64,000 bases of DNA from Punctularia strigosozonata HHB-11173 SS5 (lineage: Eukaryota > Basidiomycota > Agaricomycetes > Corticiales > Punctulariaceae): assembly GCF_000264995.1 (NCBI RefSeq), contig NW_006767443.1, positions 807,355-871,354 of the forward strand. The letters are read 5' to 3'. The position numbers were made by a program, and so were the translations under genes. The stretch's first letter is position 1, and each line of letters opens with the position of its first letter. This document shows, one piece after another, positions 1 to 64,000 of the stretch. Under the pieces are notes generated by a model that was not told where the DNA came from, ran no database searches, and saw only the letters and a list, made by a program, of their open reading frames with translations.

Positions 1-2
1 GC

Positions 3-74
3 GACTATCTGCGGCGCGAGGCTATTAAGGAGCGTAAGGAGAAGAGACGCGCTCGGGAAGACCGCGACGCTTAG
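3..74 (+). CDS. C-terminal end of an unidentified plus-strand gene
   Basis: The window opens inside a reading frame that runs from base 3 to a TAG at 72-74. It encodes a short, very charged tail rich in Arg, Lys and Glu. Charged tails of this kind are common at the ends of nuclear and ribosomal proteins, but too little is left to name a family. The next gene downstream runs towards it, so 75-952 would hold both 3' ends. Confidence 0.4.
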   Translation, partial: DYLRREAIKERKEKRRAREDRDA

Positions 75-952
75 GTCGCATACGATGCCCGATTGGTTGG
101 AACGGTGCCCGTCCCAGGAGGGCGGATGTAACGGAGCGGGTCTCGGCTTCGTCCCGTCCCGGGGCGCGACTGCCTAATCGGGTATCAGGGCGCCGTTACC
201 CTCTGCCTCGGGCTAAGGGCATGGGCGCAGGGTTGGACAATTCTATCGTACATAAGGACTGCTCAGTCGACCTCTGCCTGTATCTTACTTGCGAGCATCG
301 AACTACAGCTTACCCCTGTCTTTCTTTGAGCCCGAGTAACCGTGTGAACGCACCTCGCTGACTAAGACAGCTTGCCCGCGTCACACTAACCGTGGCTGTA
401 TTTGTAAGTTCAATCCCCGATTTAGTTCTCCGACTTGAAAACAAAACGACGAACGTGCACGGTAAACGGCAAACATACATCGTAGATTCTACGCAAACTT
501 TACTGAGTATGCACATGATTTGTTGTGCTACGGCGGTGCAAGCGAAGGTGGATCGGCGGGACCCCGCCCTTTCCTCTAGTCGATTTTGGTGAAGAAAATC
601 GTCTGGATACCGGTGAGCTTTACACGCGCGCGGATCCGTGCTATTGTATTGTGTTTGTGTCATCTGAACTACTATCCAACGGTCGCCCCTGACGGAAAAC
701 GTCCGCACATAACCCATTACACGTGCACTAAACGCCCAGATGAGAGATACACCGCCTACGGCCCATATAAGATGAATGTGGCAAGGATGAGAACAAAAGC
801 TTTAAAGCGAAGCTATGGATATGGCCAGTGCGGGGATGAATATGAATGCTGTAGCGACCATGCGTGTTGTTGCGGAGGTATCGTTCGTGCGATCGTTTGT
901 GGTGTCGTGAGGTTTGCGAGGATCATCGTAGTCGTCGGATAAAGCACGAGTT
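75..952. other. Convergent intergenic region, no gene seen
   Basis: This stretch lies between two convergent gene ends. Several short open frames cross it on both strands, but none has fungal-type splice context or recognisable protein sequence. It should carry the 3' UTRs of both neighbours. Confidence 0.5.
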
Positions 953-3197
953 TCACGTCTCGTCCATGGCCTCCTCCTTGCGTGCACGTTCATCGAGCCC
1001 CAGACCCTGCCTCTCCACGCCGAAAGCACGCTCCATTATCCTTCCCCTCTCCTCCTCACTCGGTGCCACCTCCGCAAGTGCTTGCAAGGCCTCCACCAAC
1101 CATCCGCTGACTTCACGCCGCCTTCGACTGCCGCCAGACAAGGCCTGCTCCAACAGACTCACCGCACGCTCCAACGCCATCCTGCTCTCCCTCTCCCTCA
1201 TCTGCCGTTCCGGGTCGCCTTCGCCTTCGCTCCCTTCTCCAAGTGCTTTCCCCACCGCAAGCCAGCATCGTCCCCGAAATCCTTCCACTTCCGCCTTCTC
1301 CGCCGCCTCGTCCTCCGCCTCCCCTCCCCCTGCCGCCTCATCCAGCGCCCTCACCGGGAACCGCACCTGGCTCAACATCCCGTCCGCCCACCGCGCCCAA
1401 TACCGCCTCTCCCCCCTCTCCTCCATCCTCTCCGCCACGCCCACCACGCCCTCCGCGATCCTCATCAGCTGCCTCGTCCTCATCCTCGCCACCGCATACT
1501 CCGCTTCCACGTCGATCGTCACGTCCGACCGCCCCGTCACGCCGCTTATGTTCGACAGCGGGGTGGACACCGCGCCGGCGCCGGGGGACACGGGCGGGCT
1601 GCCGAACGGAGTGGACACGGGCGAAAAGTAGGACGTGCGCGCGGCCCGCTTCGGGCGCGGCATGTGCATGATCCCGCGCGAGTACTGGTCCGCGGCGAGC
1701 GTGAGCAGTTCGTTCGTGCTCGTCTGGGAGAGCGACCCGCGTCGTGCGAAGGTGCTGCTCGGCCGTCGGGCGGCGATCATACCGAGCAGAGAGCCGGGCG
1801 GACACGACGGCTGCGGCATCAGCCCCCGTTCCGTCCGATGCGAGTACGGCCGCGGCGATGACGGTGGTCCGCTCGGTGACGACGGCGACGGCGGCGACGG
1901 CTGAGATAGTCGATGAGACGCGAGGGAGACGAGGGTGTGACCCCACGCGATGGCGAGCCGCCAGTCTTGCGCAGGCCGGGAAGTATCGCCGCCGCTCGCC
2001 GGGGGCAGCGCGTCGCCCGTCTCGAACACGTCGAGCGCGGCGAGCCAATACGCGGTCGGATCGCGCGGCTCGTCCGCCTCCTCCGAGGCCGGCACGACCG
2101 CCGGATCCCTCGCGAGCAGGCTGCCGTACAGCGCCAGCGCGCCGCCCAGCACGGCGTGGAACGCGCTCAGCGGCTGCCGCGCCGCCCGCGCCGACGTCGG
2201 CGACGGGCTGTCCCGTCGCGCGTTCTTGGCTTCCGGCTCCTGGCCCCAGTCGCGCCTGAGCCGTTCCTCGGGCGGCGTGAGCGTCTCCGGCGAGCGCTTC
2301 TCCGGCGGCGAGTCGCTGCCGCTGCCGCCGCCGCCGAACAGCACCGACGGATCGCGGTAGTGGCGCAGGAACCGGGCGCAGCCGTCGAGGACGGCGCGGA
2401 CCGCGCGCGCCGAGGCGGCGATGTCGTCATCTGCCCCACATATCCGGGGGGATCGCGAAGCGCGATGGGCGCGAGAAGGTGAGGGGGGAATGGGGGGGAA
2501 GAGAGAGCAGCCGCAAAGGGTGGTCAGCGAGCCATATTGGGAAGAGATAAGGCGCGCGCGCGCCGGCACTCATCCGTGCGCTGCGTTTTGCTTGCCAGTG
2601 CTCACCTTGGTAGTATGCGTCGGCGGCTGCCGTATATCGTGCACTGAGCGCCTCCCAGTCGGCGTAGTCGCAGGTCTCGCGCGAGCCGGGGAGGGCGGAC
2701 TCGTCGTCGTCGGCGCTCTCCATGGCGGTGTCCGGATCGATTATCTTCAATTCACAAAGCTTGCTGGTCGTGGGATGGATCGCCGGCGTATGCGCATCAT
2801 ACAGCGTCGCGTCGTCGTCCGTCAACGAGTCCTCGTCGCTCCCGAGGCTGAGTTTGCGCCGCTTCGGATAGTAGTAGTGATCGCAGGACGGGGAGGACGA
2901 CGGCGGACAGGGGGGCTGCTCGTCGTCGACGCCCGCGGGTCTGCGCGCCCGCGTCTCGCCGTGGTAAACGTTCGCCCGTTTTGTCCGGCATCCGTGCCCA
3001 ATCACGGCGCGCGCGAGCCACCATTGGCCGGGCCAGGCTCGCATGGGCGAGGGGGCGGACGAAGGGGCGGCGGCGGTCGAGGCCGGGGGCTGCTGCTGCA
3101 GCTGCAAGGGGCGACCCCTGTAGACGCCACGCGGGCGCTGGCGCTGGCGTTTCGGGCTCCTCCTCGCCGCCGCCGTACTAGAGGTCGATGGGTGCAT
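953..3197 (-). CDS. ETT1/NRO1-like TPR protein (enhancer of translation termination)
   Basis: Two exons, 2606-3197 and 953-2430, with a 175-bp intron (GTGAGC donor, GCAG acceptor) give 689 residues. The N-terminus is basic and low-complexity with an SDED acidic patch, followed by helical sequence. The middle contains AYWLAALDVFETG and, downstream, AIAWGHTLVSLAS, and the C-terminal half has ERRYWARWADGML and a helical end. This arrangement resembles my recollection of fungal ETT1/NRO1 proteins, which are nuclear TPR-like proteins affecting stop-codon readthrough and, in fission yeast, Ofd1 control. The match is from memory of the family, not from a search. The start at 3197 is the first Met of the frame. 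A later Met in the same exon, or another upstream exon, is possible because the first 80 residues are compositionally odd. Confidence 0.55.
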
Positions 3198-4205
3198 GGA
3201 TCCGGAGAATATCGTCGTCGATGGTCAAGAGAAACGCGAACTGGACTGGACGCCCTCGCGCGCGCGCACGGCGGACCGTGCCATCTCCCAAGAAGAACGT
3301 CTGACTGCATAGTGTTTGGCCAGACCGGGCGCGGGCCCTCGTCGTACCCCCGCCGGCTGAGAACATCTTAGGACGGGACGTCGAGACGAGCCTGGGCTTT
3401 GCCCCCTGCGGAGAGATCGGTGGCAGAGCGAAAGGCAAGCCGAGGCCAGAACGGAGTCCAGGCGCTCAGCCACACACGCGCGGATGCCGAGATGGTTGGC
3501 ACCCGTCGGCATAGCATCCATCCAAAGCGACTTAGCGAACTCGTAACGAGCGCGGTCCCGTGTGGTCAGTTAAGACGTGAAAGAGGCCCAGAATAAAGCG
3601 GAAGAAGGTTAGGGGGTGGAGAAGAAGACGTTGCATCGACGCTTATTAGGTCATGCATTGGTCATGTCGTCTGGCCAATGGGAGCTCTTCTAGTATAGCA
3701 AGCCAGTGGCGTTGTACCACGACCAATTCAACAACAATTTCCTTTGCATAGAATCTGACATGCAAACTCGAAGATACAAAGACAAGGGCGATGGCCAGTT
3801 CCTCCCCCATTGATTGGCATAGCCAATGAGGTTCGTTTGTGAACGGTCACAAGCCAAATTTTTAAATAAAAAAAGCCAAAAGGAGAGGAACCGGCCTGGG
3901 AATGAACCCAGGTACTTTACTGGATGAGGGCGCACGAAGCGCATTGTGAAGTAGGCTACGCGACCGGTCCACTCGAATGCACTCATGATAGTATATGTCA
4001 TGATAGCTCATCCGACCATTCGAAGAAACTACATCTACTACGTTACGCACCTCAGTTCCATTGATGTGTTCGGCGGCACCAGAGACGGAACAATACCGTG
4101 TCGCACGTCTGCTGGATAAGAAACCGAATAATATGATGATGTATATATACCTATGCCATACCCAACCATGCCTTGAAGAAAGAAACGAAAGTTCTAGCGG
4201 TCAGA
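3198..4205. other. Intergenic region with a tRNA-like remnant
   Basis: About 1 kb between two minus-strand genes. It is the promoter side of the ETT1-like gene and the 3' side of the peptidase gene. Apart from the tRNA-like patch at 3889-3970 and an A/T-rich run at 3850-3880, nothing was recognised. Confidence 0.5.
3889..3970 (-). other. Degenerate tRNA-like sequence (pseudo-tRNA or SINE head)
   Basis: On the minus strand this patch has a good T arm (five-pair stem CTGGG/CCCAG around a TTCATTC loop) and an acceptor helix pairing GACCGGT with GCCGGTT using two wobbles. A GCGC/GCGC hairpin sits where an anticodon arm would be. The D arm lacks the conserved GG and the A box is weak. A T-rich tract follows the 3' end. 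It is therefore a tRNA-derived relic rather than a working tRNA, and a tRNA-headed SINE is an alternative. Confidence 0.35.
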
Positions 4206-7200
4206 TCACCAGGTCCGTCTCCTGCCCCCGCTGCCCCACTTCTCTAACAGGAACTCGGTCAAGAATTCAAACACCTCGCGATACGCCCCTCTCCGACTGA
4301 TGGAGTGATCGCTGCAAAGACGTCCGTGAGCGTCAACTTCACCATACGCGTCAGGAATGACCGGCACCACACACCTATCCGTGAACATCCTAAACCTGAA
4401 ATTCCGCACGTGCGCGCCGGTGAACATGTCGAGCAGGTGCGCCGAGTTGGCGTAGTGCACGTTGTCGTCCCCGCTCCCGTGCGCGAGGAGGAAGTCGGCG
4501 GCATGGAACGCGGTCACGTTCGAAATCGACGCGTTCACGTACCCCGCCGGGTTCTCGGCGGGAAGGCCCATGTACCGCTCGGTGTAGATCGAGTCTGGGA
4601 GTCCGAGTGACGAAACGGGGAATCAGCATTTGTCCGAGATGAAAGGATATGAATGCCCGCGCCGACATGACCGCGGCCGATGAGAAAACGGGTGGACTTA
4701 CCGTAAAGTAGCCAACTCGTAACGGGCTGCGGAAGGGACAGGATGATCAACAATACATCGGCGGTATACGTAAAAGCATGAGCACTCACCGCTACAGCCA
4801 TCGCGAGCGAATGCACCCCGGCATCGGCTTCAATCACTTTCGAGCTCATGAACCCACCATACGACTACCAAATGCAGAGCGTCACGTCAGCGCCCTCGTT
4901 CCATACGCCGCCCACCCCGGAACACACGCCACGGAGAACAAACGCAAACCGGGACCCCACTCACCCACCCCCAGATCCCGATCCTCCTGGGATCCACGTA
5001 CTCCTTCGCCGCCCACACCTTCGCCGCGCCCACCTGATCCTTCGTCTCCCAGAACCCGAGGTCGCCCTTGACCCAGTTGCGGAACTTGCGCCCCTTGTAC
5101 CCGGTGCCGCGCCCGTCGACGGTGACGACAATGTAGTCCATCGCGCACGCGAGGAACGTATGCCAGTCGCGCGAGAAGCGGCTGTCGACCATCTGCGAGC
5201 CCGGGCCGCCGTAAACGCGGAAGAGGACGGGGTACTTCGTCCGGCCGGAGTCATCCATGCGGGGAGGGCGCATCTCTTGCACGTTCAACTCTACGCGGAG
5301 GCGAGGGTTAGCACTGTGCAGAACCGGGAGAGGAACCGGTGCACCTTGTCCGTCAACTTCGATCGTCGACCGAATGATGATCGGGGCTTCGTACTGCGCG
5401 AGGGTGTTGTTCAGTCGCTCGTTGGTCGTTAAGGTGTAGTCGAATGCTGTCAGCACGATATTAACATACGGCTGGTTGGGAGATTAGGAGGAAGGACTGG
5501 ACTTACAGCTATCATTCGCGCTTCGTATGCTTTGCCATGGTACTCCGGGCCCTTCGTAACTCAGTAGGTGGAAACCACCTTCGGGCGAGAAGTCGGCGCT
5601 GAACCATGCGGGGGCAGCACGATCCGTGAGTTCTGTAGGCTTGACGGGCTTGAACGACGTTGACGACGCAGAGGAGACTGTGTTCAAGTCAGGTATGGGG
5701 ACGGCATAGATGTGGCGCTCTATCGAAGGAGTGGCGGCTTGGAAGTATCTGACATTTCCATGTCAGCGTCCGGGTTTCGGAGACGATATGAGAGGTGAGG
5801 TACGAACATTAACTTGCGCTCAACGTCGATCGCCTGTATACCGCCCGTGACCTCCCACTCGCCGGAGGTCAAGAAGATCGCCTTGCTAGCCGAACCAGGG
5901 TTGAAAAGTGCAATGTGGTTGTAACCTTCCGAAGTCGGAACGATATCAAGGTAAGCGCCATCGGAAGAGAGCGACTTGGGCAGAGGATAGATAGACTGGT
6001 CGGCGTCGATCCAGCCTTCGTCCCCTTGTTCGCCATCCTTGCCCAACTTCCTCACCACCTCGCCCCTGTTGCGCAAGCTGTTGTTCCCATCCAAATCGAA
6101 GTACACCACGCTACCGTTCGTCGCGGCCCTGTTCACCTCCTTGACGATCAGGCTGGAGTCGGCAACCCACGCGACCTCCTGTATGATCGAGTTGTTGGCC
6201 TCGATGCGGCCGTCCCAGTCGAGCTCAAGCGTCGCCTGCTGCGCGCTCCCGCTCTCACCGAACGCCGCGATGTCGAACACGTTGACGGAGACTAGCGGGT
6301 TCGGGTACCCGGGCTTGGGGTATTTCATCACGATCTCGCTCGTGTAGGGTACTACCTGATTGCTGTTCTCCGTCGGGTTGAAGACCGTGTAGGAGAACTC
6401 GGGAACGGACGTCTCGTCCGAGGTGAGGAACGCGACCTTCGACGAGTCGGGCGAGAACCAGAGCGCGAAGTCGTCAGAGAGCACCTCCTCCTCGTACACC
6501 CAGTCGGGCACGCCGTTGAATAGCGATGCGTTGCCCGTGCCCGTGACGCGAATCGGCTCGGCGAACTTGGAGGGTGAGGTGACGACATAAAGGTCGTTGC
6601 CCGTGACGAAGGCGATGGATTCGCCAGTGGGCGACCAAGTCGCGTAGGCGGTGGTGGGTGGGTGCGAGGGAGGGAAGAGGGGCCAAGTTGAGTGGTCCTC
6701 GAGGTTGTGCACGTAGTAGTTGCCGAAGGAGGAGTGACGCCATTGCTTGAGGGCATCGGCTTTGACGAGGAGGTATTTCATGTCGGCAGAGAGCTTCCAT
6801 TCAGAGTAATGCAGGGGATTGCCCCTGGCCTGGATGTCGTCTGAGTAGGCGAATGCGATTAACGCGGAGGGTTTGAGTACGTACGTCTCGGACGTTCTGC
6901 ATCGCGACCAGATTCGTGGTCGTGTTGGTCTTGAGGTCGACGAGGCGGATGTAGTTGTTCTGCGAGATGGCAAACACGCCGTCACCAGCTACAAAGTGGT
7001 CGTGTCAGTGCTCCACGCACTCCGGTGTCGAACGATCCTATGTACCTTCAGGAACCCAGCGTAGACTCTGTCTGTCCACACCAAACGTCCCATTGAATAT
7101 GTGGTCCATGGTAATGTGTTGCGTACCTGGCACGCGATATACAGTGCCGGTGTAAGACATGGCTGCAAGCCCGCCGATACCCGCCGCCAGGAATACCAAA

Positions 7201-7605
7201 ATGACAAGGCATACGATGAGACACTTGAGGGAAGCATTGCGCTTAATCACAACTGCATGTCAGTTTACCGTGCATGTGTCCCGGGAAGGCGTATATGTGA
7301 CATACCTTCCTGCTAGATCCCACCACGAGTCCATCACCACGCTCCAACCGCGGACTAGAAGGCAACTTCTGCGAGTCCTTCTCCAGTAACGTGTTGTCTT
7401 CCTCGTCTGAACTGGGCGGATCGAAAGGTCCCTCTCCGTAGTAGGTCATTGGACGGTAATCCCGACCACTGCTCCCTGGTTGCGGCTGGAACGTTGCGCG
7501 AGTAGCAGTCACGGGCACGTCGCCGTTGGCCGTAGATGCACCGGGTCCGTGGACGATGAGGTCGTCACCGTCATCTTCGGCGAGCTGGTGGTATGAGGGC
7601 GCCAT
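4206..7605 (-). CDS. Dipeptidyl aminopeptidase, DPP IV family type II membrane protease
   Basis: Ten exons (7306-7605, 7046-7241, 6885-6988, 5808-6829, 5507-5748, 4965-5446, 4790-4864, 4702-4726, 4375-4594, 4206-4311) give 923 residues, the usual size of yeast Ste13/Dap2-type enzymes. A ~100-residue acidic cytosolic tail precedes one signal-anchor segment at about residues 107-127. A beta-propeller region follows, then the alpha/beta hydrolase. The triad is complete: Ser783 in GWSYGG, Asp in GSGDDNVH near 858 and His891 in SDHSI. Two exons are tiny (25 and 75 nt) and the catalytic Ser lies directly after an intron. The enzyme should remove X-Pro/X-Ala dipeptides in the Golgi, vacuole or pericellular space. 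The first intron is uncertain: GCAG at 7253 would shift the frame, so I used the AAG acceptor (intron 7242-7305), which keeps it. Confidence 0.93.
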
Positions 7606-7768
7606 TCTTTACCCTGAGAGCCTGTAGCGGCCCTAGGGTATTACCTGCAGATAAAAACGAAAGTGAGGCGGGCGCGGGAGGTGAGGCCGAGGTGATTGCT
7701 GAGCGAGGGTGTAAGTATGAGATGCTGTGCTGTGCACACTTTCGCTTCCGTCGCTGACCGCGTTGGCC
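7606..7768. promoter_or_regulatory. Short divergent promoter between peptidase and SYS1
   Basis: Only 163 bp separate the start codons of the minus-strand peptidase and plus-strand SYS1, so they must share or overlap promoter sequence. Both products belong to the Golgi/late secretory pathway, which would suit co-regulation. No TATA box is evident. Confidence 0.6.
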
Positions 7769-8618
7769 ATGGCGCCAGCATCAAAACCCAACACATGGGA
7801 CCCGGTACTGCTCATATCCCAGGTATGTATGTTGCTAGAATTCGCCCATAACGAGATGCAATGAACTAGGGTTACAGATTATCACCATGCAGAGTCTGCA
7901 CTACATCACGCTGAGCATCCTCATACCACCGCTGCTCGCCGCCTTCGCTCAGCCGAACGCGCTCGAGTACGAGGGAGGCGCGGCAAACGTAGGTTAGTTA
8001 CGGTGCGTCCGAGCTTCCGCTGTGTGGACAGTTGCTGACATGGCTGTGTTCCAGGCATGATTATGGACTGGCGCGAGATGGCCGGACAGCCTACATCCTT
8101 CCGGGGTATCAAGGGCGAAGAGCGGTGGGAGTCGCTCAAAGGCGTCTGGTCCGGCGGACAGCGTATAGGCACGGGGCAATGGACGGAAGAGCGGTGGATG
8201 AAGAGGGTCGATCCCATGCGAGGATGGGTGATCGCGTTCTGCTGGATGGTGGCCAGCGGCGTAGAGTGCGTTGCTACCCGTTCTCCACCTGTTTTCCAAG
8301 CTAAACCGCCGCTTCTGCAGCATATATTACCTATACACGCTCATCCGCCGCCCGCGCCTGATCCTCGACTTCTCGCTTACGCTCGTGTTCAACCACCTCG
8401 TCCTCACGACTTACTACGCCGCCGCTATACCCACCTCGCTCTTCTTTTGGCTCGTTATGGCGGCGGGGGCGGCGCTTATGGTGATTGTTGCTGAGCAGCT
8501 GTGCGTGAAGAGGGAGATGGCGGAGGGATTGAGCGTGAACCTCCCGCGCGAGGACGTGGAAATGGGCAGACTGCTAAACGAGGAAGGGGAAGGGAGTCGA
8601 GATCGAAGACGAGATTGA
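7769..8618 (+). CDS. SYS1: Golgi integral membrane protein Sys1
   Basis: Four exons (7769-7822, 7878-7992, 8055-8265, 8321-8618) give 225 residues. The start reads MAPASKPNTWDPVLLISQ, matching the WDPxLIxxQ opening of Sys1. Membrane segments follow at about 19-40 and then RGWVIAFCWMVASG, the IYYL..IRRPRLILDF loop, and TTYYAAAIPTSLFFW, all hallmarks of the family. Sys1 recruits the Arl3 GTPase to the trans-Golgi and so supports GRIP-golgin recruitment. Between the first and second membrane segments lies an extra loop of about 50 residues with GVWSGGQRIGTGQW, as I recall from other basidiomycete Sys1 proteins and longer than in yeast. The C-terminal tail is acidic and cytosolic. The last exon extends to the stop with no sign of a further intron. 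Confidence 0.92.
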
Positions 8619-10233
8619 GACGGATGTTTACTAGAGCTAGGTTCGTCAGCGTGGCTAGGTTAATGAACGAGATCGAACTGACTCGACACATTTCAGGAAC
8701 AAACTGTGGAATATTTACCATCTAATCACGAAAATCACTAGAGCCCGAAATATCGTCGGAGAGGTACAGTCAAAGGTATAGTAACATGTACTTGCGGGTC
8801 CTGGACCATTGCCATGTCGATCCGAATGAGAACACGCGATAGGCCCGTACTCGTGTGATTCTGCACTTAAACAGGCAATCGCAGATACGTATCCTGAGGT
8901 ACTCAAGAACTCATGCATATTATCTCAGACCCATCAACGTTGGCGTTTGAGAACTGGCCAGCGCGACTCGCAAGCACCAGACTACTCGGTCTTGACCACA
9001 TACAAAGGAGTACGTTCGATATTATAATTATAATCTTCCTATACCCTTGCTTCTCGTTTGCAGTGCAGTGATGTCCTCATCGCGAGCTGCAAGTGATTGC
9101 TTGACGAACGTAGAATGAAGTCAGGGGCTAAGCGGGTCGTCGACCGAGTCGGAACATGCCTTCCCGGACTGCTCGGGGCCGACCATCAATATCAGCAACT
9201 CTTGCCTTCACCGGCGTTCCGTGTGCTCAGCTTGCAGTTGCTTGTCTATCACCTTGCCTCCTTGCGTCTCCTATCGGCGATGATGCACGAAAGTCCTGCG
9301 GTCCTCGATGAACTGACTTTCGGCCTCGGGAAGAGTACAGGTCATTGAAGCGTTAAGGCCCGTGTCCTTATACATCGCCGGTATCCCTTCGGGTTTGTCG
9401 TGGTACTCGTTCCTCGTGCAATGTCCCTACGTCCGGGAACCGTCCATAGACAGACCAGACGCATGCCCTGATGTCCCGGAAGACTGGTTAAACGACGAGA
9501 TGGAACGTTCGCTCTGGTGGATACCGACCGCCGTCACATTGGTGATGGGCGAACTGACAAGAGAAGAGGAGAAGCATAATGCTTGAATGTGTGCAGTGTA
9601 TCCAGGTCTGTAGCAAGGTAATTTTGACGATCTGTGCGGGTTCAGGGATACATAGGGAGCTCTTGTGCGCTGTCGGCGTTTCCGAACCGCCGAGTCCGCT
9701 CATCCTTTGTCTCTGGTTGTGTTGCAGTCCCTGTATGACCGGGCTTAAAGCTGTAGCGACTCCCCGATAGCGACCATCCAATTCGTTGTAAGTATGTATC
9801 GAGCGCCAGGAACCTGATGAACCCCCTCCAAGTTTGCACCACGAACCCGGTTGCTTGATCATCTGGCCCAGAGCGCCGACATTCTTTCATGAACCGACAG
9901 CATCGGACCAGCGCGCGGAGCGTCATCCCATTCATTGCAGGTCCAGACCAGAGGAAAAATTGCTTCGTGCCTGCTCGAAGCTCGCGTCGCGGAGAGAAAG
10001 CGCCACGCCGCACCTCAAAAAGGCAATCGCGGTCGGTCGCCAACCTGAGCAACGTGGAAACCAAATTATTGTCACCGGGTCCGTCACGCGTTCCATCATC
10101 TCCTCCTCCTCCTCTTCGTCCCGTCCCCCTCCCCATCTGCGGCGCCGTCCTTGGCTGCCAGATCGTTATCCTTTCGCCTCCGCGCGGATTCCTCACATTC
10201 GTTTTCTCCCCCACCCTCATTTGCACGCCCGCC
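8619..10233. other. Long intergenic region, no intact gene
   Basis: A 1.6-kb stretch between two plus-strand genes. Open frames near 9097-9348 and 9362-9586 are short, and I could not join them into a convincing protein. The minus-strand frame 9642-10316 overlaps the promoter and first exon of the next gene and looks like a shadow. Short pyrimidine-rich runs just before 10234 are typical of a fungal core promoter. Confidence 0.5.
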
Positions 10234-12353
10234 ATGTCGAGCCGTCTGGAAAGGCGCGCGCTCCATCGCGGCATCCAGCCCAGGTTCAGCCCGACCGCCA
10301 TCTTCCCGACGGACACCTTTACGATTGTTCTGCCTGGTACGACGAGCGTCTTTGTGGACCCGATACCGACCTTCTCGCATGTCCAGCAGCCCAGTCAGTC
10401 CTCTCGCTTGCGCCGTCGCGAACTCTGGCTGATCTTGGCCCAGCGACGAGCACGTCTGTCGTAGTAGTGCATCCGACGACCCCTGTAGTAGTGCATCCGA
10501 CGATCCCGCTCACGACTAGGACGTCTGTCGTTGCGGTATCTACGGCGTCATCCACCACTGCGTTGATATCGACCACCAGCTCGACTTCCACCAGCATTCC
10601 GAGGACCACCAGCACGTCAAGTAGCACCATCCTCACCACCACCTCCACCACCCCTACCGTTATATCCAAAGTTCCCACAACGACCCGTCATGCTGGGACC
10701 AGCCTGGTTGTCTCGACCGACACCACCATTTTCACCGCGTCCGTCTCCGGCTCGCTCGCCGCGGCTGCGTCCTCAACGCCTTCCACCACCGCCACGCCGC
10801 AGTCGAACATTAGCAAGGGTGTCATCGCAGGCGGCGTCTCAGCAGCCGTCATCGCCGTCCTCGGCGTCGCTGCCGGGCTCTTCTACCTCATCGTAAGCCC
10901 TCTTCCACCTCACCCGCATGTGCCTCTCAACTTTCCCACGATCTGTCACGCAACCCCATTTCTGCCTCCTCCCATTCCCGTGATGATATATTCCTTCATA
11001 AACGCCATGGCACCGCTGATCGTCCCGCTGATCACATCGCTGATCCCCGCCCTTGTTTGTTCTTATTTTTAGCGCCGATGCCGCCGCGACAAGCACGACG
11101 ACACCGACTTCAACGCCGAGGCCTTCCGCCGGCAGTCGCAGTACATTAACGACGACGGCTCGCTCAACGAGAAGCCGCCCTCGTTCTTACGCGCACCGAG
11201 TGACAATGGACGCGGCCCTCGCCCGCCGACGATGATCGAGCGCCACCTCGCCAACATGGCCTCTCCCCCGCCCGCGCCGTACGCCTACAACCAGCAGATG
11301 GGGCAGCAGGGCCCGTACCCGGCCTTTGGACCCCAGGCCGGCGCGCCCTTCGACCCTTACGGAGGCTACAACAACAACGGTCCCTACGTACAGCCCTCGT
11401 TCGCCCCCGGTCAGATCGTGCCGACGCCCGTGTCCTCGCCGCCGCCGACCGCGCTCCCCGGCTCGGCGCAGCCGTTCTTCGCGCCGCACGGCCAGACACC
11501 GCTCGGCTCGCCCACGACGCCTGCGCCGTACGGCTCGGCCTACGACGCCCGCGGGCAGCTCGTCCGCCAGCCGTCCGCCTCGTTGAACGCGCAGCCGACC
11601 AGCACGCTCACCCGCAACGGCTCCGTCAACATCCCGACGACGCCCATGCCCGGCGACCCGCACTACGTCGACTTGAACAGATCGAGCGTGAGTCCGTTCC
11701 AGGCGGCTCAGTACGCTGAGATCTCGGCCAAACTCGGCGCGCCGCTCCCCGCCGTTAGCGAAGTGCAGGATAAGGACCTGCCCCCGATGCCAGCGGAGGA
11801 GGAGGAACATGTGCCAACGACGTCCGCGTCCGCCGAGACATATATCGCGGGCATGAAGCAGCAGCACTTGTCGGTCAACGAGTTGAAGGAGCAGGCGAAC
11901 CCCGAGTCGCCGTTCGCGGACCCGAACCTCAAGCACGCTGACCCCGTCATGGCCAACAACACCTCTGCTGCGACCGTCTCGTCCTTCGAGGACGACGACG
12001 AAGAGGAAGAGGAAGAAGACGGACAGGAGCTCGAGCTGCCGTCGCCCAGCTTCTCCTCCAAGTCCCGCGTTGCGTCGACGCCGCCGATGCTGCCCGAGAT
12101 CGCGATCCAGGAGCGCGCGATGAGCCCCATCCTCAGCCCGAGCTCGTACGACTTCCCGATGCCTGTCTCCGCCGGCCCTAGCCCGTTCGCCCAGCAGTTC
12201 GGCGTAGGCGAGGCAGGAACCGCTCCCTCGCCCAACGCGCCCGCGTTCGTCAGCCACTCGAGTCCGTTGGCGAAGACGGAGCCGGCTGCGCCGAAGACGA
12301 ATGTCCGCCCCGAGACGGTATATGACCCCGAAGACGCCTACGGCGGCATCTAA
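10234..12353 (+). CDS. Ser/Thr-rich single-pass membrane protein with large proline-rich cytosolic tail
   Basis: Three exons (10234-10393, 10444-10892, 11073-12353) give 629 residues. The first intron is 50 bp and restores a frame that otherwise breaks. Residues 55-170 are almost wholly Ser, Thr and Val, as expected for an O-mannosylated wall-facing stalk. They include a 19-bp direct repeat (10461-10479 and 10485-10503). One membrane segment occupies about 178-203, followed by a basic stop-transfer RRCRRDKH and a 425-residue disordered tail rich in Pro, Tyr, Asn and Gln, with an acidic run near residue 520. No cleavable signal peptide is obvious. The layout resembles Mid2/Wsc-type wall sensors but lacks a WSC domain, so the role is only inferred. 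The family was not recognised. Confidence 0.75.
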
Positions 12354-12998
12354 GCTTGTATCGTCGGGCCGCCGCCTCCCTCATCCCCCTGTACATAAGG
12401 AGGGACCGGCCCTTGTACTCCCCGTGCCATTACTAGTATCCGTCTGTTGTTTCCTCGCCCGCAGCGCGGTCTCGGTCTCGGTTATTCGTTTCCATCACCT
12501 TCACCCTCCCCTCTCGGCCGCGGATGGAACAGGCTTCGGGTCGGCGGACCTTCCCACCACGTTACTCTCTCTCTCTCACCTTCCATGGGCATCCACGCAA
12601 ATCTCCCTCACGTTTCCTCGACGTTCATGCCTGCTATGGCGTGCTAGTGCCTTCTCCAAAAAATAAATTTCTCCACGCGCCCCCGTCCAGCCAGAATGGA
12701 CGATTTGTCCGGGCAACGAGCCTCCTCTCGTCTATACCCCCCCTAACGCTTTCTGCTTCCGTATTCCATCGCGCCTTTTCTTTTTTTATTTATACCTTTT
12801 ATGCGAATCTGAATCAAGCGTACGGCGTCTCGACTGCGCGCGCGTTCATCAATACTTGTTGCTCGTGTAGCTCGATTGAGGGTTTATTGCCTGCCTGAAA
12901 TACAGTGTACCAGTTACTATGGCATCGATTAAGGTAGCTGGGCGCCCGCTTGTGAGCGCCTTTGGGTGGCCGGCGCGAGACGTTTCGCTCGCCTACAG
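12354..12998. other. 3' flank, no gene seen
   Basis: Pyrimidine-rich sequence after the membrane-protein gene, probably its 3' UTR. Open frames here are low-complexity and unsupported. Confidence 0.5.
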
Positions 12999-13000
12999 TA

Positions 13001-13114
13001 GACAGCTTTCAAAACCGATATATATCGAGGTTTCGTATCCAAATCGCTCGATTTGGCGCGCGTTTTGGCCACAGGATATCAAAATCTCAATATATATCGA
13101 AATTGAAAGCTCTC
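13001..13114 (+). mobile_element. 114-bp TA-flanked MITE (family 1, copy 1)
   Basis: A 114-bp unit flanked by TA on both sides (12999-13000 and 13115-13116). The ends are imperfect inverted repeats, GACAGCTTTCAA at the left against GAGAGCTTTCAA read inward from the right, each followed by a near-palindromic CGATATATATCG. TA target sites point to a Tc1/mariner-type non-autonomous element. A full copy of the same 114-bp length and rearranged pieces lie at 25327-25559. The unit happens to be open in one frame, which makes misleading short ORFs at each copy. Confidence 0.75.
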
Positions 13115-13399
13115 TAGCATCTGCTCAGTTGGACGTCAAACCACAGTGCCGAATCAATATTTGCCTCGTACGTCGCACGCGTGGCTCTAACATGACCCAG
13201 ACGCGTGCGACTACAACCACGTCTCCGCTACTTCCACAAGAGCGGCTGCATTGTACTTGTGCGCTATACGGGACACCCAGAATGAGCTATGCTGAAACTT
13301 ATAATCACGAACGTGCTCTTTCAATCAATGGCAAACGCTGCGCCACATCGCAGGTTTTCTATCAGAACTGCTCGTCCGTATGCTGCGCTGCGCAGGTCT

Positions 13400-13850
13400 T
13401 CCCTTTACTCTTTACTGAAGGCAATACATTTCATATCCCCCTCGACATTGCCGGCCGTCTCTTTGCAGAGGATCATCACGCTGCAACGCGAGCTGATACG
13501 GATTCGAGAGGTGATGGCCGCGATCCTGCAAGAGTTGAACTTCTGCCTTCCGATTTCTTGTTCACCCCCCTCCTCATCACTGTGGAGCCCATCATGGAAG
13601 GTGGCGGTGACTGTTGCTTTTCCATATGCCGCAAGCTGGCTCCTCGGCTGGCAGCACTGAGCCCTACAACGCTTGTTATCGATGGACTGCAGGGCTTCTA
13701 GCAGCCAAATTTCGGACATGATATGCTCTCCAACTATCCCTGCGTTCGGGAGCTCGTTTTGCATGGTCCGTTTACGTGTGAGGAGATCCTAGGCCCAGTT
13801 GTCAAGGCCGCGCCCATCATGCCCAGAAGGAGTTGGATAGGATTGACATT
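13400..13850 (+). pseudogene. Relic of an F-box/LRR-type gene
   Basis: The plus strand reads LQRELIRIREVMAAILQEL near 13470-13540, which aligns with the segment just before the F-box in the minus-strand gene at 43392-45091 (LQHEMVRIGREMATIIQEY). The F-box that should follow is not readable in the same frame. Leucine-rich pieces continue in another frame (YPCVRELVLHGPFTCEE near 13735-13790). No start, no clear introns and at least two frame changes make a functional gene unlikely. Confidence 0.4.
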
Positions 13851-13940
13851 GCCGGGTTATCATACACAACGGCCCAAAGCGTGTAATGGGATGTGCGATG
13901 CCCCGCAAGGAGGCTTGTGTCGAGCGACTGCGGAGCAGTA

Positions 13941-14950
13941 AACATGACTGAGATCACTCACAAAGCAAGGCGTGCAATGGAGATACACAGGTAAGCCCGT
14001 AAACAGGTGCTGGTATCAGGCATGTGCTTCACCAGGGCATGGGTTTGTTCACCTTGTCACGAGCATAATGAGGATGAAACTCGAGTAGCGTGAGCGATGT
14101 TGACTGTGCTCCCCGGATGGCTCATTGGCTATAACAGCAAGTCAATTAACGCCGAATGCTGTCGACGCTGTTATGACCTTTGTGCTACAAAGCAGATGCG
14201 CTCATATCGCTCGAAAAGCTGAGTAACCCCAACTCACGCTGGAAGTCGACACCGAGGAGAGCTTCATGACCTGTCCTGCGGCCCGTTCCCGTAGCACGCG
14301 GCGCGCGTTGAGCCTGTTTCCTTCATGTCGAACGAAGGGGGTAGGCAAGGCGGGTGGCTCAGCTTGAGTACAGGATTCAAGTTCCGGCGAGAATAGATGA
14401 TGTTTCTCACATAGCGAGATAGCTACTATATGATACCTTCACTTCGTCAACCCCGTCGAATCGTCAGTACTTAACATACAACACCGAGAACGTCAACATA
14501 CGAATTCGCACCATCTCTGCGCCGTCTCCGCCTCCGCCGCCACCGCCTCGACATCTGCGGTTCCATTCCGATGGATTGCGGGAGCGCCGCAGAATCCCTA
14601 GCCAGCCCGGAGCTCCTACTTTCGAAAGCTCTACTACGTCGTGGATGGGATCGTTGCAAGCTCTACATGCACAGATGAGTATACTACGGCGGATAAACAC
14701 AATCAAGAACGATGATACGAAGGCATCTAGTGATGTGGTACGCGATATCTACCCGGATCGTACAAGTCAAAGAGCTCTATTTACGTGAACGGACAGAACT
14801 TCGTAAGAATCACGCGGGATGTCTGCACGGCGCTCAAAACAGGTAGTGCAATCTCGATAAGCAGCCGCAGAGTAGCGGAGAAAATCGACCCTGTAAGAGC
14901 ACCCCAACATGTTGATTACAGCAGATTGGAATATACTCGCATATGGCATC
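13941..14950. other. Intergenic, nothing recognised
   Basis: About 1 kb at the 3' side of the NLR gene. There are small ORFs and a GGC/GGA-type triplet-rich patch near 14520-14555, but no recognisable gene or repeat. Confidence 0.45.
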
Positions 14951-17900
14951 TCATGCACCTCTGAGGTCGTCGTTGCTCGACTCTGAGGCTGTCGCAGGAC
15001 TTTTGCTACCTTCTTCAGCCTGCACGACGCGGGTCAGCGGCGAATGCATGTCGCGAGTGACGGCAGCCTTACCATGAGCTCGTGAATTTCACGAAGGAAA
15101 TCTGAGCAGTATTTTGCATTGCCGTCTAGTCCGATCTCCGTGAGCAATGACCGGGAAGTCGTGATATGCTCAACGGCATCAGCGTAACGACGCCGGTCGC
15201 GGTCGAGTTTCCCCATGTATATATGACACCAAGCGATCTGATAGCGATTCCCAATGCTGGAAGCAAGGTTAAGAGCATGTCTTTGCTTCTCCGCCGCTTG
15301 ATCATATTGCTCCTGGACACGATCAATCTCGCCTAATCTCTGCAGAGCATCTGTGGCACCATTCCGGTCTCCGATCTCAGAGTACACGTCGTGGGCCCGG
15401 GTGAGCTTCTCTATTGCCTGGGGGTACTCATTTTGCATGTAATGAACATTGCCCAAGCTAGACAGGCAATAAGCCACGCCCAGTCGGTCTCCAATCTCGG
15501 AGGACACGTCGTGGGCCCGGGAGAGCTTCTCTATTGCCTGGGAGTACTCGTGCTGCATGCGATAGACGTTGCCCAAGCTCCACAGGCAATCCGCCACGCC
15601 CTGTCGGGATTCAGTTTCGGTGTACATGTCGTGGGCCCGGGTAAGCTTCTCTATCGCCTGCGGGTACTCGTCCTGCATGCGATGGATGTCGCCCAAGCTC
15701 CACAGGCAATACGCTACGCCGTGTCGGTCTCCGATCTCGGAGGACACGTCGTGGGCCCGGGTGAGCTTCTCTATTGCCTGGGGGTACTCGTTCTGCATGC
15801 GATAGACGTTGCCCAAGCTCCACAGGCAATCCGCCACTCCGTGGCGGTCTCCGATCTCGGAAGACACGTCGTGAGCCCGGGTGAGCTTCTCTATCGCCTG
15901 TGGATATTCGTCCTGCATGTGATAAATATTGCCCAAGCTCCACAGGCAATTCGCCACGCCCTGTAGGTCTCTGATCTCGGAGGACACGTCATGGGCCTGG
16001 GTGAGCTTATCTATCGCCTGCGGGTACTCGCTCTGCATGCGATGGATATCGCCCAGTCGTCGCAAAACATTTGCCAGTTGTTGCCTGTTGCCGGAGCCAT
16101 CGTATTGCTCACAAGCCTTCTCGAAGTCCTCCCTTGCTGATCGGTAGTTGTTTGATCTGTACATGAGTTCACCCCTTGCGGTCAGACCTTCAGCGCGAGC
16201 TACACCTATTGCATAATGATCCCAAGCGGCAATCAATTGGTCAATGAGTTCGGTGGAGGGCCGCATGAATTGCTGGAAATGGCTGAACAAGAATGCTGCC
16301 CGCGCAACATCCGGCGCTGCGCCTTGTTTATGGGCGAGCTCCCACATGAACAGGGAGATGATATTGCCCGTTTCCGGGAGCAAGTTTTCGTACGCTGACG
16401 GGAACCTGTCGTCTCCGGGTTTATTGTTGGCGTGCCTGTCGATCCGATCGACATAATATCGCAGGACTGCTTCGCGTTGGCGCAGAGGAAGAAGAGGAAA
16501 AACAGGTTTCCGTGAAGTAGTAATATGGTGGTTATTAACATGCTCGCGGATCGGTGCAAGCACCTTAATGCTCTCGTTTTCAGCCCTGAAGGCGAGACCA
16601 GATCCAAGGACGGTGGCCAAAGCTTCGTCAACATCGTCGAAACCCAGATCCATCTCCTCAAGCTGCTCGACCCCCCCAAGGATACCGTCGGGTAAGCGAC
16701 AGATGACGGCAAGCAACGGGATCGCATCCGGATGGCGGCGCATTGGTGCGGACTGCAGCGACATTGATATAGAGACACGCATGCTGGTTTCGCGGGATTC
16801 AGAGGGGTGATTCGTCTTCAATAGCGAGGTCTTTTGTTTTTCCCAGTGCTTCAGCAGGCGGCCGCAGGTCGAGGATGATTTGAGTAGAGCCAGCAGTTTG
16901 ATGGCGAGGGGTAGACCGTCGCATTTCTGGAGCAGCAGGTCGAGATCCTTGAACTCGGACGGCGATGTATCGGGTTTTATGGACAGGAAGAGCTCGCGCG
17001 CTGGAATATGCCCCAAAGGGTCGAGGTGCATGACTGACCACGGGACGTCTCCGTCAGCAGGTGGGGCATTGCCTCGCATGGTCACGATCAATTGAAGTTT
17101 AGGGATGGCAGCCAATGTTCGGAGGACTTCCGTGAGTCTCGGCTGGATATTGGGTGTATCCAGTGACCAGGGACTCTCGAAGTTATCCAGCACGAGTACA
17201 ATGGGACGGCTCGCCGCCTCCAGACACGTCTTAAGATTTTTCATGGGATCACCGTTATCCGACGAGCTCTTTCCCATGGCCTGGAGGATACTTGCGACCA
17301 GGGTTAGGTCAGATATCACCGTGTCGCAGCGGACGAAGTAGCAGTCATTCTGGCCTTTGACACCTAAATCATCGACGACGCCAAGCGCGACCGATGTCTT
17401 GCCGATCCCTCCGGTACCCAAGAGGGCTATGTGCCGTTGTTGAGCGTCACATATTTCGCCGGCTGCAGCCCTCACGACGATATCTCGTCCGTACAGGCGA
17501 GGAGGGGCAGGGACGTATTGAAGGCTGACGAGTTTCCTTGCCTTTAGCGCATCTTATGACAGTATACTGATGAGGTCGACAAACCTTGCGGCCTCAGGTG
17601 CGTTGGCCTGCGCTCCCCGCGGACCCTCCGTTGTATCAGGGAGCCGTGCTCGTATCAGAGAGTGGATTCCAATCACCACCGAGTACACCTCGGTCAGGTT
17701 GGCCTGGATATTGTTCACGCCTGAGCTGGTTTCCGTCGCCTTCGAGTAAAAATGGTCCAATCGGGAGTTCACGTCTCCGAAAGCGGAGTGCAACGTCAAA
17801 TTGATATGGCTGACGACGACAGTCTATGTGATGTGAAGGAATGGACGGTATAAGAACTCGTGAATGGTATATGATCATTGCATCTCACCGTAAATTCTTG

Positions 17901-18495
17901 GAGGCGTCGATCAATCTCGGTGTTATAGCCCGAAATCTTGTCCGCTATATACTCCCTCCTGCGTAGAGACCGAAACCATGCCCTGAACGAGAATTTTCTC
18001 GACAGTTTGAGCGGTTCTAGGCCATTCTTGATCTTCTCCAATGTACTAGGGGTGTGAAGTCAGCATGATACAACATTTTGTTACACAGCCGCGGAACATA
18101 CTTGTGAACGGAGTCTAGACACCTCTTCAGCTCCGGAGGCACGTCCTCGCTCCGCTTCCCGTCGAGGATCCTAAGCATAGTGCCGGTGAGCTTGAAGACA
18201 CGGCTGGCCAACTCTTCGCAATCCTCTCGATTCTTGCGGACTTTCTATCACACAGCACGTCGAAATCGAACGGCTGAAGGAAGACTGGACGACTTACCTG
18301 TACCATCTTGAGTATCTCCCTTGCAACCTTTACAGATCCTTTCACAGGGTCGCAAACGACGACACCCTCCGTGAGCGCCTCTACGATGGATAACAGCGTC
18401 TCCCCATTTGCTAGGGCGCGATCCAACTTCTTCTGGACATCTTCGACTTTGGGCTCCTCGGAAGCATTGACCGCGGGCTGGGGAGGGGAAGCCAT
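14951..18495 (-). CDS. STAND/NLR receptor: four-helix-bundle-like N-terminus, NB-ARC-type ATPase, TPR array
   Basis: Six exons (18298-18495, 18102-18244, 17889-18045, 17585-17823, 15073-17536, 14951-15019) give 1089 residues. Residues 1-240 are helical with a KVRKNREDCEELA segment and later RRLQEF. This resembles the MLKL-NTD/HeLo-like four-helix adaptor domain that precedes many mushroom NLRs and can permeabilise membranes in related proteins. The P-loop GTGGIGKTS lies at about 285-293 and Walker B VLVLDNFESPW at about 357-367. A winged-helix-like region follows, then seven 40-residue TPR units at about 750-1030. This is the layout of fungal non-self-recognition and cell-death receptors. The start at 18495 was chosen because a TATAAG on the minus strand near 18610 leaves a normal leader. 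An ATG at 18594 is the alternative. All predicted introns are 48-65 bp and the gene looks intact. Confidence 0.88.
15253..16092 (-). repeat. Seven tandem 120-bp TPR-coding units
   Basis: The phrase coding YPQAIEKLTRAHDV recurs every 120 bp, marked on the plus strand by a GTGGGCCCGG-like string at 15391, 15511, 15631, 15751, 15871 and 15991. The central units are far more alike than TPRs need to be for folding, while the outermost two diverge. This means recent unit duplication or gene conversion. Confidence 0.9.
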
Positions 18496-18606
18496 GGCAA
18501 GAGCGAAGGTGGGGGTCTCGGAACTCACGACCCTCACGCATATATTCTCGACAGAGTGGCAGTGATTCTGGTACGAGGCGATGCGAGAGGCCATGAGTGG
18601 CAAGGG

Positions 18607-18614
18607 TTCTTATA
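18607..18614 (-). promoter_or_regulatory. Putative TATA box of the NLR gene
   Basis: TGTATAAG on the minus strand lies about 115 bp upstream of the chosen ATG at 18495. This is a normal fungal spacing and argues for that start over the ATG at 18594, which would leave almost no leader. Confidence 0.4.
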
Positions 18615-20178
18615 CAGAATCTAGCAGAGTGATGGGAGCAGTGCGTTGATTGTCCCCAAGAATGCAGTACACATGAACAGCATGCCGGCGCTTGGTCGGG
18701 ACACAAGATTCAGGGTGCACTGGCATATTGTGCGTTCTCGTTTCGCTCGGCGGAGCATTTGCAGGATCCATCCCAAGTGTCGTAAAGGTTGAGTATAACA
18801 CGCAGTCATCGTCAGCAAGCAGTGTCCATGTAGTATGTAACGAACCCAGTCCGGACCCGTCCAACCTCCGAAGCTCGCGGACGTGCTCTGGCATCCTCTC
18901 ATCGCCATGGGGGTTGTTCCCTTTCCGTCACTCAAGCGCTCATATCCCTGCGACGCAATGTTCTCTCGATGGTCATGGTTGTGGGGTTCTCACGCGTACA
19001 AGAAGAATGGACTCGCAGGCTGTGGAAGGAAAGCCTTCTCGAGCCGCAGGGCTATCAGCGACGCTTGGGAGTAAATTGGTCTACATCTCTTTTACGGAAT
19101 TGATCGTACTCTCCGCCTCGCTCCTGCGTCGACCAAGTGCACGCCCACTGGCCCGTCATCTCCTCGCGAACGTTTCGATGTACGCATCAGATCGCATGGG
19201 AGAAGTGACTGGTACGGTGTAGCGTCAAGTTACGAATGGCATCTCGAGGTCGAGGGAAGGAGAGATTCCAAGCACGATCGCGTTCGCGTGCTGGGTGGAG
19301 ATGGAAGCGCTAGTGACGAAAGCTGGCCGACTCTGTAGGACGTCGACGTGAAGGCGAGTCACACATGTTCGATGGTGTTAGATGTTTACCACCCCTTTGC
19401 ATGTAGATCACCGGCGTGAAGGCTAGACGCACCTACCTTTCGCGCCGAGTCCAGTCCTCGTTGCCTCCGCCTCTCAGCGATCAGCTGATAGTGACGCCTT
19501 CCTCGACGCAGACTCATGGCGTATCCTGTGGGCGCTGTGCCCAACTTCATCCGCTGCGTCTACGCAGGCTTCAGGGACGTGCACGCGTTCGCACGAGAAG
19601 ATGTGGAGACAAAGTCTACATGTTGCATACGAACGGTATGGAGGTGCAGGGGCCGTCGCATCGCCAAAGTTTTGGGGAGTCTCCACGGGTTCGATTCCGT
19701 CTGCGTGTTGGATGCCCCGTCGAACGGGATCGCTTGGGCGGTTTAGGGCCTCTTCGTGGAGGTGAGTGCAGATGTTGTTGAGGTGCATGGTGTCGTCAAT
19801 ACTGAACACCTGCTCGCGTCCAGACCGGCTTCCGATTTGATCTCGTGGATGCGCTCCTGTTCGTTTGCTCCGTCGCCGACTACGATGTCAGCTGTACGCC
19901 CGAGGATTCCACCAATGTATGCGCGCGCCCTGCCTCCCAAACGAGACCCTTGAAATAAAGATTAAATCCTTCTCAGAGCAGACTTCAAGTTGCATTCACG
20001 GCCTTCTACGAGCATCTCAACTCCCCGTTTCTCAACAGGCTATCCATAGCAAGTCTAGTGCTAGGCTATGACACGTTCAGGACAACTGACGAGGGTGTAG
20101 ACAATCTGCCTCAACAAGATTGGTGTCATGCAGGAGAAGATGTTGCATACGCCGTTCAGCAATGCGTTTCCCGATTAC
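18615..20178. other. Gene-poor region with possible decayed reductase
   Basis: No intact gene is visible. On the minus strand between about 19480 and 19940 fragments read like part of an enzyme (for example HLNNICTHLHEEAL), but in different frames, and I could not assign a family. I treat the stretch as decayed or non-coding. Confidence 0.35.
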
Positions 20179-20262
20179 GCCGGCGCCGCTGGCGACGATA
20201 AAGCGGCTTGCGAATGTTTAGGCCGGCGCCGCTGGCGACGATAAAGCGGCTTGCGAATGTTT
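20179..20262. repeat. Tandem duplication, two 41-bp copies at 43-bp period
   Basis: Copies at 20179-20219 and 20222-20262 are identical over 41 bp. On the minus strand each copy reads RFIVASGAG, and the sequence after the downstream copy continues VIGKRIAER. This is a Rossmann-type GxGxxG nucleotide-binding turn, so the duplication seems to sit inside the start of a former NAD(P)-dependent reductase. Confidence 0.7.
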
Positions 20263-20998
20263 CCGCCATCGCTTTCTCGCGTTGACCCAGACCGGCAGAT
20301 TCCGGAGAACATATGTACATTTCACCTGTGCGCTTCAAACCGACGAGACACGAGGTGTGCTTCTATCCCTGCTTCCACGGCACAGGTCTTGGCTCACACC
20401 TTGACAGGTACTTTGGATGAAATACAAGCTAGAATGCTGCAAGGTCATCTCGTCGTGGAACTCCTCTAGACACTCGGTGGTCTATACCTGGCGCTTGTTG
20501 ATTATCTTTCTCCTCTACCAACTTTCAAGAGGCGGAGGGCTGCTATGCAATTACGCCGGCGATTCCTGTGGGTGGTTTGGAGAGCCCCGTTCGCGAAGGG
20601 ATCCATGTATGGTCCATGAATATCCGGACATGGTGCGGTTCACGTAGCATTGAATATAACGATGATGGCCCAAGCGGCATGAGTATCGAGCTTAGAATTT
20701 TCGGATCTAGGATGAGTGAGTGGACACCGCCAACGCCGTTATGATCGCAATCACAGTGAGACTAGCGATGGCCAGCAGCTTTGTTGGCAAGGGCCTACGC
20801 GCACTTCCCGTGTTCATCCGAAGGAACGTTGCCGTCGGTCGACATGACGCATTCGAGACTAGGATATCGGTACATGCGCCTTGGTCATCAGATCCGCCGG
20901 AGACCTGAACATGGCTGACCGCCGTGAATTCGTGAGCGCGAAGAATTTCTGTTTCTTTGCCAACGGGGAATACAACACATGGTACTATCATTCGAATA
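20263..20998. other. Intergenic, nothing recognised
   Basis: This lies downstream of oxidase A. Only short unsupported frames are present. Confidence 0.45.
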
Positions 20999-23022
20999 TC
21001 AGAGCGGTATCTTCCAACCGCCAGTCAAGCCCATCACATTCTGCGGGTCCCACTGCCGCTTGATCGTCCTAAGCCTGGCCAGGTTTCCTCCATAGATCTC
21101 GTCGATGGGAGTGTCCGCATATGCATAATTGCCGTAGACGACGATGTCTTCCCCATCGAACGGCAAAGCGTCGCCAAGGCGAATGGCCACTTCATGCAGG
21201 TACGCGGGCGACACTTGCGTGACGGTCTGGAAAATCCCGTTCGCGAGAGGATTTACGTAGGAGAAAGTTAACGCCGTTGGGAAGAGGGGGAACTTCCGCG
21301 TGGCGGGGTACGCCGACGCCGACCCATGAGAAAGAACGGAGGGATGAAAGGGCTCGATAGCCCAAGTCAGCTGCGCGGTGGGATCTGCCAGAGTCACCTG
21401 TGGACCCCAGAACTGTTGCAATGGTGATGAGTCAGAGTGTTATAGAACAACATATTTTGCTTGCTCACGGTCGTTTCGTTGAGCATAGCCTGGAGGAATT
21501 CCTTTGAGTATTTCGTGTTGGGAAGCGTCCCACCTCCACCTCTGTCAGGGTTGTGAGCACGCGCAGTTCGAAAGACAGGATGGGATGGGATCTCACCTCG
21601 CTGTCGGTGTGCTTGGTATAACCGTGACCATGGACGTGTAGTCCCTGGTCGAGATCTCTGATATCAACGCAGGGATGGCGAGAAAGTGATCAAATATTCC
21701 AGCTGGTGGGGTCGGGGCGTTATAGAACGCCTCTACTACCACGGTGAGCTAAGAGGGCGTGTAAATATCAAGTCGAGCCATGCAACAAGCACGCTCACGA
21801 GTCCGGTGGCCCACGAAAACGAAAACAGAAGTTCTGCCTTGGGGTCGGTTACGGACGAGAAGTTCGCGGCTGCTTCAATAAGCTGGTTCACGGACGTCGC
21901 GGCATATACCGCTACTCCCCCCTGTTTCTGTCAATTTAGACGTCGACTGTCCGAGGGTTTCACACTTACCCACACCATTCCTTGAGGATATGTTTTAAGT
22001 GTGAACCTGGTGACGATACCCTGTGTACGCGTACGAATGAGCACACCGGTAACCACGTATGCGCTACGTCATGCGATGGACTAACGAAGTTGTTGTGGCC
22101 GCCCTAGTGACGATGTCAGCGTGCATGTCGCCGAGATTGATCAACTGCCTACTCGGAGTCCGAAGAACAGGTCTGGATGAGAGCTTTCAGTGACGTTCAG
22201 GACAGTCCCCGATGGAAGCACGAGTTCAAATCCCAGGACATTGTCAAGAGCGAGACCGTGCTGGTTTGACAGGAAGGAGTACCCTACAGCGTGGTGTTCA
22301 TCGGCTTGGTAGAAGCTGTGAACGCGAGATGGGCTTACCGCCTCCCAGAGTCAGTCCAGCAACACCCACGCCTGAGAGCCTTCCTCCCACAACGTTGACA
22401 CCCAGAGGAACGAGCGCGGAATATACATCGTCCCAGACCATACCACTCCCAACAGAGGCCGACGACGTGGAAGCATCGTACACAACTTGGTTGAACCGGG
22501 TCATCGAGATTTGGATGCCGGTGGTCGAAGAGAAGTTCACATTGTAAGCATGACCTCCTCCTTTCACCTGTCGCCACACATCAGTGCCCATGATCATGGA
22601 TACATCGGGATTACAACCCACGGCGAACGGCGTCCTGCTGTTACCCAGCAGACGGAGCTATCACAAACGAGTGAGATCTACTCAACGGAAATTTGTAGAT
22701 AACCTTACGATCACTCCGACATCTTCGGCCGTCCCAGGCTCAACAGAGCATGCGGAGTTTTGGGAGCTGGACCCGATCGAGTGTGATATGTCGCTTGCAT
22801 ATTTGAGCGATCCTGCACATTGCACCAGTAGTGAGCTTAGTTGATGAAAGCTTCGTGAATGCATCACTCACCTGGATAGAAGACCGCAGAAGCAGACGAA
22901 ATGGCCCTTGCGATGTCGACACAAGTTCCGGATGAGAGTGGAAGTGATCGTGTCAATGGTCTCGCATTGCTGGTGGCCTCGACACTCAAGACACTAAGCA
23001 GCAAAAAGAAGCAAAGTAGCAT
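20999..23022 (-). CDS. Secreted BBE-type FAD-linked oxidoreductase (copy A)
   Basis: Eleven exons (22872-23022, 22709-22812, 22622-22657, 22339-22567, 22153-22283, 22086-22103, 21970-22020, 21799-21921, 21597-21748, 21469-21541, 20999-21412) give 493 residues. Residues 1-17 form a signal peptide. The FAD-binding PCMH-type domain has KGGGHAY, whose His should carry 8-alpha-linked FAD, and GVGVAGLTLGGGYSFLSN. No Cys occurs at the second bicovalent position, so one covalent link is expected. The C-terminal WDPxNVMGLTGGW is the berberine-bridge-type BBE signature. The likely reaction is O2-dependent oxidation of an alcohol, sugar or amine outside the cell. The substrate is unknown. All splice donors are GT. 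Copy B at 53620-55644 shares every intron position. Confidence 0.93.
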
Positions 23023-23107
23023 GCTGTTGCGCGCGCTGAAGTCGACAAGTTCCGCAGACAGAGCGAGGTGGTTCATGCACGACGATCTCGGTCCTCCCGG
23101 TCTTTGC

Positions 23108-23114
23108 TTATATA
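23108..23114 (-). promoter_or_regulatory. TATA box of oxidase A
   Basis: TATATAA on the minus strand lies about 86 bp upstream of the start codon at 23022. Oxidase B has the same heptamer about 72 bp upstream of its start, so the element seems retained since duplication. Confidence 0.65.
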
Positions 23115-24270
23115 GAGATCTGTTAAGATCTGGACTACGTCAACTCTCCGAATGCTATGGATGTGCAGAAGGTGTTATTCACCTGGACCACGTTAAGTCT
23201 ACAGGATGTTCGTGAGTATGTGGAATAGTACGATACGACGGCGGGCGTGCGTACCTCCGACCGACTGCTATGGATGTGCAAAACGAGGAAACGCGACGTC
23301 CCGCCGCTTGGTTTTATTTCGTTCAACTGTATCGCCACCTGTCGGACTCATGGCGTAACTCTACTCCTCACAAGATCCATGCTCATGCAACAGCATTTCA
23401 AACCGCGTTGAATGAACCTGGTTCGAGTAAATTCAGGGCACGGCAACGGCACATGCGCGGCACGAAGAGGTGGTGGAGAAACACAGCGAAATGATCGGAC
23501 CCCGAAAGAAGTTCCGTCCAGGCAGCCTCACCGGATGCTAGCCATTAAGAGGATTCGTCCGTATTGTTGAGTCGCCATAACGAGTTTCAATAACGCGGCA
23601 CGGTGTGTAGCGAGCAGAACGACATTGATGATCGAAGAAGTGTCAACCAGATGCCCTGCGTATGGGTCGTTCCACAGTGGTCCTCCCGCGATCGGATCCG
23701 CGAGGGCACCACAGTGCTAATAGTGCACTGCAGCGGGGTGTCATGTATCGGATGTCTGAACAAGAGTACATCCGGCAATCTCTTCAAGGCTACGCTGCCT
23801 AGCGTTCGATGTCATCAAACATGGCCTACTGCGTCAAGCATGCCACGGCCCTGTGTCCTGAGCAGAAGGTGAGGTAGATGATGGTTGGAATGTGATAGTA
23901 ACACATACCTTGGTGCCCGTAGTACGTACTTCTTCTGACTGTTGCACCCATGAACATGGCGCCCGTCGTCGGGTCGCGCGCAGCCACCTTCATTCCAGGG
24001 GGGCTTGTCAATTTATCGCAGTTCACATGGCAGAGAACCACGGGAGACACAAGTACTGCCCCCCTTCTCCCCCCTCCCCCCCACAAGTATGCTCTAGCCT
24101 GATCAGAGAGAATGAGAGGTGGCGCCGTTCATTGGTCTATTGTGATTGATATTGGTCCCAGTCCGTCGCCGTGCCTCGCGAAGTCGGTCCTTGGCTTGTT
24201 CGATTTTCACGCAGAGGACACCACAGAGATATCATGCACTGATCGTGGCATAGTAAGCGCAGGTTGTTGA
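23115..24270. other. Intergenic, nothing recognised
   Basis: Upstream of oxidase A. There is a short repeat of GCTATGGATGTGCA at about 23154 and 23268 and a C-rich tract at 24059-24086. No gene was recognised. Confidence 0.45.
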
Positions 24271-24308
24271 TCGACCATGTATGGACTCATGAGTCCATAC
24301 ATGGTCGA
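24271..24308. repeat. Perfect 38-bp palindrome without spacer
   Basis: Bases 24271-24308 equal their own reverse complement, with centre ACTCATGAGT. The arms are 19 bp with no loop, so the DNA could extrude a cruciform, though a transcript could not form a normal hairpin loop. It lies 72 bp upstream of tRNA-Asn. Flanking bases do not extend the symmetry. Confidence 0.9.
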
Positions 24309-24379
24309 CGTCAAGGCCGAAGAAAGCCGAATGTAGCGCAGAACAATTTATATAAATGCGAATTAGTCTCTCTTACATG

Positions 24380-24464
24380 TGCCCCATGGCTGAGTTGGTT
24401 ACAGCGTCCGACTGTTATTCGTAACGGCATCGGAAGGTCGTGAGTTCGAGCCTCACTGGGGCAG
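24380..24464 (+). tRNA. tRNA-Asn (anticodon GTT) with 11-nt intron
   Basis: The acceptor stem TGCCCCA pairs fully with TGGGGCA, with discriminator G at 24464. The D stem is GCTG/CAGC, the anticodon stem TCCGA/TCGGA and the T arm GTGAG-TTCGAGC-CTCAC. The anticodon GTT occupies 24414-24416, A37 follows, and an 11-nt intron lies at 24418-24428, one base 3' of the anticodon as in eukaryotic tRNAs. The mature length is 74 nt before CCA. Confidence 0.95.
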
Positions 24465-24576
24465 TAAGTTTTGCTTCATGCCTCTCCTCCTTACCTACGG
24501 CGTACTGTGACTGTAACGAATCCATTGCGGTAGGGTATACGGCAGATCTATACTCCGTTCTGCACCCCGATCGTAC

Positions 24577-24921
24577 TAAGGTAAGGTAGGGCTCATGCAA
24601 ACTGTAGGAGATCACATGCTCAAATCTGTGGCGTCCCGAGGGGGGTTGGCGCATCCCAGACAGCAACGCGACCAATCACAGCGCTGGATTTCTTTGAGTT
24701 CCCACGATAAGGGGAGACTACACACTTCATTACACATTTCTTAGCACCTTGGCCATGATTCGGTCAGCATAGAGTTCTAGGAAAACAGCCGGGCAAGCTT
24801 CCCATGCTTTTGGATTCCTGCAAAAATGTGTATTGCAGCCGGAATGAGACTGAGACGGCCGTATACCCGCAAAAGTGGCCACGTGATCTCCTACAGTTTG
24901 CATGAGCCCTACCTTACTTAG
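24577..24921. mobile_element. 345-bp MITE-like element with 35-bp perfect terminal inverted repeats
   Basis: Bases 24581-24615 and 24883-24917 are perfect reverse complements over 35 bp, extended a few bases outward as CTAAG with a one-base shift. The roughly 270 bp between them code for nothing recognisable. The structure is that of a non-autonomous DNA transposon, a different family from the 114-bp elements. A clear target-site duplication is not visible. It begins just over 110 bp downstream of tRNA-Asn. Confidence 0.7.
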
Positions 24922-25324
24922 CTGCCATGCAAATCCTGATTGATATCACGTGGCTGCCAAAAATGGCTTCAAATTTCATCTGCTCTTGCAGTTTTACTCT
25001 TTCTCCGGAGTCGTAACCTATGATCCCTAGTAATGAACTGTATCTAGACAATAAAGGTCGCGCATTGGTGATCGTGCTTAATCTGCAGGAGGAGAAGCAG
25101 TCAATCATATCATGTGACATCGGTCAAGATTTGCATGACAGCTACCTGAGCTCACAGTCCTATCGGACAGCGATGTGATACCAGCTACGTTCAGCATTGC
25201 AAATGATAAGCACTAGCGAAGAGTGTGTCGAAGCTGTCAAAGTACTCTATGAGATATGGACAAGCCGCCTTGTAGCAGCTTCAGCAACTTCCGTGCTTGA
25301 GTCGCAAGTACGTATATAACGTAA
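24922..25324. other. Spacer between two repeat elements
   Basis: No gene was recognised. The sequence is A/T-rich. Confidence 0.45.
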
Positions 25325-25326
25325 TA

Positions 25327-25559
25327 GAGAGCTTTCAATTTCGATATATATCGAAACTTTGATATCCCGCGGCCAAAACGCGCGCCAAATCGAGGGATTT
25401 GAATACGAAAGCTCGATATATATCGACTTTGAAAGCTGTCTATTCAAATCCCTCGATTTGGCGCGCGTTTTGGCCGCGGGATATTAAAGTCTCGATATAT
25501 ATCGAAATTGAAAGCTCTCTAATACGAAAGCTCGATATATATCGATTTTGAAAGCTGTC
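25327..25559. mobile_element. Rearranged cluster of family-1 MITEs
   Basis: A complete 114-bp copy in minus orientation occupies 25327-25440, flanked by TA. It is followed by a 77-bp piece in plus orientation (25443-25519) that lacks the left end, and then a 38-bp piece in minus orientation (25522-25559) that is exactly the missing end inverted. The two pieces together make one unit cut at an internal TA. Copy 1 of the family is at 13001-13114. Confidence 0.75.
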
Positions 25560-25561
25560 TA

Positions 25562-26422
25562 ATGTCGGTGGGCCGAGTATACCGATCCCCGACGCCTGAC
25601 AATAACCTTACATAATTGTGTTCCGCACGAAACCAGTTTCTGACGTCGAGCAAGATACGTAGGCGCGAGTCGTTTGCGAGTGGATTGTTCGGCAGGAAGC
25701 TACGCGGTGACCACGCCTCGAGCGCGGGAAACAACCGCGAGCTGCCCGTTGACTGGCGACTCCACGTTGGCGATAGTCCTTGACTTCAACCAGCTTCATT
25801 CCTGCCTATCGATACCCGGATTCCGCTCCGGCCCATAAGTGACGGTCTCGACCGCTTCAAACGTGAACTACTTGATAATTCTTAGGGCGCCTGTTATGGC
25901 GGAGTCGTCGCTAATCCACGATGTTCGCTGTTTTCTTGGGCGGTGTGATACTACCCCCGCAGAGAAAGCAAGCGAGGGCAACGAGCTCCGTACATTGGCA
26001 GGTAAAGATATTATTGGCGAATGACCTCAGCTCTCACGTCCATGCACGCCCCATCAATCGAACCTGTACGCGTGCGCGCGAAGCTCCACTCCATCGCTTC
26101 CAAACATAGGACAACGGGTGTGTGTTTTTTGCAGAGCGAAGACCCAACAATATGCCGCAATACACCCCTGGCGACTCGCCATCCCCTCCTTGATCCGTTC
26201 GCGCGAATACATATGATCACAGAACCTGTTGCGATACATCCCGACTTCCAAGGACCGCCGATAGCCCTGTTCGTCCTTATCATCGTGGCAATAGAACCCT
26301 GTCTGGACGAAGGCACGGCTCTCTGGAACCTACGCCTCTAAAAGACCCCCGGTGGTGCCCTCGGGCGCATTACGAGGCCTGAAGGTTGCGGCCCTCCACC
26401 TCCGCTCTCCTGCACGAGCACC
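25562..26422. other. Upstream region of permease 1, nothing recognised
   Basis: About 860 bp between the MITE cluster and the permease start. Overlapping short frames on both strands show no protein signature. Confidence 0.45.
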
Positions 26423-28668
26423 ATGGCGAGCACCGTAGCTGACGACAAAGTAGTGGACGCCTCGAGCTTGGAGAAGGGCCCGGTCGACACCTCCTCAGAG
26501 AAGTCAGACCGTTATGCATTCGACGCCGCGGACCTCGATCGCGTGCAGCGAAGGCTCAGCCAGCGACACATACAAATGTGCGCATCTTACTACTTGTGGC
26601 CGGCCCGATTACGCTGATGTGCCTTCAGGATTGCTATAGCCGGCACTATCGGTGCGTTCGCCGGCTCCTAAACCGCAGCAAACTCTTAACGTGGTTGCTG
26701 GTTGTGTTACGCAGGTACTGGCCTGTTCTTGGGTGAGCGAAATCTCAGAGCAATCATTGTGTGGAGAGTGATTCATCGCCGAAGTCAGGCTCTGGCCATG
26801 CTTTGGCTGGTGCGGGTCCTTTGGGAGCACTACTGGCGTACGCTCTCGTTGGAACAACTGCGTATTCGTGAGTATATCTAATATCGTGATGGTTTCGTGC
26901 GCTGATAGACGAGCAGAACGCTGTGTTCCTTAGGGGAGATGACGTCGCACGCACCCGTCTCTGGGACATTCCCTCACTATGCTGCACGTTGGGTTGATCC
27001 TGCCTTAGGGTTCACGGTTGGATGGAATTACTACTGGTCGAACGCTATCGCCACACCGGCTGAGATCTCCGCTGCCACGATTCTGCTCACGTTTTGGGAT
27101 GATTCAGTACGTGCGAATCGTGAACGCTCCGTAACAGATCCGCTCATGCCACGCACAGATCAGCCACCAGTATGTATACACCGCCGTTTTGGTCGCTGCG
27201 ATCATCGCCATGAATTTCATTGGTGTTCGCTGGTATGGGGAAAGCGAATTCATGTTCTCCATTCTGAAACGTATGTCTTTCAACCTCCGTAATCCTCCTG
27301 TCAATGACAATCATTTCGCGGTAGTGCTTCTCATCACTGGCCTCATCATCTTGGGTCTTGTCATCGACCTCGGAGGGGCGCCCGACCACGATCGTCGAGG
27401 TTTCCGGTTCTGGGACGACCCAGGCCCATTCGCGAGGGCGGGGCTGGTGAGCAATCCCAATACCGACAAGTTCTTGGGTTTTCTGTCGGTCATCGTCCAA
27501 GCGGCATTCTCTTTCCAAGGGATGGAGCTTGTCGCCGTCGCAGCTGCGGAGACCGAGAGCCCGCGCAGGAACATCGCCACTGCGGTCAGGCGGGTCTTTT
27601 ACCGTGTCGTGATCTTCTATATTTTGGGAGTTTTGATCACGGGTGAGGAATTCATGCCGATGCACCGGAAGAGAGCTGACCTTGGAGCTGCGTAGGCATG
27701 ATTGTACCCTCGAATGACCCTACTCTCCTCCACTGTAAGTTCCACCTTGCAAGGTCTACGTTCCGAGGGGGCTAATGTGAGCATCAAGCGACCGGGACTG
27801 CTGCCGAATCCCCGTATGTCATCGCGATGCGACTTGCTAGCATCAAGGTCCTGCCGTCCATCGTCAACGCCGTCATCTTCACCTCGGCGTTCTCAGCCGG
27901 ATCCTCTTACCTCTATTGCAGTGCACGTATCCTGTACGGGCTCGGACTCCGCAGGCAAGCGCCGAAAATCGTCACCTACTGTGCCCCGAACGGCGTCCCC
28001 GTCGTCTCGGTCGCCATCACGTCGGCATTCGCGTTCCTCGCTTTCATGAACGCCAGCTCCGGGGCGGCTACGGTGTTTTCCTGGCTCGTGAACCTGACCA
28101 CCGTCGGCGGATTCTTCTCCTGGGGCGTCATGTGTTTGACTTACATCTATTTCCGTGAGTCTTGTCAGGCTCACCCCGTTTCTACGGTTGACATAGTCGT
28201 TTGTAGATCGAGGGATGAAGGTGCAGGGCATCGATCGCACGCAACTCGTATATCACAATCGGCTGCAGCCTTACATTGCCTGGTGGGGTCTGATCTGGAA
28301 CGTCATCTTCATCCTCATCAACGGGTTCGAGGTTTTCTGGTCGTTCAACGCGTCCGATTTCCTTACCGCATACATCAACATCCCGATATTCTTCGGTCTA
28401 TACTTCTTCTGGAAAATTTGGAAGAAGACCAAATTCTGGAAGCCTGAAGGTCAGTCGTCGGACACTATTTTGCCGTCCATGCTGTGCTGACAGGGCTCAT
28501 AACCATCGTGTAGAAATGGATTTTGTCACCGTTCGTATGGATGTCCTGTCTCGGGTTTCCTGCACTCATCGTACCATATCATAGGGCATCCCTTCAATAG
28601 AAGAGACGGAAACCCCGCTAGAGCCTGCACACACACTGGCACAAAAAATCGCGTCGAAAATATTCTAA
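26423..28668 (+). CDS. Amino-acid permease, YAT/AAT family (copy 1)
   Basis: Twelve exons (26423-26577, 26629-26651, 26715-26732, 26789-26867, 26917-27106, 27159-27270, 27325-27642, 27696-27734, 27789-28154, 28207-28449, 28514-28530, 28585-28668) give 547 residues. Twelve hydrophobic segments follow a ~50-residue cytosolic N-terminus. The first has the family signature IAIAGTIGTGLFLGSG, and the loop after it has GEMTSHAPVSGTF. The substrate-site region FSFQGMELVAVAAAETESPRR is also typical of Gap1-like transporters of the APC superfamily. The protein should be a plasma-membrane proton-coupled importer of amino acids. Copy 2 at 40366-42504 shares seven intron positions, and coding lengths match exactly between shared introns except in the first exon. 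Oxidase A lies 3.4 kb upstream and is divergent. Confidence 0.94.
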
Positions 28669-28875
28669 CCTCGTCGAACGCGATGCAGACGAGTTTCATG
28701 ACAACGTCAATCTCATGATATCCGGGATGATGAATTGCGAAGACAAAACCGCTATATACCTACAGATGTATTTGGTATTACATGGCGTAAGAAAGACTAA
28801 AACAACAGGGGATCAAATATGTGCAGAGATGCAAGGAAAGCGAAGTGGTTGAGAAGGTTCAGAGAGCGATCCAAA

Positions 28876-31800
28876 TTATCGCCACGTCTGTGACGGAGCA
28901 TAAGCAGTCGATGGCGTCGGAGCGTAGAAGGTCGACGGCGTCGCGACGTAGGACGAAGATGCCGTGACGTAGTTCGAAGGCGCGTGACTTGACATCGACG
29001 GCGCTAGACGCGGTGAGTGCGGTGGGGACTGCGAATTCGGGAAGTAGTTCGTCTGTGAAGGCGAGTTGAGTGACCCGGGAAGGTACAGAGGCACCGTAGG
29101 TAGGAGTTCGAAGACGTGTTGCGCTGTGGCGCGCGTCCTGCCTGGAGTCATGACGGTATCCGGGGCGTTCATCACGGCGTGAACGCGAGCATCTTGATCT
29201 GCACCGTCTTGCCATCCCTCCGGCCCCGGAGTTGTCGCGGGGAGGATATTTGCCCCGCGCCCGTCCCATATACATCGCACGTCGTTGCCCGGGATGATCT
29301 GCACCAGCCGTCCGTTCTCGACATGGCGGATCTCGATGAAGCGACTGTCGAATAACATGATGTACGGTGGGTGCCAGGCGGCCTTCTCGGCCGTGCCCTC
29401 CCATTCCACAGTGAAGACCTTCCGGCTAGGGTCTCCGTGGCGATCGACGTACAAACCAAATTCTGCCGGATAACAAATAAGCTAGGGTTGTCGCCGGTGA
29501 CGCTGGAGAGACCGACCGTCATAACATAAAAGAAACTCGTCTTCGTTCGACCGGAACATCCCGACAGGCTTGCACGATTCGCAGCGCTTCGCCAGCTTCT
29601 CCAACCGAGGATCATCCCGCTGTGGGATCGTCACGCTCTTGAAGCTAGACAGGGATCAGATCTAGAAAATACAACAGGTGACATCATGACATACTCTGTG
29701 AGATCCATGATCTCGAATCCTTTGGTACATAAGATAGCAATCTTCGCCTTGAGGAAGATCAGGTCGAAGGATTCGGATGGCAGGAAGAAGTCCTAGGTAT
29801 AGATAGGGTGTCAGCACCGTGCAAGACGTGGGGTCGTGTTGACTCACCCTGTAGATCCGGAACCATTCCGAGCGCTGCTTCCCAACTCCGAGGCGCGTTG
29901 TCCAGGAAGCCTGGGGTCTGGTCTTTTCGTTGATTTTGCCGATGACAGGCTCCAGCACACGGAAAACGGAGTCCAGCTGTAGATGACAATGAGCGCGGGC
30001 ATTACATCGAGTAAACCCTTATACTCACATTCTTTTTCTTCATGTAGATCACCAACGTACGTCCGTTGAGATTGCCCACACTGAAGAAGTGGACGTCTTT
30101 TGTCCCACTAAGCTTTTGAGGTGTCTGCGAGTTGTTTACGCTCTGCACGGACGAGGGTACGAGGGCCTCGATATGGTATGCGAACAATGACTGCGTCGTC
30201 GGTATGTAAACTTGCTAAGGGATGCCATAGCTAACACAATGGCTCACCTTATCTGCCAGGACCAAGAATATGCCGAAGTCTTCGAGCATGGCGCATTGTG
30301 TCACCATCTTCAAGTGCAAAACTCGGCGCAATGCTGCAAGACGAAGATAAGCATTCCCGTCGCCGCACGAACGAGCACGGGCTACTTACACCTTGCATCG
30401 TGACGGAATCCGATCCAAACACCCTCGGCACACCCAATCGCCATCAGTGCACGGCCATCGGCAGTATCTGCATAACTGTTAGCTACACTGGACACGCTGA
30501 ATGCAGGGAGGAGCGTACTGAATGGCACCGAACAGGTGACCTTGCCGGTGAACGTGCTGTCGTGGTTCCAGGAGGGCTGGGCAGCCCCGACCTGCATCGA
30601 AGGCACCAGGAAGGTCTCCGCGCTTAGCGTCTCAATCTCGAACACCTTGTTGTTCTCCTGCACGGCCTTGCGCAGGGTGAGCGCGTGGTTAAGCTTCTCC
30701 TGCCACTCCGTCCGGACCTGCGCCGAATCGGCGTATAATGTATACAAACCACCCATTCGCCCGTTGTGGTAGATAGTGCATGGGTAGACGGCGCGCGAAT
30801 CGCCGGCGCTATCGGGTCCGTTGTTGGCGGTTTCGCCTCCACGCAAGTTTCGCAGGAGACCGGTTGAGCGTTGAGTCGGCGGATCGTTGAAAGATGATAA
30901 GGTCAGGAGGTCCAATGGGATGGGCTGCCCGCAAGTTCAGCACGGCCAATCCCCTCCATATGACGAATACTCACTCTGCGCGTGACATGGTATTTAGTCA
31001 GCCCTTCCTTCTCTCGCGGCTTCGTCATTACCACTGGGCAAGACGTCAGTGTATGATACTTCAAACTTCGAGTTTGCTTACGGTAGTTGTCGAACAACAA
31101 TACGAAAAGCTCGCTCCATCCACTCCATTCGAAACCGCTCTCAGGCTGCCGCAGCAGTTTGCCAGCGTGTATCAGAGATCTGCTCTCATCCAACAAGTCG
31201 AGGTCCTTCGCACGAACCATGGTGAGCATCGCCCGGAAATGTCCCGTCCATTGACTCGATAACTCACGACGTATTCACCGGTCTTGAACACCAAGTTGGC
31301 GTTGTACCGCCAGAGCTCGACTTTCTGCTTCGCGGATGCGACACCGGGCTCGGTCTCCTTTCCGAGGGCCTTGATGACCTCGAGAAGTTGCGGGATTGCG
31401 TCCCGGTCGACGTGGTCTTCCGGCGTCTCGTCCAGGATGCCCTTCATTAGGAGCTCATACCGGAGCAGACGCGGGATCGGCCTGTTGATGAAACTCTTCA
31501 TATCCAGCCGGTGCGCGTCTGGGTGCCGCACACATTGCTATACGAAGACAGCGTGGTCAGCGTGGACCTCACAAGCGGGATCGAACGTGCGCGCTACTCA
31601 CATCCACGAATGCCTTGAATGCGGGATTGTTGCCCATCTCGTCGTCGATGCGGTAAGCCGCGATCGGGTAATTGGGTACGTACTCGAGGTAAGCCTCGCG
31701 GAAATTCAAGAACGCATCGAGCACGGCCTCTGTGATGCTCTTGATCATCGGGTGCTGCTCGCGCTGTATCTCGTGCAGGCGCGAGAGGAGACGTTTGTGG

Positions 31801-34800
31801 TGGTGGAAGAGCTCCTTGAAGTTGTGGAAGACGTCGTTGATAAATGGCTCGAGGCGGAACGCCGGCAAGATCGGCGGGTCGGCTGCGCGCAGAGGCGTCA
31901 CGTACATCTGGAAGAGAAAGTCGTGCTCAGCATGGGGACACTGATCATGTTGGAAACGAGAGACGGCCGTACATGCTCGATGTTCTCAAGATCCTTGACA
32001 TAGCCCATCTCGCCCTTGATCAGCTCGAAAATGATCCTTAAGCGTTGTCAACGCCGTGTCCTTCACGATTCAGAATGGAAAGGAGTGGTCTACTCACGCC
32101 TGCCGCTTCGCCTCCTTCTTCGGGATCGCGCTACGCACGTCCTCTGGGACGAGGTCGAACCACTCAAATTTGCCCGTCGGGCCCTTGCACATCGCGGACT
32201 GGAAGGTCCACAGCTGCGCGACCGTCTGTAGGCTCTTGATCGCCTGGATCGCCTCGAGCAAGAAGTCCGCATCCGGGTTGCCCACCACCGTCTCCTTGTA
32301 CACCGCATCAAGCAACACCGGGTACTTCTGCAAGTGCTCCGACGGCCGACTGAGGAAGTGCTTCAGGTCGAGCCGGCGCGATTCGGGGTTGCGCGCGCAT
32401 TGCTGCATAGATTGGCCGGCGATCAGTCATGCGTCTCGGCCATGCAGGATGCGGAACAGAAACGCACCTCGAGGAACAGCCTGAAGTCGACGTTGAACTC
32501 GATCTCCTCCTTCATCCGCTTCTCCGCGAGCGGTAGGTGTCCGACGTAGATCGGGTATGCGAGGCGGAACTCGGCCGCGGCGCCGAGGAACACGTCGCCG
32601 ATGCGCTGGATGACGGGCGCTTGTTCGCGCTGGCGGACGTACATCGTCTCGAGCAGCCGGCGGTTGCACTCCCGCAGGTCGAGCACGTTCCCGAACACCT
32701 CCTCGATGAAGTCGTCCACCTGGTCGCGCGGGATGATCGGTGGCCGCGCCGCGCGGAGCGGTCGAATGAAGAGCTGCGCGGTGGGCGTGTGAGAGGCGTG
32801 CGGGGAAGGGCTCGTGGAGGAAGACGTACCGATTCGACAAGGTCAAGATCTTGGACGTATTGGCGTTCCTTGCTGATGATTTTGTGGATGATCCTGAATG
32901 GTGTTTGTCGATACCTTACCAGAACCTTCCTGTCAATGGAGCACTTACGTCTGGCGGTTGACTTCGCTCTCCGGGAGCGACTTGAGCACCTCTGGCGGTA
33001 CCGTCAGCGACCAATCCTCCTTCTGCTCGAACGGTCAGCACTCTTCGCATGCCCTTATTCCGTACACTCACGATCTCCGGTGCCTCCGCCTGGACGGTGA
33101 TCGGCGGTAACATTGATGTCTCTTTCTATAACGCGACACCGAGTAACGTCAGTATTATCGTCGCACTCGGCTAACGCGACTCACCCTCCTGGGACACCCA
33201 AACGCGTAGCACGGCTCCCCATCCTCCGTGTTGCGCCTACACAGCGCCGAGTAACACGGCGTGAGCAGCGTCACTACACCAGTCGGAAGCTCCTCGCGTT
33301 CCATGGGCACATGCTCCCTTCCCTCACGCTCCTCGCCCGCGGCATCGTCCAAAAACATATACACGTCCTCCACCCCATCCTGCAACACACGTCCTCCCCA
33401 CTCCACCTCGTAGAAGAACAGCTGGCTCTGCAACGACCGCGCGATGAGCAGCGCCGCGCGGCGGTCGCTCGTCGATATCCCATGGTTGATGAGCAGCTCG
33501 CGCTGGATCTGCGCCTGGATCGTCGACACGATATCGCGGCCCGTGAACGCGCGCGGGTAGGGGATGCTGCCTTTGACGTGCGTCCCACGCGGGACCTTGT
33601 CCCTCAGCCGCACGGCGAGGTGCGACAGCAGCGCAAAGTTGACGAACCGCGTCTCGTCGTCCTCGTCCTCGCTCAAAAAGTCGTCGTCGTACTCGTCCTC
33701 GTCCGCGCCGAGCTCGTGCACGCCCAGCGCGCCGGCCGGAGCGAGCTCGACGCCCTCGCGCCGCGCCTTGGACGCGACGAGCGCCTCGAGCTCGGACGGC
33801 GCGCGCTCGGCGGCGGGAGAGGGGTAATAGTTGATCGAGCCCATCGTGTCCGAGAGCGCGAAGGATGCCTGCGGGCGGAGGCTCGGCATCGCGTCTGGTG
33901 AGGGCTGCGCGAGGTAGGACGAGCCGCGCTCGAGGTCGATCGAAGTCGCGAGCGAGGACGAGGGCCCGCCGCGGCGGATCGAGGAGGAGCCGGCGGAGGT
34001 GTTGCGGTAGACGCTGCCCTGGGACGACGCCGACGCCGAACGGCCGAGATCTGCACGCGCGGGCCGATGTCAGCTTAGTCGTCGCGAAGGCAGGGGAAAC
34101 ATACACGAATCGGGCGAAGAGAGGCTCGACGAATGGTGCTCGAAGGATGGCCTGGACTGCGCGCCGGGTACGAGGGACGACGAGCGTGCGGGGTGCGGCC
34201 CGCCGCCCTCCGGGTGCGCGTATAGCCCGTTGCTGGGCGGTCGGCTCGAGTACGGGCTGTAGCCCGGGTCGCCCGCGGCGCTGATGTCGGGCACGGGCAT
34301 GCCGTACGCGTGCTGGACCGGGTGCGAGTGCGACTGGCTGTACGCGTGCGAGGGCGCGGCCGGCGGGTGCGAGGGCGCGGGGCTGGGCGACGAGGCAGGG
34401 CGGGAGGCGTACCCCGGCCGCGGTGAGGAGGGTAGGCCGCCAGCGCGAGAGGAGGAAACGCTGGTGAACATACGAAGAGGGTTAACGCGAGCCAATGGGA
34501 TACGGGGAATGGGTACGTACCTGAGGCGGGTCGAGTCCCCGTTGGCGAGGTAGGGTTGCGGCTCGGGCATCGATGGGCTTGGTGCCATGGCTATTGAGGG
34601 TGATGGGCCGGAGCCCGGCGGGCGGGGCAACGGGCGGGGCCGCGTGGTCGGCGAGGTGAGCGTCGGCGAGATCTGGGGCTGGTATTGTTGCTGCTGGGGA
34701 GGCAGCGGCCTTCCGGGTTGGCTGTCACGCGGGATCCGCGTCTTCGCTGAATGACAGTGACAAGAAGCAATGAGATCGGGCGATGCGGTGTTCGTTGTGG

Positions 34801-35062
34801 ATTGCTGCTCACCTGGTGGCGGGTTTGCGCGCGGGGGCTCGGCAGGCGGCTCGTCTACGCCGTAGCTGTTGATCAACGAGTCGAGGTCGCGCTCGCTCGT
34901 GTTCCGCGGGAGGGCAGCGCTGGCGTATGGATGGGCGGGCACCGTCGTCGTCGTCGTCGTAGCCTCGTCCTCGGCAGCGAAGGTGGCCCACACCTGGTTA
35001 TAGAGTTGCTGAAGGTCGTCCTCGCCCGGCGCGCGGGCGGCGGCTGCCGCTGCTGTTGACAT
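28876..35062 (-). CDS. Rom2-like Rho1 GEF: DEP, two tandem DH domains, PH, CNH
   Basis: Twenty-two exons give 1665 residues: 34813-35062, 34521-34746, 34105-34460, 33185-34050, 33072-33125, 32949-33022, 32830-32893, 32468-32773, 32098-32402, 31973-32036, 31602-31907, 31268-31537, 31082-31205, 30975-31033, 30519-30924, 30390-30467, 30248-30333, 30029-30190, 29848-29976, 29695-29792, 29517-29644, 28876-29462. Residues 1-400 are Pro/Ser-rich. A DEP domain starts near 411. DH1 spans about 610-834 and DH2 about 834-1047, each with the RQYVQDL or MGYVKDL opening and a LDxKxFxxRP helix. PH follows to about 1225, CNH to about 1580, and a Ser/Pro tail ends the protein. The family loads GTP on Rho1 for wall synthesis. 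The doubled DH is unusual compared with yeast Rom2. Confidence 0.9.
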
Positions 35063-35480
35063 GGTGTCGGTAGTCCGTGGGTGTTGCCGGGTGCGCTACG
35101 TGTGGTCGCCCTGAACTCGTCGGGGAAGCTGTCGTGACTTGGGGTGAAGCTATACAGATGCGGTCCCGTCCGGCTCGGTTGCAGTACGCAGCCCCGAATC
35201 TCCTCCTGTGCAGTGACGAACCCCTCGTGCCGGCGTCTAGCGAACTCGGAGAAAAGATCAGAGAAACTGCGAGTAAGCTACGGCGAACGGAAGGCAAGCG
35301 CAGGGCGGATCGTTGGGAGAGGGCGGCGAGGCGGGAGGCAAAGGCTGATGCGATTGCGCAGTGCTTGAATCAATTCATCATCAGGCTCAAGCCGAGCCCC
35401 GTCCTTTTCATCCCTGATCGCTGCTATTTGCAGCTACGACCCTGCACACAACCCGGCACAATCGTCGTAACAATCTATCG
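35063..35480. promoter_or_regulatory. Divergent promoter region, RhoGEF and tRNA methyltransferase
   Basis: 418 bp separate the two divergent start codons. A plus-strand open frame crosses it but has no independent support and runs into the methyltransferase gene in another frame. No TATA box was seen. Confidence 0.5.
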
Positions 35481-37227
35481 ATGGAGGATAGCGCGTCGAA
35501 TCACGGTCGGATACCGAAAACAACGAGCTCGGTGCACGACGTGCGCGCGGACAAGCCTCCCTTCGGCTCACGGTGAGCATTCACCATCGTTCCCAGTTCA
35601 ACCCGCCGCTAACGCGAGATTAAAAGCTAGATTCCTCACGGATGCGTCCGACGTTTGGAGCCAAAACGCATGGGACCACGTCCCGCCCCCGGACGACCAG
35701 AGCGAGCGCATCGAGGCGTCGCTCGCGCGGCAGCGCGCCGCGCCAGTTCCAGAGGAGGAGAAGGCCAAGTACAACGAAAAGCCCGCCAAGCACTGGTAAG
35801 GAACGGCTTCGTGTCTAATCTCAGCATCCCTGAAGATATGCTCATCTCAGGGACAACTTCTATAAGAACAACGCGGGCAATTTTTTTCGCAATCGGAAGT
35901 GGTGCGCCATGCAATCGCTGAGATCGCCGTTTGGTTCCGACTTATGCACTCTTCCTAGGCTACACCTCGAGTTTCCGGAATTAGTAGCCGCATCGCAAGC
36001 GGAGGTAAGTCGCCACATTTTGCACCTTCCCCTCAGTCTACCTGACTCTGCGACTGCGCCCTCCACCGCCGCTCTCTCTTCCCTACGTTATCCGACCATT
36101 CCTCCAGGCCGGCCCCTGCACGATCGTCGAAGTCGGCTGCGGCGCCGGCAACGCCGTCCTGCCTCTCATAGCCGCAAACGCCAACCCCCACCTCCGCTTT
36201 CACGCGTACGACTACGCCTCGCACGCGATCAAAGTCGTCCAGGTGGATCTACCTCTCCTTCTTCTCCTCCTCCTGTCCTCCCCTCATCGACTGACATGTG
36301 CGCAGAACCATCCGACGTACCTCTCCCCGCCCGCGGGCACCATCTCCGCCGCCGTCTGGGACCTGACCAACCCCTCCCTCCCGGCCGACCTCACCCCAGG
36401 AACGGCCGACATCGTCATCCTCGTCTTCGTCCTCTCCGCACTCCACCCCGTGGAATGGGCGCAGGCCGTCTCCAACATCCACAAGGCAAGTCTTGTCCTC
36501 CTCACCGTTCCACCCCGAGGCGCTCCTTACGTCGGTCGCAGATTCTAAAACCCGGCGGGCTCCTCCTCTTCCGCGACTACGGCCGGCACGACCTCACCCA
36601 ACTCCGGTTCAAAGCCGGCCGTCTGCTCGAAGACAACTTCTACATCCGCGGCGACAAGACCCGCGTCTATTTTTTTGACCTCGGCGCGTCCTTCAAACAA
36701 TATCCACCGTTTTGCCTTTCACTAACGCGCGATGCACAGATGAGCTCGCGATGATGTTCACTGGGCGAGCCGCGACCGCGTCCGAGAAGACGGTGCGCAC
36801 GACGGAGGTAGACGAAGACGACGATGAAGGAGACAGCGGGGCCGTACCTTTCTCCCCCGCGTCCTCGTCCGCACCAGGAACTCCGTCAGAAGTCCAGGAA
36901 CCAACACCACTCTCGTTCTCTTCGTCACCAAAGGGCCAGCTAGGTACCGCTTCGCATCCGCCTCCGACGGACACCACGCCTGCGTCAAAGCCGGATATCT
37001 CTACGCTTCCGGCGACAGCCCAAGCTGCCCTCTCCGCGCTGCACAGCTCCGGCCCACTCTTCTCCGCGGACCAACTCGGCGTCGACCGCCGGCTGCTCGT
37101 AAACCGCAAACGCCAGCTGAAGATGTACCGCGTCTGGATGCAGGCCAAATTCCGCAAGCTCGATGCAGGGAGAGAACACCTCACGGACAGCAGAGCGGCC
37201 AAGATCGAGGATGGGAGGGATGACTGA
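35481..37227 (+). CDS. tRNA N3-methylcytidine methyltransferase, Trm140/METTL2 family
   Basis: Eight exons (35481-35572, 35631-35795, 35851-35901, 35959-36004, 36108-36242, 36306-36485, 36542-36683, 36740-37227) give 432 residues. After an N-terminal PFGSRFLTD come [28 protein letters not shown] and EFPEL, the entry region of the family. The SAM-binding motif is [14 protein letters not shown] near 135-148. Motif [11 protein letters not shown] and the post-motif [13 protein letters not shown], with [13 protein letters not shown], are all present. The enzyme should make m3C32 in the anticodon loop of tRNA-Thr/Ser-type tRNAs. An insertion of about 100 acidic and Pro/Ser-rich residues precedes the last [20 protein letters not shown] helix. 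Introns six and seven use GC donors (GCAAGT and GCGCGT), and frame continuity demands both. Confidence 0.92.
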
Positions 37228-38302
37228 AGGAGACCGTGGTAATATATCGTTCTTATCTGATGTACGTCTTACTATGTATGTGGGACCTGAACGTCAAGGG
37301 GTCACGATCGACAAACGTCGCTGATGGCTACAGAGAACTCTACAGAGAACAACTCGATAACCTGCCAGTGTGTCAGAGCGCGGATTCCGGGAGCTTGTTG
37401 TGTTTACTTTCATTGAAACACAAGCTTACGATAGAATTATATACAGCCTTGACCGGAGATCAACAATCACAGGTACCCCGCAGGACGATGCTCGAATAGG
37501 TATCTGATACTCAGGAGCCAGGAGTGACAAGCGGGCACGGACATGATGTATAATGGCATGCTGCTTTCTGACGTATCGTAAATCAGTAGTACTGCAGCCG
37601 CGGTATAGCGGAGAGAGACTCATCATAGGCACCCTGGACTTTCTCGTCGGCACCAGTGTATCGCCTGACTCCAATCAGCCTCTGGCAGAAAAAAAATGGT
37701 GGAGAGTTCACGTACCGTATCCGTGCCATGTCCACGGGAGACTTCAAGGATCAGATAAACCTGGGTCCGGTCGTGCGCGTCCATACCGTAACATGACTGG
37801 CATAGGTCCCTCGCGCATTATGCAGTAGAACCATTCACCCTGAATGGGCGTCACACAGACGTTACACACGGTCTAGAAATACAAGAGGGAATGCAGATAG
37901 TCTATGGCAGTTACGAATGACGGCCAGCTCTTTGCTTTGCTGTACATATTCTTTGGGACAATCAACAGACCGGGATATCTGGATGAAGGCATGCATAGGG
38001 CCATCCAGCGCAAATGAATGCATTTCGCAATTGGAGCACTCCGCGGAGTCGATTGCAATCTCAGTGCAACAGTGTATACGGCTTGGGGACATAGACTCAC
38101 TAACTCCCGGCGATGATGTACAATGCACACAATGATACCGAATACCGCAGATGTAAGATGTTTCGAAAATTAGAGCCTAACGTAGACTGAGTTGGATTTA
38201 TGTCCTACTCTGTGACGTATTGCACAGTGAACGTTTTAATCCGGGCGCAAAGAGGAAGCATTGACTGAATCAACGTTTGACTACCTCGGGATAAGAAGCA
38301 AA
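37228..38302. other. Convergent intergenic region, nothing recognised
   Basis: About 1.07 kb between the ends of the methyltransferase and the kinase. Only small frames are present. Confidence 0.45.
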
Positions 38303-40028
38303 TCACAACGGTGAAATGAGCCCGCCTATACTTCTCTTGTACGCCTCGCGCATGGCAGCCTCCACCACCTTAGCCGGCGGCCTGGACGGTCCTGCACTCC
38401 AGCATTGTTCTGCTATGCTTGATAATATTATTTCCGACGCTCCTGAACATTCATCGAGAGTGGACGGCCATTTCGGCTTTAATTCGCCCCTCTGTAGTCC
38501 AATAATAACCTGAAATTCTATCATGCCGGCGAATGGGTGCTGGCGGGTCTTAGCCTGAAAGGCACCTTTGAGTAGCGTCAGAGGCGACAGTTCATGGAGC
38601 ATGTACCTCGAGGCAGGTGCACCCGAAGGCATACACATCTGTCGCAAAATTCCGAGTTATGTGTTGAACTTGGACTAGTTCAGGTGCTGCCCAACGCAGA
38701 GACCCCACAGTGCTGCTGACGGAGAACTCTGCGCCGTCACTCATAAGCGAGAGGCCGAAATCGGCGAGTTGGGCGTGCTCTGCGGCATCAATAAGGACGT
38801 TACTCTATGCAATCGTTGTCACAATCATGAGATAGATGTGTTGCTGCTTGAGAGACGCACGCATCGCAGGTCTCCATGGACAATAGATTGAGAGTGCAGA
38901 TAAGCCAGTCCTTGGGCGACTTCGTACAGCTATAGCACATCAATTTATGTCGAGGGTCAAGCGAAGTACTTGCACGTACTAGGCGAATAGAATCCTGCAA
39001 CTTCAGAATTCTAGCCTTGATAAATCCAGACATGTTGCCATTGTCCATCCACGGGGTTACAATATGGACTTCAGCCAGTCCACCACCGCCGGCTAGTCCT
39101 AGAAACCTGACAACATGCGGGTGATCCAAAAAACGCCAGTAAAGTATTTCACGACAATGTTGCTATAAAGTAGATGAGCGTCCATGTATATTTTCCCTCT
39201 GAGAGATGCGTAGCAACCTTGAGGCGAACGTCCTTATCATGACCGTCCAAGAACCGAACACGTTTCAGCCCTACATTTGTGCCGAGGTACACCCCCCTAA
39301 ATATGTCGCCATAGGAGCCACCTGCCACGCTATGCTCAAGAATGTTATCAACACGGATGAAGAGACAGGACGGCAGATAATGGGAGCGATGGGCGAACTT
39401 GACCAACAGCCGGATGAGCGTTGATCGATTTATTTTGACTTCCTTCAGATCATCACCAACCGTCTGCTGCGTGAGGCGCTAGATTCATCACGAAAGCGGT
39501 CAGTATCAAATGAGAGTGAAGTTTAGGAAGATGTAGCCGTATGCACCTGGAATACATTTTCTGTCAACTCCTGAACCTCTGACTTCTGTAGCCGAAGGCG
39601 TTGCACTTCCCCATGGGCATACGGAAAGTTGTACTGCTGGAGCACACGGATTTCCCCCGGTTCTAAGTCTCAACAGACGCGAACTGTCCAATTCACGACA
39701 CGTAGTTGAGTAGACAGGAGTACACACCGATTTCTAGTAACGGGGAAGACGTGTTGGTTGAAGGGTGGAAGCCTTCTGAGCCGTCAGGACCGCCTGGGAA
39801 TATCTGCGCGGGGGTCCTCCTACCTTGCGGCGGCGGCTGCGCATACGGCGGGCGCGGTGGAGCCTGGCTCGGCCCCGGGGTTGGCCTGTTGGTAGGTCGG
39901 TAGGTATGTAGATTGCCGACGAGGCACCGGTAGCGGAACAGCCGGTTGGCCATCGACAACGACGGGAAGCTCCCGTTCAATTGCTGTCGCTGCTGCTTGG
40001 TATGTGGAAGGCAATCTGGGAGTTCCAT
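38303..40028 (-). CDS. TKL-like protein kinase (N-terminus unresolved)
   Basis: Supported exons, from the 3' end: 38303-38554, 38607-38804, 38861-38929, 38980-39162, 39218-39478, 39547-39662, and one ending at 39728 towards the 5' side. The phases agree throughout. The catalytic domain has a glycine loop altered to AGGSYGDIFRGV, then LKRVRF with the ATP-binding Lys. The catalytic loop reads HGDLRCSNVLID (HGD rather than HRD, as in many mushroom TKL-like kinases). ADFGLSL carries the metal-binding Asp, and RWAAPE is the APE-type motif. A helical segment with EVQELTENVFQRLTQQTVGDDLKEV precedes the kinase. The 5' end is uncertain: a Met at 40028 opens the same frame through a Pro-rich stretch, while another frame from 40275 begins with a signal-like sequence. 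The substrate is unknown. Confidence 0.75.
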
Positions 40029-40365
40029 ATCCCAGTGAAGGATAGATCAGTGGAGTTATAGGACAGCTAGTAAAGGCTCTTTGAAGAGATTGGACCGTAC
40101 TCAACGCATGTCGGCTGGAAAGAGGGTTCAACGTTGAACTGAATCGCACGCACAGCAAGACCCCGGAACGTAGATTAGCGCCGGGGCCCTGAAGACCCCA
40201 GCGCAGATGATAATTCCCTGCGAACGGGAGCAAAAGACACAAAACTGAGAGAACCAAGTAGACCTTTACCATCAATCACGATCGAAATTATCGTTGGCAA
40301 TGCTGCAGAAATATATTAGTGCATGGTGTACCAATCACGAATGCACAGCGGCAAAGGGGAGACGG

Positions 40366-42504
40366 CTAGAATATCGTAGCCAAGATCTTCTCGGACAGAG
40401 TGGTGGGGGGTTCCTCCGGCTGCTCCGTCTCCTCAACTGTCGGTATACCCTGCACCAGTTGTCAATAACCTCGTTCAGATCGAATTGAACAACGACGAAC
40501 CGTGAAGAAGTCCATCTCCCTCGGTTTCCACATTCTCGTCTTATACTTTAGCTTCCAGAACAGGAAGAGCGCCGCAAAGAACGGTATGTTGATGTACGCT
40601 GTGACAAACCCAGCCGCGGTGAATTGGAAGAAAACGGGCAGGCCGGCGACGAGGATGAAGATGACGTTCCATGCCAAACCCCACCAAGCGAGGATCGGCT
40701 GGAGCCTGCTGCTGTAGACAAGTCTTCGTCGATCAATGCCTTGAGCCTTCATACCACGATCTACGCAAGACGCGTAAGGGAACTTCCGACGAGGAGAAAA
40801 CTCCGACGAAACGTACAGAAGAAGATATATGTCAAGTTAATCGCCGCCCACGAGAAGAAGCCGCCAACAGTGCTCAAGCTCAGCAACCAGTTGAACACGG
40901 TCGCCGCGCCCTGGCTGACGTTCATCAAGCTCAAGAACCCGAATGCGCCACAGAAGAGGATCGCGTATAGGGGCAAGCCGTCCTTACTGCAGCGCGTGAA
41001 GAGGCGGGGCGCCTGCCCGCGCAGGGCGAGCCCGTAGAGGACACGCGAGCCGCAGAAGAGATACGAGTTCGCGGCGGAGAAGGCGGAGGTTAGGATCGCG
41101 GCATTGATGAGCGAGGGGAGGACTTTAACTCCGGCGCGGGAGATGGCGATGACGAAGGGAGATTGGGCAGCCGTTCCCGTTTCTGATACTTGGTGGTCAA
41201 CGATCGTGGTACATCATGTTCAGTGCAAGCAAATTCTCACCGTGAAGCAAGTTGGGGTCGTTGGATGGAACCAGAAGACCCGTGACGAAGGTGCCCAGCA
41301 AATAAAACAGCAGAATGCGGTAGAATACCCGCTTCACGGCCTTGCGGATATTCCTTCGCGGGTTCTCTGTCTCGGATGCGGCGATTGCGACGAGCTCCAT
41401 GCCCTGGAATGAGTATGCCGCAAGCACCATAACAGTAACGAGGCCGAGAAACGCATCGGTGTGCGGGTTCTTAACGAGGTTGGCGCGGGCAAACGCGCCG
41501 GGATCCTTCCAGTACTTGAATCCGAGGCGCTCGTGGTCGGGTCCGCCCCCTACATCGATGACGAGTCCGGTGATGATGAGTATCGTGATCAAGAGGACTG
41601 TGGAGACATGAGCAATGTATGAGAGAGAAACCATGATGAACCTCACGTTTCACCACCGAGAAGACGAACTCGCTCTCGCCGAACCACCGCAGACCGTAGA
41701 CATTGATCATCACCACCGCGAAGCACATGAGTGTCGTATATATGTATTGGTGCATGATCTGACGATGTCGATGTCGTTACCGTCGCTCCAGGCGAGCACA
41801 ACACAAGGAATTACTCACCTCATTATCCCAGAACGTGATAAGCAGGGACGACGCCGTGATTTCGAGTGGGATAGTGATGGTACTCGAATACCAGTAATTC
41901 CACCCCACCGCGAAGCCGAGTGCGGGGTCAACCCATCGGGCGGCGAAGTGAGGGAATGTGCCAGATACAGGCGCGTGGGAGGTCATTTCGCCGACAGAGC
42001 ACATAGTACTGACGCAGATCCGAGGTCAGGACATCTGCGAGTGCATATATGCATGGAACTCACGCGTAGGCAACTGTCCCGACCAACGCGTACGCGATGA
42101 GGGAACCAACGGGGCCGGCGGAAGCAAGAGCCTGTCCCGATCCGATGAAGAGGCCCGAGCCTAGCGTGCCCTGCGAGGAAGGTATGCTTCAGCTGATAGT
42201 TCCGAAGGTAGCAGCGGTCGTTCTTACAGCGATAGCAATCCTGCGTCGAACATGCCGCGTCAATTACATACACACAGATGAGAGGGATTTCGACTCACAT
42301 CTGCACATGCCGCTGCTTCAACTTCCTCTGCACGCGATCAAGGTCCACCCCGTCGAACGCGTACCGCCTAGCCTCCTCGTCCACCAAGAACTCGCGATCG
42401 TCCCTTGTTACACCACCCACCCACCCCTTCTCGATGCTGCTCGTGTCCGACCCCGTCCCGTCCTGCTCCTTCCCTCCCTTCATCCTGTTAAATTGCATCG
42501 CCAT
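40366..42504 (-). CDS. Amino-acid permease, YAT/AAT family (copy 2)
   Basis: Nine exons (42299-42504, 42228-42240, 42064-42170, 41819-42008, 41647-41758, 41241-41597, 40817-41182, 40501-40760, 40366-40449) give 564 residues. The protein has the same twelve-segment layout as copy 1, with IAIAGTLGSGLFIGSG in the first membrane helix, GEMTSHAPVSGTF, and FQGMELVAIAASETENPRR. Its cytosolic N-terminus is longer by 17 residues. It has eight introns against eleven in copy 1: seven are shared, one (at the 13-nt exon) is private and four of copy 1 are absent, with no change in coding length between shared sites. The start at 42504 is the first ATG of the frame. Upstream codons in frame lack a Met. Confidence 0.94.
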
Positions 42505-43391
42505 CACGCATCCGTCTGAACCTGGGACAGAAAACAAGTGGAGATCACGTCGCGTGCACAATCACTGAGGACCAGCCAAGGAGTCGAGGAAAAAGAGACC
42601 CGTCAGGACCGTATAGAACTGGCAGTGAAACCTCGCGCCCGGCGCAGGGGGAAGAACGAAGGGGTGAGCACAGCTGGAGGGAAAGGCCGGCGCTCCTTAC
42701 AGGTACATATATCGCCATCAACATCGAGGACCATGTATCTGGAGTACGACTCTGAGAGTGATGATGCCGGGAAATAGGGAGTCGTGGCATCATGCGAACG
42801 GCGACCCGCTGATGGACCCTGGCGGAAACAACTTATGATCGAGATTGCGGTTGTTGGAGGGTGGTGTCGATTCGGCCCAGACGATGAAGTGACTAGTTCG
42901 CCTTGTTCTGCACGACGAGTGAATATCGGATGGGCTCAGTTATTGGTGTTGGGATTGCAGCCAACTTGCAACTTCGAGAATGACTCCGGTGAAGGCGCGA
43001 ACGAAGTTGATGGATATCATAGCCACACGCCGTCGAAGTTTGTGGCGTTGATAACGGTAGGTAAGTGATACATCAGCCTGCACGATCTGGCTGAGGCGGC
43101 GTGTTAGCTTCGCAAGGGCCGGCAGGAATCGTTGAGGCCACTGTGTCCCAGCTCGACTATATGCGAGGCCTCGAGAACCTGCCGTTGCCGTATTGGGACC
43201 GCGCCGGATGATACACTGGCAGGAGAACTATGCTAAAAAAAAAAGAGGGAGCCTCAACTGCTGGAGATGCCCCTGATGATTCGTGTATGACTGTAAGGGT
43301 CGTACCGACAAAGGACGACGCGTACGTACTCATACATTTGATGTGCAATAATGCAGTGCTCATTCAAAGGGCATGTGAACGCCAACCTCCG
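42505..43391. other. Intergenic, nothing recognised
   Basis: Upstream of permease 2 and downstream of the F-box-like gene. It contains an A10 run near 43236 and no recognisable gene. Confidence 0.45.
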
Positions 43392-45091
43392 CTAATATGG
43401 TCGAACATGCGACAACCCTCCTACAACTAAGACGCGTTCTCGCAGCAGCTTTACTCGTCCGTCGTGGACGCAGTCCTTTTGAAGGGTGCAATCCTTGAAC
43501 GTGATCGATCGAACCGGGGACAACGTCAGGTTGCTGTTCGCGCGACGGATTCAGCGTGTCTGAGGGAGCATTACGTGGCCTACGGGCTTGACACAGAAGT
43601 CAAGCAGTGCGTCTATGCTGGAGTATCCGTCGTCGAGGTTTCGGATCACCAGCGTCGATAGATTTGGTAGCACAGGAGCGTTGACGAAGTGGGCGTTAGG
43701 CCCTGGGGGCACATCGCCGGCGTCGCCGGTTAGTAAATGGAAGAGAGAGTGGGAGATGGTCGGGCCAACGATGGTCAAGTCCCGGACATGTGGAGTATAC
43801 GGCAGCAGTGCGAGCCAATAATCGTAGGGATAATCAAAGGTTTCTACTTGCAGGACCGTCGGTTTGAGGGCAAAGATCCGGGAGGCCAATCTCTTTGTCG
43901 TGTTCGAACACATGGCTTGGTCTTCCGTCTCCAGGGAATAGATGAATCCATTGGTTGGATTGCGTAGACCGAGTTTGAGGCGCGCGAGGTATTTCCCTTG
44001 GCATATGCTGAGCGCGAGAAGTCCATCGGGATACTGTAAGGAAGGAAAATGCTGAACGCCAGCATCGAACAAGGCTTCGTATACCGAAGGCCGGTCTTCA
44101 TCAGTCATTGCTGTCGAAAGCGCGGCCACAGGTGGCAAGGCGAGACTTCGAATCAAGGCAAGGCAATCAAGGCAAGGCAGTCACGCCCTGTGCCCTGAAG
44201 CATAACGGAATGAATTGTGGATGAGTTGTTCACAAGATCGAAGTCCGCTCCGGCACTGGGCAACGTCCCGTCCAAGACGAGGACCACTAGCTGTTGAAAT
44301 TTACGTAATACTTCCAGAACGTGTGGCAAGGATGGTCGAGGCCCTTCAGATCAGTCGCGCAGACGTTATGCGAATTGAATAACGGTGCCATCCATGAAGC
44401 GAGCTCGAAAAATGTGAGCTCCTACGACTCGAGATGAGGCGCTACCCACGAAGCTAGCCACCGATGAGCCTCGGCTATAGTCCGCCGCGGCTGTGTCTTC
44501 CAGGTAAACGGCCAGACGTCTTAGTGAAGGCGCGGAGCCTGGCCCAGGGAAGCTGAGCAACTCGTTGAATGAGGCCGCGCCCCGAATCGTAACAGAAATG
44601 TCCAGCTCTTCGAGACGTGAAGAGTCCAGGAGGATTTTTCGCAACGCGTGCGGTCTTCGGGAGGATTTGGCTATGATTTTGACACAGCCAAAAATCCGGA
44701 TAGGGAATGGGAACTGATAGTACAGCCGTAGGGCCAGCGCAGGGCTCTCGATGTCCAGGACATTCCAGAGTGCGGGCGTGCGCATCGCAACGCGCCGCCA
44801 AAATGTGCAAACTTGCGCCGCGTTCGGGAATCTAGGGCGACGATGATCCCGATGCAAAGCCCGGGGATCAGACGGGATGAAGGAGAACACTTTGTAGAGA
44901 ACGTCTTCGGGAAGGCGGGATACGGGGAGGCCAACGCTGTACTCCTGTATGATGGTGGCCATCTCGCGTCCTATCCGTACCATTTCGTGCTGAAGGTCCA
45001 CAAATCGGCTACGAGAGGCGTTGGAGAGCGCAGAGCAAAGGGGGAAGCCCGCTCGGGATCTCCGAGCAACATACAGCATACCTTTGCGCAT
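43392..45091 (-). CDS. F-box/LRR-like protein (gene model incomplete)
   Basis: The N-terminal frame (44366-45091) has LPEDVLYKVFSFIPSDPRAL followed by FPNAAQVCTFWRRVAMRTPALWN, the typical mushroom F-box. Leucine-rich sequence follows, then a second frame (to 44156) with LKPTVLQVETFDYPYDYW and ALLDFC, and a third C-terminal piece ITFKDCTLQKDCV ending in a TAG at 43392-43394. The joins between these parts need introns that I could not place with consistent phase, so the gene may be damaged in the middle. The first exon may lie further up, in the frame 45158-45511. The expected role is substrate selection for an SCF ubiquitin ligase. Related C-terminal sequence occurs at 55900-56569. Confidence 0.55.
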
Positions 45092-45798
45092 TTGTTCCTG
45101 GAGGAGATCGCCATTGAAGTCGTCATTGTGTTATCTAACGCTTACACGTTTCTGAACTTACTCGATAGTTGTGCCCATGCTAAGAAATTGCAACCGGTCC
45201 AGACAGTAGGGACTTCCACTGATACGAATTCCTGTAGTAGAGGATGCAGGGATGAAAGAATTCCAGTCTCGAGACGGAGTGGTCCCCTCTTGAATTGTTG
45301 GTTCGCAAGCGAAACTAGGTTGTTTTGTGAGCGGCTGCAGGAGATGCTTTATAATTCGACGTAGTCTCGTCGTCGTCTCGTCGTCGTCGTCGTAGGCGTC
45401 GTCGTCAGCAGCAAGAGTTGCTAGCTCGTGATGACGCGGGGCCGATCCCACGTCGGTCAGAGCATTCAACGCGCCTGCTCGTATACATGCCGATCGTGAA
45501 ATGATATTCATGCTTCAGTTGTACCTGTCTCATTGACAGTCAAAGGATTATGCGAGGTATATAGAAAAGTACCCTATATGGAGTGCGAACTGCGTGATTG
45601 AGAGGACGCGTGGGTGGTGTAACTACTGTAAAAGAGAGAGGAAAGCCAAAGCCCAAAGTGACAGGTAACATGCATCAAAAAAAGAGAGAATTTAACGAGG
45701 AGCATAGGTAAAGAGCGCGAGGGGTCATTCAAACCGTTCCATTCCGTAACGCAGCCGTCGTGACATCGTAGAGCATCGTAGGGTCGGTCCGACGCCAC
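45092..45798. other. Intergenic with GTC-type triplet repeat
   Basis: A run of CGT/GTC triplets spans about 45362-45412. On the minus strand the same bases lie in an open frame (45158-45511) where they code for Asp. The frame could be an upstream exon of the F-box gene but has no homology support. Confidence 0.4.
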
Positions 45799-48700
45799 TC
45801 ATTGCGTCGGCATGGGTGGCGTAGGCGGTAATGGTAGCGACGGTGGTGGCATAGGTGGCGGTTGGGCAGCAAGCTTTCTCCGTCGCTCACCGACCTGCCA
45901 GATGACATCCTTGAGCTCCTGCACGACGTCCCCACCTGGCCCCCACTTTTCTCTGATTCCCTTTTCTCCTGCCTCCGCCTCCTCTTCCACCATCGCTATC
46001 CCCAACCCACTCAACCCCTTCTCCCTCTGCGCCTTTGCCAACTTGATCCTCTCCTCGCGAGACAGCTTCGACCGTTCCCTATTGAACGCGCCCACCGAGA
46101 CCGCCTCCGCCTCGAACACCTGCTCCGCGCCACCCAACACCCCTTCCTCCGCTTCCTCCTCAGGCGGCGCCGCGTCCTCGACCACCGCCACGTTCTCCAG
46201 CACCGCACCGAGCAGCGACCCAACCGAATTTTGATATTCGCCCGATAGGTGCCTATCGCTGTCGTCCGAGCCCGAGCCCGTATCGGGCGCGAGCAGCGGC
46301 ACGTCATCCGCGTCCTCGTCCGGGCCCGCACCTCCCTCGTCATCCCGCGCCGCCGCGTTCTGCGCCGCAAGCGCGTCTAACAGCCGTTCGCGCCCGCGCT
46401 CGCACTCCCGGAGCGCGAAACCGAGCTCGCGCCGGAGCCGGTCGTACGCCTTGAGCGCCGGCGCCTCCTGCGGCGGCAACGGCGAATGTTGGGCGCCCTC
46501 CGCCTCCGTCTCTCCTTCCACGTCCGATGACGTTCCCGACGCCGCGTCCGCGTCCGCACCGTCGCCGTCGCGCAGCGCCGCGACGCATCGCTCCAGGTGT
46601 GCCCTCGCATCCGCCAGCGCAGACGACATCGCGTCCACATGCTGCGCAAAGCGCGCCATATGGGACGGCATCGGCGCGAACCCGACCATCTGCTGCACCG
46701 TCCTCGGCTCGCGCCACGCCCCGGACGCCGCCCGGGCCAGATTGATAGGCGCGTCGAGGTCGAACGAGGTCATGCGCGAGTGCGGCGCGCTCGGCGTGGC
46801 GGGCGAGAGCGGCGCGACCGCCGGGCTCGGCGTGGCCTCCCGCATGCGCCGGCTCTCCGCGTCGTCGAGGGCTTCGCCCAGTCGCGCGGCGGCGTCGACG
46901 AACGTGGACGTCAGCAACGCCATCACGCTCCGCACGTCTTCCCAGTACGCCTGCGCCTCCGCGCCGCCGTCCCCGTCCTCGTCGTCGACAAACTGGTCGT
47001 GCGGTTCGTCGAACCTCAGTGCGAGCAGGTGGGCGCAGGCGTACCGCTTGGACGCGAGCGCGGCCTGGACGGCGTGGTGAAGCGCGTGGAGCGAGAGCGG
47101 GTGCGCGCCGCCGCGCTGAAGCGTCGTGAAGCGCGACGAGGATCCGAGCCCGAACGAGTCTCGTTCTCGGCCTGACGGCGGCGACCCGAGGCCGTTCGTG
47201 GACGACGAGGAATGCATACCGAGCGCAAGCGCCTCGAGCCCGCCGTACCGCCTCCGCCTCCGCAAGTTCATCGCCGCGGCACCAAAGTGGTCTCTCGGCG
47301 ATATGTCGACCGCGTCTTCTTCTTCCTCCGGATCGTCCTCGCCTCGCTCTTCCTCGCGGCCGACCGTATCGCGAGCGTGCGTGCCGTCCTCCTCGCGCAC
47401 CCCAGGCAGACCCCTCGCCGGCGTGGCAGGCGCGCTCTTCACAGATTCGTGCTTCGCGAGCGGCGAGCCTAACAACGCGCTCATATCCGACCTGTGCTTC
47501 TCCCGTATGCTCATCCGCTGCTCTCGGCGGTGCGGCAAGCTCCCCGACCGTGCGAGGGCACTGTAACTGCCGTTCCACGTCGATCGCTTGTCGATCGCGG
47601 GCGTAGATATCGGCCTTGCGCGTCGTTCGGGCGAGAGCGGAGAGAGCTGCGGCGACGGCGGGGCGTACATCTCCGCGAGCTGGGCGAGCTCCGCGGGCGC
47701 GGTGAGCGCCGAGAGCAGCCCGCGCACCTTCTCGCACTGGCTCGCGGTCGTGTGGAGCGAGGAGTGGAGCGCGACGCGCAGGGGAGAGAAGGTGGGCGAC
47801 ATGGAGGGGGAGGAGAAGGAGAAGGAGAAACGGTTGTGCTGCGAGTTGGAAAGAGAAAGCGAGGCGCGTTCGTCGGATTCGAGGATGGCGAGAGCTTCGT
47901 GCACGCATGAGTCCCAGAGGGCACCGGCGGATATGAGCTCGTTGAGGGCTTGGATGGTCTGTGGAAAAAAAGAATACCGTGGTGAGATGGCGCGTGTATA
48001 CGCGTAGACGTGGGTAGACATACGGAGGCGGTGGTGGATTGGCGGGCGCGCAGCTGCGCCTGGATCTGCCTCGACACGCGGACTTGCGTTTGCTGCAGCA
48101 ACTGGAGCATCTCGTTGAGTAGCACCTCCGATCGCTCCAGCACTTCTTCGACCTGTTCCGGCATCTGCAACAAAGACTCACAACACCGATCCAACAGACC
48201 CTGCAACAGAACCAACGCCCGTCCGGACTGCTCCGCCGTCCACTGGGCAAACTCAGGCGTACGCCGAACAAGCCTCCCCAGCGTCCACGGCATCTCCCGC
48301 AACTCGTCCGGATAGTATACGATCAGCGCGACGACGCCGCACGAGAGCGCGATCGTGTACACGTGCGCCGCCGTGGCGAAGCACGCCGTCGCGCTCAACG
48401 CCGTCGCCCACCGACCCCGATCTTCCTCATCCCACGTCGGCCGGCGGAACGTCGCCCTCGCCTGCCGCATCCGTGGATACCAGTACACCGCGCCTGCGCC
48501 GATCACCAAGGCGAGCGCGACGGGGTAAGCGTGCGCGGCACCCGCGAAGCAGGCCGCGGCGCCGAGCGCTTTGGTCCACCGATCGCGGCCTCGGTCTTTC
48601 CACGCGGGAACCCGGGCTCGGATCTGGCGCAATCGCGGCTGGCAGCGCGCGGAGAGGGCGAGCGCGAGGCAGAGGAGCGCGGCGGCGTGCGCGTGCGCGG

Positions 48701-50538
48701 CGCCCGCGAAGCAGGCCGTCGCGCCGAGCGCGGTCGCCCACTGCCGCCGATCGTGTTCCGTCCACGCCGCCACGCGCTGCCGGACCCGCAGCTGCAGCCG
48801 GTCGAGGTCGGGAGAGAAGTGGGTCCCCAGCGCGGCGGCGACGAATCCGAAGGCGATCCGGTACGAACGGAGGGCGGCCGCGAAGCAGGCGGCGGCGCTG
48901 AAGGCGCGCGCCCACTGGGCGCGGTCGTGCTCGTCCCAGGAGAAGGCGATGTATCGCGATGCGCGGGAGGGGAGCTGTGCGAGCTCGGGTTGGAAATAGG
49001 CGCCGAGGGCGAGCGCGAGAGAGGAGAGCGCGATGGTGTACGAGCGCGCGGCGGCGGCGAAGCACGCGGTGGACAGCAGCGCGGTCGTCCACTGATGGCG
49101 GGCGTGATCGTCCCATGTCAATCGAATTTGGGGCAACGAGCGCGTTCTCAGCTGCCGTGACAGGGAAAGGAGTTCCGGCTGGAAGTGGGCGCAGGCGGCG
49201 ATGGCGGCACAGAGGAGTGCGGGACGGTATATGCGTGCGGCGGCGGCAAAGCAAGCGGTGGCAATGAAGGCAGTTGCCCACTGCTGGCGGGCGTAGTCGT
49301 CCCACGTGAGCGTGAAATGCCAAGGGAGTCGTTGCAGACGTTGAGGGAGAGTGCGCAGCTCCGCCTGGAAGTAAATGCAGAGCGTGACGGTCGAACAGAG
49401 GAGCGAGACGCGGTATATGTGCGTGGCGGTCGCGAAGCACGCCGTCGCGGCGAAGGCTGTCGCCCATTGTTGCCGGGCGTGGTCGTCCCAAGAGAGGTGC
49501 GCGCTCCAGCGTATCTCTCGTAGCCTTCGAGGTACGGCCCGCAGCTCGGGCTGAAAGTAAACGCAGGCGGCGCCGGCGAGGCAGAAGAGCCCGACATTGT
49601 ACGTGCGCGCGGCGGCAGCGAAACATGCCGTGCAGACGAGCGCGGTGGCCCATTGCCGACGGTCGGGTGCGTCCCACGTGGGTGCGCGCGCGAGTTTCCA
49701 CGGTGGGGCGCGCCGAAGCCGTTGCGGTAGCGATCGAAGCCAGGGCTGGAAGTACACGAGGAGGGCGAGGGCGAGCGACAAGCGGGCGATGGCGTATGCG
49801 CGCGCCGCGGCGGCGAAGCAGGCGGTCGCGACCAGGGCGCGGGACCATTGATGGCGGTCGTGGTCGGACCACGACCAGGAGAGGTGAAAGCGAGGCGTGT
49901 TTTGGCTTCTGGTGTTTCGTCTGCTGTTACTTGAAGTTGCAGTCGCGCTTGCGGTGAAGTTTTGTGGGGTTGCATCTTCACGCGGTACAGGCGCATGAAC
50001 GGGCACGGGTGTAGGTAAGGTAGGCGTTTCGAAGCGTAGACGACCCGGTACAGGAGGTAATGAGGGAGAACGCGTTCGTGGCGAGTGAATGTGTGGAAAA
50101 GAGTGACGAAGGGGATGCGGGGAGGGCGTGATGGCGGTGGAGAGCAGCGAGGACGAGATCACGTCGTACTTAAAGCGTTCCGCGAACTCGGTTCGGTGCG
50201 ACGCCGTGAACGTGGACGCCGCCATGTCCTTGATAGCCTTTCGATCGTATATGAGCAAGAAAGAAGGTAGTGCGGAGCACGGAAGCACGACTGACCTCGA
50301 GGAGATGTAGGATCGTGACCGAGAGCCGGTACGCCTCGTCCACCTCGTCGTCGTCTAGGTCGTCGGGCACGAAGTCATGCGACGCGCCGGGCATGATATC
50401 TGCGCGCTCGCCCGTTTCTGCGAGAGCGGTCAACATGAAAGTCGGTCCCGAGGGTGTGACAGCGCCTCCACCATCAAAGCGCGCCGTACCTTTAAGATAC
50501 TCGCCCAGAGGATGGTCCTCGAACACCGCCTGAGCCAT
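45799..50538 (-). CDS. Vezatin/myosin-binding-domain protein with nine-fold repeated membrane module
   Basis: Three exons (50296-50538, 48024-50237, 45799-47958) give 1538 residues, well above the several-hundred-residue proteins I recall for this family. The N-terminus has DIMPGASHDF and, across the first intron, FAERFKYDVISSSLLST, both typical of basidiomycete proteins annotated with a myosin-binding (vezatin-type) domain. Residues about 198-731 are nine repeats of 54-66 residues, described separately. The rest has TIQALNELISAGALWDS, LRVALHSSLHTTASQC, HPLSLHALHHAVQAALASKRYA, and RRELGFALRECERGRERLL. These are the conserved C-terminal blocks, separated by long acidic and Pro-rich linkers. 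Vezatin-like proteins link membranes or organelles to myosin, and yeast Inp2 does this for peroxisomes. The role here is inferred from that. G+C is very high in the last exon. Divergent from the Kre9-like gene. Confidence 0.88.
48290..49890 (-). repeat. Nine tandem membrane-hairpin repeats within the vezatin-like gene
   Basis: Each unit reads roughly W-D-(D/E)-H-x-R-x-Q-W-A-x-A, then the core ATACFAAAAR-x-Y, a 20-residue hydrophobic stretch, and YFQPELRxLPxRL. On the plus strand the core recurs as GCGAAGCA(C/G)GC near 48379, 48547, 48707, 48882, 49060, 49250, 49434, 49618 and 49816, so spacing is 160-198 bp. Units differ in linker length but keep TACFA. Each could form one or two membrane crossings. 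The array lies wholly inside exon 2. Confidence 0.92.
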
Positions 50539-51154
50539 TGGTCGTGTGGTTTCCAGGTAAATGTGGCGATCAAAAGAGGAGACAGAGAGACAGAGGAATG
50601 TTCCAGAGGGGAAGTAAACGGGTATATAAAGTAGAAATAGAGTCGGTGAGAAACGTCAAGGGCAGGAGGAGGAACGCTGAAATGGGGAGCGGGGATGACC
50701 GAGGGAAACGCGTCTGGTCAAAGACTAACCATTGTCTCCGCGACCGGCGACCGTGGCATTTGATGTCAGCGTGGAGAGGTCAGCGCTTTGTCGCACGCAT
50801 TGACCAGGCACTGATTGAACCCTGATTGCGCCTGGCAGACTAAAGCGGAGTCTAGGACTATTTACGGCACAGCATGCGCGGTGATTCTGTCCGCCGTGCG
50901 ACCCGACACGTGCCCGACCAGCCCTTCTCCTCTTGCCATTCTGCACGAGCGCGCGCTCCTTGCACCGCTCCCGCTACCACCGCCGCTCGTTACATCTGTC
51001 GCTCCTTGGCACCCCGCCTCACAGGACCGTCCTCGCGTCCTGTGCGTTTACCTGCTATAAATCCGTCTCATATCGCTGACACGCACTTTCCAGCCCTTCT
51101 ACTTCAGCCTAATACCCCAGAGGTTTCACCACCAGAAAAACACTTCAAGTAATC
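50539..51154. promoter_or_regulatory. Divergent promoter region with a TATA box for the Kre9-like gene
   Basis: 616 bp separate two divergent starts. TATAAAT at 51056-51062 lies about 95 bp before the Kre9-like start codon and is the likely TATA element for that gene. No counterpart is seen for the minus-strand gene. Confidence 0.6.
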
Positions 51155-52206
51155 ATGTTCTCCCGCATCGCCGTCGCAACTTTTTTCGCCTCCGCCCTCC
51201 TCGCTGCCCGCGCGGACCCGAACCCGTCCGAGCCCGGCCCCGGCGACGTGTTCAACCAAGGCGCGAGCTGCCCCATCGCCTGGGACGCCGATGCGTCCGG
51301 CACCTGGAAGGAGATGTACATCGAGCTCATGACCGGCGACAACTTCAACATGGTGCACCTCACCAGTTGAGTCACGTTACTCTCTTCTCTCATCGTCGCT
51401 TTTCGTCTACGCCGATGCGATTGGCGCCCATGTCGTCCGGGGACATGATGCCGCCATCAGCGTGTGCCCCCATCAAATCAAATTGAATGTAGCATACACA
51501 CGTGCTGACGGGCGCTATTTGATTTTCCCTCTGTATAGCCGTGGCGAAGGTTGACGGGACCGACGCGAGCAACGCCTCCCTGACTTGGACATGCCCCGAG
51601 GTTCGTTCCCATCGTTACCACTCCCTCCCTCCCTGGATCTCCCGCTAACCTTCCTCCTCCCTCTCACACCAGGTCACGCCCAACTCCGCGATTTACTTCT
51701 ACCAATTCCGCTCCCCGGCGTCGTCCACGACCTACTGGACGACCCGTTTCGCGATCGCCTCCGCCTCCGGGCAGACTACGACCCCGACGAACGCGACCCA
51801 GCCCGGCACGGGCGACGCGATCCCCTGGGGCACCGGCGCCTTCGTCGACCCCACGCTCGCCACCGCCGCGCCCGACCTCTCCTCTTCTTCCAACTCCACC
51901 ACGGTCTCCTCCGGCGTGACCACCACCGCCACCGGAAGCGGAAGCGGAAGCGGAAGCGGCGGCGTGGCGTCGACCACCGCGTCTTCGAGCTCGGCGAGCA
52001 TCGCAGCGACCGAGTCCGGCGCCGTCTCGACCGTGCCGCACTTCAGCTCCACCGCAGGTGCCTCCGGCGCCGGCTCCGCATCCGCATCCGGCTCGGGCGC
52101 TTCCCCGTCGACGACCGCGGACGCATCCGCCGCCGGCCGCGCCGGTATCAGCATGCTCGCTCTGGGCGGCACCTCCGCGCTCGCGTTCGCGCTCCTCGCC
52201 CTCTAA
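51155..52206 (+). CDS. Kre9/Knh1-like GPI-anchored cell-wall protein
   Basis: Three exons (51155-51365, 51539-51600, 51673-52206) give 268 residues. A signal peptide (residues 1-20, ending ARA) is followed by an Ig-like Kre9/Knh1 N-terminal domain: VFNQGASCPIAWDADASGTW, MTGDNFNMVHLT, and after two introns NSAIYFYQFRSPAS. A 110-residue Ser/Gly/Thr-rich stalk follows, with GSGSGSGSGG. A small-residue cleavage region and a hydrophobic tail (LALGGTSALAFALLAL) end the protein, as expected for GPI attachment. The family supports beta-1,6-glucan assembly in yeast, and mushroom members are abundant wall and hyphal surface proteins. The first intron is 173 bp, far longer than the others here. Confidence 0.9.
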
Positions 52207-53541
52207 GCAGGCGCCGTAATATCGCAGTCGTCTTTTTTTTTGGGATCGTTCGTTTCTTAACGTCGCGTCACGAGCTGATTGATGATGGGACATGTGTATA
52301 CATCCTCACGTACCTCTCACACCGACAACGTACTTGTCATCGCCACCGGATATCGATCACTTATTTAATTGGTCCATGTGTCGGAACGCTCTTCCCGTCT
52401 CGCGGGCGCTCGTGAACATCTTACTGGTTTTCTCTTTGTCGAGTTTGGATGGCATCTTCTTTAATCCAGTCATACATGAATATGATCTCTGAACGCACAG
52501 GTTTGCAAGCGTTGGCTTGTGTTCGGTCACTGAGGCGTGAGCGTTTTTAGGACCCTCTCCCAAAGCCTCCGATGCCAGCCATTCGTCAGTCTCCACAGTC
52601 AGACCTCTCGACGCGCAATGAAGACAGTCGTTCACGTAGCAATTCGGAATTGTCCCACCCGGACACAGGGATCCGGGTCTCGCGCCAACTCACCCAACCG
52701 CCGGGACTCTGGAAACGGATCGCGCACGTCCAGCTTCTCCTAGTTTGATGCATAACAAGTCGGCTCAAGCTGAGCACCATACTTGACTGCAGGCCTGGTC
52801 GTTCGACCTGCACTCGGGCGCGTAGATACCCCGGCCGCAGTGGTCCTTTGTGATATCAACAACTACTGGTGAACTCGACCTCGGGAATCGTTAGACCGCT
52901 GACCGTCGACTGCGGCTACACCTCCGACTCTCATAGGCTCCAAAGCGCTCATTTACAGTACTGGGTATACGATGCAATCGGCCCACACTTACGACAGTGA
53001 GCGGCCACTGACCGACCCTGCGATGCTCTACGACGTTACGACAACTGCGTGACGGACCGCATCGGTTCGATTGCCCCCCTCGCGCTGCAAGTACTGGTGA
53101 AGCCGGCCTGTGGAATTTGTATCAAGCTCAACTTGGGCTGATTGCCGCTTCTCCGACTGCGGTTGGAACTTCGAGGATACCGATACGCCCACCGCATCAG
53201 CGGGTACTGTACCATGACTCCGGTCTGACTGAACGACGGGCGCCACAGACTAGACACGTCAACACGGCATACGTACACGTTGAAATCGCTCCATCCTCTC
53301 ATCGGTGCCGCTGTTTATGCGCTGAGTTACACTGGCAGTGGTATAGACAGGCAACCCGCACCTTGAACGTGCCTATGCCTCTGCTTCACTTTGAGGTTGG
53401 ACTGCTACGCAAAAACGGAGCACCACTGTCATCTCATCGACGATAGAATCTAAGCCTTATGACCTTCGCTTCCAACTGATGATGACGTGATGTGCTACAG
53501 ATATCATCCAAGGTTAACGTTATTGGGCGGCCGGCCATAAG
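52207..53541. other. Intergenic, nothing recognised
   Basis: A 1.3-kb stretch before oxidase B. Frames on both strands are short and lack splice support. Confidence 0.45.
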
Positions 53542-53548
53542 TATATAA
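53542..53548 (+). promoter_or_regulatory. TATA box of oxidase B
   Basis: TATATAA lies about 72 bp before the start codon at 53620, matching the heptamer upstream of oxidase A. Confidence 0.65.
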
Positions 53549-53619
53549 GCGAGGATGTCGAATTTCGATGTTCGTTCTTGCATCCTACGGCCTTGCTCCT
53601 CAATTGGGCTCAGACCACC

Positions 53620-55644
53620 ATGGTGTTGCTAGTATTAGCCATGCTCCTCGGTGGAAGTGTAATACTCGAAGGCCGATCCTCCAGTAACGCGGGGTCACCC
53701 TCAACTGCCTGCAGCAAGATCGAACAGTCTGTTTCATCTACTTCAGCAGTCTTCTATCCTGGTACGTTGCTGACCCCTTCCCATCGATGACTTGCGAGCT
53801 CATAGACGGTTCGACAGGATCAAGCCAATACCAGGCCGACGTGTCGCATTGGGTAAGCTCCAGTTCCGAGAATTCCAGCTGCAGTGTGCAACCGGGAACA
53901 GCGGCGGATGTCAGGGTCATTGTGTGTCGTTCCTTATGCCTGAATGCTCTCATGATATTGACCGTTTCTCTGCTAGCTTCAAGTTCTGTCCGTCACAAGG
54001 ACCCCTTTCGCCGCGAGTGACCTTTGCCTCTCTATTGTTCTGTGTTGTAACAGATGACGTTTCAGGTCAAAGGAGGAGGTCATTCGTATAATCAGGAGTT
54101 TTCGTCGACACCGGGAGTTCAAATCTCAATGAGCTGGTTCAATGAAGTCGTATACGATGCTTCCACGTCGTCGGTGTCGGTTGGGAGTGGCCTGATATGG
54201 GACGACGTATACGCGGCTCTCATCCCTCTTGGGGTGAACGTTGTGGGAGGTCGTTCTTCGGGAGTTGGGGTGGCTGGACTGACTCTGGGTGGTGGTGCGT
54301 ATACATTCGTCAGCCTTTTCTTTTGTTTAGTGACCAACGTCGCACAGGATACTCCTATTTGTCGAACCAGCACGGTTTATCTCATGACAACGTCCTGGGA
54401 TATGAGGTTGTAGTACCCTCTGGTACCGTCGTCAACGTCACTGAGAATGCTTATCCGGACTTGTTCTTTGCGTTGAGAGTGAGTCTCGGTCATGTCGTAA
54501 GGTTGTAATTTTATTCGGGCTCATTAAACTGTCAGGGAGGCTACAACAACTTTGTGAGTCAAATCCGAGTCCATACACGACACATGCTTACTCTGCACAC
54601 GGGTCTTAGGGCATTGTCACACAGTTCACGTTGCGGACATACCCTCAAGGTCCAGTATGGGTGCGTACGTCTGTTTCGAATTGCGAACCACGTTGGGGCT
54701 CACCTAAAGCTAATAGGGAGGTATGGTAGTATACTCGGCGGTGCACGTGGAAGAGGCTACTGCAGCTGCGGCAGCATTTACCTCCGTGACCGATGCGAAC
54801 GCAGAGCTAAATTTTGTATACGCATGGACCGCGGGGCAGGTGAGGCAAACGACATCAGTGTACATTTCCTTCGTCTGAACCGACATTATGATGTAGCTCA
54901 CTGCGACAGCGGTGCTATTTTATAATGGTCCGACCCCGCCTGCCGGCATTTTCGATCGGTTCTTGGATATTCCCGCAACAATTTCGGACGTTTCCACCAG
55001 AAATTTCACGTCCATGGTTCTCCTCAGCCCGGACACACCTCATGCCAGGTAAACCGTCGTGAACAAACCAGCATATCGTTTGATGTCTCAAAGCGGTCAT
55101 AGAGGACGGTTCGGAACCGTCCCCGTCATCAAGTATTCTGACAAGTTCTTGAAAGCCGCCTTGAACGAGACCGTGGTGAGGATTGTAAATCTCCTACCGC
55201 GGTTGCGTTCACTGAACGTATTGATCTCAGTTCTGGGGTACTGCACTCGCTCAGATAGATCCCACTGCTCAACACGTGTTCATCATGGAGCCCTTTCTCC
55301 CTTCCGTGCTATCGCATGGCGCAGCGTCAGCATATCCCGTCACGCGGGAAATTACCTTCCTTCCATCGCTGTTGCAAGCATTCTACACAGACCCGGCCGC
55401 GAACCAGATCTTTCAGCGCGCGATGCAGCAATCAACGGCTTACCTTCACGACGTAGCCATCGACATTGGAGATTCCCTACCGTTCGATAGCAAATATGTT
55501 GTTGTTTACGGCAACTACGCAAACGCGGAAACTCGTGTTGAAGACATCTATGGGGCAAATTTGGATAGACTGAGGGTAATCAAGCAACGTTGGGACCCGG
55601 AGAACGTGATGGGACTTACCGGCGGTTGGAAGATAATACCTTGA
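53620..55644 (+). CDS. Secreted BBE-type FAD-linked oxidoreductase (copy B)
   Basis: Eleven exons (53620-53761, 53818-53921, 53977-54012, 54066-54294, 54348-54478, 54536-54553, 54610-54660, 54717-54839, 54897-55048, 55103-55175, 55231-55644) give 490 residues. Apart from exon 1, all ten other exons are the same length as in copy A. A signal peptide begins MVLLVLAMLLGGS. KGGGHSYN supplies the flavin-linking His, GVGVAGLTLGGGYSYLSN follows, and the C-terminal WDPENVMGLTGGW is the BBE signature. Intron 3 must use a GC donor (GCGAGT at 54013), since no GT donor keeps the frame. Copy A has GTGGGT at that site. Permease 2 lies 11 kb upstream in the opposite orientation. The start at 53620 is the Met that gives a clean signal peptide. 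Confidence 0.92.
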
Positions 55645-55899
55645 CTCGCGAGATCAACATTGTACTCTACTAGCAAATGCTACAGCACCTTTTTTGACTG
55701 ACTGCAGGCTGCGGAATGATTCATAATTCGTGATGCATCGTGCAGCCCTCTATATTTGCCTTCGTTTGGGTACATGTATCATGCGCTTCGCGGTGCGTCG
55801 CGGCAGGTGTCATGCCTTGCGCTCAACCTCATTACCGTCTTGGAACACTAGCGATCGGTCTTTTCGACGCCTGAGACAGTCTGCGTTAACGTCTGTGCA

Positions 55900-56569
55900 T
55901 TGAACTCTGCTGGCTAGCGCTACTCACTGTCTCGCCAACATCAACGAATATCGAACCTTTGAAGCCGGAATCACACCAACGTTCGAGTAAGCTCTCCCAA
56001 ACGCGTTCATTGTCTACCAGTTTGCTGGTCATGACGACCAGTTCCATCATGATGCAATCGTCACCGACCGCTTCGCTGATCAGCGGGCTTTCCGTCTTGA
56101 AGCCCACGATCCTACAGCTGGAGAATAGCTTTAGTATGCAATCCACATCCTGGTGTGCGGTCCTGCAGCACCACCCTCAAGTCGATGCTCTGGTCGTCAC
56201 GCATGGCGTGGACACCGCACTCTTAGATGTGCTGACGGTTCGAAGTCAATGCATGACCGCATCGACACCCCTCTGCTCCCGAACCTCACCGCTCTAACCT
56301 TCAAGGACGTCAATCACGATCCCGACAACCAGTCGGAGTCGCGAGAGAGGAATACCCTATTCGATGCTTGCCTCAAACTCGTGGACAGCCGTAACACGGG
56401 AGAAGCTCGAAAGCACGGCGGGTCGACACCTATTCAATCGATCGTCTTCAAGAACTGCCTTTTCAAGGAGACGGTACAGGAGCGTTTGAGGCTATTGCGA
56501 GAGAGTGTGCTGATGGTGGGCGAAGGTAGCTACATCTGCCACGGGAACGGAGAGCGTACGCTTCTGTGA
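55900..56569 (+). pseudogene. Relic of an F-box/LRR-type gene, C-terminal part
   Basis: Two frames carry related sequence. The first has VLKPTILQLENSFSMQ, the second has LPNLTALTFKDVN and IQSIVFKNCLFKETVQERL. They correspond to ALKPTVLQVETFDYPY and SITFKDCTLQKDC in the minus-strand gene at 43392-45091. No F-box or start is present, so it is a fragment. It begins about 255 bp after oxidase B and may have moved with it or been copied nearby. Confidence 0.5.
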
Positions 56570-56792
56570 TTGGAATTTTATTTACATCTGTGCAAGACTA
56601 GGTATCGTATTGATGGATCCTTACGTGTCAGATCTTACAGATGTAGCTTGCTATCATCGTGAGGTTCGCCCAACGATTATTGAGAACGTGACGATGAGAG
56701 TCCGAACGGTCGGATTCGTTCCGCGTTCGCGGCCGGTAGCTCATCGCACCCGACGCAGGTCTTTGCGCTACCACCGTGTTACTTATTCATAA
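56570..56792. promoter_or_regulatory. Upstream region of the thioesterase-like gene
   Basis: About 220 bp between the F-box relic and the next start codon. No distinct motif was recognised. Confidence 0.35.
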
Positions 56793-57778
56793 TGTTGGCC
56801 GCGATCCACCTTTTGCGTTGTCCCTTGAGGACAAGTCGTGCGTATTCAACCATACAAGTCGGTAGCCGATCATCTACCGGATATTCGGTTGGGCTGGTAC
56901 TCATGCGTCTGCCTTTCCAGTAGCAGCTGCAAGCTGCCTTCCGGGATCCGAACTCTCCGTTTCACATACCTCCAGGCAGTACTGGACCGGCAACGCCTCA
57001 TCCAGAAGTGAACGAAGGAGAACTGTCCGTCGAGGACGAGGCGAGGCAGTCGTTGCTGAAGGCCGGCTACGATCCCAGGAGCTTCTGGGAGCAGCCGATT
57101 GTATGGGGGGATCATGACGCCTTCCAGTGAGTGGCAGTATGTTCGCTTTCATATTGGAGGATACACGCCGAACCCGCCTTTTGGTCAGGCATGTGAACAA
57201 CGTACGCTACGTGCGGTTCTTCGAGTCGGTCAGTGGTATCAACAATCCTTTCCCCTCCGGCACTCAGAACTTGGGCAGGGTCGCATTAAGTGGATGCAGT
57301 CGATCGGTGAAGAACTTGGAGGACCTCAAAAGGCGAAGGACATGATCACAGGGAAAGGAGTCTCGTTGATTCTGAAGAGCATCAGCGTTAACTATAGGCG
57401 GCCTGTGACGTACCCGGACACCGTATGTCTACTCTTCCAGCTTGTTATCCTCAAGTCTAACCAACTCATCCAATAGCTGCTCATCGGCCATAAACCCCAT
57501 ATCTTGATCACGAAGAGTCACGACGATGCGAAGCCGCACGCGATATCCGCCTCGAAGACTCACTTTCATGTTGCAGCTGCAGCATATTCGTATAGCCAGC
57601 GTGCGATTGTTGCGGAATCCGACAGTGTTCTTGTCTGGTAAATAATGTTCTGCTGCCTTCCGACGGACCCAAAGTTACCGGCTACTCTAGGTATGATTAC
57701 GACAAACTTCGTAAGTGCGATCCTGGCCAGCAAGCGAGGGATGTTGTTATGGGGCGTATACGGGGTGGGGAGTATTAG
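56793..57778 (+). CDS. HotDog-fold thioesterase-like protein, probably mitochondrial
   Basis: Six exons (56793-56862, 56976-57126, 57189-57228, 57279-57422, 57477-57637, 57691-57778) give 217 residues. The first 23 residues are basic and hydrophobic without acids (LLRCPLRTSRAYST), a likely mitochondrial presequence. The core has VWGDHDAFQHVNNVRYVRFFES, the 4-hydroxybenzoyl-CoA-thioesterase-type Asp/His loop and helix start. RRPVTYPDTLLIGHKP and a YDYDKLRKCDPG end follow, both known from fungal members. The expected activity is acyl-CoA thioester hydrolysis, with unknown substrate. The first intron (113 bp) is the least certain, since the choice rests on reading frame and the presequence. The other four introns are 50-62 bp. 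Confidence 0.85.
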
Positions 57779-58451
57779 ATCGGAGAACTGGACCTATCTG
57801 CTGGTAGTCGTCACTTGGTACGTCGATTGTCGTGGTCTTAGGGAAATGGGTCTGACGTCCGGCTTATAATAGTCTGAAACGTCGAGGTGCATGTACGGTG
57901 TAGGATGCAATGGCAGACCATATATCGTCAGAGCACCGGCAGCCATCCTGCTTCTCCGGTGGTGCTTGAACTGGGAACCACATTCCGGCAGAGCAAGCGC
58001 TTATGAGCCTTTCGTGCGCAAAAAAACATTGCATCCTTGGTGCATAGACGCTTTCGTCGATGTCTGCATATTAGATTTCGTCAGATTTATCATGTCGCGA
58101 AAGCGCCTCCCGGTTTGACAGCTTTCAACTGACACATGTCAGCGGGTGCGCTGCGAAGATCTTCCGACAGCGACACCGAACACCGAACTCGGTGGCTTAT
58201 AATCGGTCGTCACATCGTTCTTCCTTCACTACTTCATTTCATCTCAACATCCGCGACCGGTTCGGTGAGCGCGTTTCTGCATGCTTTATGTCGGTCCCGT
58301 CCGGCTGATATACCCTTCTAGCGTTATCCTTCAATTTTCTGAGCGCTTTGGTCGCCTGCGTTCTTCATCACAACCTAGCCAAGTCTCCCAGGACCCAGTC
58401 AACTTGATCACCTCTCCTTCTTAACCAAACCCTATCCACCTGTTCGAAAAG
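57779..58451. other. Intergenic, nothing recognised
   Basis: A 673-bp spacer holding the 3' end of the thioesterase gene and the promoter of the secreted-protein gene. Confidence 0.45.
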
Positions 58452-59579
58452 ATGTTTGTGCTCCGAACCCAGTTCGTCACGGCGGTGGTCGTTATCTGCG
58501 CGACCTTCCGAGTTGGAGAGGCCTTGCCTCTCCCGTTTCACCTGCCTCGCGCGCTGGGTGAGTCGAATATCATACGCATCGCTCGCACTTTGGCTCATTC
58601 GGTACAATCATATAGCATTACCCGAGAACGTAGTATTGTTGGATGCGGTACGTTCCATATTCCCATCATGTCAATCTCTGTGGGGTGACCTCCGGCATAG
58701 CAAACAGGAGCGGTCAGAGTAAGCGTTCCATCGATCCTAGCCGCGGCCGAAACAAACTCGACCGCTCACCACGGCCCGTTCGTCTCTGTCCACGGCACCG
58801 ACGACTCGGTCACCGTCGGCGGAAAGAAGATGGCGCAAACTAGGCATCATCACGCTGACGACGAGTCGATCATCGTGAACGGCGATCACAAGGACGTGCA
58901 CGGAAACGAGCCCTCGCGTCGGGGATTGGCGCGACGAGAGAACTACATTCCTGGCATCGTCAACGTGGTGAAGGATGGCTCGCCGAGCAACGTGGCGTCC
59001 CTTGTCATGGACGCGTCAAACATGTCCGCGCCCATGTTCATGGCGTCGCCCCACAACGCGTCCGAGATCCGTCTTGTATTCGTCGCGCCTGATGACTTCG
59101 CGGCAGCGAACCTCAGCCAGGCTGCCTTGGGTCCCTCTGAGGTCCCTGTCCGGGTACGTGGCGATGGTACACCATCAATGACACGCCACGATCGCTCATC
59201 CGTCGCTTCGTAGATGGAGATCGACGCCTTCAACCCCGTCTCCGCAATCACCGGTGCCCTCGGAGGAGTCATCACGACGCTGTGCGGCACGCTCAGTGGG
59301 CCTCTCGGCGGCGTGCTCTCGATGATCGGGCTCGACCTTTGCCCCGCGGACGCAGCTAGCATGTCGTCGGCTCAGACGTTCGCTTACGATACCGGCACTG
59401 GCGTCATCCGCCAGCTCCAAGCGGCCCCTGCGCCTGATACGGTGAATGCTGCGAGCGGGTCAGGGAACGAGGGGGGGATGAAACTGGTGTTTGTCCCCTC
59501 GGACGTTAAGATTTCTGCCGACAAGACTCACCAACGTAGGGCCGCGTCAGGGTTCTTCAGCCCTTCCTTACGTCGATGA
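58452..59579 (+). CDS. Secreted protein of unknown function with internal duplication
   Basis: Four exons (58452-58557, 58616-58647, 58701-59153, 59214-59579) give 318 residues. The model places a 32-nt exon between two introns, which joins all parts in frame. A signal peptide ends near residue 24 (VGEALPLP). The mature protein has no recognised domain. The phrases IRLVFVAPDDF and MKLVFVPSDVK occur in similar context about 145 residues apart, each after a Gly/Ser/Asn-rich turn, suggesting two copies of one unit. A Gly/Leu-rich hydrophobic stretch with two Cys lies in exon 4. It could be an effector-like or wall-associated secreted protein. I do not recognise the family. Confidence 0.75.
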
Positions 59580-59735
59580 CGAGCAGTCGTCCAGTGGCCT
59601 TGACAGGGTTTACGAGAGAACGACCGAAGACCAGAGAATGATCTTCATTCATACACGCCTGTACCGTACCCCAGTCCATGGTTTGGACGTTTGATATCGG
59701 ACACACGATTTCTTGGCCTTATATGCATTGCGCAT

Positions 59736-59773
59736 GACGATCGCACGATCGACCGACGATCGCACGATCGACC
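59736..59773. repeat. Two tandem copies of a 19-bp unit
   Basis: GACGATCGCACGATCGACC occurs twice head-to-tail between two convergent genes. Each copy contains two CGATCG palindromic cores. Confidence 0.85.
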
Positions 59774-59795
59774 GAGAGTGGCGACAAACGCCACA

Positions 59796-61481
59796 TCAGG
59801 CCGGCGCGTACTCGTACACCGATATCCGCCCGTCCGTGAACCCGACCGCGATCCGGCCCTCGTCCTCGTCCATCGCCACGCGGTTCCACAAGCAGCGCTC
59901 GTCCACCTGAAACTCCATCTCCTCCACGCGCTCGTCCGCCTCCGCCATCGCCCTCAGCGCGCCCATCTCGTCGTGCTGGCCCTGCCCCTGGCCCTGCACG
60001 CTCGCGGTGTTGCTGAGCGCGCGGACGCCGAGCGCGAGCGCCTCCTCCGTCGTGCGCGGCGCCGCGAGCGTCCGCCCGGCGAGGCGCTGCCCGTCCGGCG
60101 CGCCCGCGCCGAACCGGTCTTCCGTGTGCGAGTCGATCCAGAGCGCGGTCCCGCGCGGGCCGACGGCCATGTCGGACGGGGTGAAGAAGTCGATCGTCGA
60201 CGACCAGGACGAGGTCGGGTAGGGGCGCGGGAGGTAGGGCAGTTCCCGCGCGAGGGCGGAGCCTGGCCGGTGGTCTGGGTTGGGACGGAGGTGGAAGTGG
60301 TGGAGCATGTTGACCGGCCAGGGGTACCAGCTGTCGAAGCGAAGGAACATGTCGATGAGGGGTGGGCTGGTGGGCGAGGAGGAGGAAGCGGAAGGGAGGC
60401 GCTCGCTGACGGCGAGGTTGCTGATCCGCCACGGTAGGGTGTGGGCCGCGGCTGGAGGGATGTTGCGAGGATGATCGCCTTCTGCGGGGAAAACGTACGT
60501 CTCGATCGACGTCTGGCGGAAGAGAATGGCATAGTTTGGACGAAAGACTACGCCGGAGCACGGTTTGAGCTAAGATGTGGGGCAAGTTAGTGGCAGCTGC
60601 AGAGCGGATGTCGATTCAAGTCGCCCACCGGAAGCATCGTGCCCACAGGAGGATCCAATTGCATGATTTCCGTGCCCACGGTCACATCCCAGACACGGAC
60701 CACGTTGTCGGTGTGCGCAGCGACGAGCCTATCACCCTTCAAAAGTAGCGGCACGTGTTCCCCAGGAAACTCTCGAAGGAGTTTGAATGCGAAATCCGGC
60801 TCTTCGGAGACGTCCAGCCCGAATATGGAGGTGTAGTATACTCGCCTTTGTTGCTCAGTGGACGAACGGCGCACGAGCACCAGCACGTACGGACTGTCCG
60901 GCTCCACATTCGCCCGCACCGCGACCACCGACTCGAACTCGAGCCTCGCGACGCAGCGACTAGCGTCGCCCTCCGCGATGTCCCAGCACTCTATAATCCA
61001 GCGGCGCCCGATCGCGCGCGTGAGCCTCGTCGTCGTCGAGACGAGATAGCGACGGCCGTGGCCGGGGAGGAAGGCGAGCCCGAGGTTGCAGCACTTGGCG
61101 TCGGCCCGCGCGATGACCTCGCGCACGGCGTGCGCGGTCGGACGGGGGGAGCGCCAGTTGCGGCGCAGCTGCGTGGCGCGGCGGGCGCATGTTTCCAGGT
61201 CGCGGGCGGAGAGGGAGCTGAGCGGTGCGGAGTGGATGCCGGGGACGGGGGTGCCGGCGGCCAGCAGATGGGTATCTAGGGCCGTGTGCCAGACGCTCCG
61301 GAGCGAGGATGTCTCGTGGAAAGCCTTGGATGTCTGGACGTGCAGTGCTGTGTGAGCATGTACGCCGCGAGGAAGGACGGAGGGCTCGTGCTCTCACCTG
61401 GCGTAAGCGCAGGATATCTTGGATTTCGAGAATGCTCAGAATGTGCAAGAGGACGTCGGCTGGCAAGTCCTCGAGCAGCAT
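59796..61481 (-). CDS. F-box protein with long uncharacterised C-terminal domain
   Basis: Three exons (61398-61481, 60629-61333, 59796-60569) give 520 residues. The F-box starts at once: LEDLPADVLLHILSILEIQDILRLRQ, then after the intron TSKAFHETSSLRSVWHTAL. The remainder has beta-propeller-like phrases such as RWIIECWDIA, LKGDRLVAAHTDNVVRVWDV and GRIAVGFTDGRISVYEY, which read like WD blades. The likely job is an SCF ubiquitin-ligase receptor. The start at 61481 is the only ATG in frame upstream of the F-box. The last exon contains a GQGQGQ run and is rich in Arg/Ala. Confidence 0.88.
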
Positions 61482-62039
61482 GGCCGTGATTGGGCAGCTG
61501 CAATCGTCTACACCATCAAGCGTGGAGGGGGTGTGAGAGGCATCTGACGTGATATCAATCCGCGACGGCACATGCAATTGCAAGTCAGAGAAACGTGTAA
61601 GCAGAGGTGTTACAAGACGACGATGGCACGAATGATGGACGATATGGTGCACATTAGTACGATGAATATGTAAGTCCAAAAGCTCGAGTCTTCACGAATG
61701 CGCGTCGCACGCGAGTTGGATCGTCAGAGGGTGCTATGCATTCCTCAACTAACGGTGCCATGTACAGTCTACCGATTATATAGGAATACAATAAATGCGA
61801 AGAATAAGACTAGGTGGGTATGAGTGGGGTGGTGCGTTGCGTTTCGTTGCCTGAGAACGTGGTCCGTCTAGCAGTTGATGTACATTATGCGAGGTGTTGC
61901 GGAGTGACTGACGGAGCGGAGCAGAGCATGGCGTCGACATACTTTTTGAGAGCGGGCCCGCCAACGCGAGCTCGCCGATACCAGTTGTGTTTGAGTGACG
62001 AGGAGGCGGGAGAGAGGAGAGCCGAATAAGGGAGGGACA
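61482..62039. other. Intergenic, nothing recognised
   Basis: 558 bp covering the promoter of the F-box gene and the 3' end of the carrier gene. It is A/T-rich around 61770-61810, with no further motif. Confidence 0.45.
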
Positions 62040-63239
62040 TCATGCTCCTTCCCATCGGAGGACGGCCTCGTAGATGGAGTACATCACCGCCGCATTCGGG
62101 ATAACGCGCATAAGGTGCGCGCTGAGCCCGCCGTAGAGCGACCTGGCGCCCTCCTCGGCGATGACCAGCTTGAGGGTCTGCAGCAGGCCGGTGTACTTCA
62201 CCTTGCCGTCCACGAGCGGCTGCCGTAGCCGCGTTCTCAAAACCTGAGAAAAAACAATAAGTCTTGCATCAGGAACGGATGCATGAACGAATGCGAGGAC
62301 ATTCCGCAACGGGGCTTACCTCGTGGGGATACGTGATGAGGCTGGCGACGCACTTCGCCGTGCCGGCGCTGCCCACCATCCCCGCCCACTCCTGCCAGCC
62401 GCCCTTGCCCTGCGTCCGGGCCGAGAGCCGCTTCAGCTGCTCATACAGCGTCCACTGTATCGTCCCCTCCGTCACGCCCAAATAACTCGCGCTGAGGCCC
62501 TTGTAAAACCCCCGCAGGCCCTCCTCGCGCGCGATCTTCCTGATCACCGACCAGCTCTTCCCCACCACCCTCTCGCGCGGCGCGCGCGTAAAGAACGACG
62601 GCTTGGCGTGCTGGTGCCGGTGCCGCGACTGCTCGAGCTGCAGGCGCGTCTTGACGACCCAGATCGGGTTCGTCGCCGTACCGGTGCATATGCCCGCGAT
62701 CGCGGCCGCGGTGAGGTGCACGTACGCGTTCTCCTGGCCGTCGTTGAAGTGGTTCGCAATGATCTGCTTGCCGTTGCCATAGGTGAAGAAATTGATGGAC
62801 CGGGCGGGGATGACGCCGACCAGTGTCGGGCCCAAGCCCTTGAAGAGCGCGCGGGGAGACTCGTCTCGGTATATATCACTGTCGCACGCGGGATGTGAGC
62901 ATTGTTCGGAACGTGCGATGCCAACGCATACCGGAGAATGTGACCCGTCTCCACAAAATTCCAGAGAAGCCCCCCTGTTCTTTGTGCACCCGCGTTGACA
63001 GGATGTTGTTGCCGGAACAGATCAGACTGTAACCTCGTCTTCACAACGTCAAAAGGGCTGGTCACAATCGCCCCGCACATTCCCCCAAGTCTATACGAAC
63101 CAAAAAATGTATAATGAACCGTAGAAGCTGTATTGCTAATATGCACGTACCCTCCCGCAATGAAATGGGTATATGACCTCGCAGGTAGCCAGGACTTGGC
63201 CTTTGGAGGTTCGGTTGGTTGAAGAGGCGTATCGGCCAT
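62040..63239 (-). CDS. RIM2: Mitochondrial pyrimidine-nucleotide carrier (Rim2/SLC25A33-36 type)
   Basis: Four exons (63151-63239, 62932-63090, 62320-62878, 62040-62243) give 336 residues. Three carrier repeats are present, with signatures SPFDVVKTRLQ, NPIWVVKTRLQ and, across the last intron, YPHEVLRTRLRQP. The second signature with NPIW and the motif GTIQWTLYEQLK are characteristic of the Rim2/SLC25A33-36 group. These exchange pyrimidine nucleotides across the inner mitochondrial membrane and are needed for mtDNA upkeep. The start at 63239 gives a short N-terminus, and an ATG at 63347 would add 36 residues. The C-terminus ends a few residues after the last helix, as usual. It is divergent from RPC25 across 272 bp. 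Confidence 0.92.
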
Positions 63240-63511
63240 CGCTAAATTAACTCTGCAGAAATCAGACGTGGGCGTAGCGAGTCCCTGACCACCGCTGGCA
63301 AAGGGGGAACGCGTAGAGGCGGGGGCAACTCCGTGCCGAGATGACATTTTAGCCGCGTCACGTGTGTACGCGCTTTTAGCGCCCGTCCTTCCTGGGCGCT
63401 TAACCCAAATATTCATCTTTCGACTTCCATGTTGTACTGAACTTAGACTAATCTATTTCGCTTTCATCTTGCATGCACGCCCGGCAGACTCGGCGACAAA
63501 CGTAACGAACG
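63240..63511. promoter_or_regulatory. Divergent promoter between Rim2 carrier and RPC25
   Basis: 272 bp between the two start codons, shared by two housekeeping genes. No TATA box is visible. Confidence 0.5.
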
Positions 63512-64000
63512 ATGTTCCAGCTATCTTTCATCAAGGTCTCGCTATAACATTTTGCAGTCCTCCGTTTATCTCAAAATGTTGCTTTGCGTTAATCAGGACA
63601 CCGTCGCCATCCACCCTTCTTCCTTCGGCACGCCGGTAGAGCAGGCGCTCATTGCCGAACTCAATAAAAAGTATGCGAACAGGGTCCTGCACGATGTCGG
63701 CCTCTGCGTGTGCGTATTCGACATCTCGGAGGCGGGGGAAGGCAAAGTCCGCTACGGCGACGGGATGTTATGGTATAAAGGTGAATATCCAGTTCCTGAA
63801 AAAGCTTTTCGTGCATTGTCTGACGCCATAGGAGGGTCATAGTCGTATTCAGACTCGTCGTCTTTCGACCGTTCGCCTCGGAGGTGATCCTAGCCAAAGT
63901 CAAGTCGTCCGATGAAGATGGCATTCGAGGTACGCGACGACCGTCTCGCTGCACAGTCAGGCTTCGCTCACCCTCTCACACTCGCAGTCTCCGTGGGCTT
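63512..64000 (+). CDS. RPC25: RNA polymerase III subunit RPC25 (RPC8/POLR3H), 5' part
   Basis: Exons 63512-63535, 63597-63780, 63843-63929 and 63988-64000, cut by the window edge. The first exon codes only MFQLSFIK, then DTVAIHPSSFG, ALIAELNKKYANRVLHDVGLCV, GDGMLWYK, VVFRLVVFRPFASEVILAKV and VSVGF. This is the Rpb7-N/SHS2-like half of the Pol III stalk subunit, which pairs with Rpc17 to recruit TFIIIB and bind nascent RNA. The OB-fold half lies beyond the window. The ATG at 63576 seen in another frame is within the first intron. Confidence 0.93.

What the first reader, a model, noticed from the sequence alone, without database searches (positions are those of the whole stretch)
48290..49890. 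Nine tandem membrane-hairpin repeats inserted in a vezatin-like protein
The sequence shows nine diverged copies of a 54-66-residue unit built around TACFAAAAR and YFQPELR. They lie between the family's usual N-terminal block (FAERFKYDVISSSLLST) and its myosin-binding-type C-terminal blocks. The relatives I recall have only one short membrane region there. If each unit crosses the membrane once or twice, a peripheral organelle adaptor has become a 9-18-pass protein. Such a lattice could pack in the membrane, bend it, or multiply cytosolic contact sites. I know of no described protein with this design.
Basis: partly seen in the sequence, partly recalled or inferred. Interest (0 to 1): 0.88.

Follow-up and report, generated by a model that had tools for sequence, protein, structure and literature searches.

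The report
Fungal protein with nine membrane-like repeats
A fungal gene encodes a large protein whose middle third is nine old, diverged copies of one greasy 60-residue helical unit, probably a many-fold membrane anchor; the repeats are real, but neither the proposed protein family nor the way the units sit in a membrane could be confirmed.

Summary
The repeats are real. A three-exon gene model on the minus strand (50538-45799, 1535 aa) carries nine tandem units of 54-65 residues (aa 201-737, window 49871-48261), all in one 2205-nt exon. Core identity averages 51%; left-out units score 58-88 bits, against at most 18 for shuffles. All 36 unit pairs have dN<dS: the units evolved as protein and are diverged, hence probably old.

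Each unit has two nearly uncharged stretches of about 15 residues either side of a conserved Arg/His, then a linker that is mostly basic. Predicted insertion energies (0.7-4.5) lie in the range of the helices of an amino acid permease fragment in the window (1.2-3.3), but none is negative. Linker charge does not alternate, which favours units returning to the same side. AlphaFold gives one continuous 38-residue helix per unit, and one pass costs less than two in 9 of 9 units. Hairpin or single pass is open.

The vezatin label is not supported: the Pfam model, present in the library, matches neither the full protein nor its parts. No relative was found, but no fungal collection was available.

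The parts
50296..50538 (-). Exon 1 (aa 1-81): acidic N-terminal block, MAQAVFED...DDDEVDEAYRLSVTILHLLE
   Evidence: Splice reading and translation; N-terminal piece without Pfam match at E<=10
50229..50295 (-). Predicted intron 1, 67 nt, GTCAGT...CAAG
   Evidence: chosen by inspection, recovered by the intron scan; no RNA
48024..50228 (-). Exon 2 (aa 82-816): block DMAASTFTASHRTEFAERFKYDVISSSLLST, Pro/Ser/Thr-rich spacer, nine-unit array, start of the C-terminal region
   Evidence: an intron scan that recovers both predicted introns finds no candidate of 45-120 nt wholly inside the array
48261..49871 (-). Nine tandem units, aa 201-737
49677..49871 (-). Unit 1 (aa 201-265)
49491..49676 (-). Unit 2 (aa 266-327)
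   Evidence: the protein predicted in the single-unit model
49305..49490 (-). Unit 3 (aa 328-389)
49116..49304 (-). Unit 4 (aa 390-452)
48939..49115 (-). Unit 5 (aa 453-511)
48765..48938 (-). Unit 6 (aa 512-569)
48603..48764 (-). Unit 7 (aa 570-623)
48435..48602 (-). Unit 8 (aa 624-679), the unit least like the others (mean core identity 41%)
48261..48434 (-). Unit 9 (aa 680-737), highest Kyte-Doolittle peak of the nine (1.89); runs into the C-terminal region
47959..48023 (-). Predicted intron 2, 65 nt, GTATGT...CACAG
   Evidence: chosen by inspection, recovered by the intron scan; no RNA
45799..47958 (-). Exon 3 (aa 817-1535 and stop): by eye a helix-like stretch, then acidic and Ser/Pro-rich low-complexity sequence, with a charged helix-like segment near the end (VVQELKDVIWQVGERRRKL)
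   Evidence: only weak Pfam matches far below cut-off at its start (LMBR1, CENP-Q) and none in the 497-residue tail

Best explanation
A roughly 60-residue helical membrane module in a large fungal adaptor-like protein was duplicated in tandem to nine copies long ago, and the copies have been kept under selection at the protein level. Each unit has a polar cap (WDxxxRxQW), two nearly uncharged stretches of about 15 residues on either side of a conserved Arg/His, a Q-P-E-L break, and an arginine-rich linker. I think the array is a multivalent membrane anchor: each unit dips into the bilayer as a short hairpin or kinked helix and returns to the same side, so that the arginine-rich linkers face the cytosol, bind acidic lipid head groups and hold the long N- and C-terminal tails at the membrane. 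Shown: the repeats, their frame, their divergence and constraint, their hydrophobicity and the linker charge. Inferred: membrane insertion, same-side topology and the anchoring role. A link to the dynactin-assembly protein VezA is possible but only a lead.
For: Nine significant units in one open frame and one exon of the model. dN<dS in 36 of 36 pairs, ratio 0.20-0.88. 353 of 655 single-base codon differences are synonymous, 54% against 26% expected from a simple random-change model; the pairs are not independent. In the list of 30 best segments the 17 in the array cost 0.7-4.5 kcal/mol and the 13 outside it 5.1 or more. As a positive control, an amino acid permease fragment in the window has its three best segments at 1.2, 2.0 and 3.3, the same range. 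The 18 stretches have mean Eisenberg hydrophobicity 0.38-0.76 and mostly low moment (14 of 18 at or below 0.18, the rest 0.21-0.36), unlike a soluble amphipathic repeat. The eight inner linkers hold 3-8 K+R each, with no odd/even difference (means 5.75 and 6.0), while the 5-residue putative turns hold 0-2.
Against: No array segment has a negative predicted insertion energy. Only 4 of 9 units reach a 19-residue Kyte-Doolittle mean of 1.6. A TPR protein in the window has a best segment of 4.5, touching the weakest array segment. AlphaFold draws residues 3-40 of a unit as one continuous helix: mean pLDDT 84 but pTM 0.40 with 9 rows, and pLDDT 46 for three units. No Gly or Pro is conserved at the would-be turn. 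One long pass costs less than two short ones in 9 of 9 units. Net linker charge is uneven (6, 2, 1, 2, -1, 2, 6, 3), and linker 5 is slightly acidic.
Confidence: 0.5

Rival explanations
1. Each unit crosses the membrane once as a long helix, making a nine-pass protein with its ends on opposite sides.
For: AlphaFold gives one continuous helix 3-40 per unit, with pLDDT about 87-92 in that part, and the same in the low-confidence three-unit model. One long pass costs less than two short passes in 9 of 9 units, although any single span tends to cost less than two.
Against: An Arg or His sits in the middle of the helix in 9 of 9 units. Linker K+R shows no odd/even alternation. The hydrophobic stretch of about 33 residues is longer than a bilayer is thick. 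Short peptides with shallow alignments tend to be drawn as straight helices (general knowledge).
Confidence: 0.23
2. The array is a soluble or peripheral helical-repeat scaffold, made of Ala-rich long helices, that binds partners or lies on the membrane surface without crossing it.
For: Marginal insertion energies, none negative; 22% alanine and 11.5% arginine in the array; AlphaFold gives two helices per unit, a long one and a second over the linker.
Against: Two stretches of about 15 residues per unit with few charged residues and mostly little amphipathicity, in nine copies, with energies in the range of permease helices. No match to a solenoid family in Pfam at E<=1 or to any solved structure by sequence or by fold at E<=10.
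Confidence: 0.22
3. It is a true vezatin/VezA orthologue whose two-span membrane region was multiplied nine-fold, so that a dynactin-assembly factor gained a many-fold anchor. This is compatible with the best explanation and with the single-pass rival.
For: Same order of parts as VezA in the literature: N-terminal end, membrane region, C-terminal helix (passages of PMC11042379). A passage of PMC5309816 names a vezatin in Neurospora.
Against: PF12632 matches neither the whole protein, the pieces, nor a collapsed one-unit copy, although the model is in the library. The N-terminal resemblance is 3 identical residues of 7, one of them the start Met, plus one Phe/Tyr, and could be chance. A passage of PMC4265756 finds vezatin in only one fungus, a chytrid, of those it names and speaks of loss in most non-animals analysed.
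Confidence: 0.4
4. The array is not translated: it is spliced out or is a gene-model error.
For: No RNA data were available, and the splice sites were chosen by inspection.
Against: Protein-level constraint among copies; continuous frame without stops; no short-intron candidate wholly inside the array in a scan that recovers both predicted introns. A single long intron over the whole array was not tested beyond this.
Confidence: 0.04

Closest known systems
VezA (Aspergillus nidulans) and vezatin, Pfam PF12632
   Same: N-terminal end, hydrophobic membrane region, C-terminal helix and disordered parts in the same order (VezA: passages of PMC11042379)
   Different: VezA has two predicted transmembrane domains and 615 residues; here there are nine units and 1535 residues, and no match to PF12632
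Reticulon/REEP/Yop1-type membrane-shaping proteins (mostly recalled; one abstract in the listing says they shape ER tubules)
   Same: If the units are hairpins, short hydrophobic hairpins with basic flanks would work like these
   Different: No match to such a family in Pfam; those have two hairpins, not nine tandem copies (recalled)
Tandem helical repeats of the solenoid type (TPR, HEAT)
   Same: Tandem helical units of similar length
   Different: The nearly uncharged, mostly non-amphipathic stretches do not fit; no family match

Membership tests
Vezatin / VezA (PF12632) | Match to the Pfam vezatin model | tested here: not met
   No match for the full 1535 aa at E<=1, nor for the N-terminal piece, the last unit plus C-terminal piece, a copy collapsed to one unit, or the C-terminal tail at E<=10 (HMMER's filters drop most matches above about 0.1). 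Model present, 282 positions, cut-off 22.3 bits. A passage of PMC4265756 says a Dictyostelium analogue also lacks the SMART-defined vezatin domain, so such a test can miss diverged members.
Vezatin / VezA (PF12632) | Two adjacent transmembrane segments followed by a conserved region | tested here: inconclusive
   Nine pairs of marginal stretches, then a further region whose conservation could not be tested without relatives
Vezatin / VezA (PF12632) | N-terminal end and C-terminal helix needed for function with dynein/dynactin | not testable with these tools
   Reported for VezA residues 1-20 and 563-615 (passages of PMC11042379); here only a weak N-terminal resemblance
Vezatin / VezA (PF12632) | Myosin binding | not testable with these tools
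   Needs an experiment
Reticulon-type hairpin membrane shapers | Sequence match to the reticulon or related Pfam families | tested here: not met
   No such family among matches at E<=1 for the full protein or for any of the 9 units
Reticulon-type hairpin membrane shapers | Hairpins that enter and leave on one side of the membrane | tested here: inconclusive
   Linker charge favours one side; the structure model gives a straight helix and one pass is cheaper than two
Helical solenoid repeats | Match to a known repeat family or solved fold | tested here: not met

The most novel reading that the evidence does not exclude
A fungal VezA-type adaptor, which in Aspergillus has one two-span anchor, has here become a nine-hairpin membrane scaffold: a single chain that covers and bends a patch of membrane and concentrates its cytosolic tails there, giving a built-in platform for motor-complex assembly.
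Probability: 0.2. Interest if true: 0.75.

Novelty: new variant of a known kind. Interest (0 to 1): 0.5.

Why it matters
Multiplying a membrane-like module to nine tandem copies inside one adaptor-like chain is unusual as far as I know. Seven library searches, six of them with vezatin or vezatin-like protein among the terms, listed no paper whose title or shown abstract describes it (capped listings, so weak evidence). If the protein is VezA-like, it gives a natural test of what the membrane anchor of a dynactin-assembly factor is for. The divergence of the copies suggests that close relatives carry the array too, so copy number and function could be compared across species.

Tried and rejected
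Searches for relatives: three protein or alignment scans and one DNA-pattern scan of viral contigs, one scan of prokaryote genome contigs and one tblastn of plasmids found nothing. These collections are not fungal, so the blanks say little. Solved structures by sequence: nothing for the array or the unit profile; only insignificant hits for the N- and C-terminal parts (best E 0.31 and 0.15). Fold search with the single-unit model: no match at E<=10.

Artefact readings rejected: chance repeats; a DNA-level repeat or a gene in another frame (the sense frame is best conserved and the third codon position is the most relaxed); short introns inside the array; recent assembly duplication (copies 49-65% identical as DNA). 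A neighbour-by-neighbour similarity gradient was not seen (Mantel r -0.15, one-sided p 0.22).

Weak Pfam hits seen and dismissed: Exop_C E 0.1; LMBR1 0.025 and 0.069, CENP-Q 0.038 and TRIM_CC 1.5, all well under their cut-offs; in single units BTAD 0.0051, ThrE_2 0.028, PRT_C 0.16 and PhoQ_Sensor 0.2, one unit each, cut-offs not shown.

One search used wider patterns, recovered both introns, and found none wholly inside the array. The same call added the permease positive control, which the first energy runs lacked, and the one-pass against two-pass sums. After this I moved the soluble reading from 0.25 to 0.22 and the single-pass reading from 0.20 to 0.23. Three-unit alignment A2 had wrongly set unit limits and was not used.
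Full report
What was checked. The finding names nine tandem units at 48290-49890. The minus strand holds an open frame of 947 codons (47511-50354). Reading splice sites by eye gives three exons, 50538-50296, 50228-48024 and 47958-45799, with introns of 67 and 65 nt and a protein of 1535 residues. The nine units lie at aa 201-737, window 49871-48261, all in exon 2. No RNA data were available. An intron scan that recovers both predicted introns gives 4 candidates of 45-120 nt in the gene and none wholly inside the array. An earlier, stricter scan would have missed the two predicted introns and is not relied on.

The repeats are real. Unit lengths are 65, 62, 62, 63, 59, 58, 54, 56 and 58. Core identity (47 columns) runs from 34 to 68%, mean 51%. 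A model built from eight units scores the ninth at 57.9-87.8 bits, against at most 18.1 bits for the best of 2000 shuffles of the same unit, in 9 of 9 cases. The full model finds the nine units; its next best match in the six-frame window has 5.7 bits.

The repeats are conserved as protein. All 36 pairs have dN below dS, ratio 0.20-0.88 (Nei-Gojobori). Excess identity over chance is 0.52, 0.56 and 0.22 at codon positions 1, 2 and 3. Of 655 single-base codon differences, 353 are synonymous (54%; 26% expected from a simple random-change model; pairs are not independent). Identity is highest in the sense frame, 51% against 37-45% in the other five. Synonymous divergence of about 0.7-2.6 suggests old copies; from that I infer that close relatives share the array. 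Neighbouring units are not significantly more alike (r -0.15, one-sided p 0.22), so a recent stepwise amplification is not indicated.

Anatomy of a unit. The consensus is WDDHDRxQWATALxATACFAAAARxYxxALxCxAxALxxYFQPELRxLPxRLRR. There are two nearly uncharged stretches of about 15 residues (columns 9-23 and 27-41), with Arg or His at column 24 in 9 of 9 units (Arg 5, His 4), and an arginine-rich linker. The array is 22.3% Ala, 11.5% Arg and 4.5% Trp, against 12.8, 8.4 and 0.8% in the rest of the protein.

Membrane or not. Best segments of four other window proteins cost 4.5 (TPR protein), 6.0 (dipeptidyl peptidase part), 5.0 (weak mitochondrial-carrier match) and 6.2 (F-box protein). An amino acid permease fragment, a true membrane family, has its best three at 1.2, 2.0 and 3.3, so the array lies in the range of real membrane helices. 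No array segment is below zero, and only units 1, 7, 8 and 9 reach a 19-residue Kyte-Doolittle mean of 1.6. The moment is low in most stretches, with exceptions up to 0.36 in unit 6. Membrane association is likely; spanning by each stretch is not shown.

Hairpin or single pass. The eight inner linkers carry 8, 6, 4, 5, 3, 6, 8 and 7 K+R (net charge 6, 2, 1, 2, -1, 2, 6, 3); odd and even means are 5.75 and 6.0, a difference that all 70 partitions examined reach or exceed. The 5-residue putative turns carry 0-2. By the positive-inside rule this favours all linkers on one side, hence hairpins or in-plane helices. Against this, AlphaFold draws residues 3-40 as one helix and 42-61 as a second: with nine rows the mean pLDDT is 84.3 and pTM 0.40; with three units and three rows the pLDDT is 46.3, too low to use by itself. 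One long pass is cheaper than two short ones in 9 of 9 units. I keep the same-side reading slightly ahead, without calling it shown.

Is it a vezatin? The Pfam vezatin model PF12632 (282 positions, cut-off 22.3 bits) does not match the full protein at E<=1, nor the N-terminal piece, the last unit plus C-terminal piece, a collapsed one-unit copy, or the tail at E<=10. No fungal collection was at hand, and scans of viral, prokaryote and plasmid collections gave no relative. [quoted passage not shown] A primer printed there reads M-E-S-L-V-Y-E at the start; the protein here starts M-A-Q-A-V-F-E. That is a lead, not a test. A passage of PMC4265756 says a Dictyostelium vezatin analogue lacks the SMART-defined domain, so failing a model does not exclude kinship; the same passage names vezatin in one chytrid and speaks of loss in most non-animals analysed, which counts against, while PMC5309816 (passage) names a Neurospora vezatin. 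I put kinship at about 0.4.

Papers. Seen as passages: PMC11042379, PMC13251980, PMC7649786, PMC5309816, PMC4265756. All others only as search listings. None of what I saw describes a tandem array in a vezatin-like protein; the original VezA paper and a study of vezatin in axonal transport are not held.

Verdict. Interest 0.5, because the array is striking and testable while its distribution in fungi, the main question, could not be examined.

Noticed in passing
window 15037-17553 (-): NB-ARC plus TPR protein (NLR-like) with a 120-bp tandem repeat at 15365-16043, i.e. 40-residue units with 84% matches between copies, so probably much younger than the nine-unit array.
   Followed up: partly
window 48119-48901 (+), 48123-49160 (+) and 48427-49926 (-): Long open frames overlapping the array in other frames; probably due to high GC content (exon 2 is 67% GC), and the copies are less conserved in those frames than in the sense frame.
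   Followed up: yes
window 51155-52206 (+): Probable secreted Ser/Thr-rich protein with a signal-like start and a hydrophobic end, near the array gene; its first 71 residues gave no Pfam match at E<=0.01.
   Followed up: no
window 48261-49871 (-): Unit length falls from 65 in unit 1 to 54-58 in units 6-9, the difference lying in the linker, and the column-24 residue is Arg in units 1, 2, 4, 5, 6 and His in units 3, 7, 8, 9.
   Followed up: no
window 5723-6988 (-), 27776-28444 (+), 44369-45130 (-), 24380-24464 (+): Ordinary neighbours: dipeptidyl peptidase IV N-terminal region, amino acid permease, F-box-like protein, tRNA-Asn.
   Followed up: no
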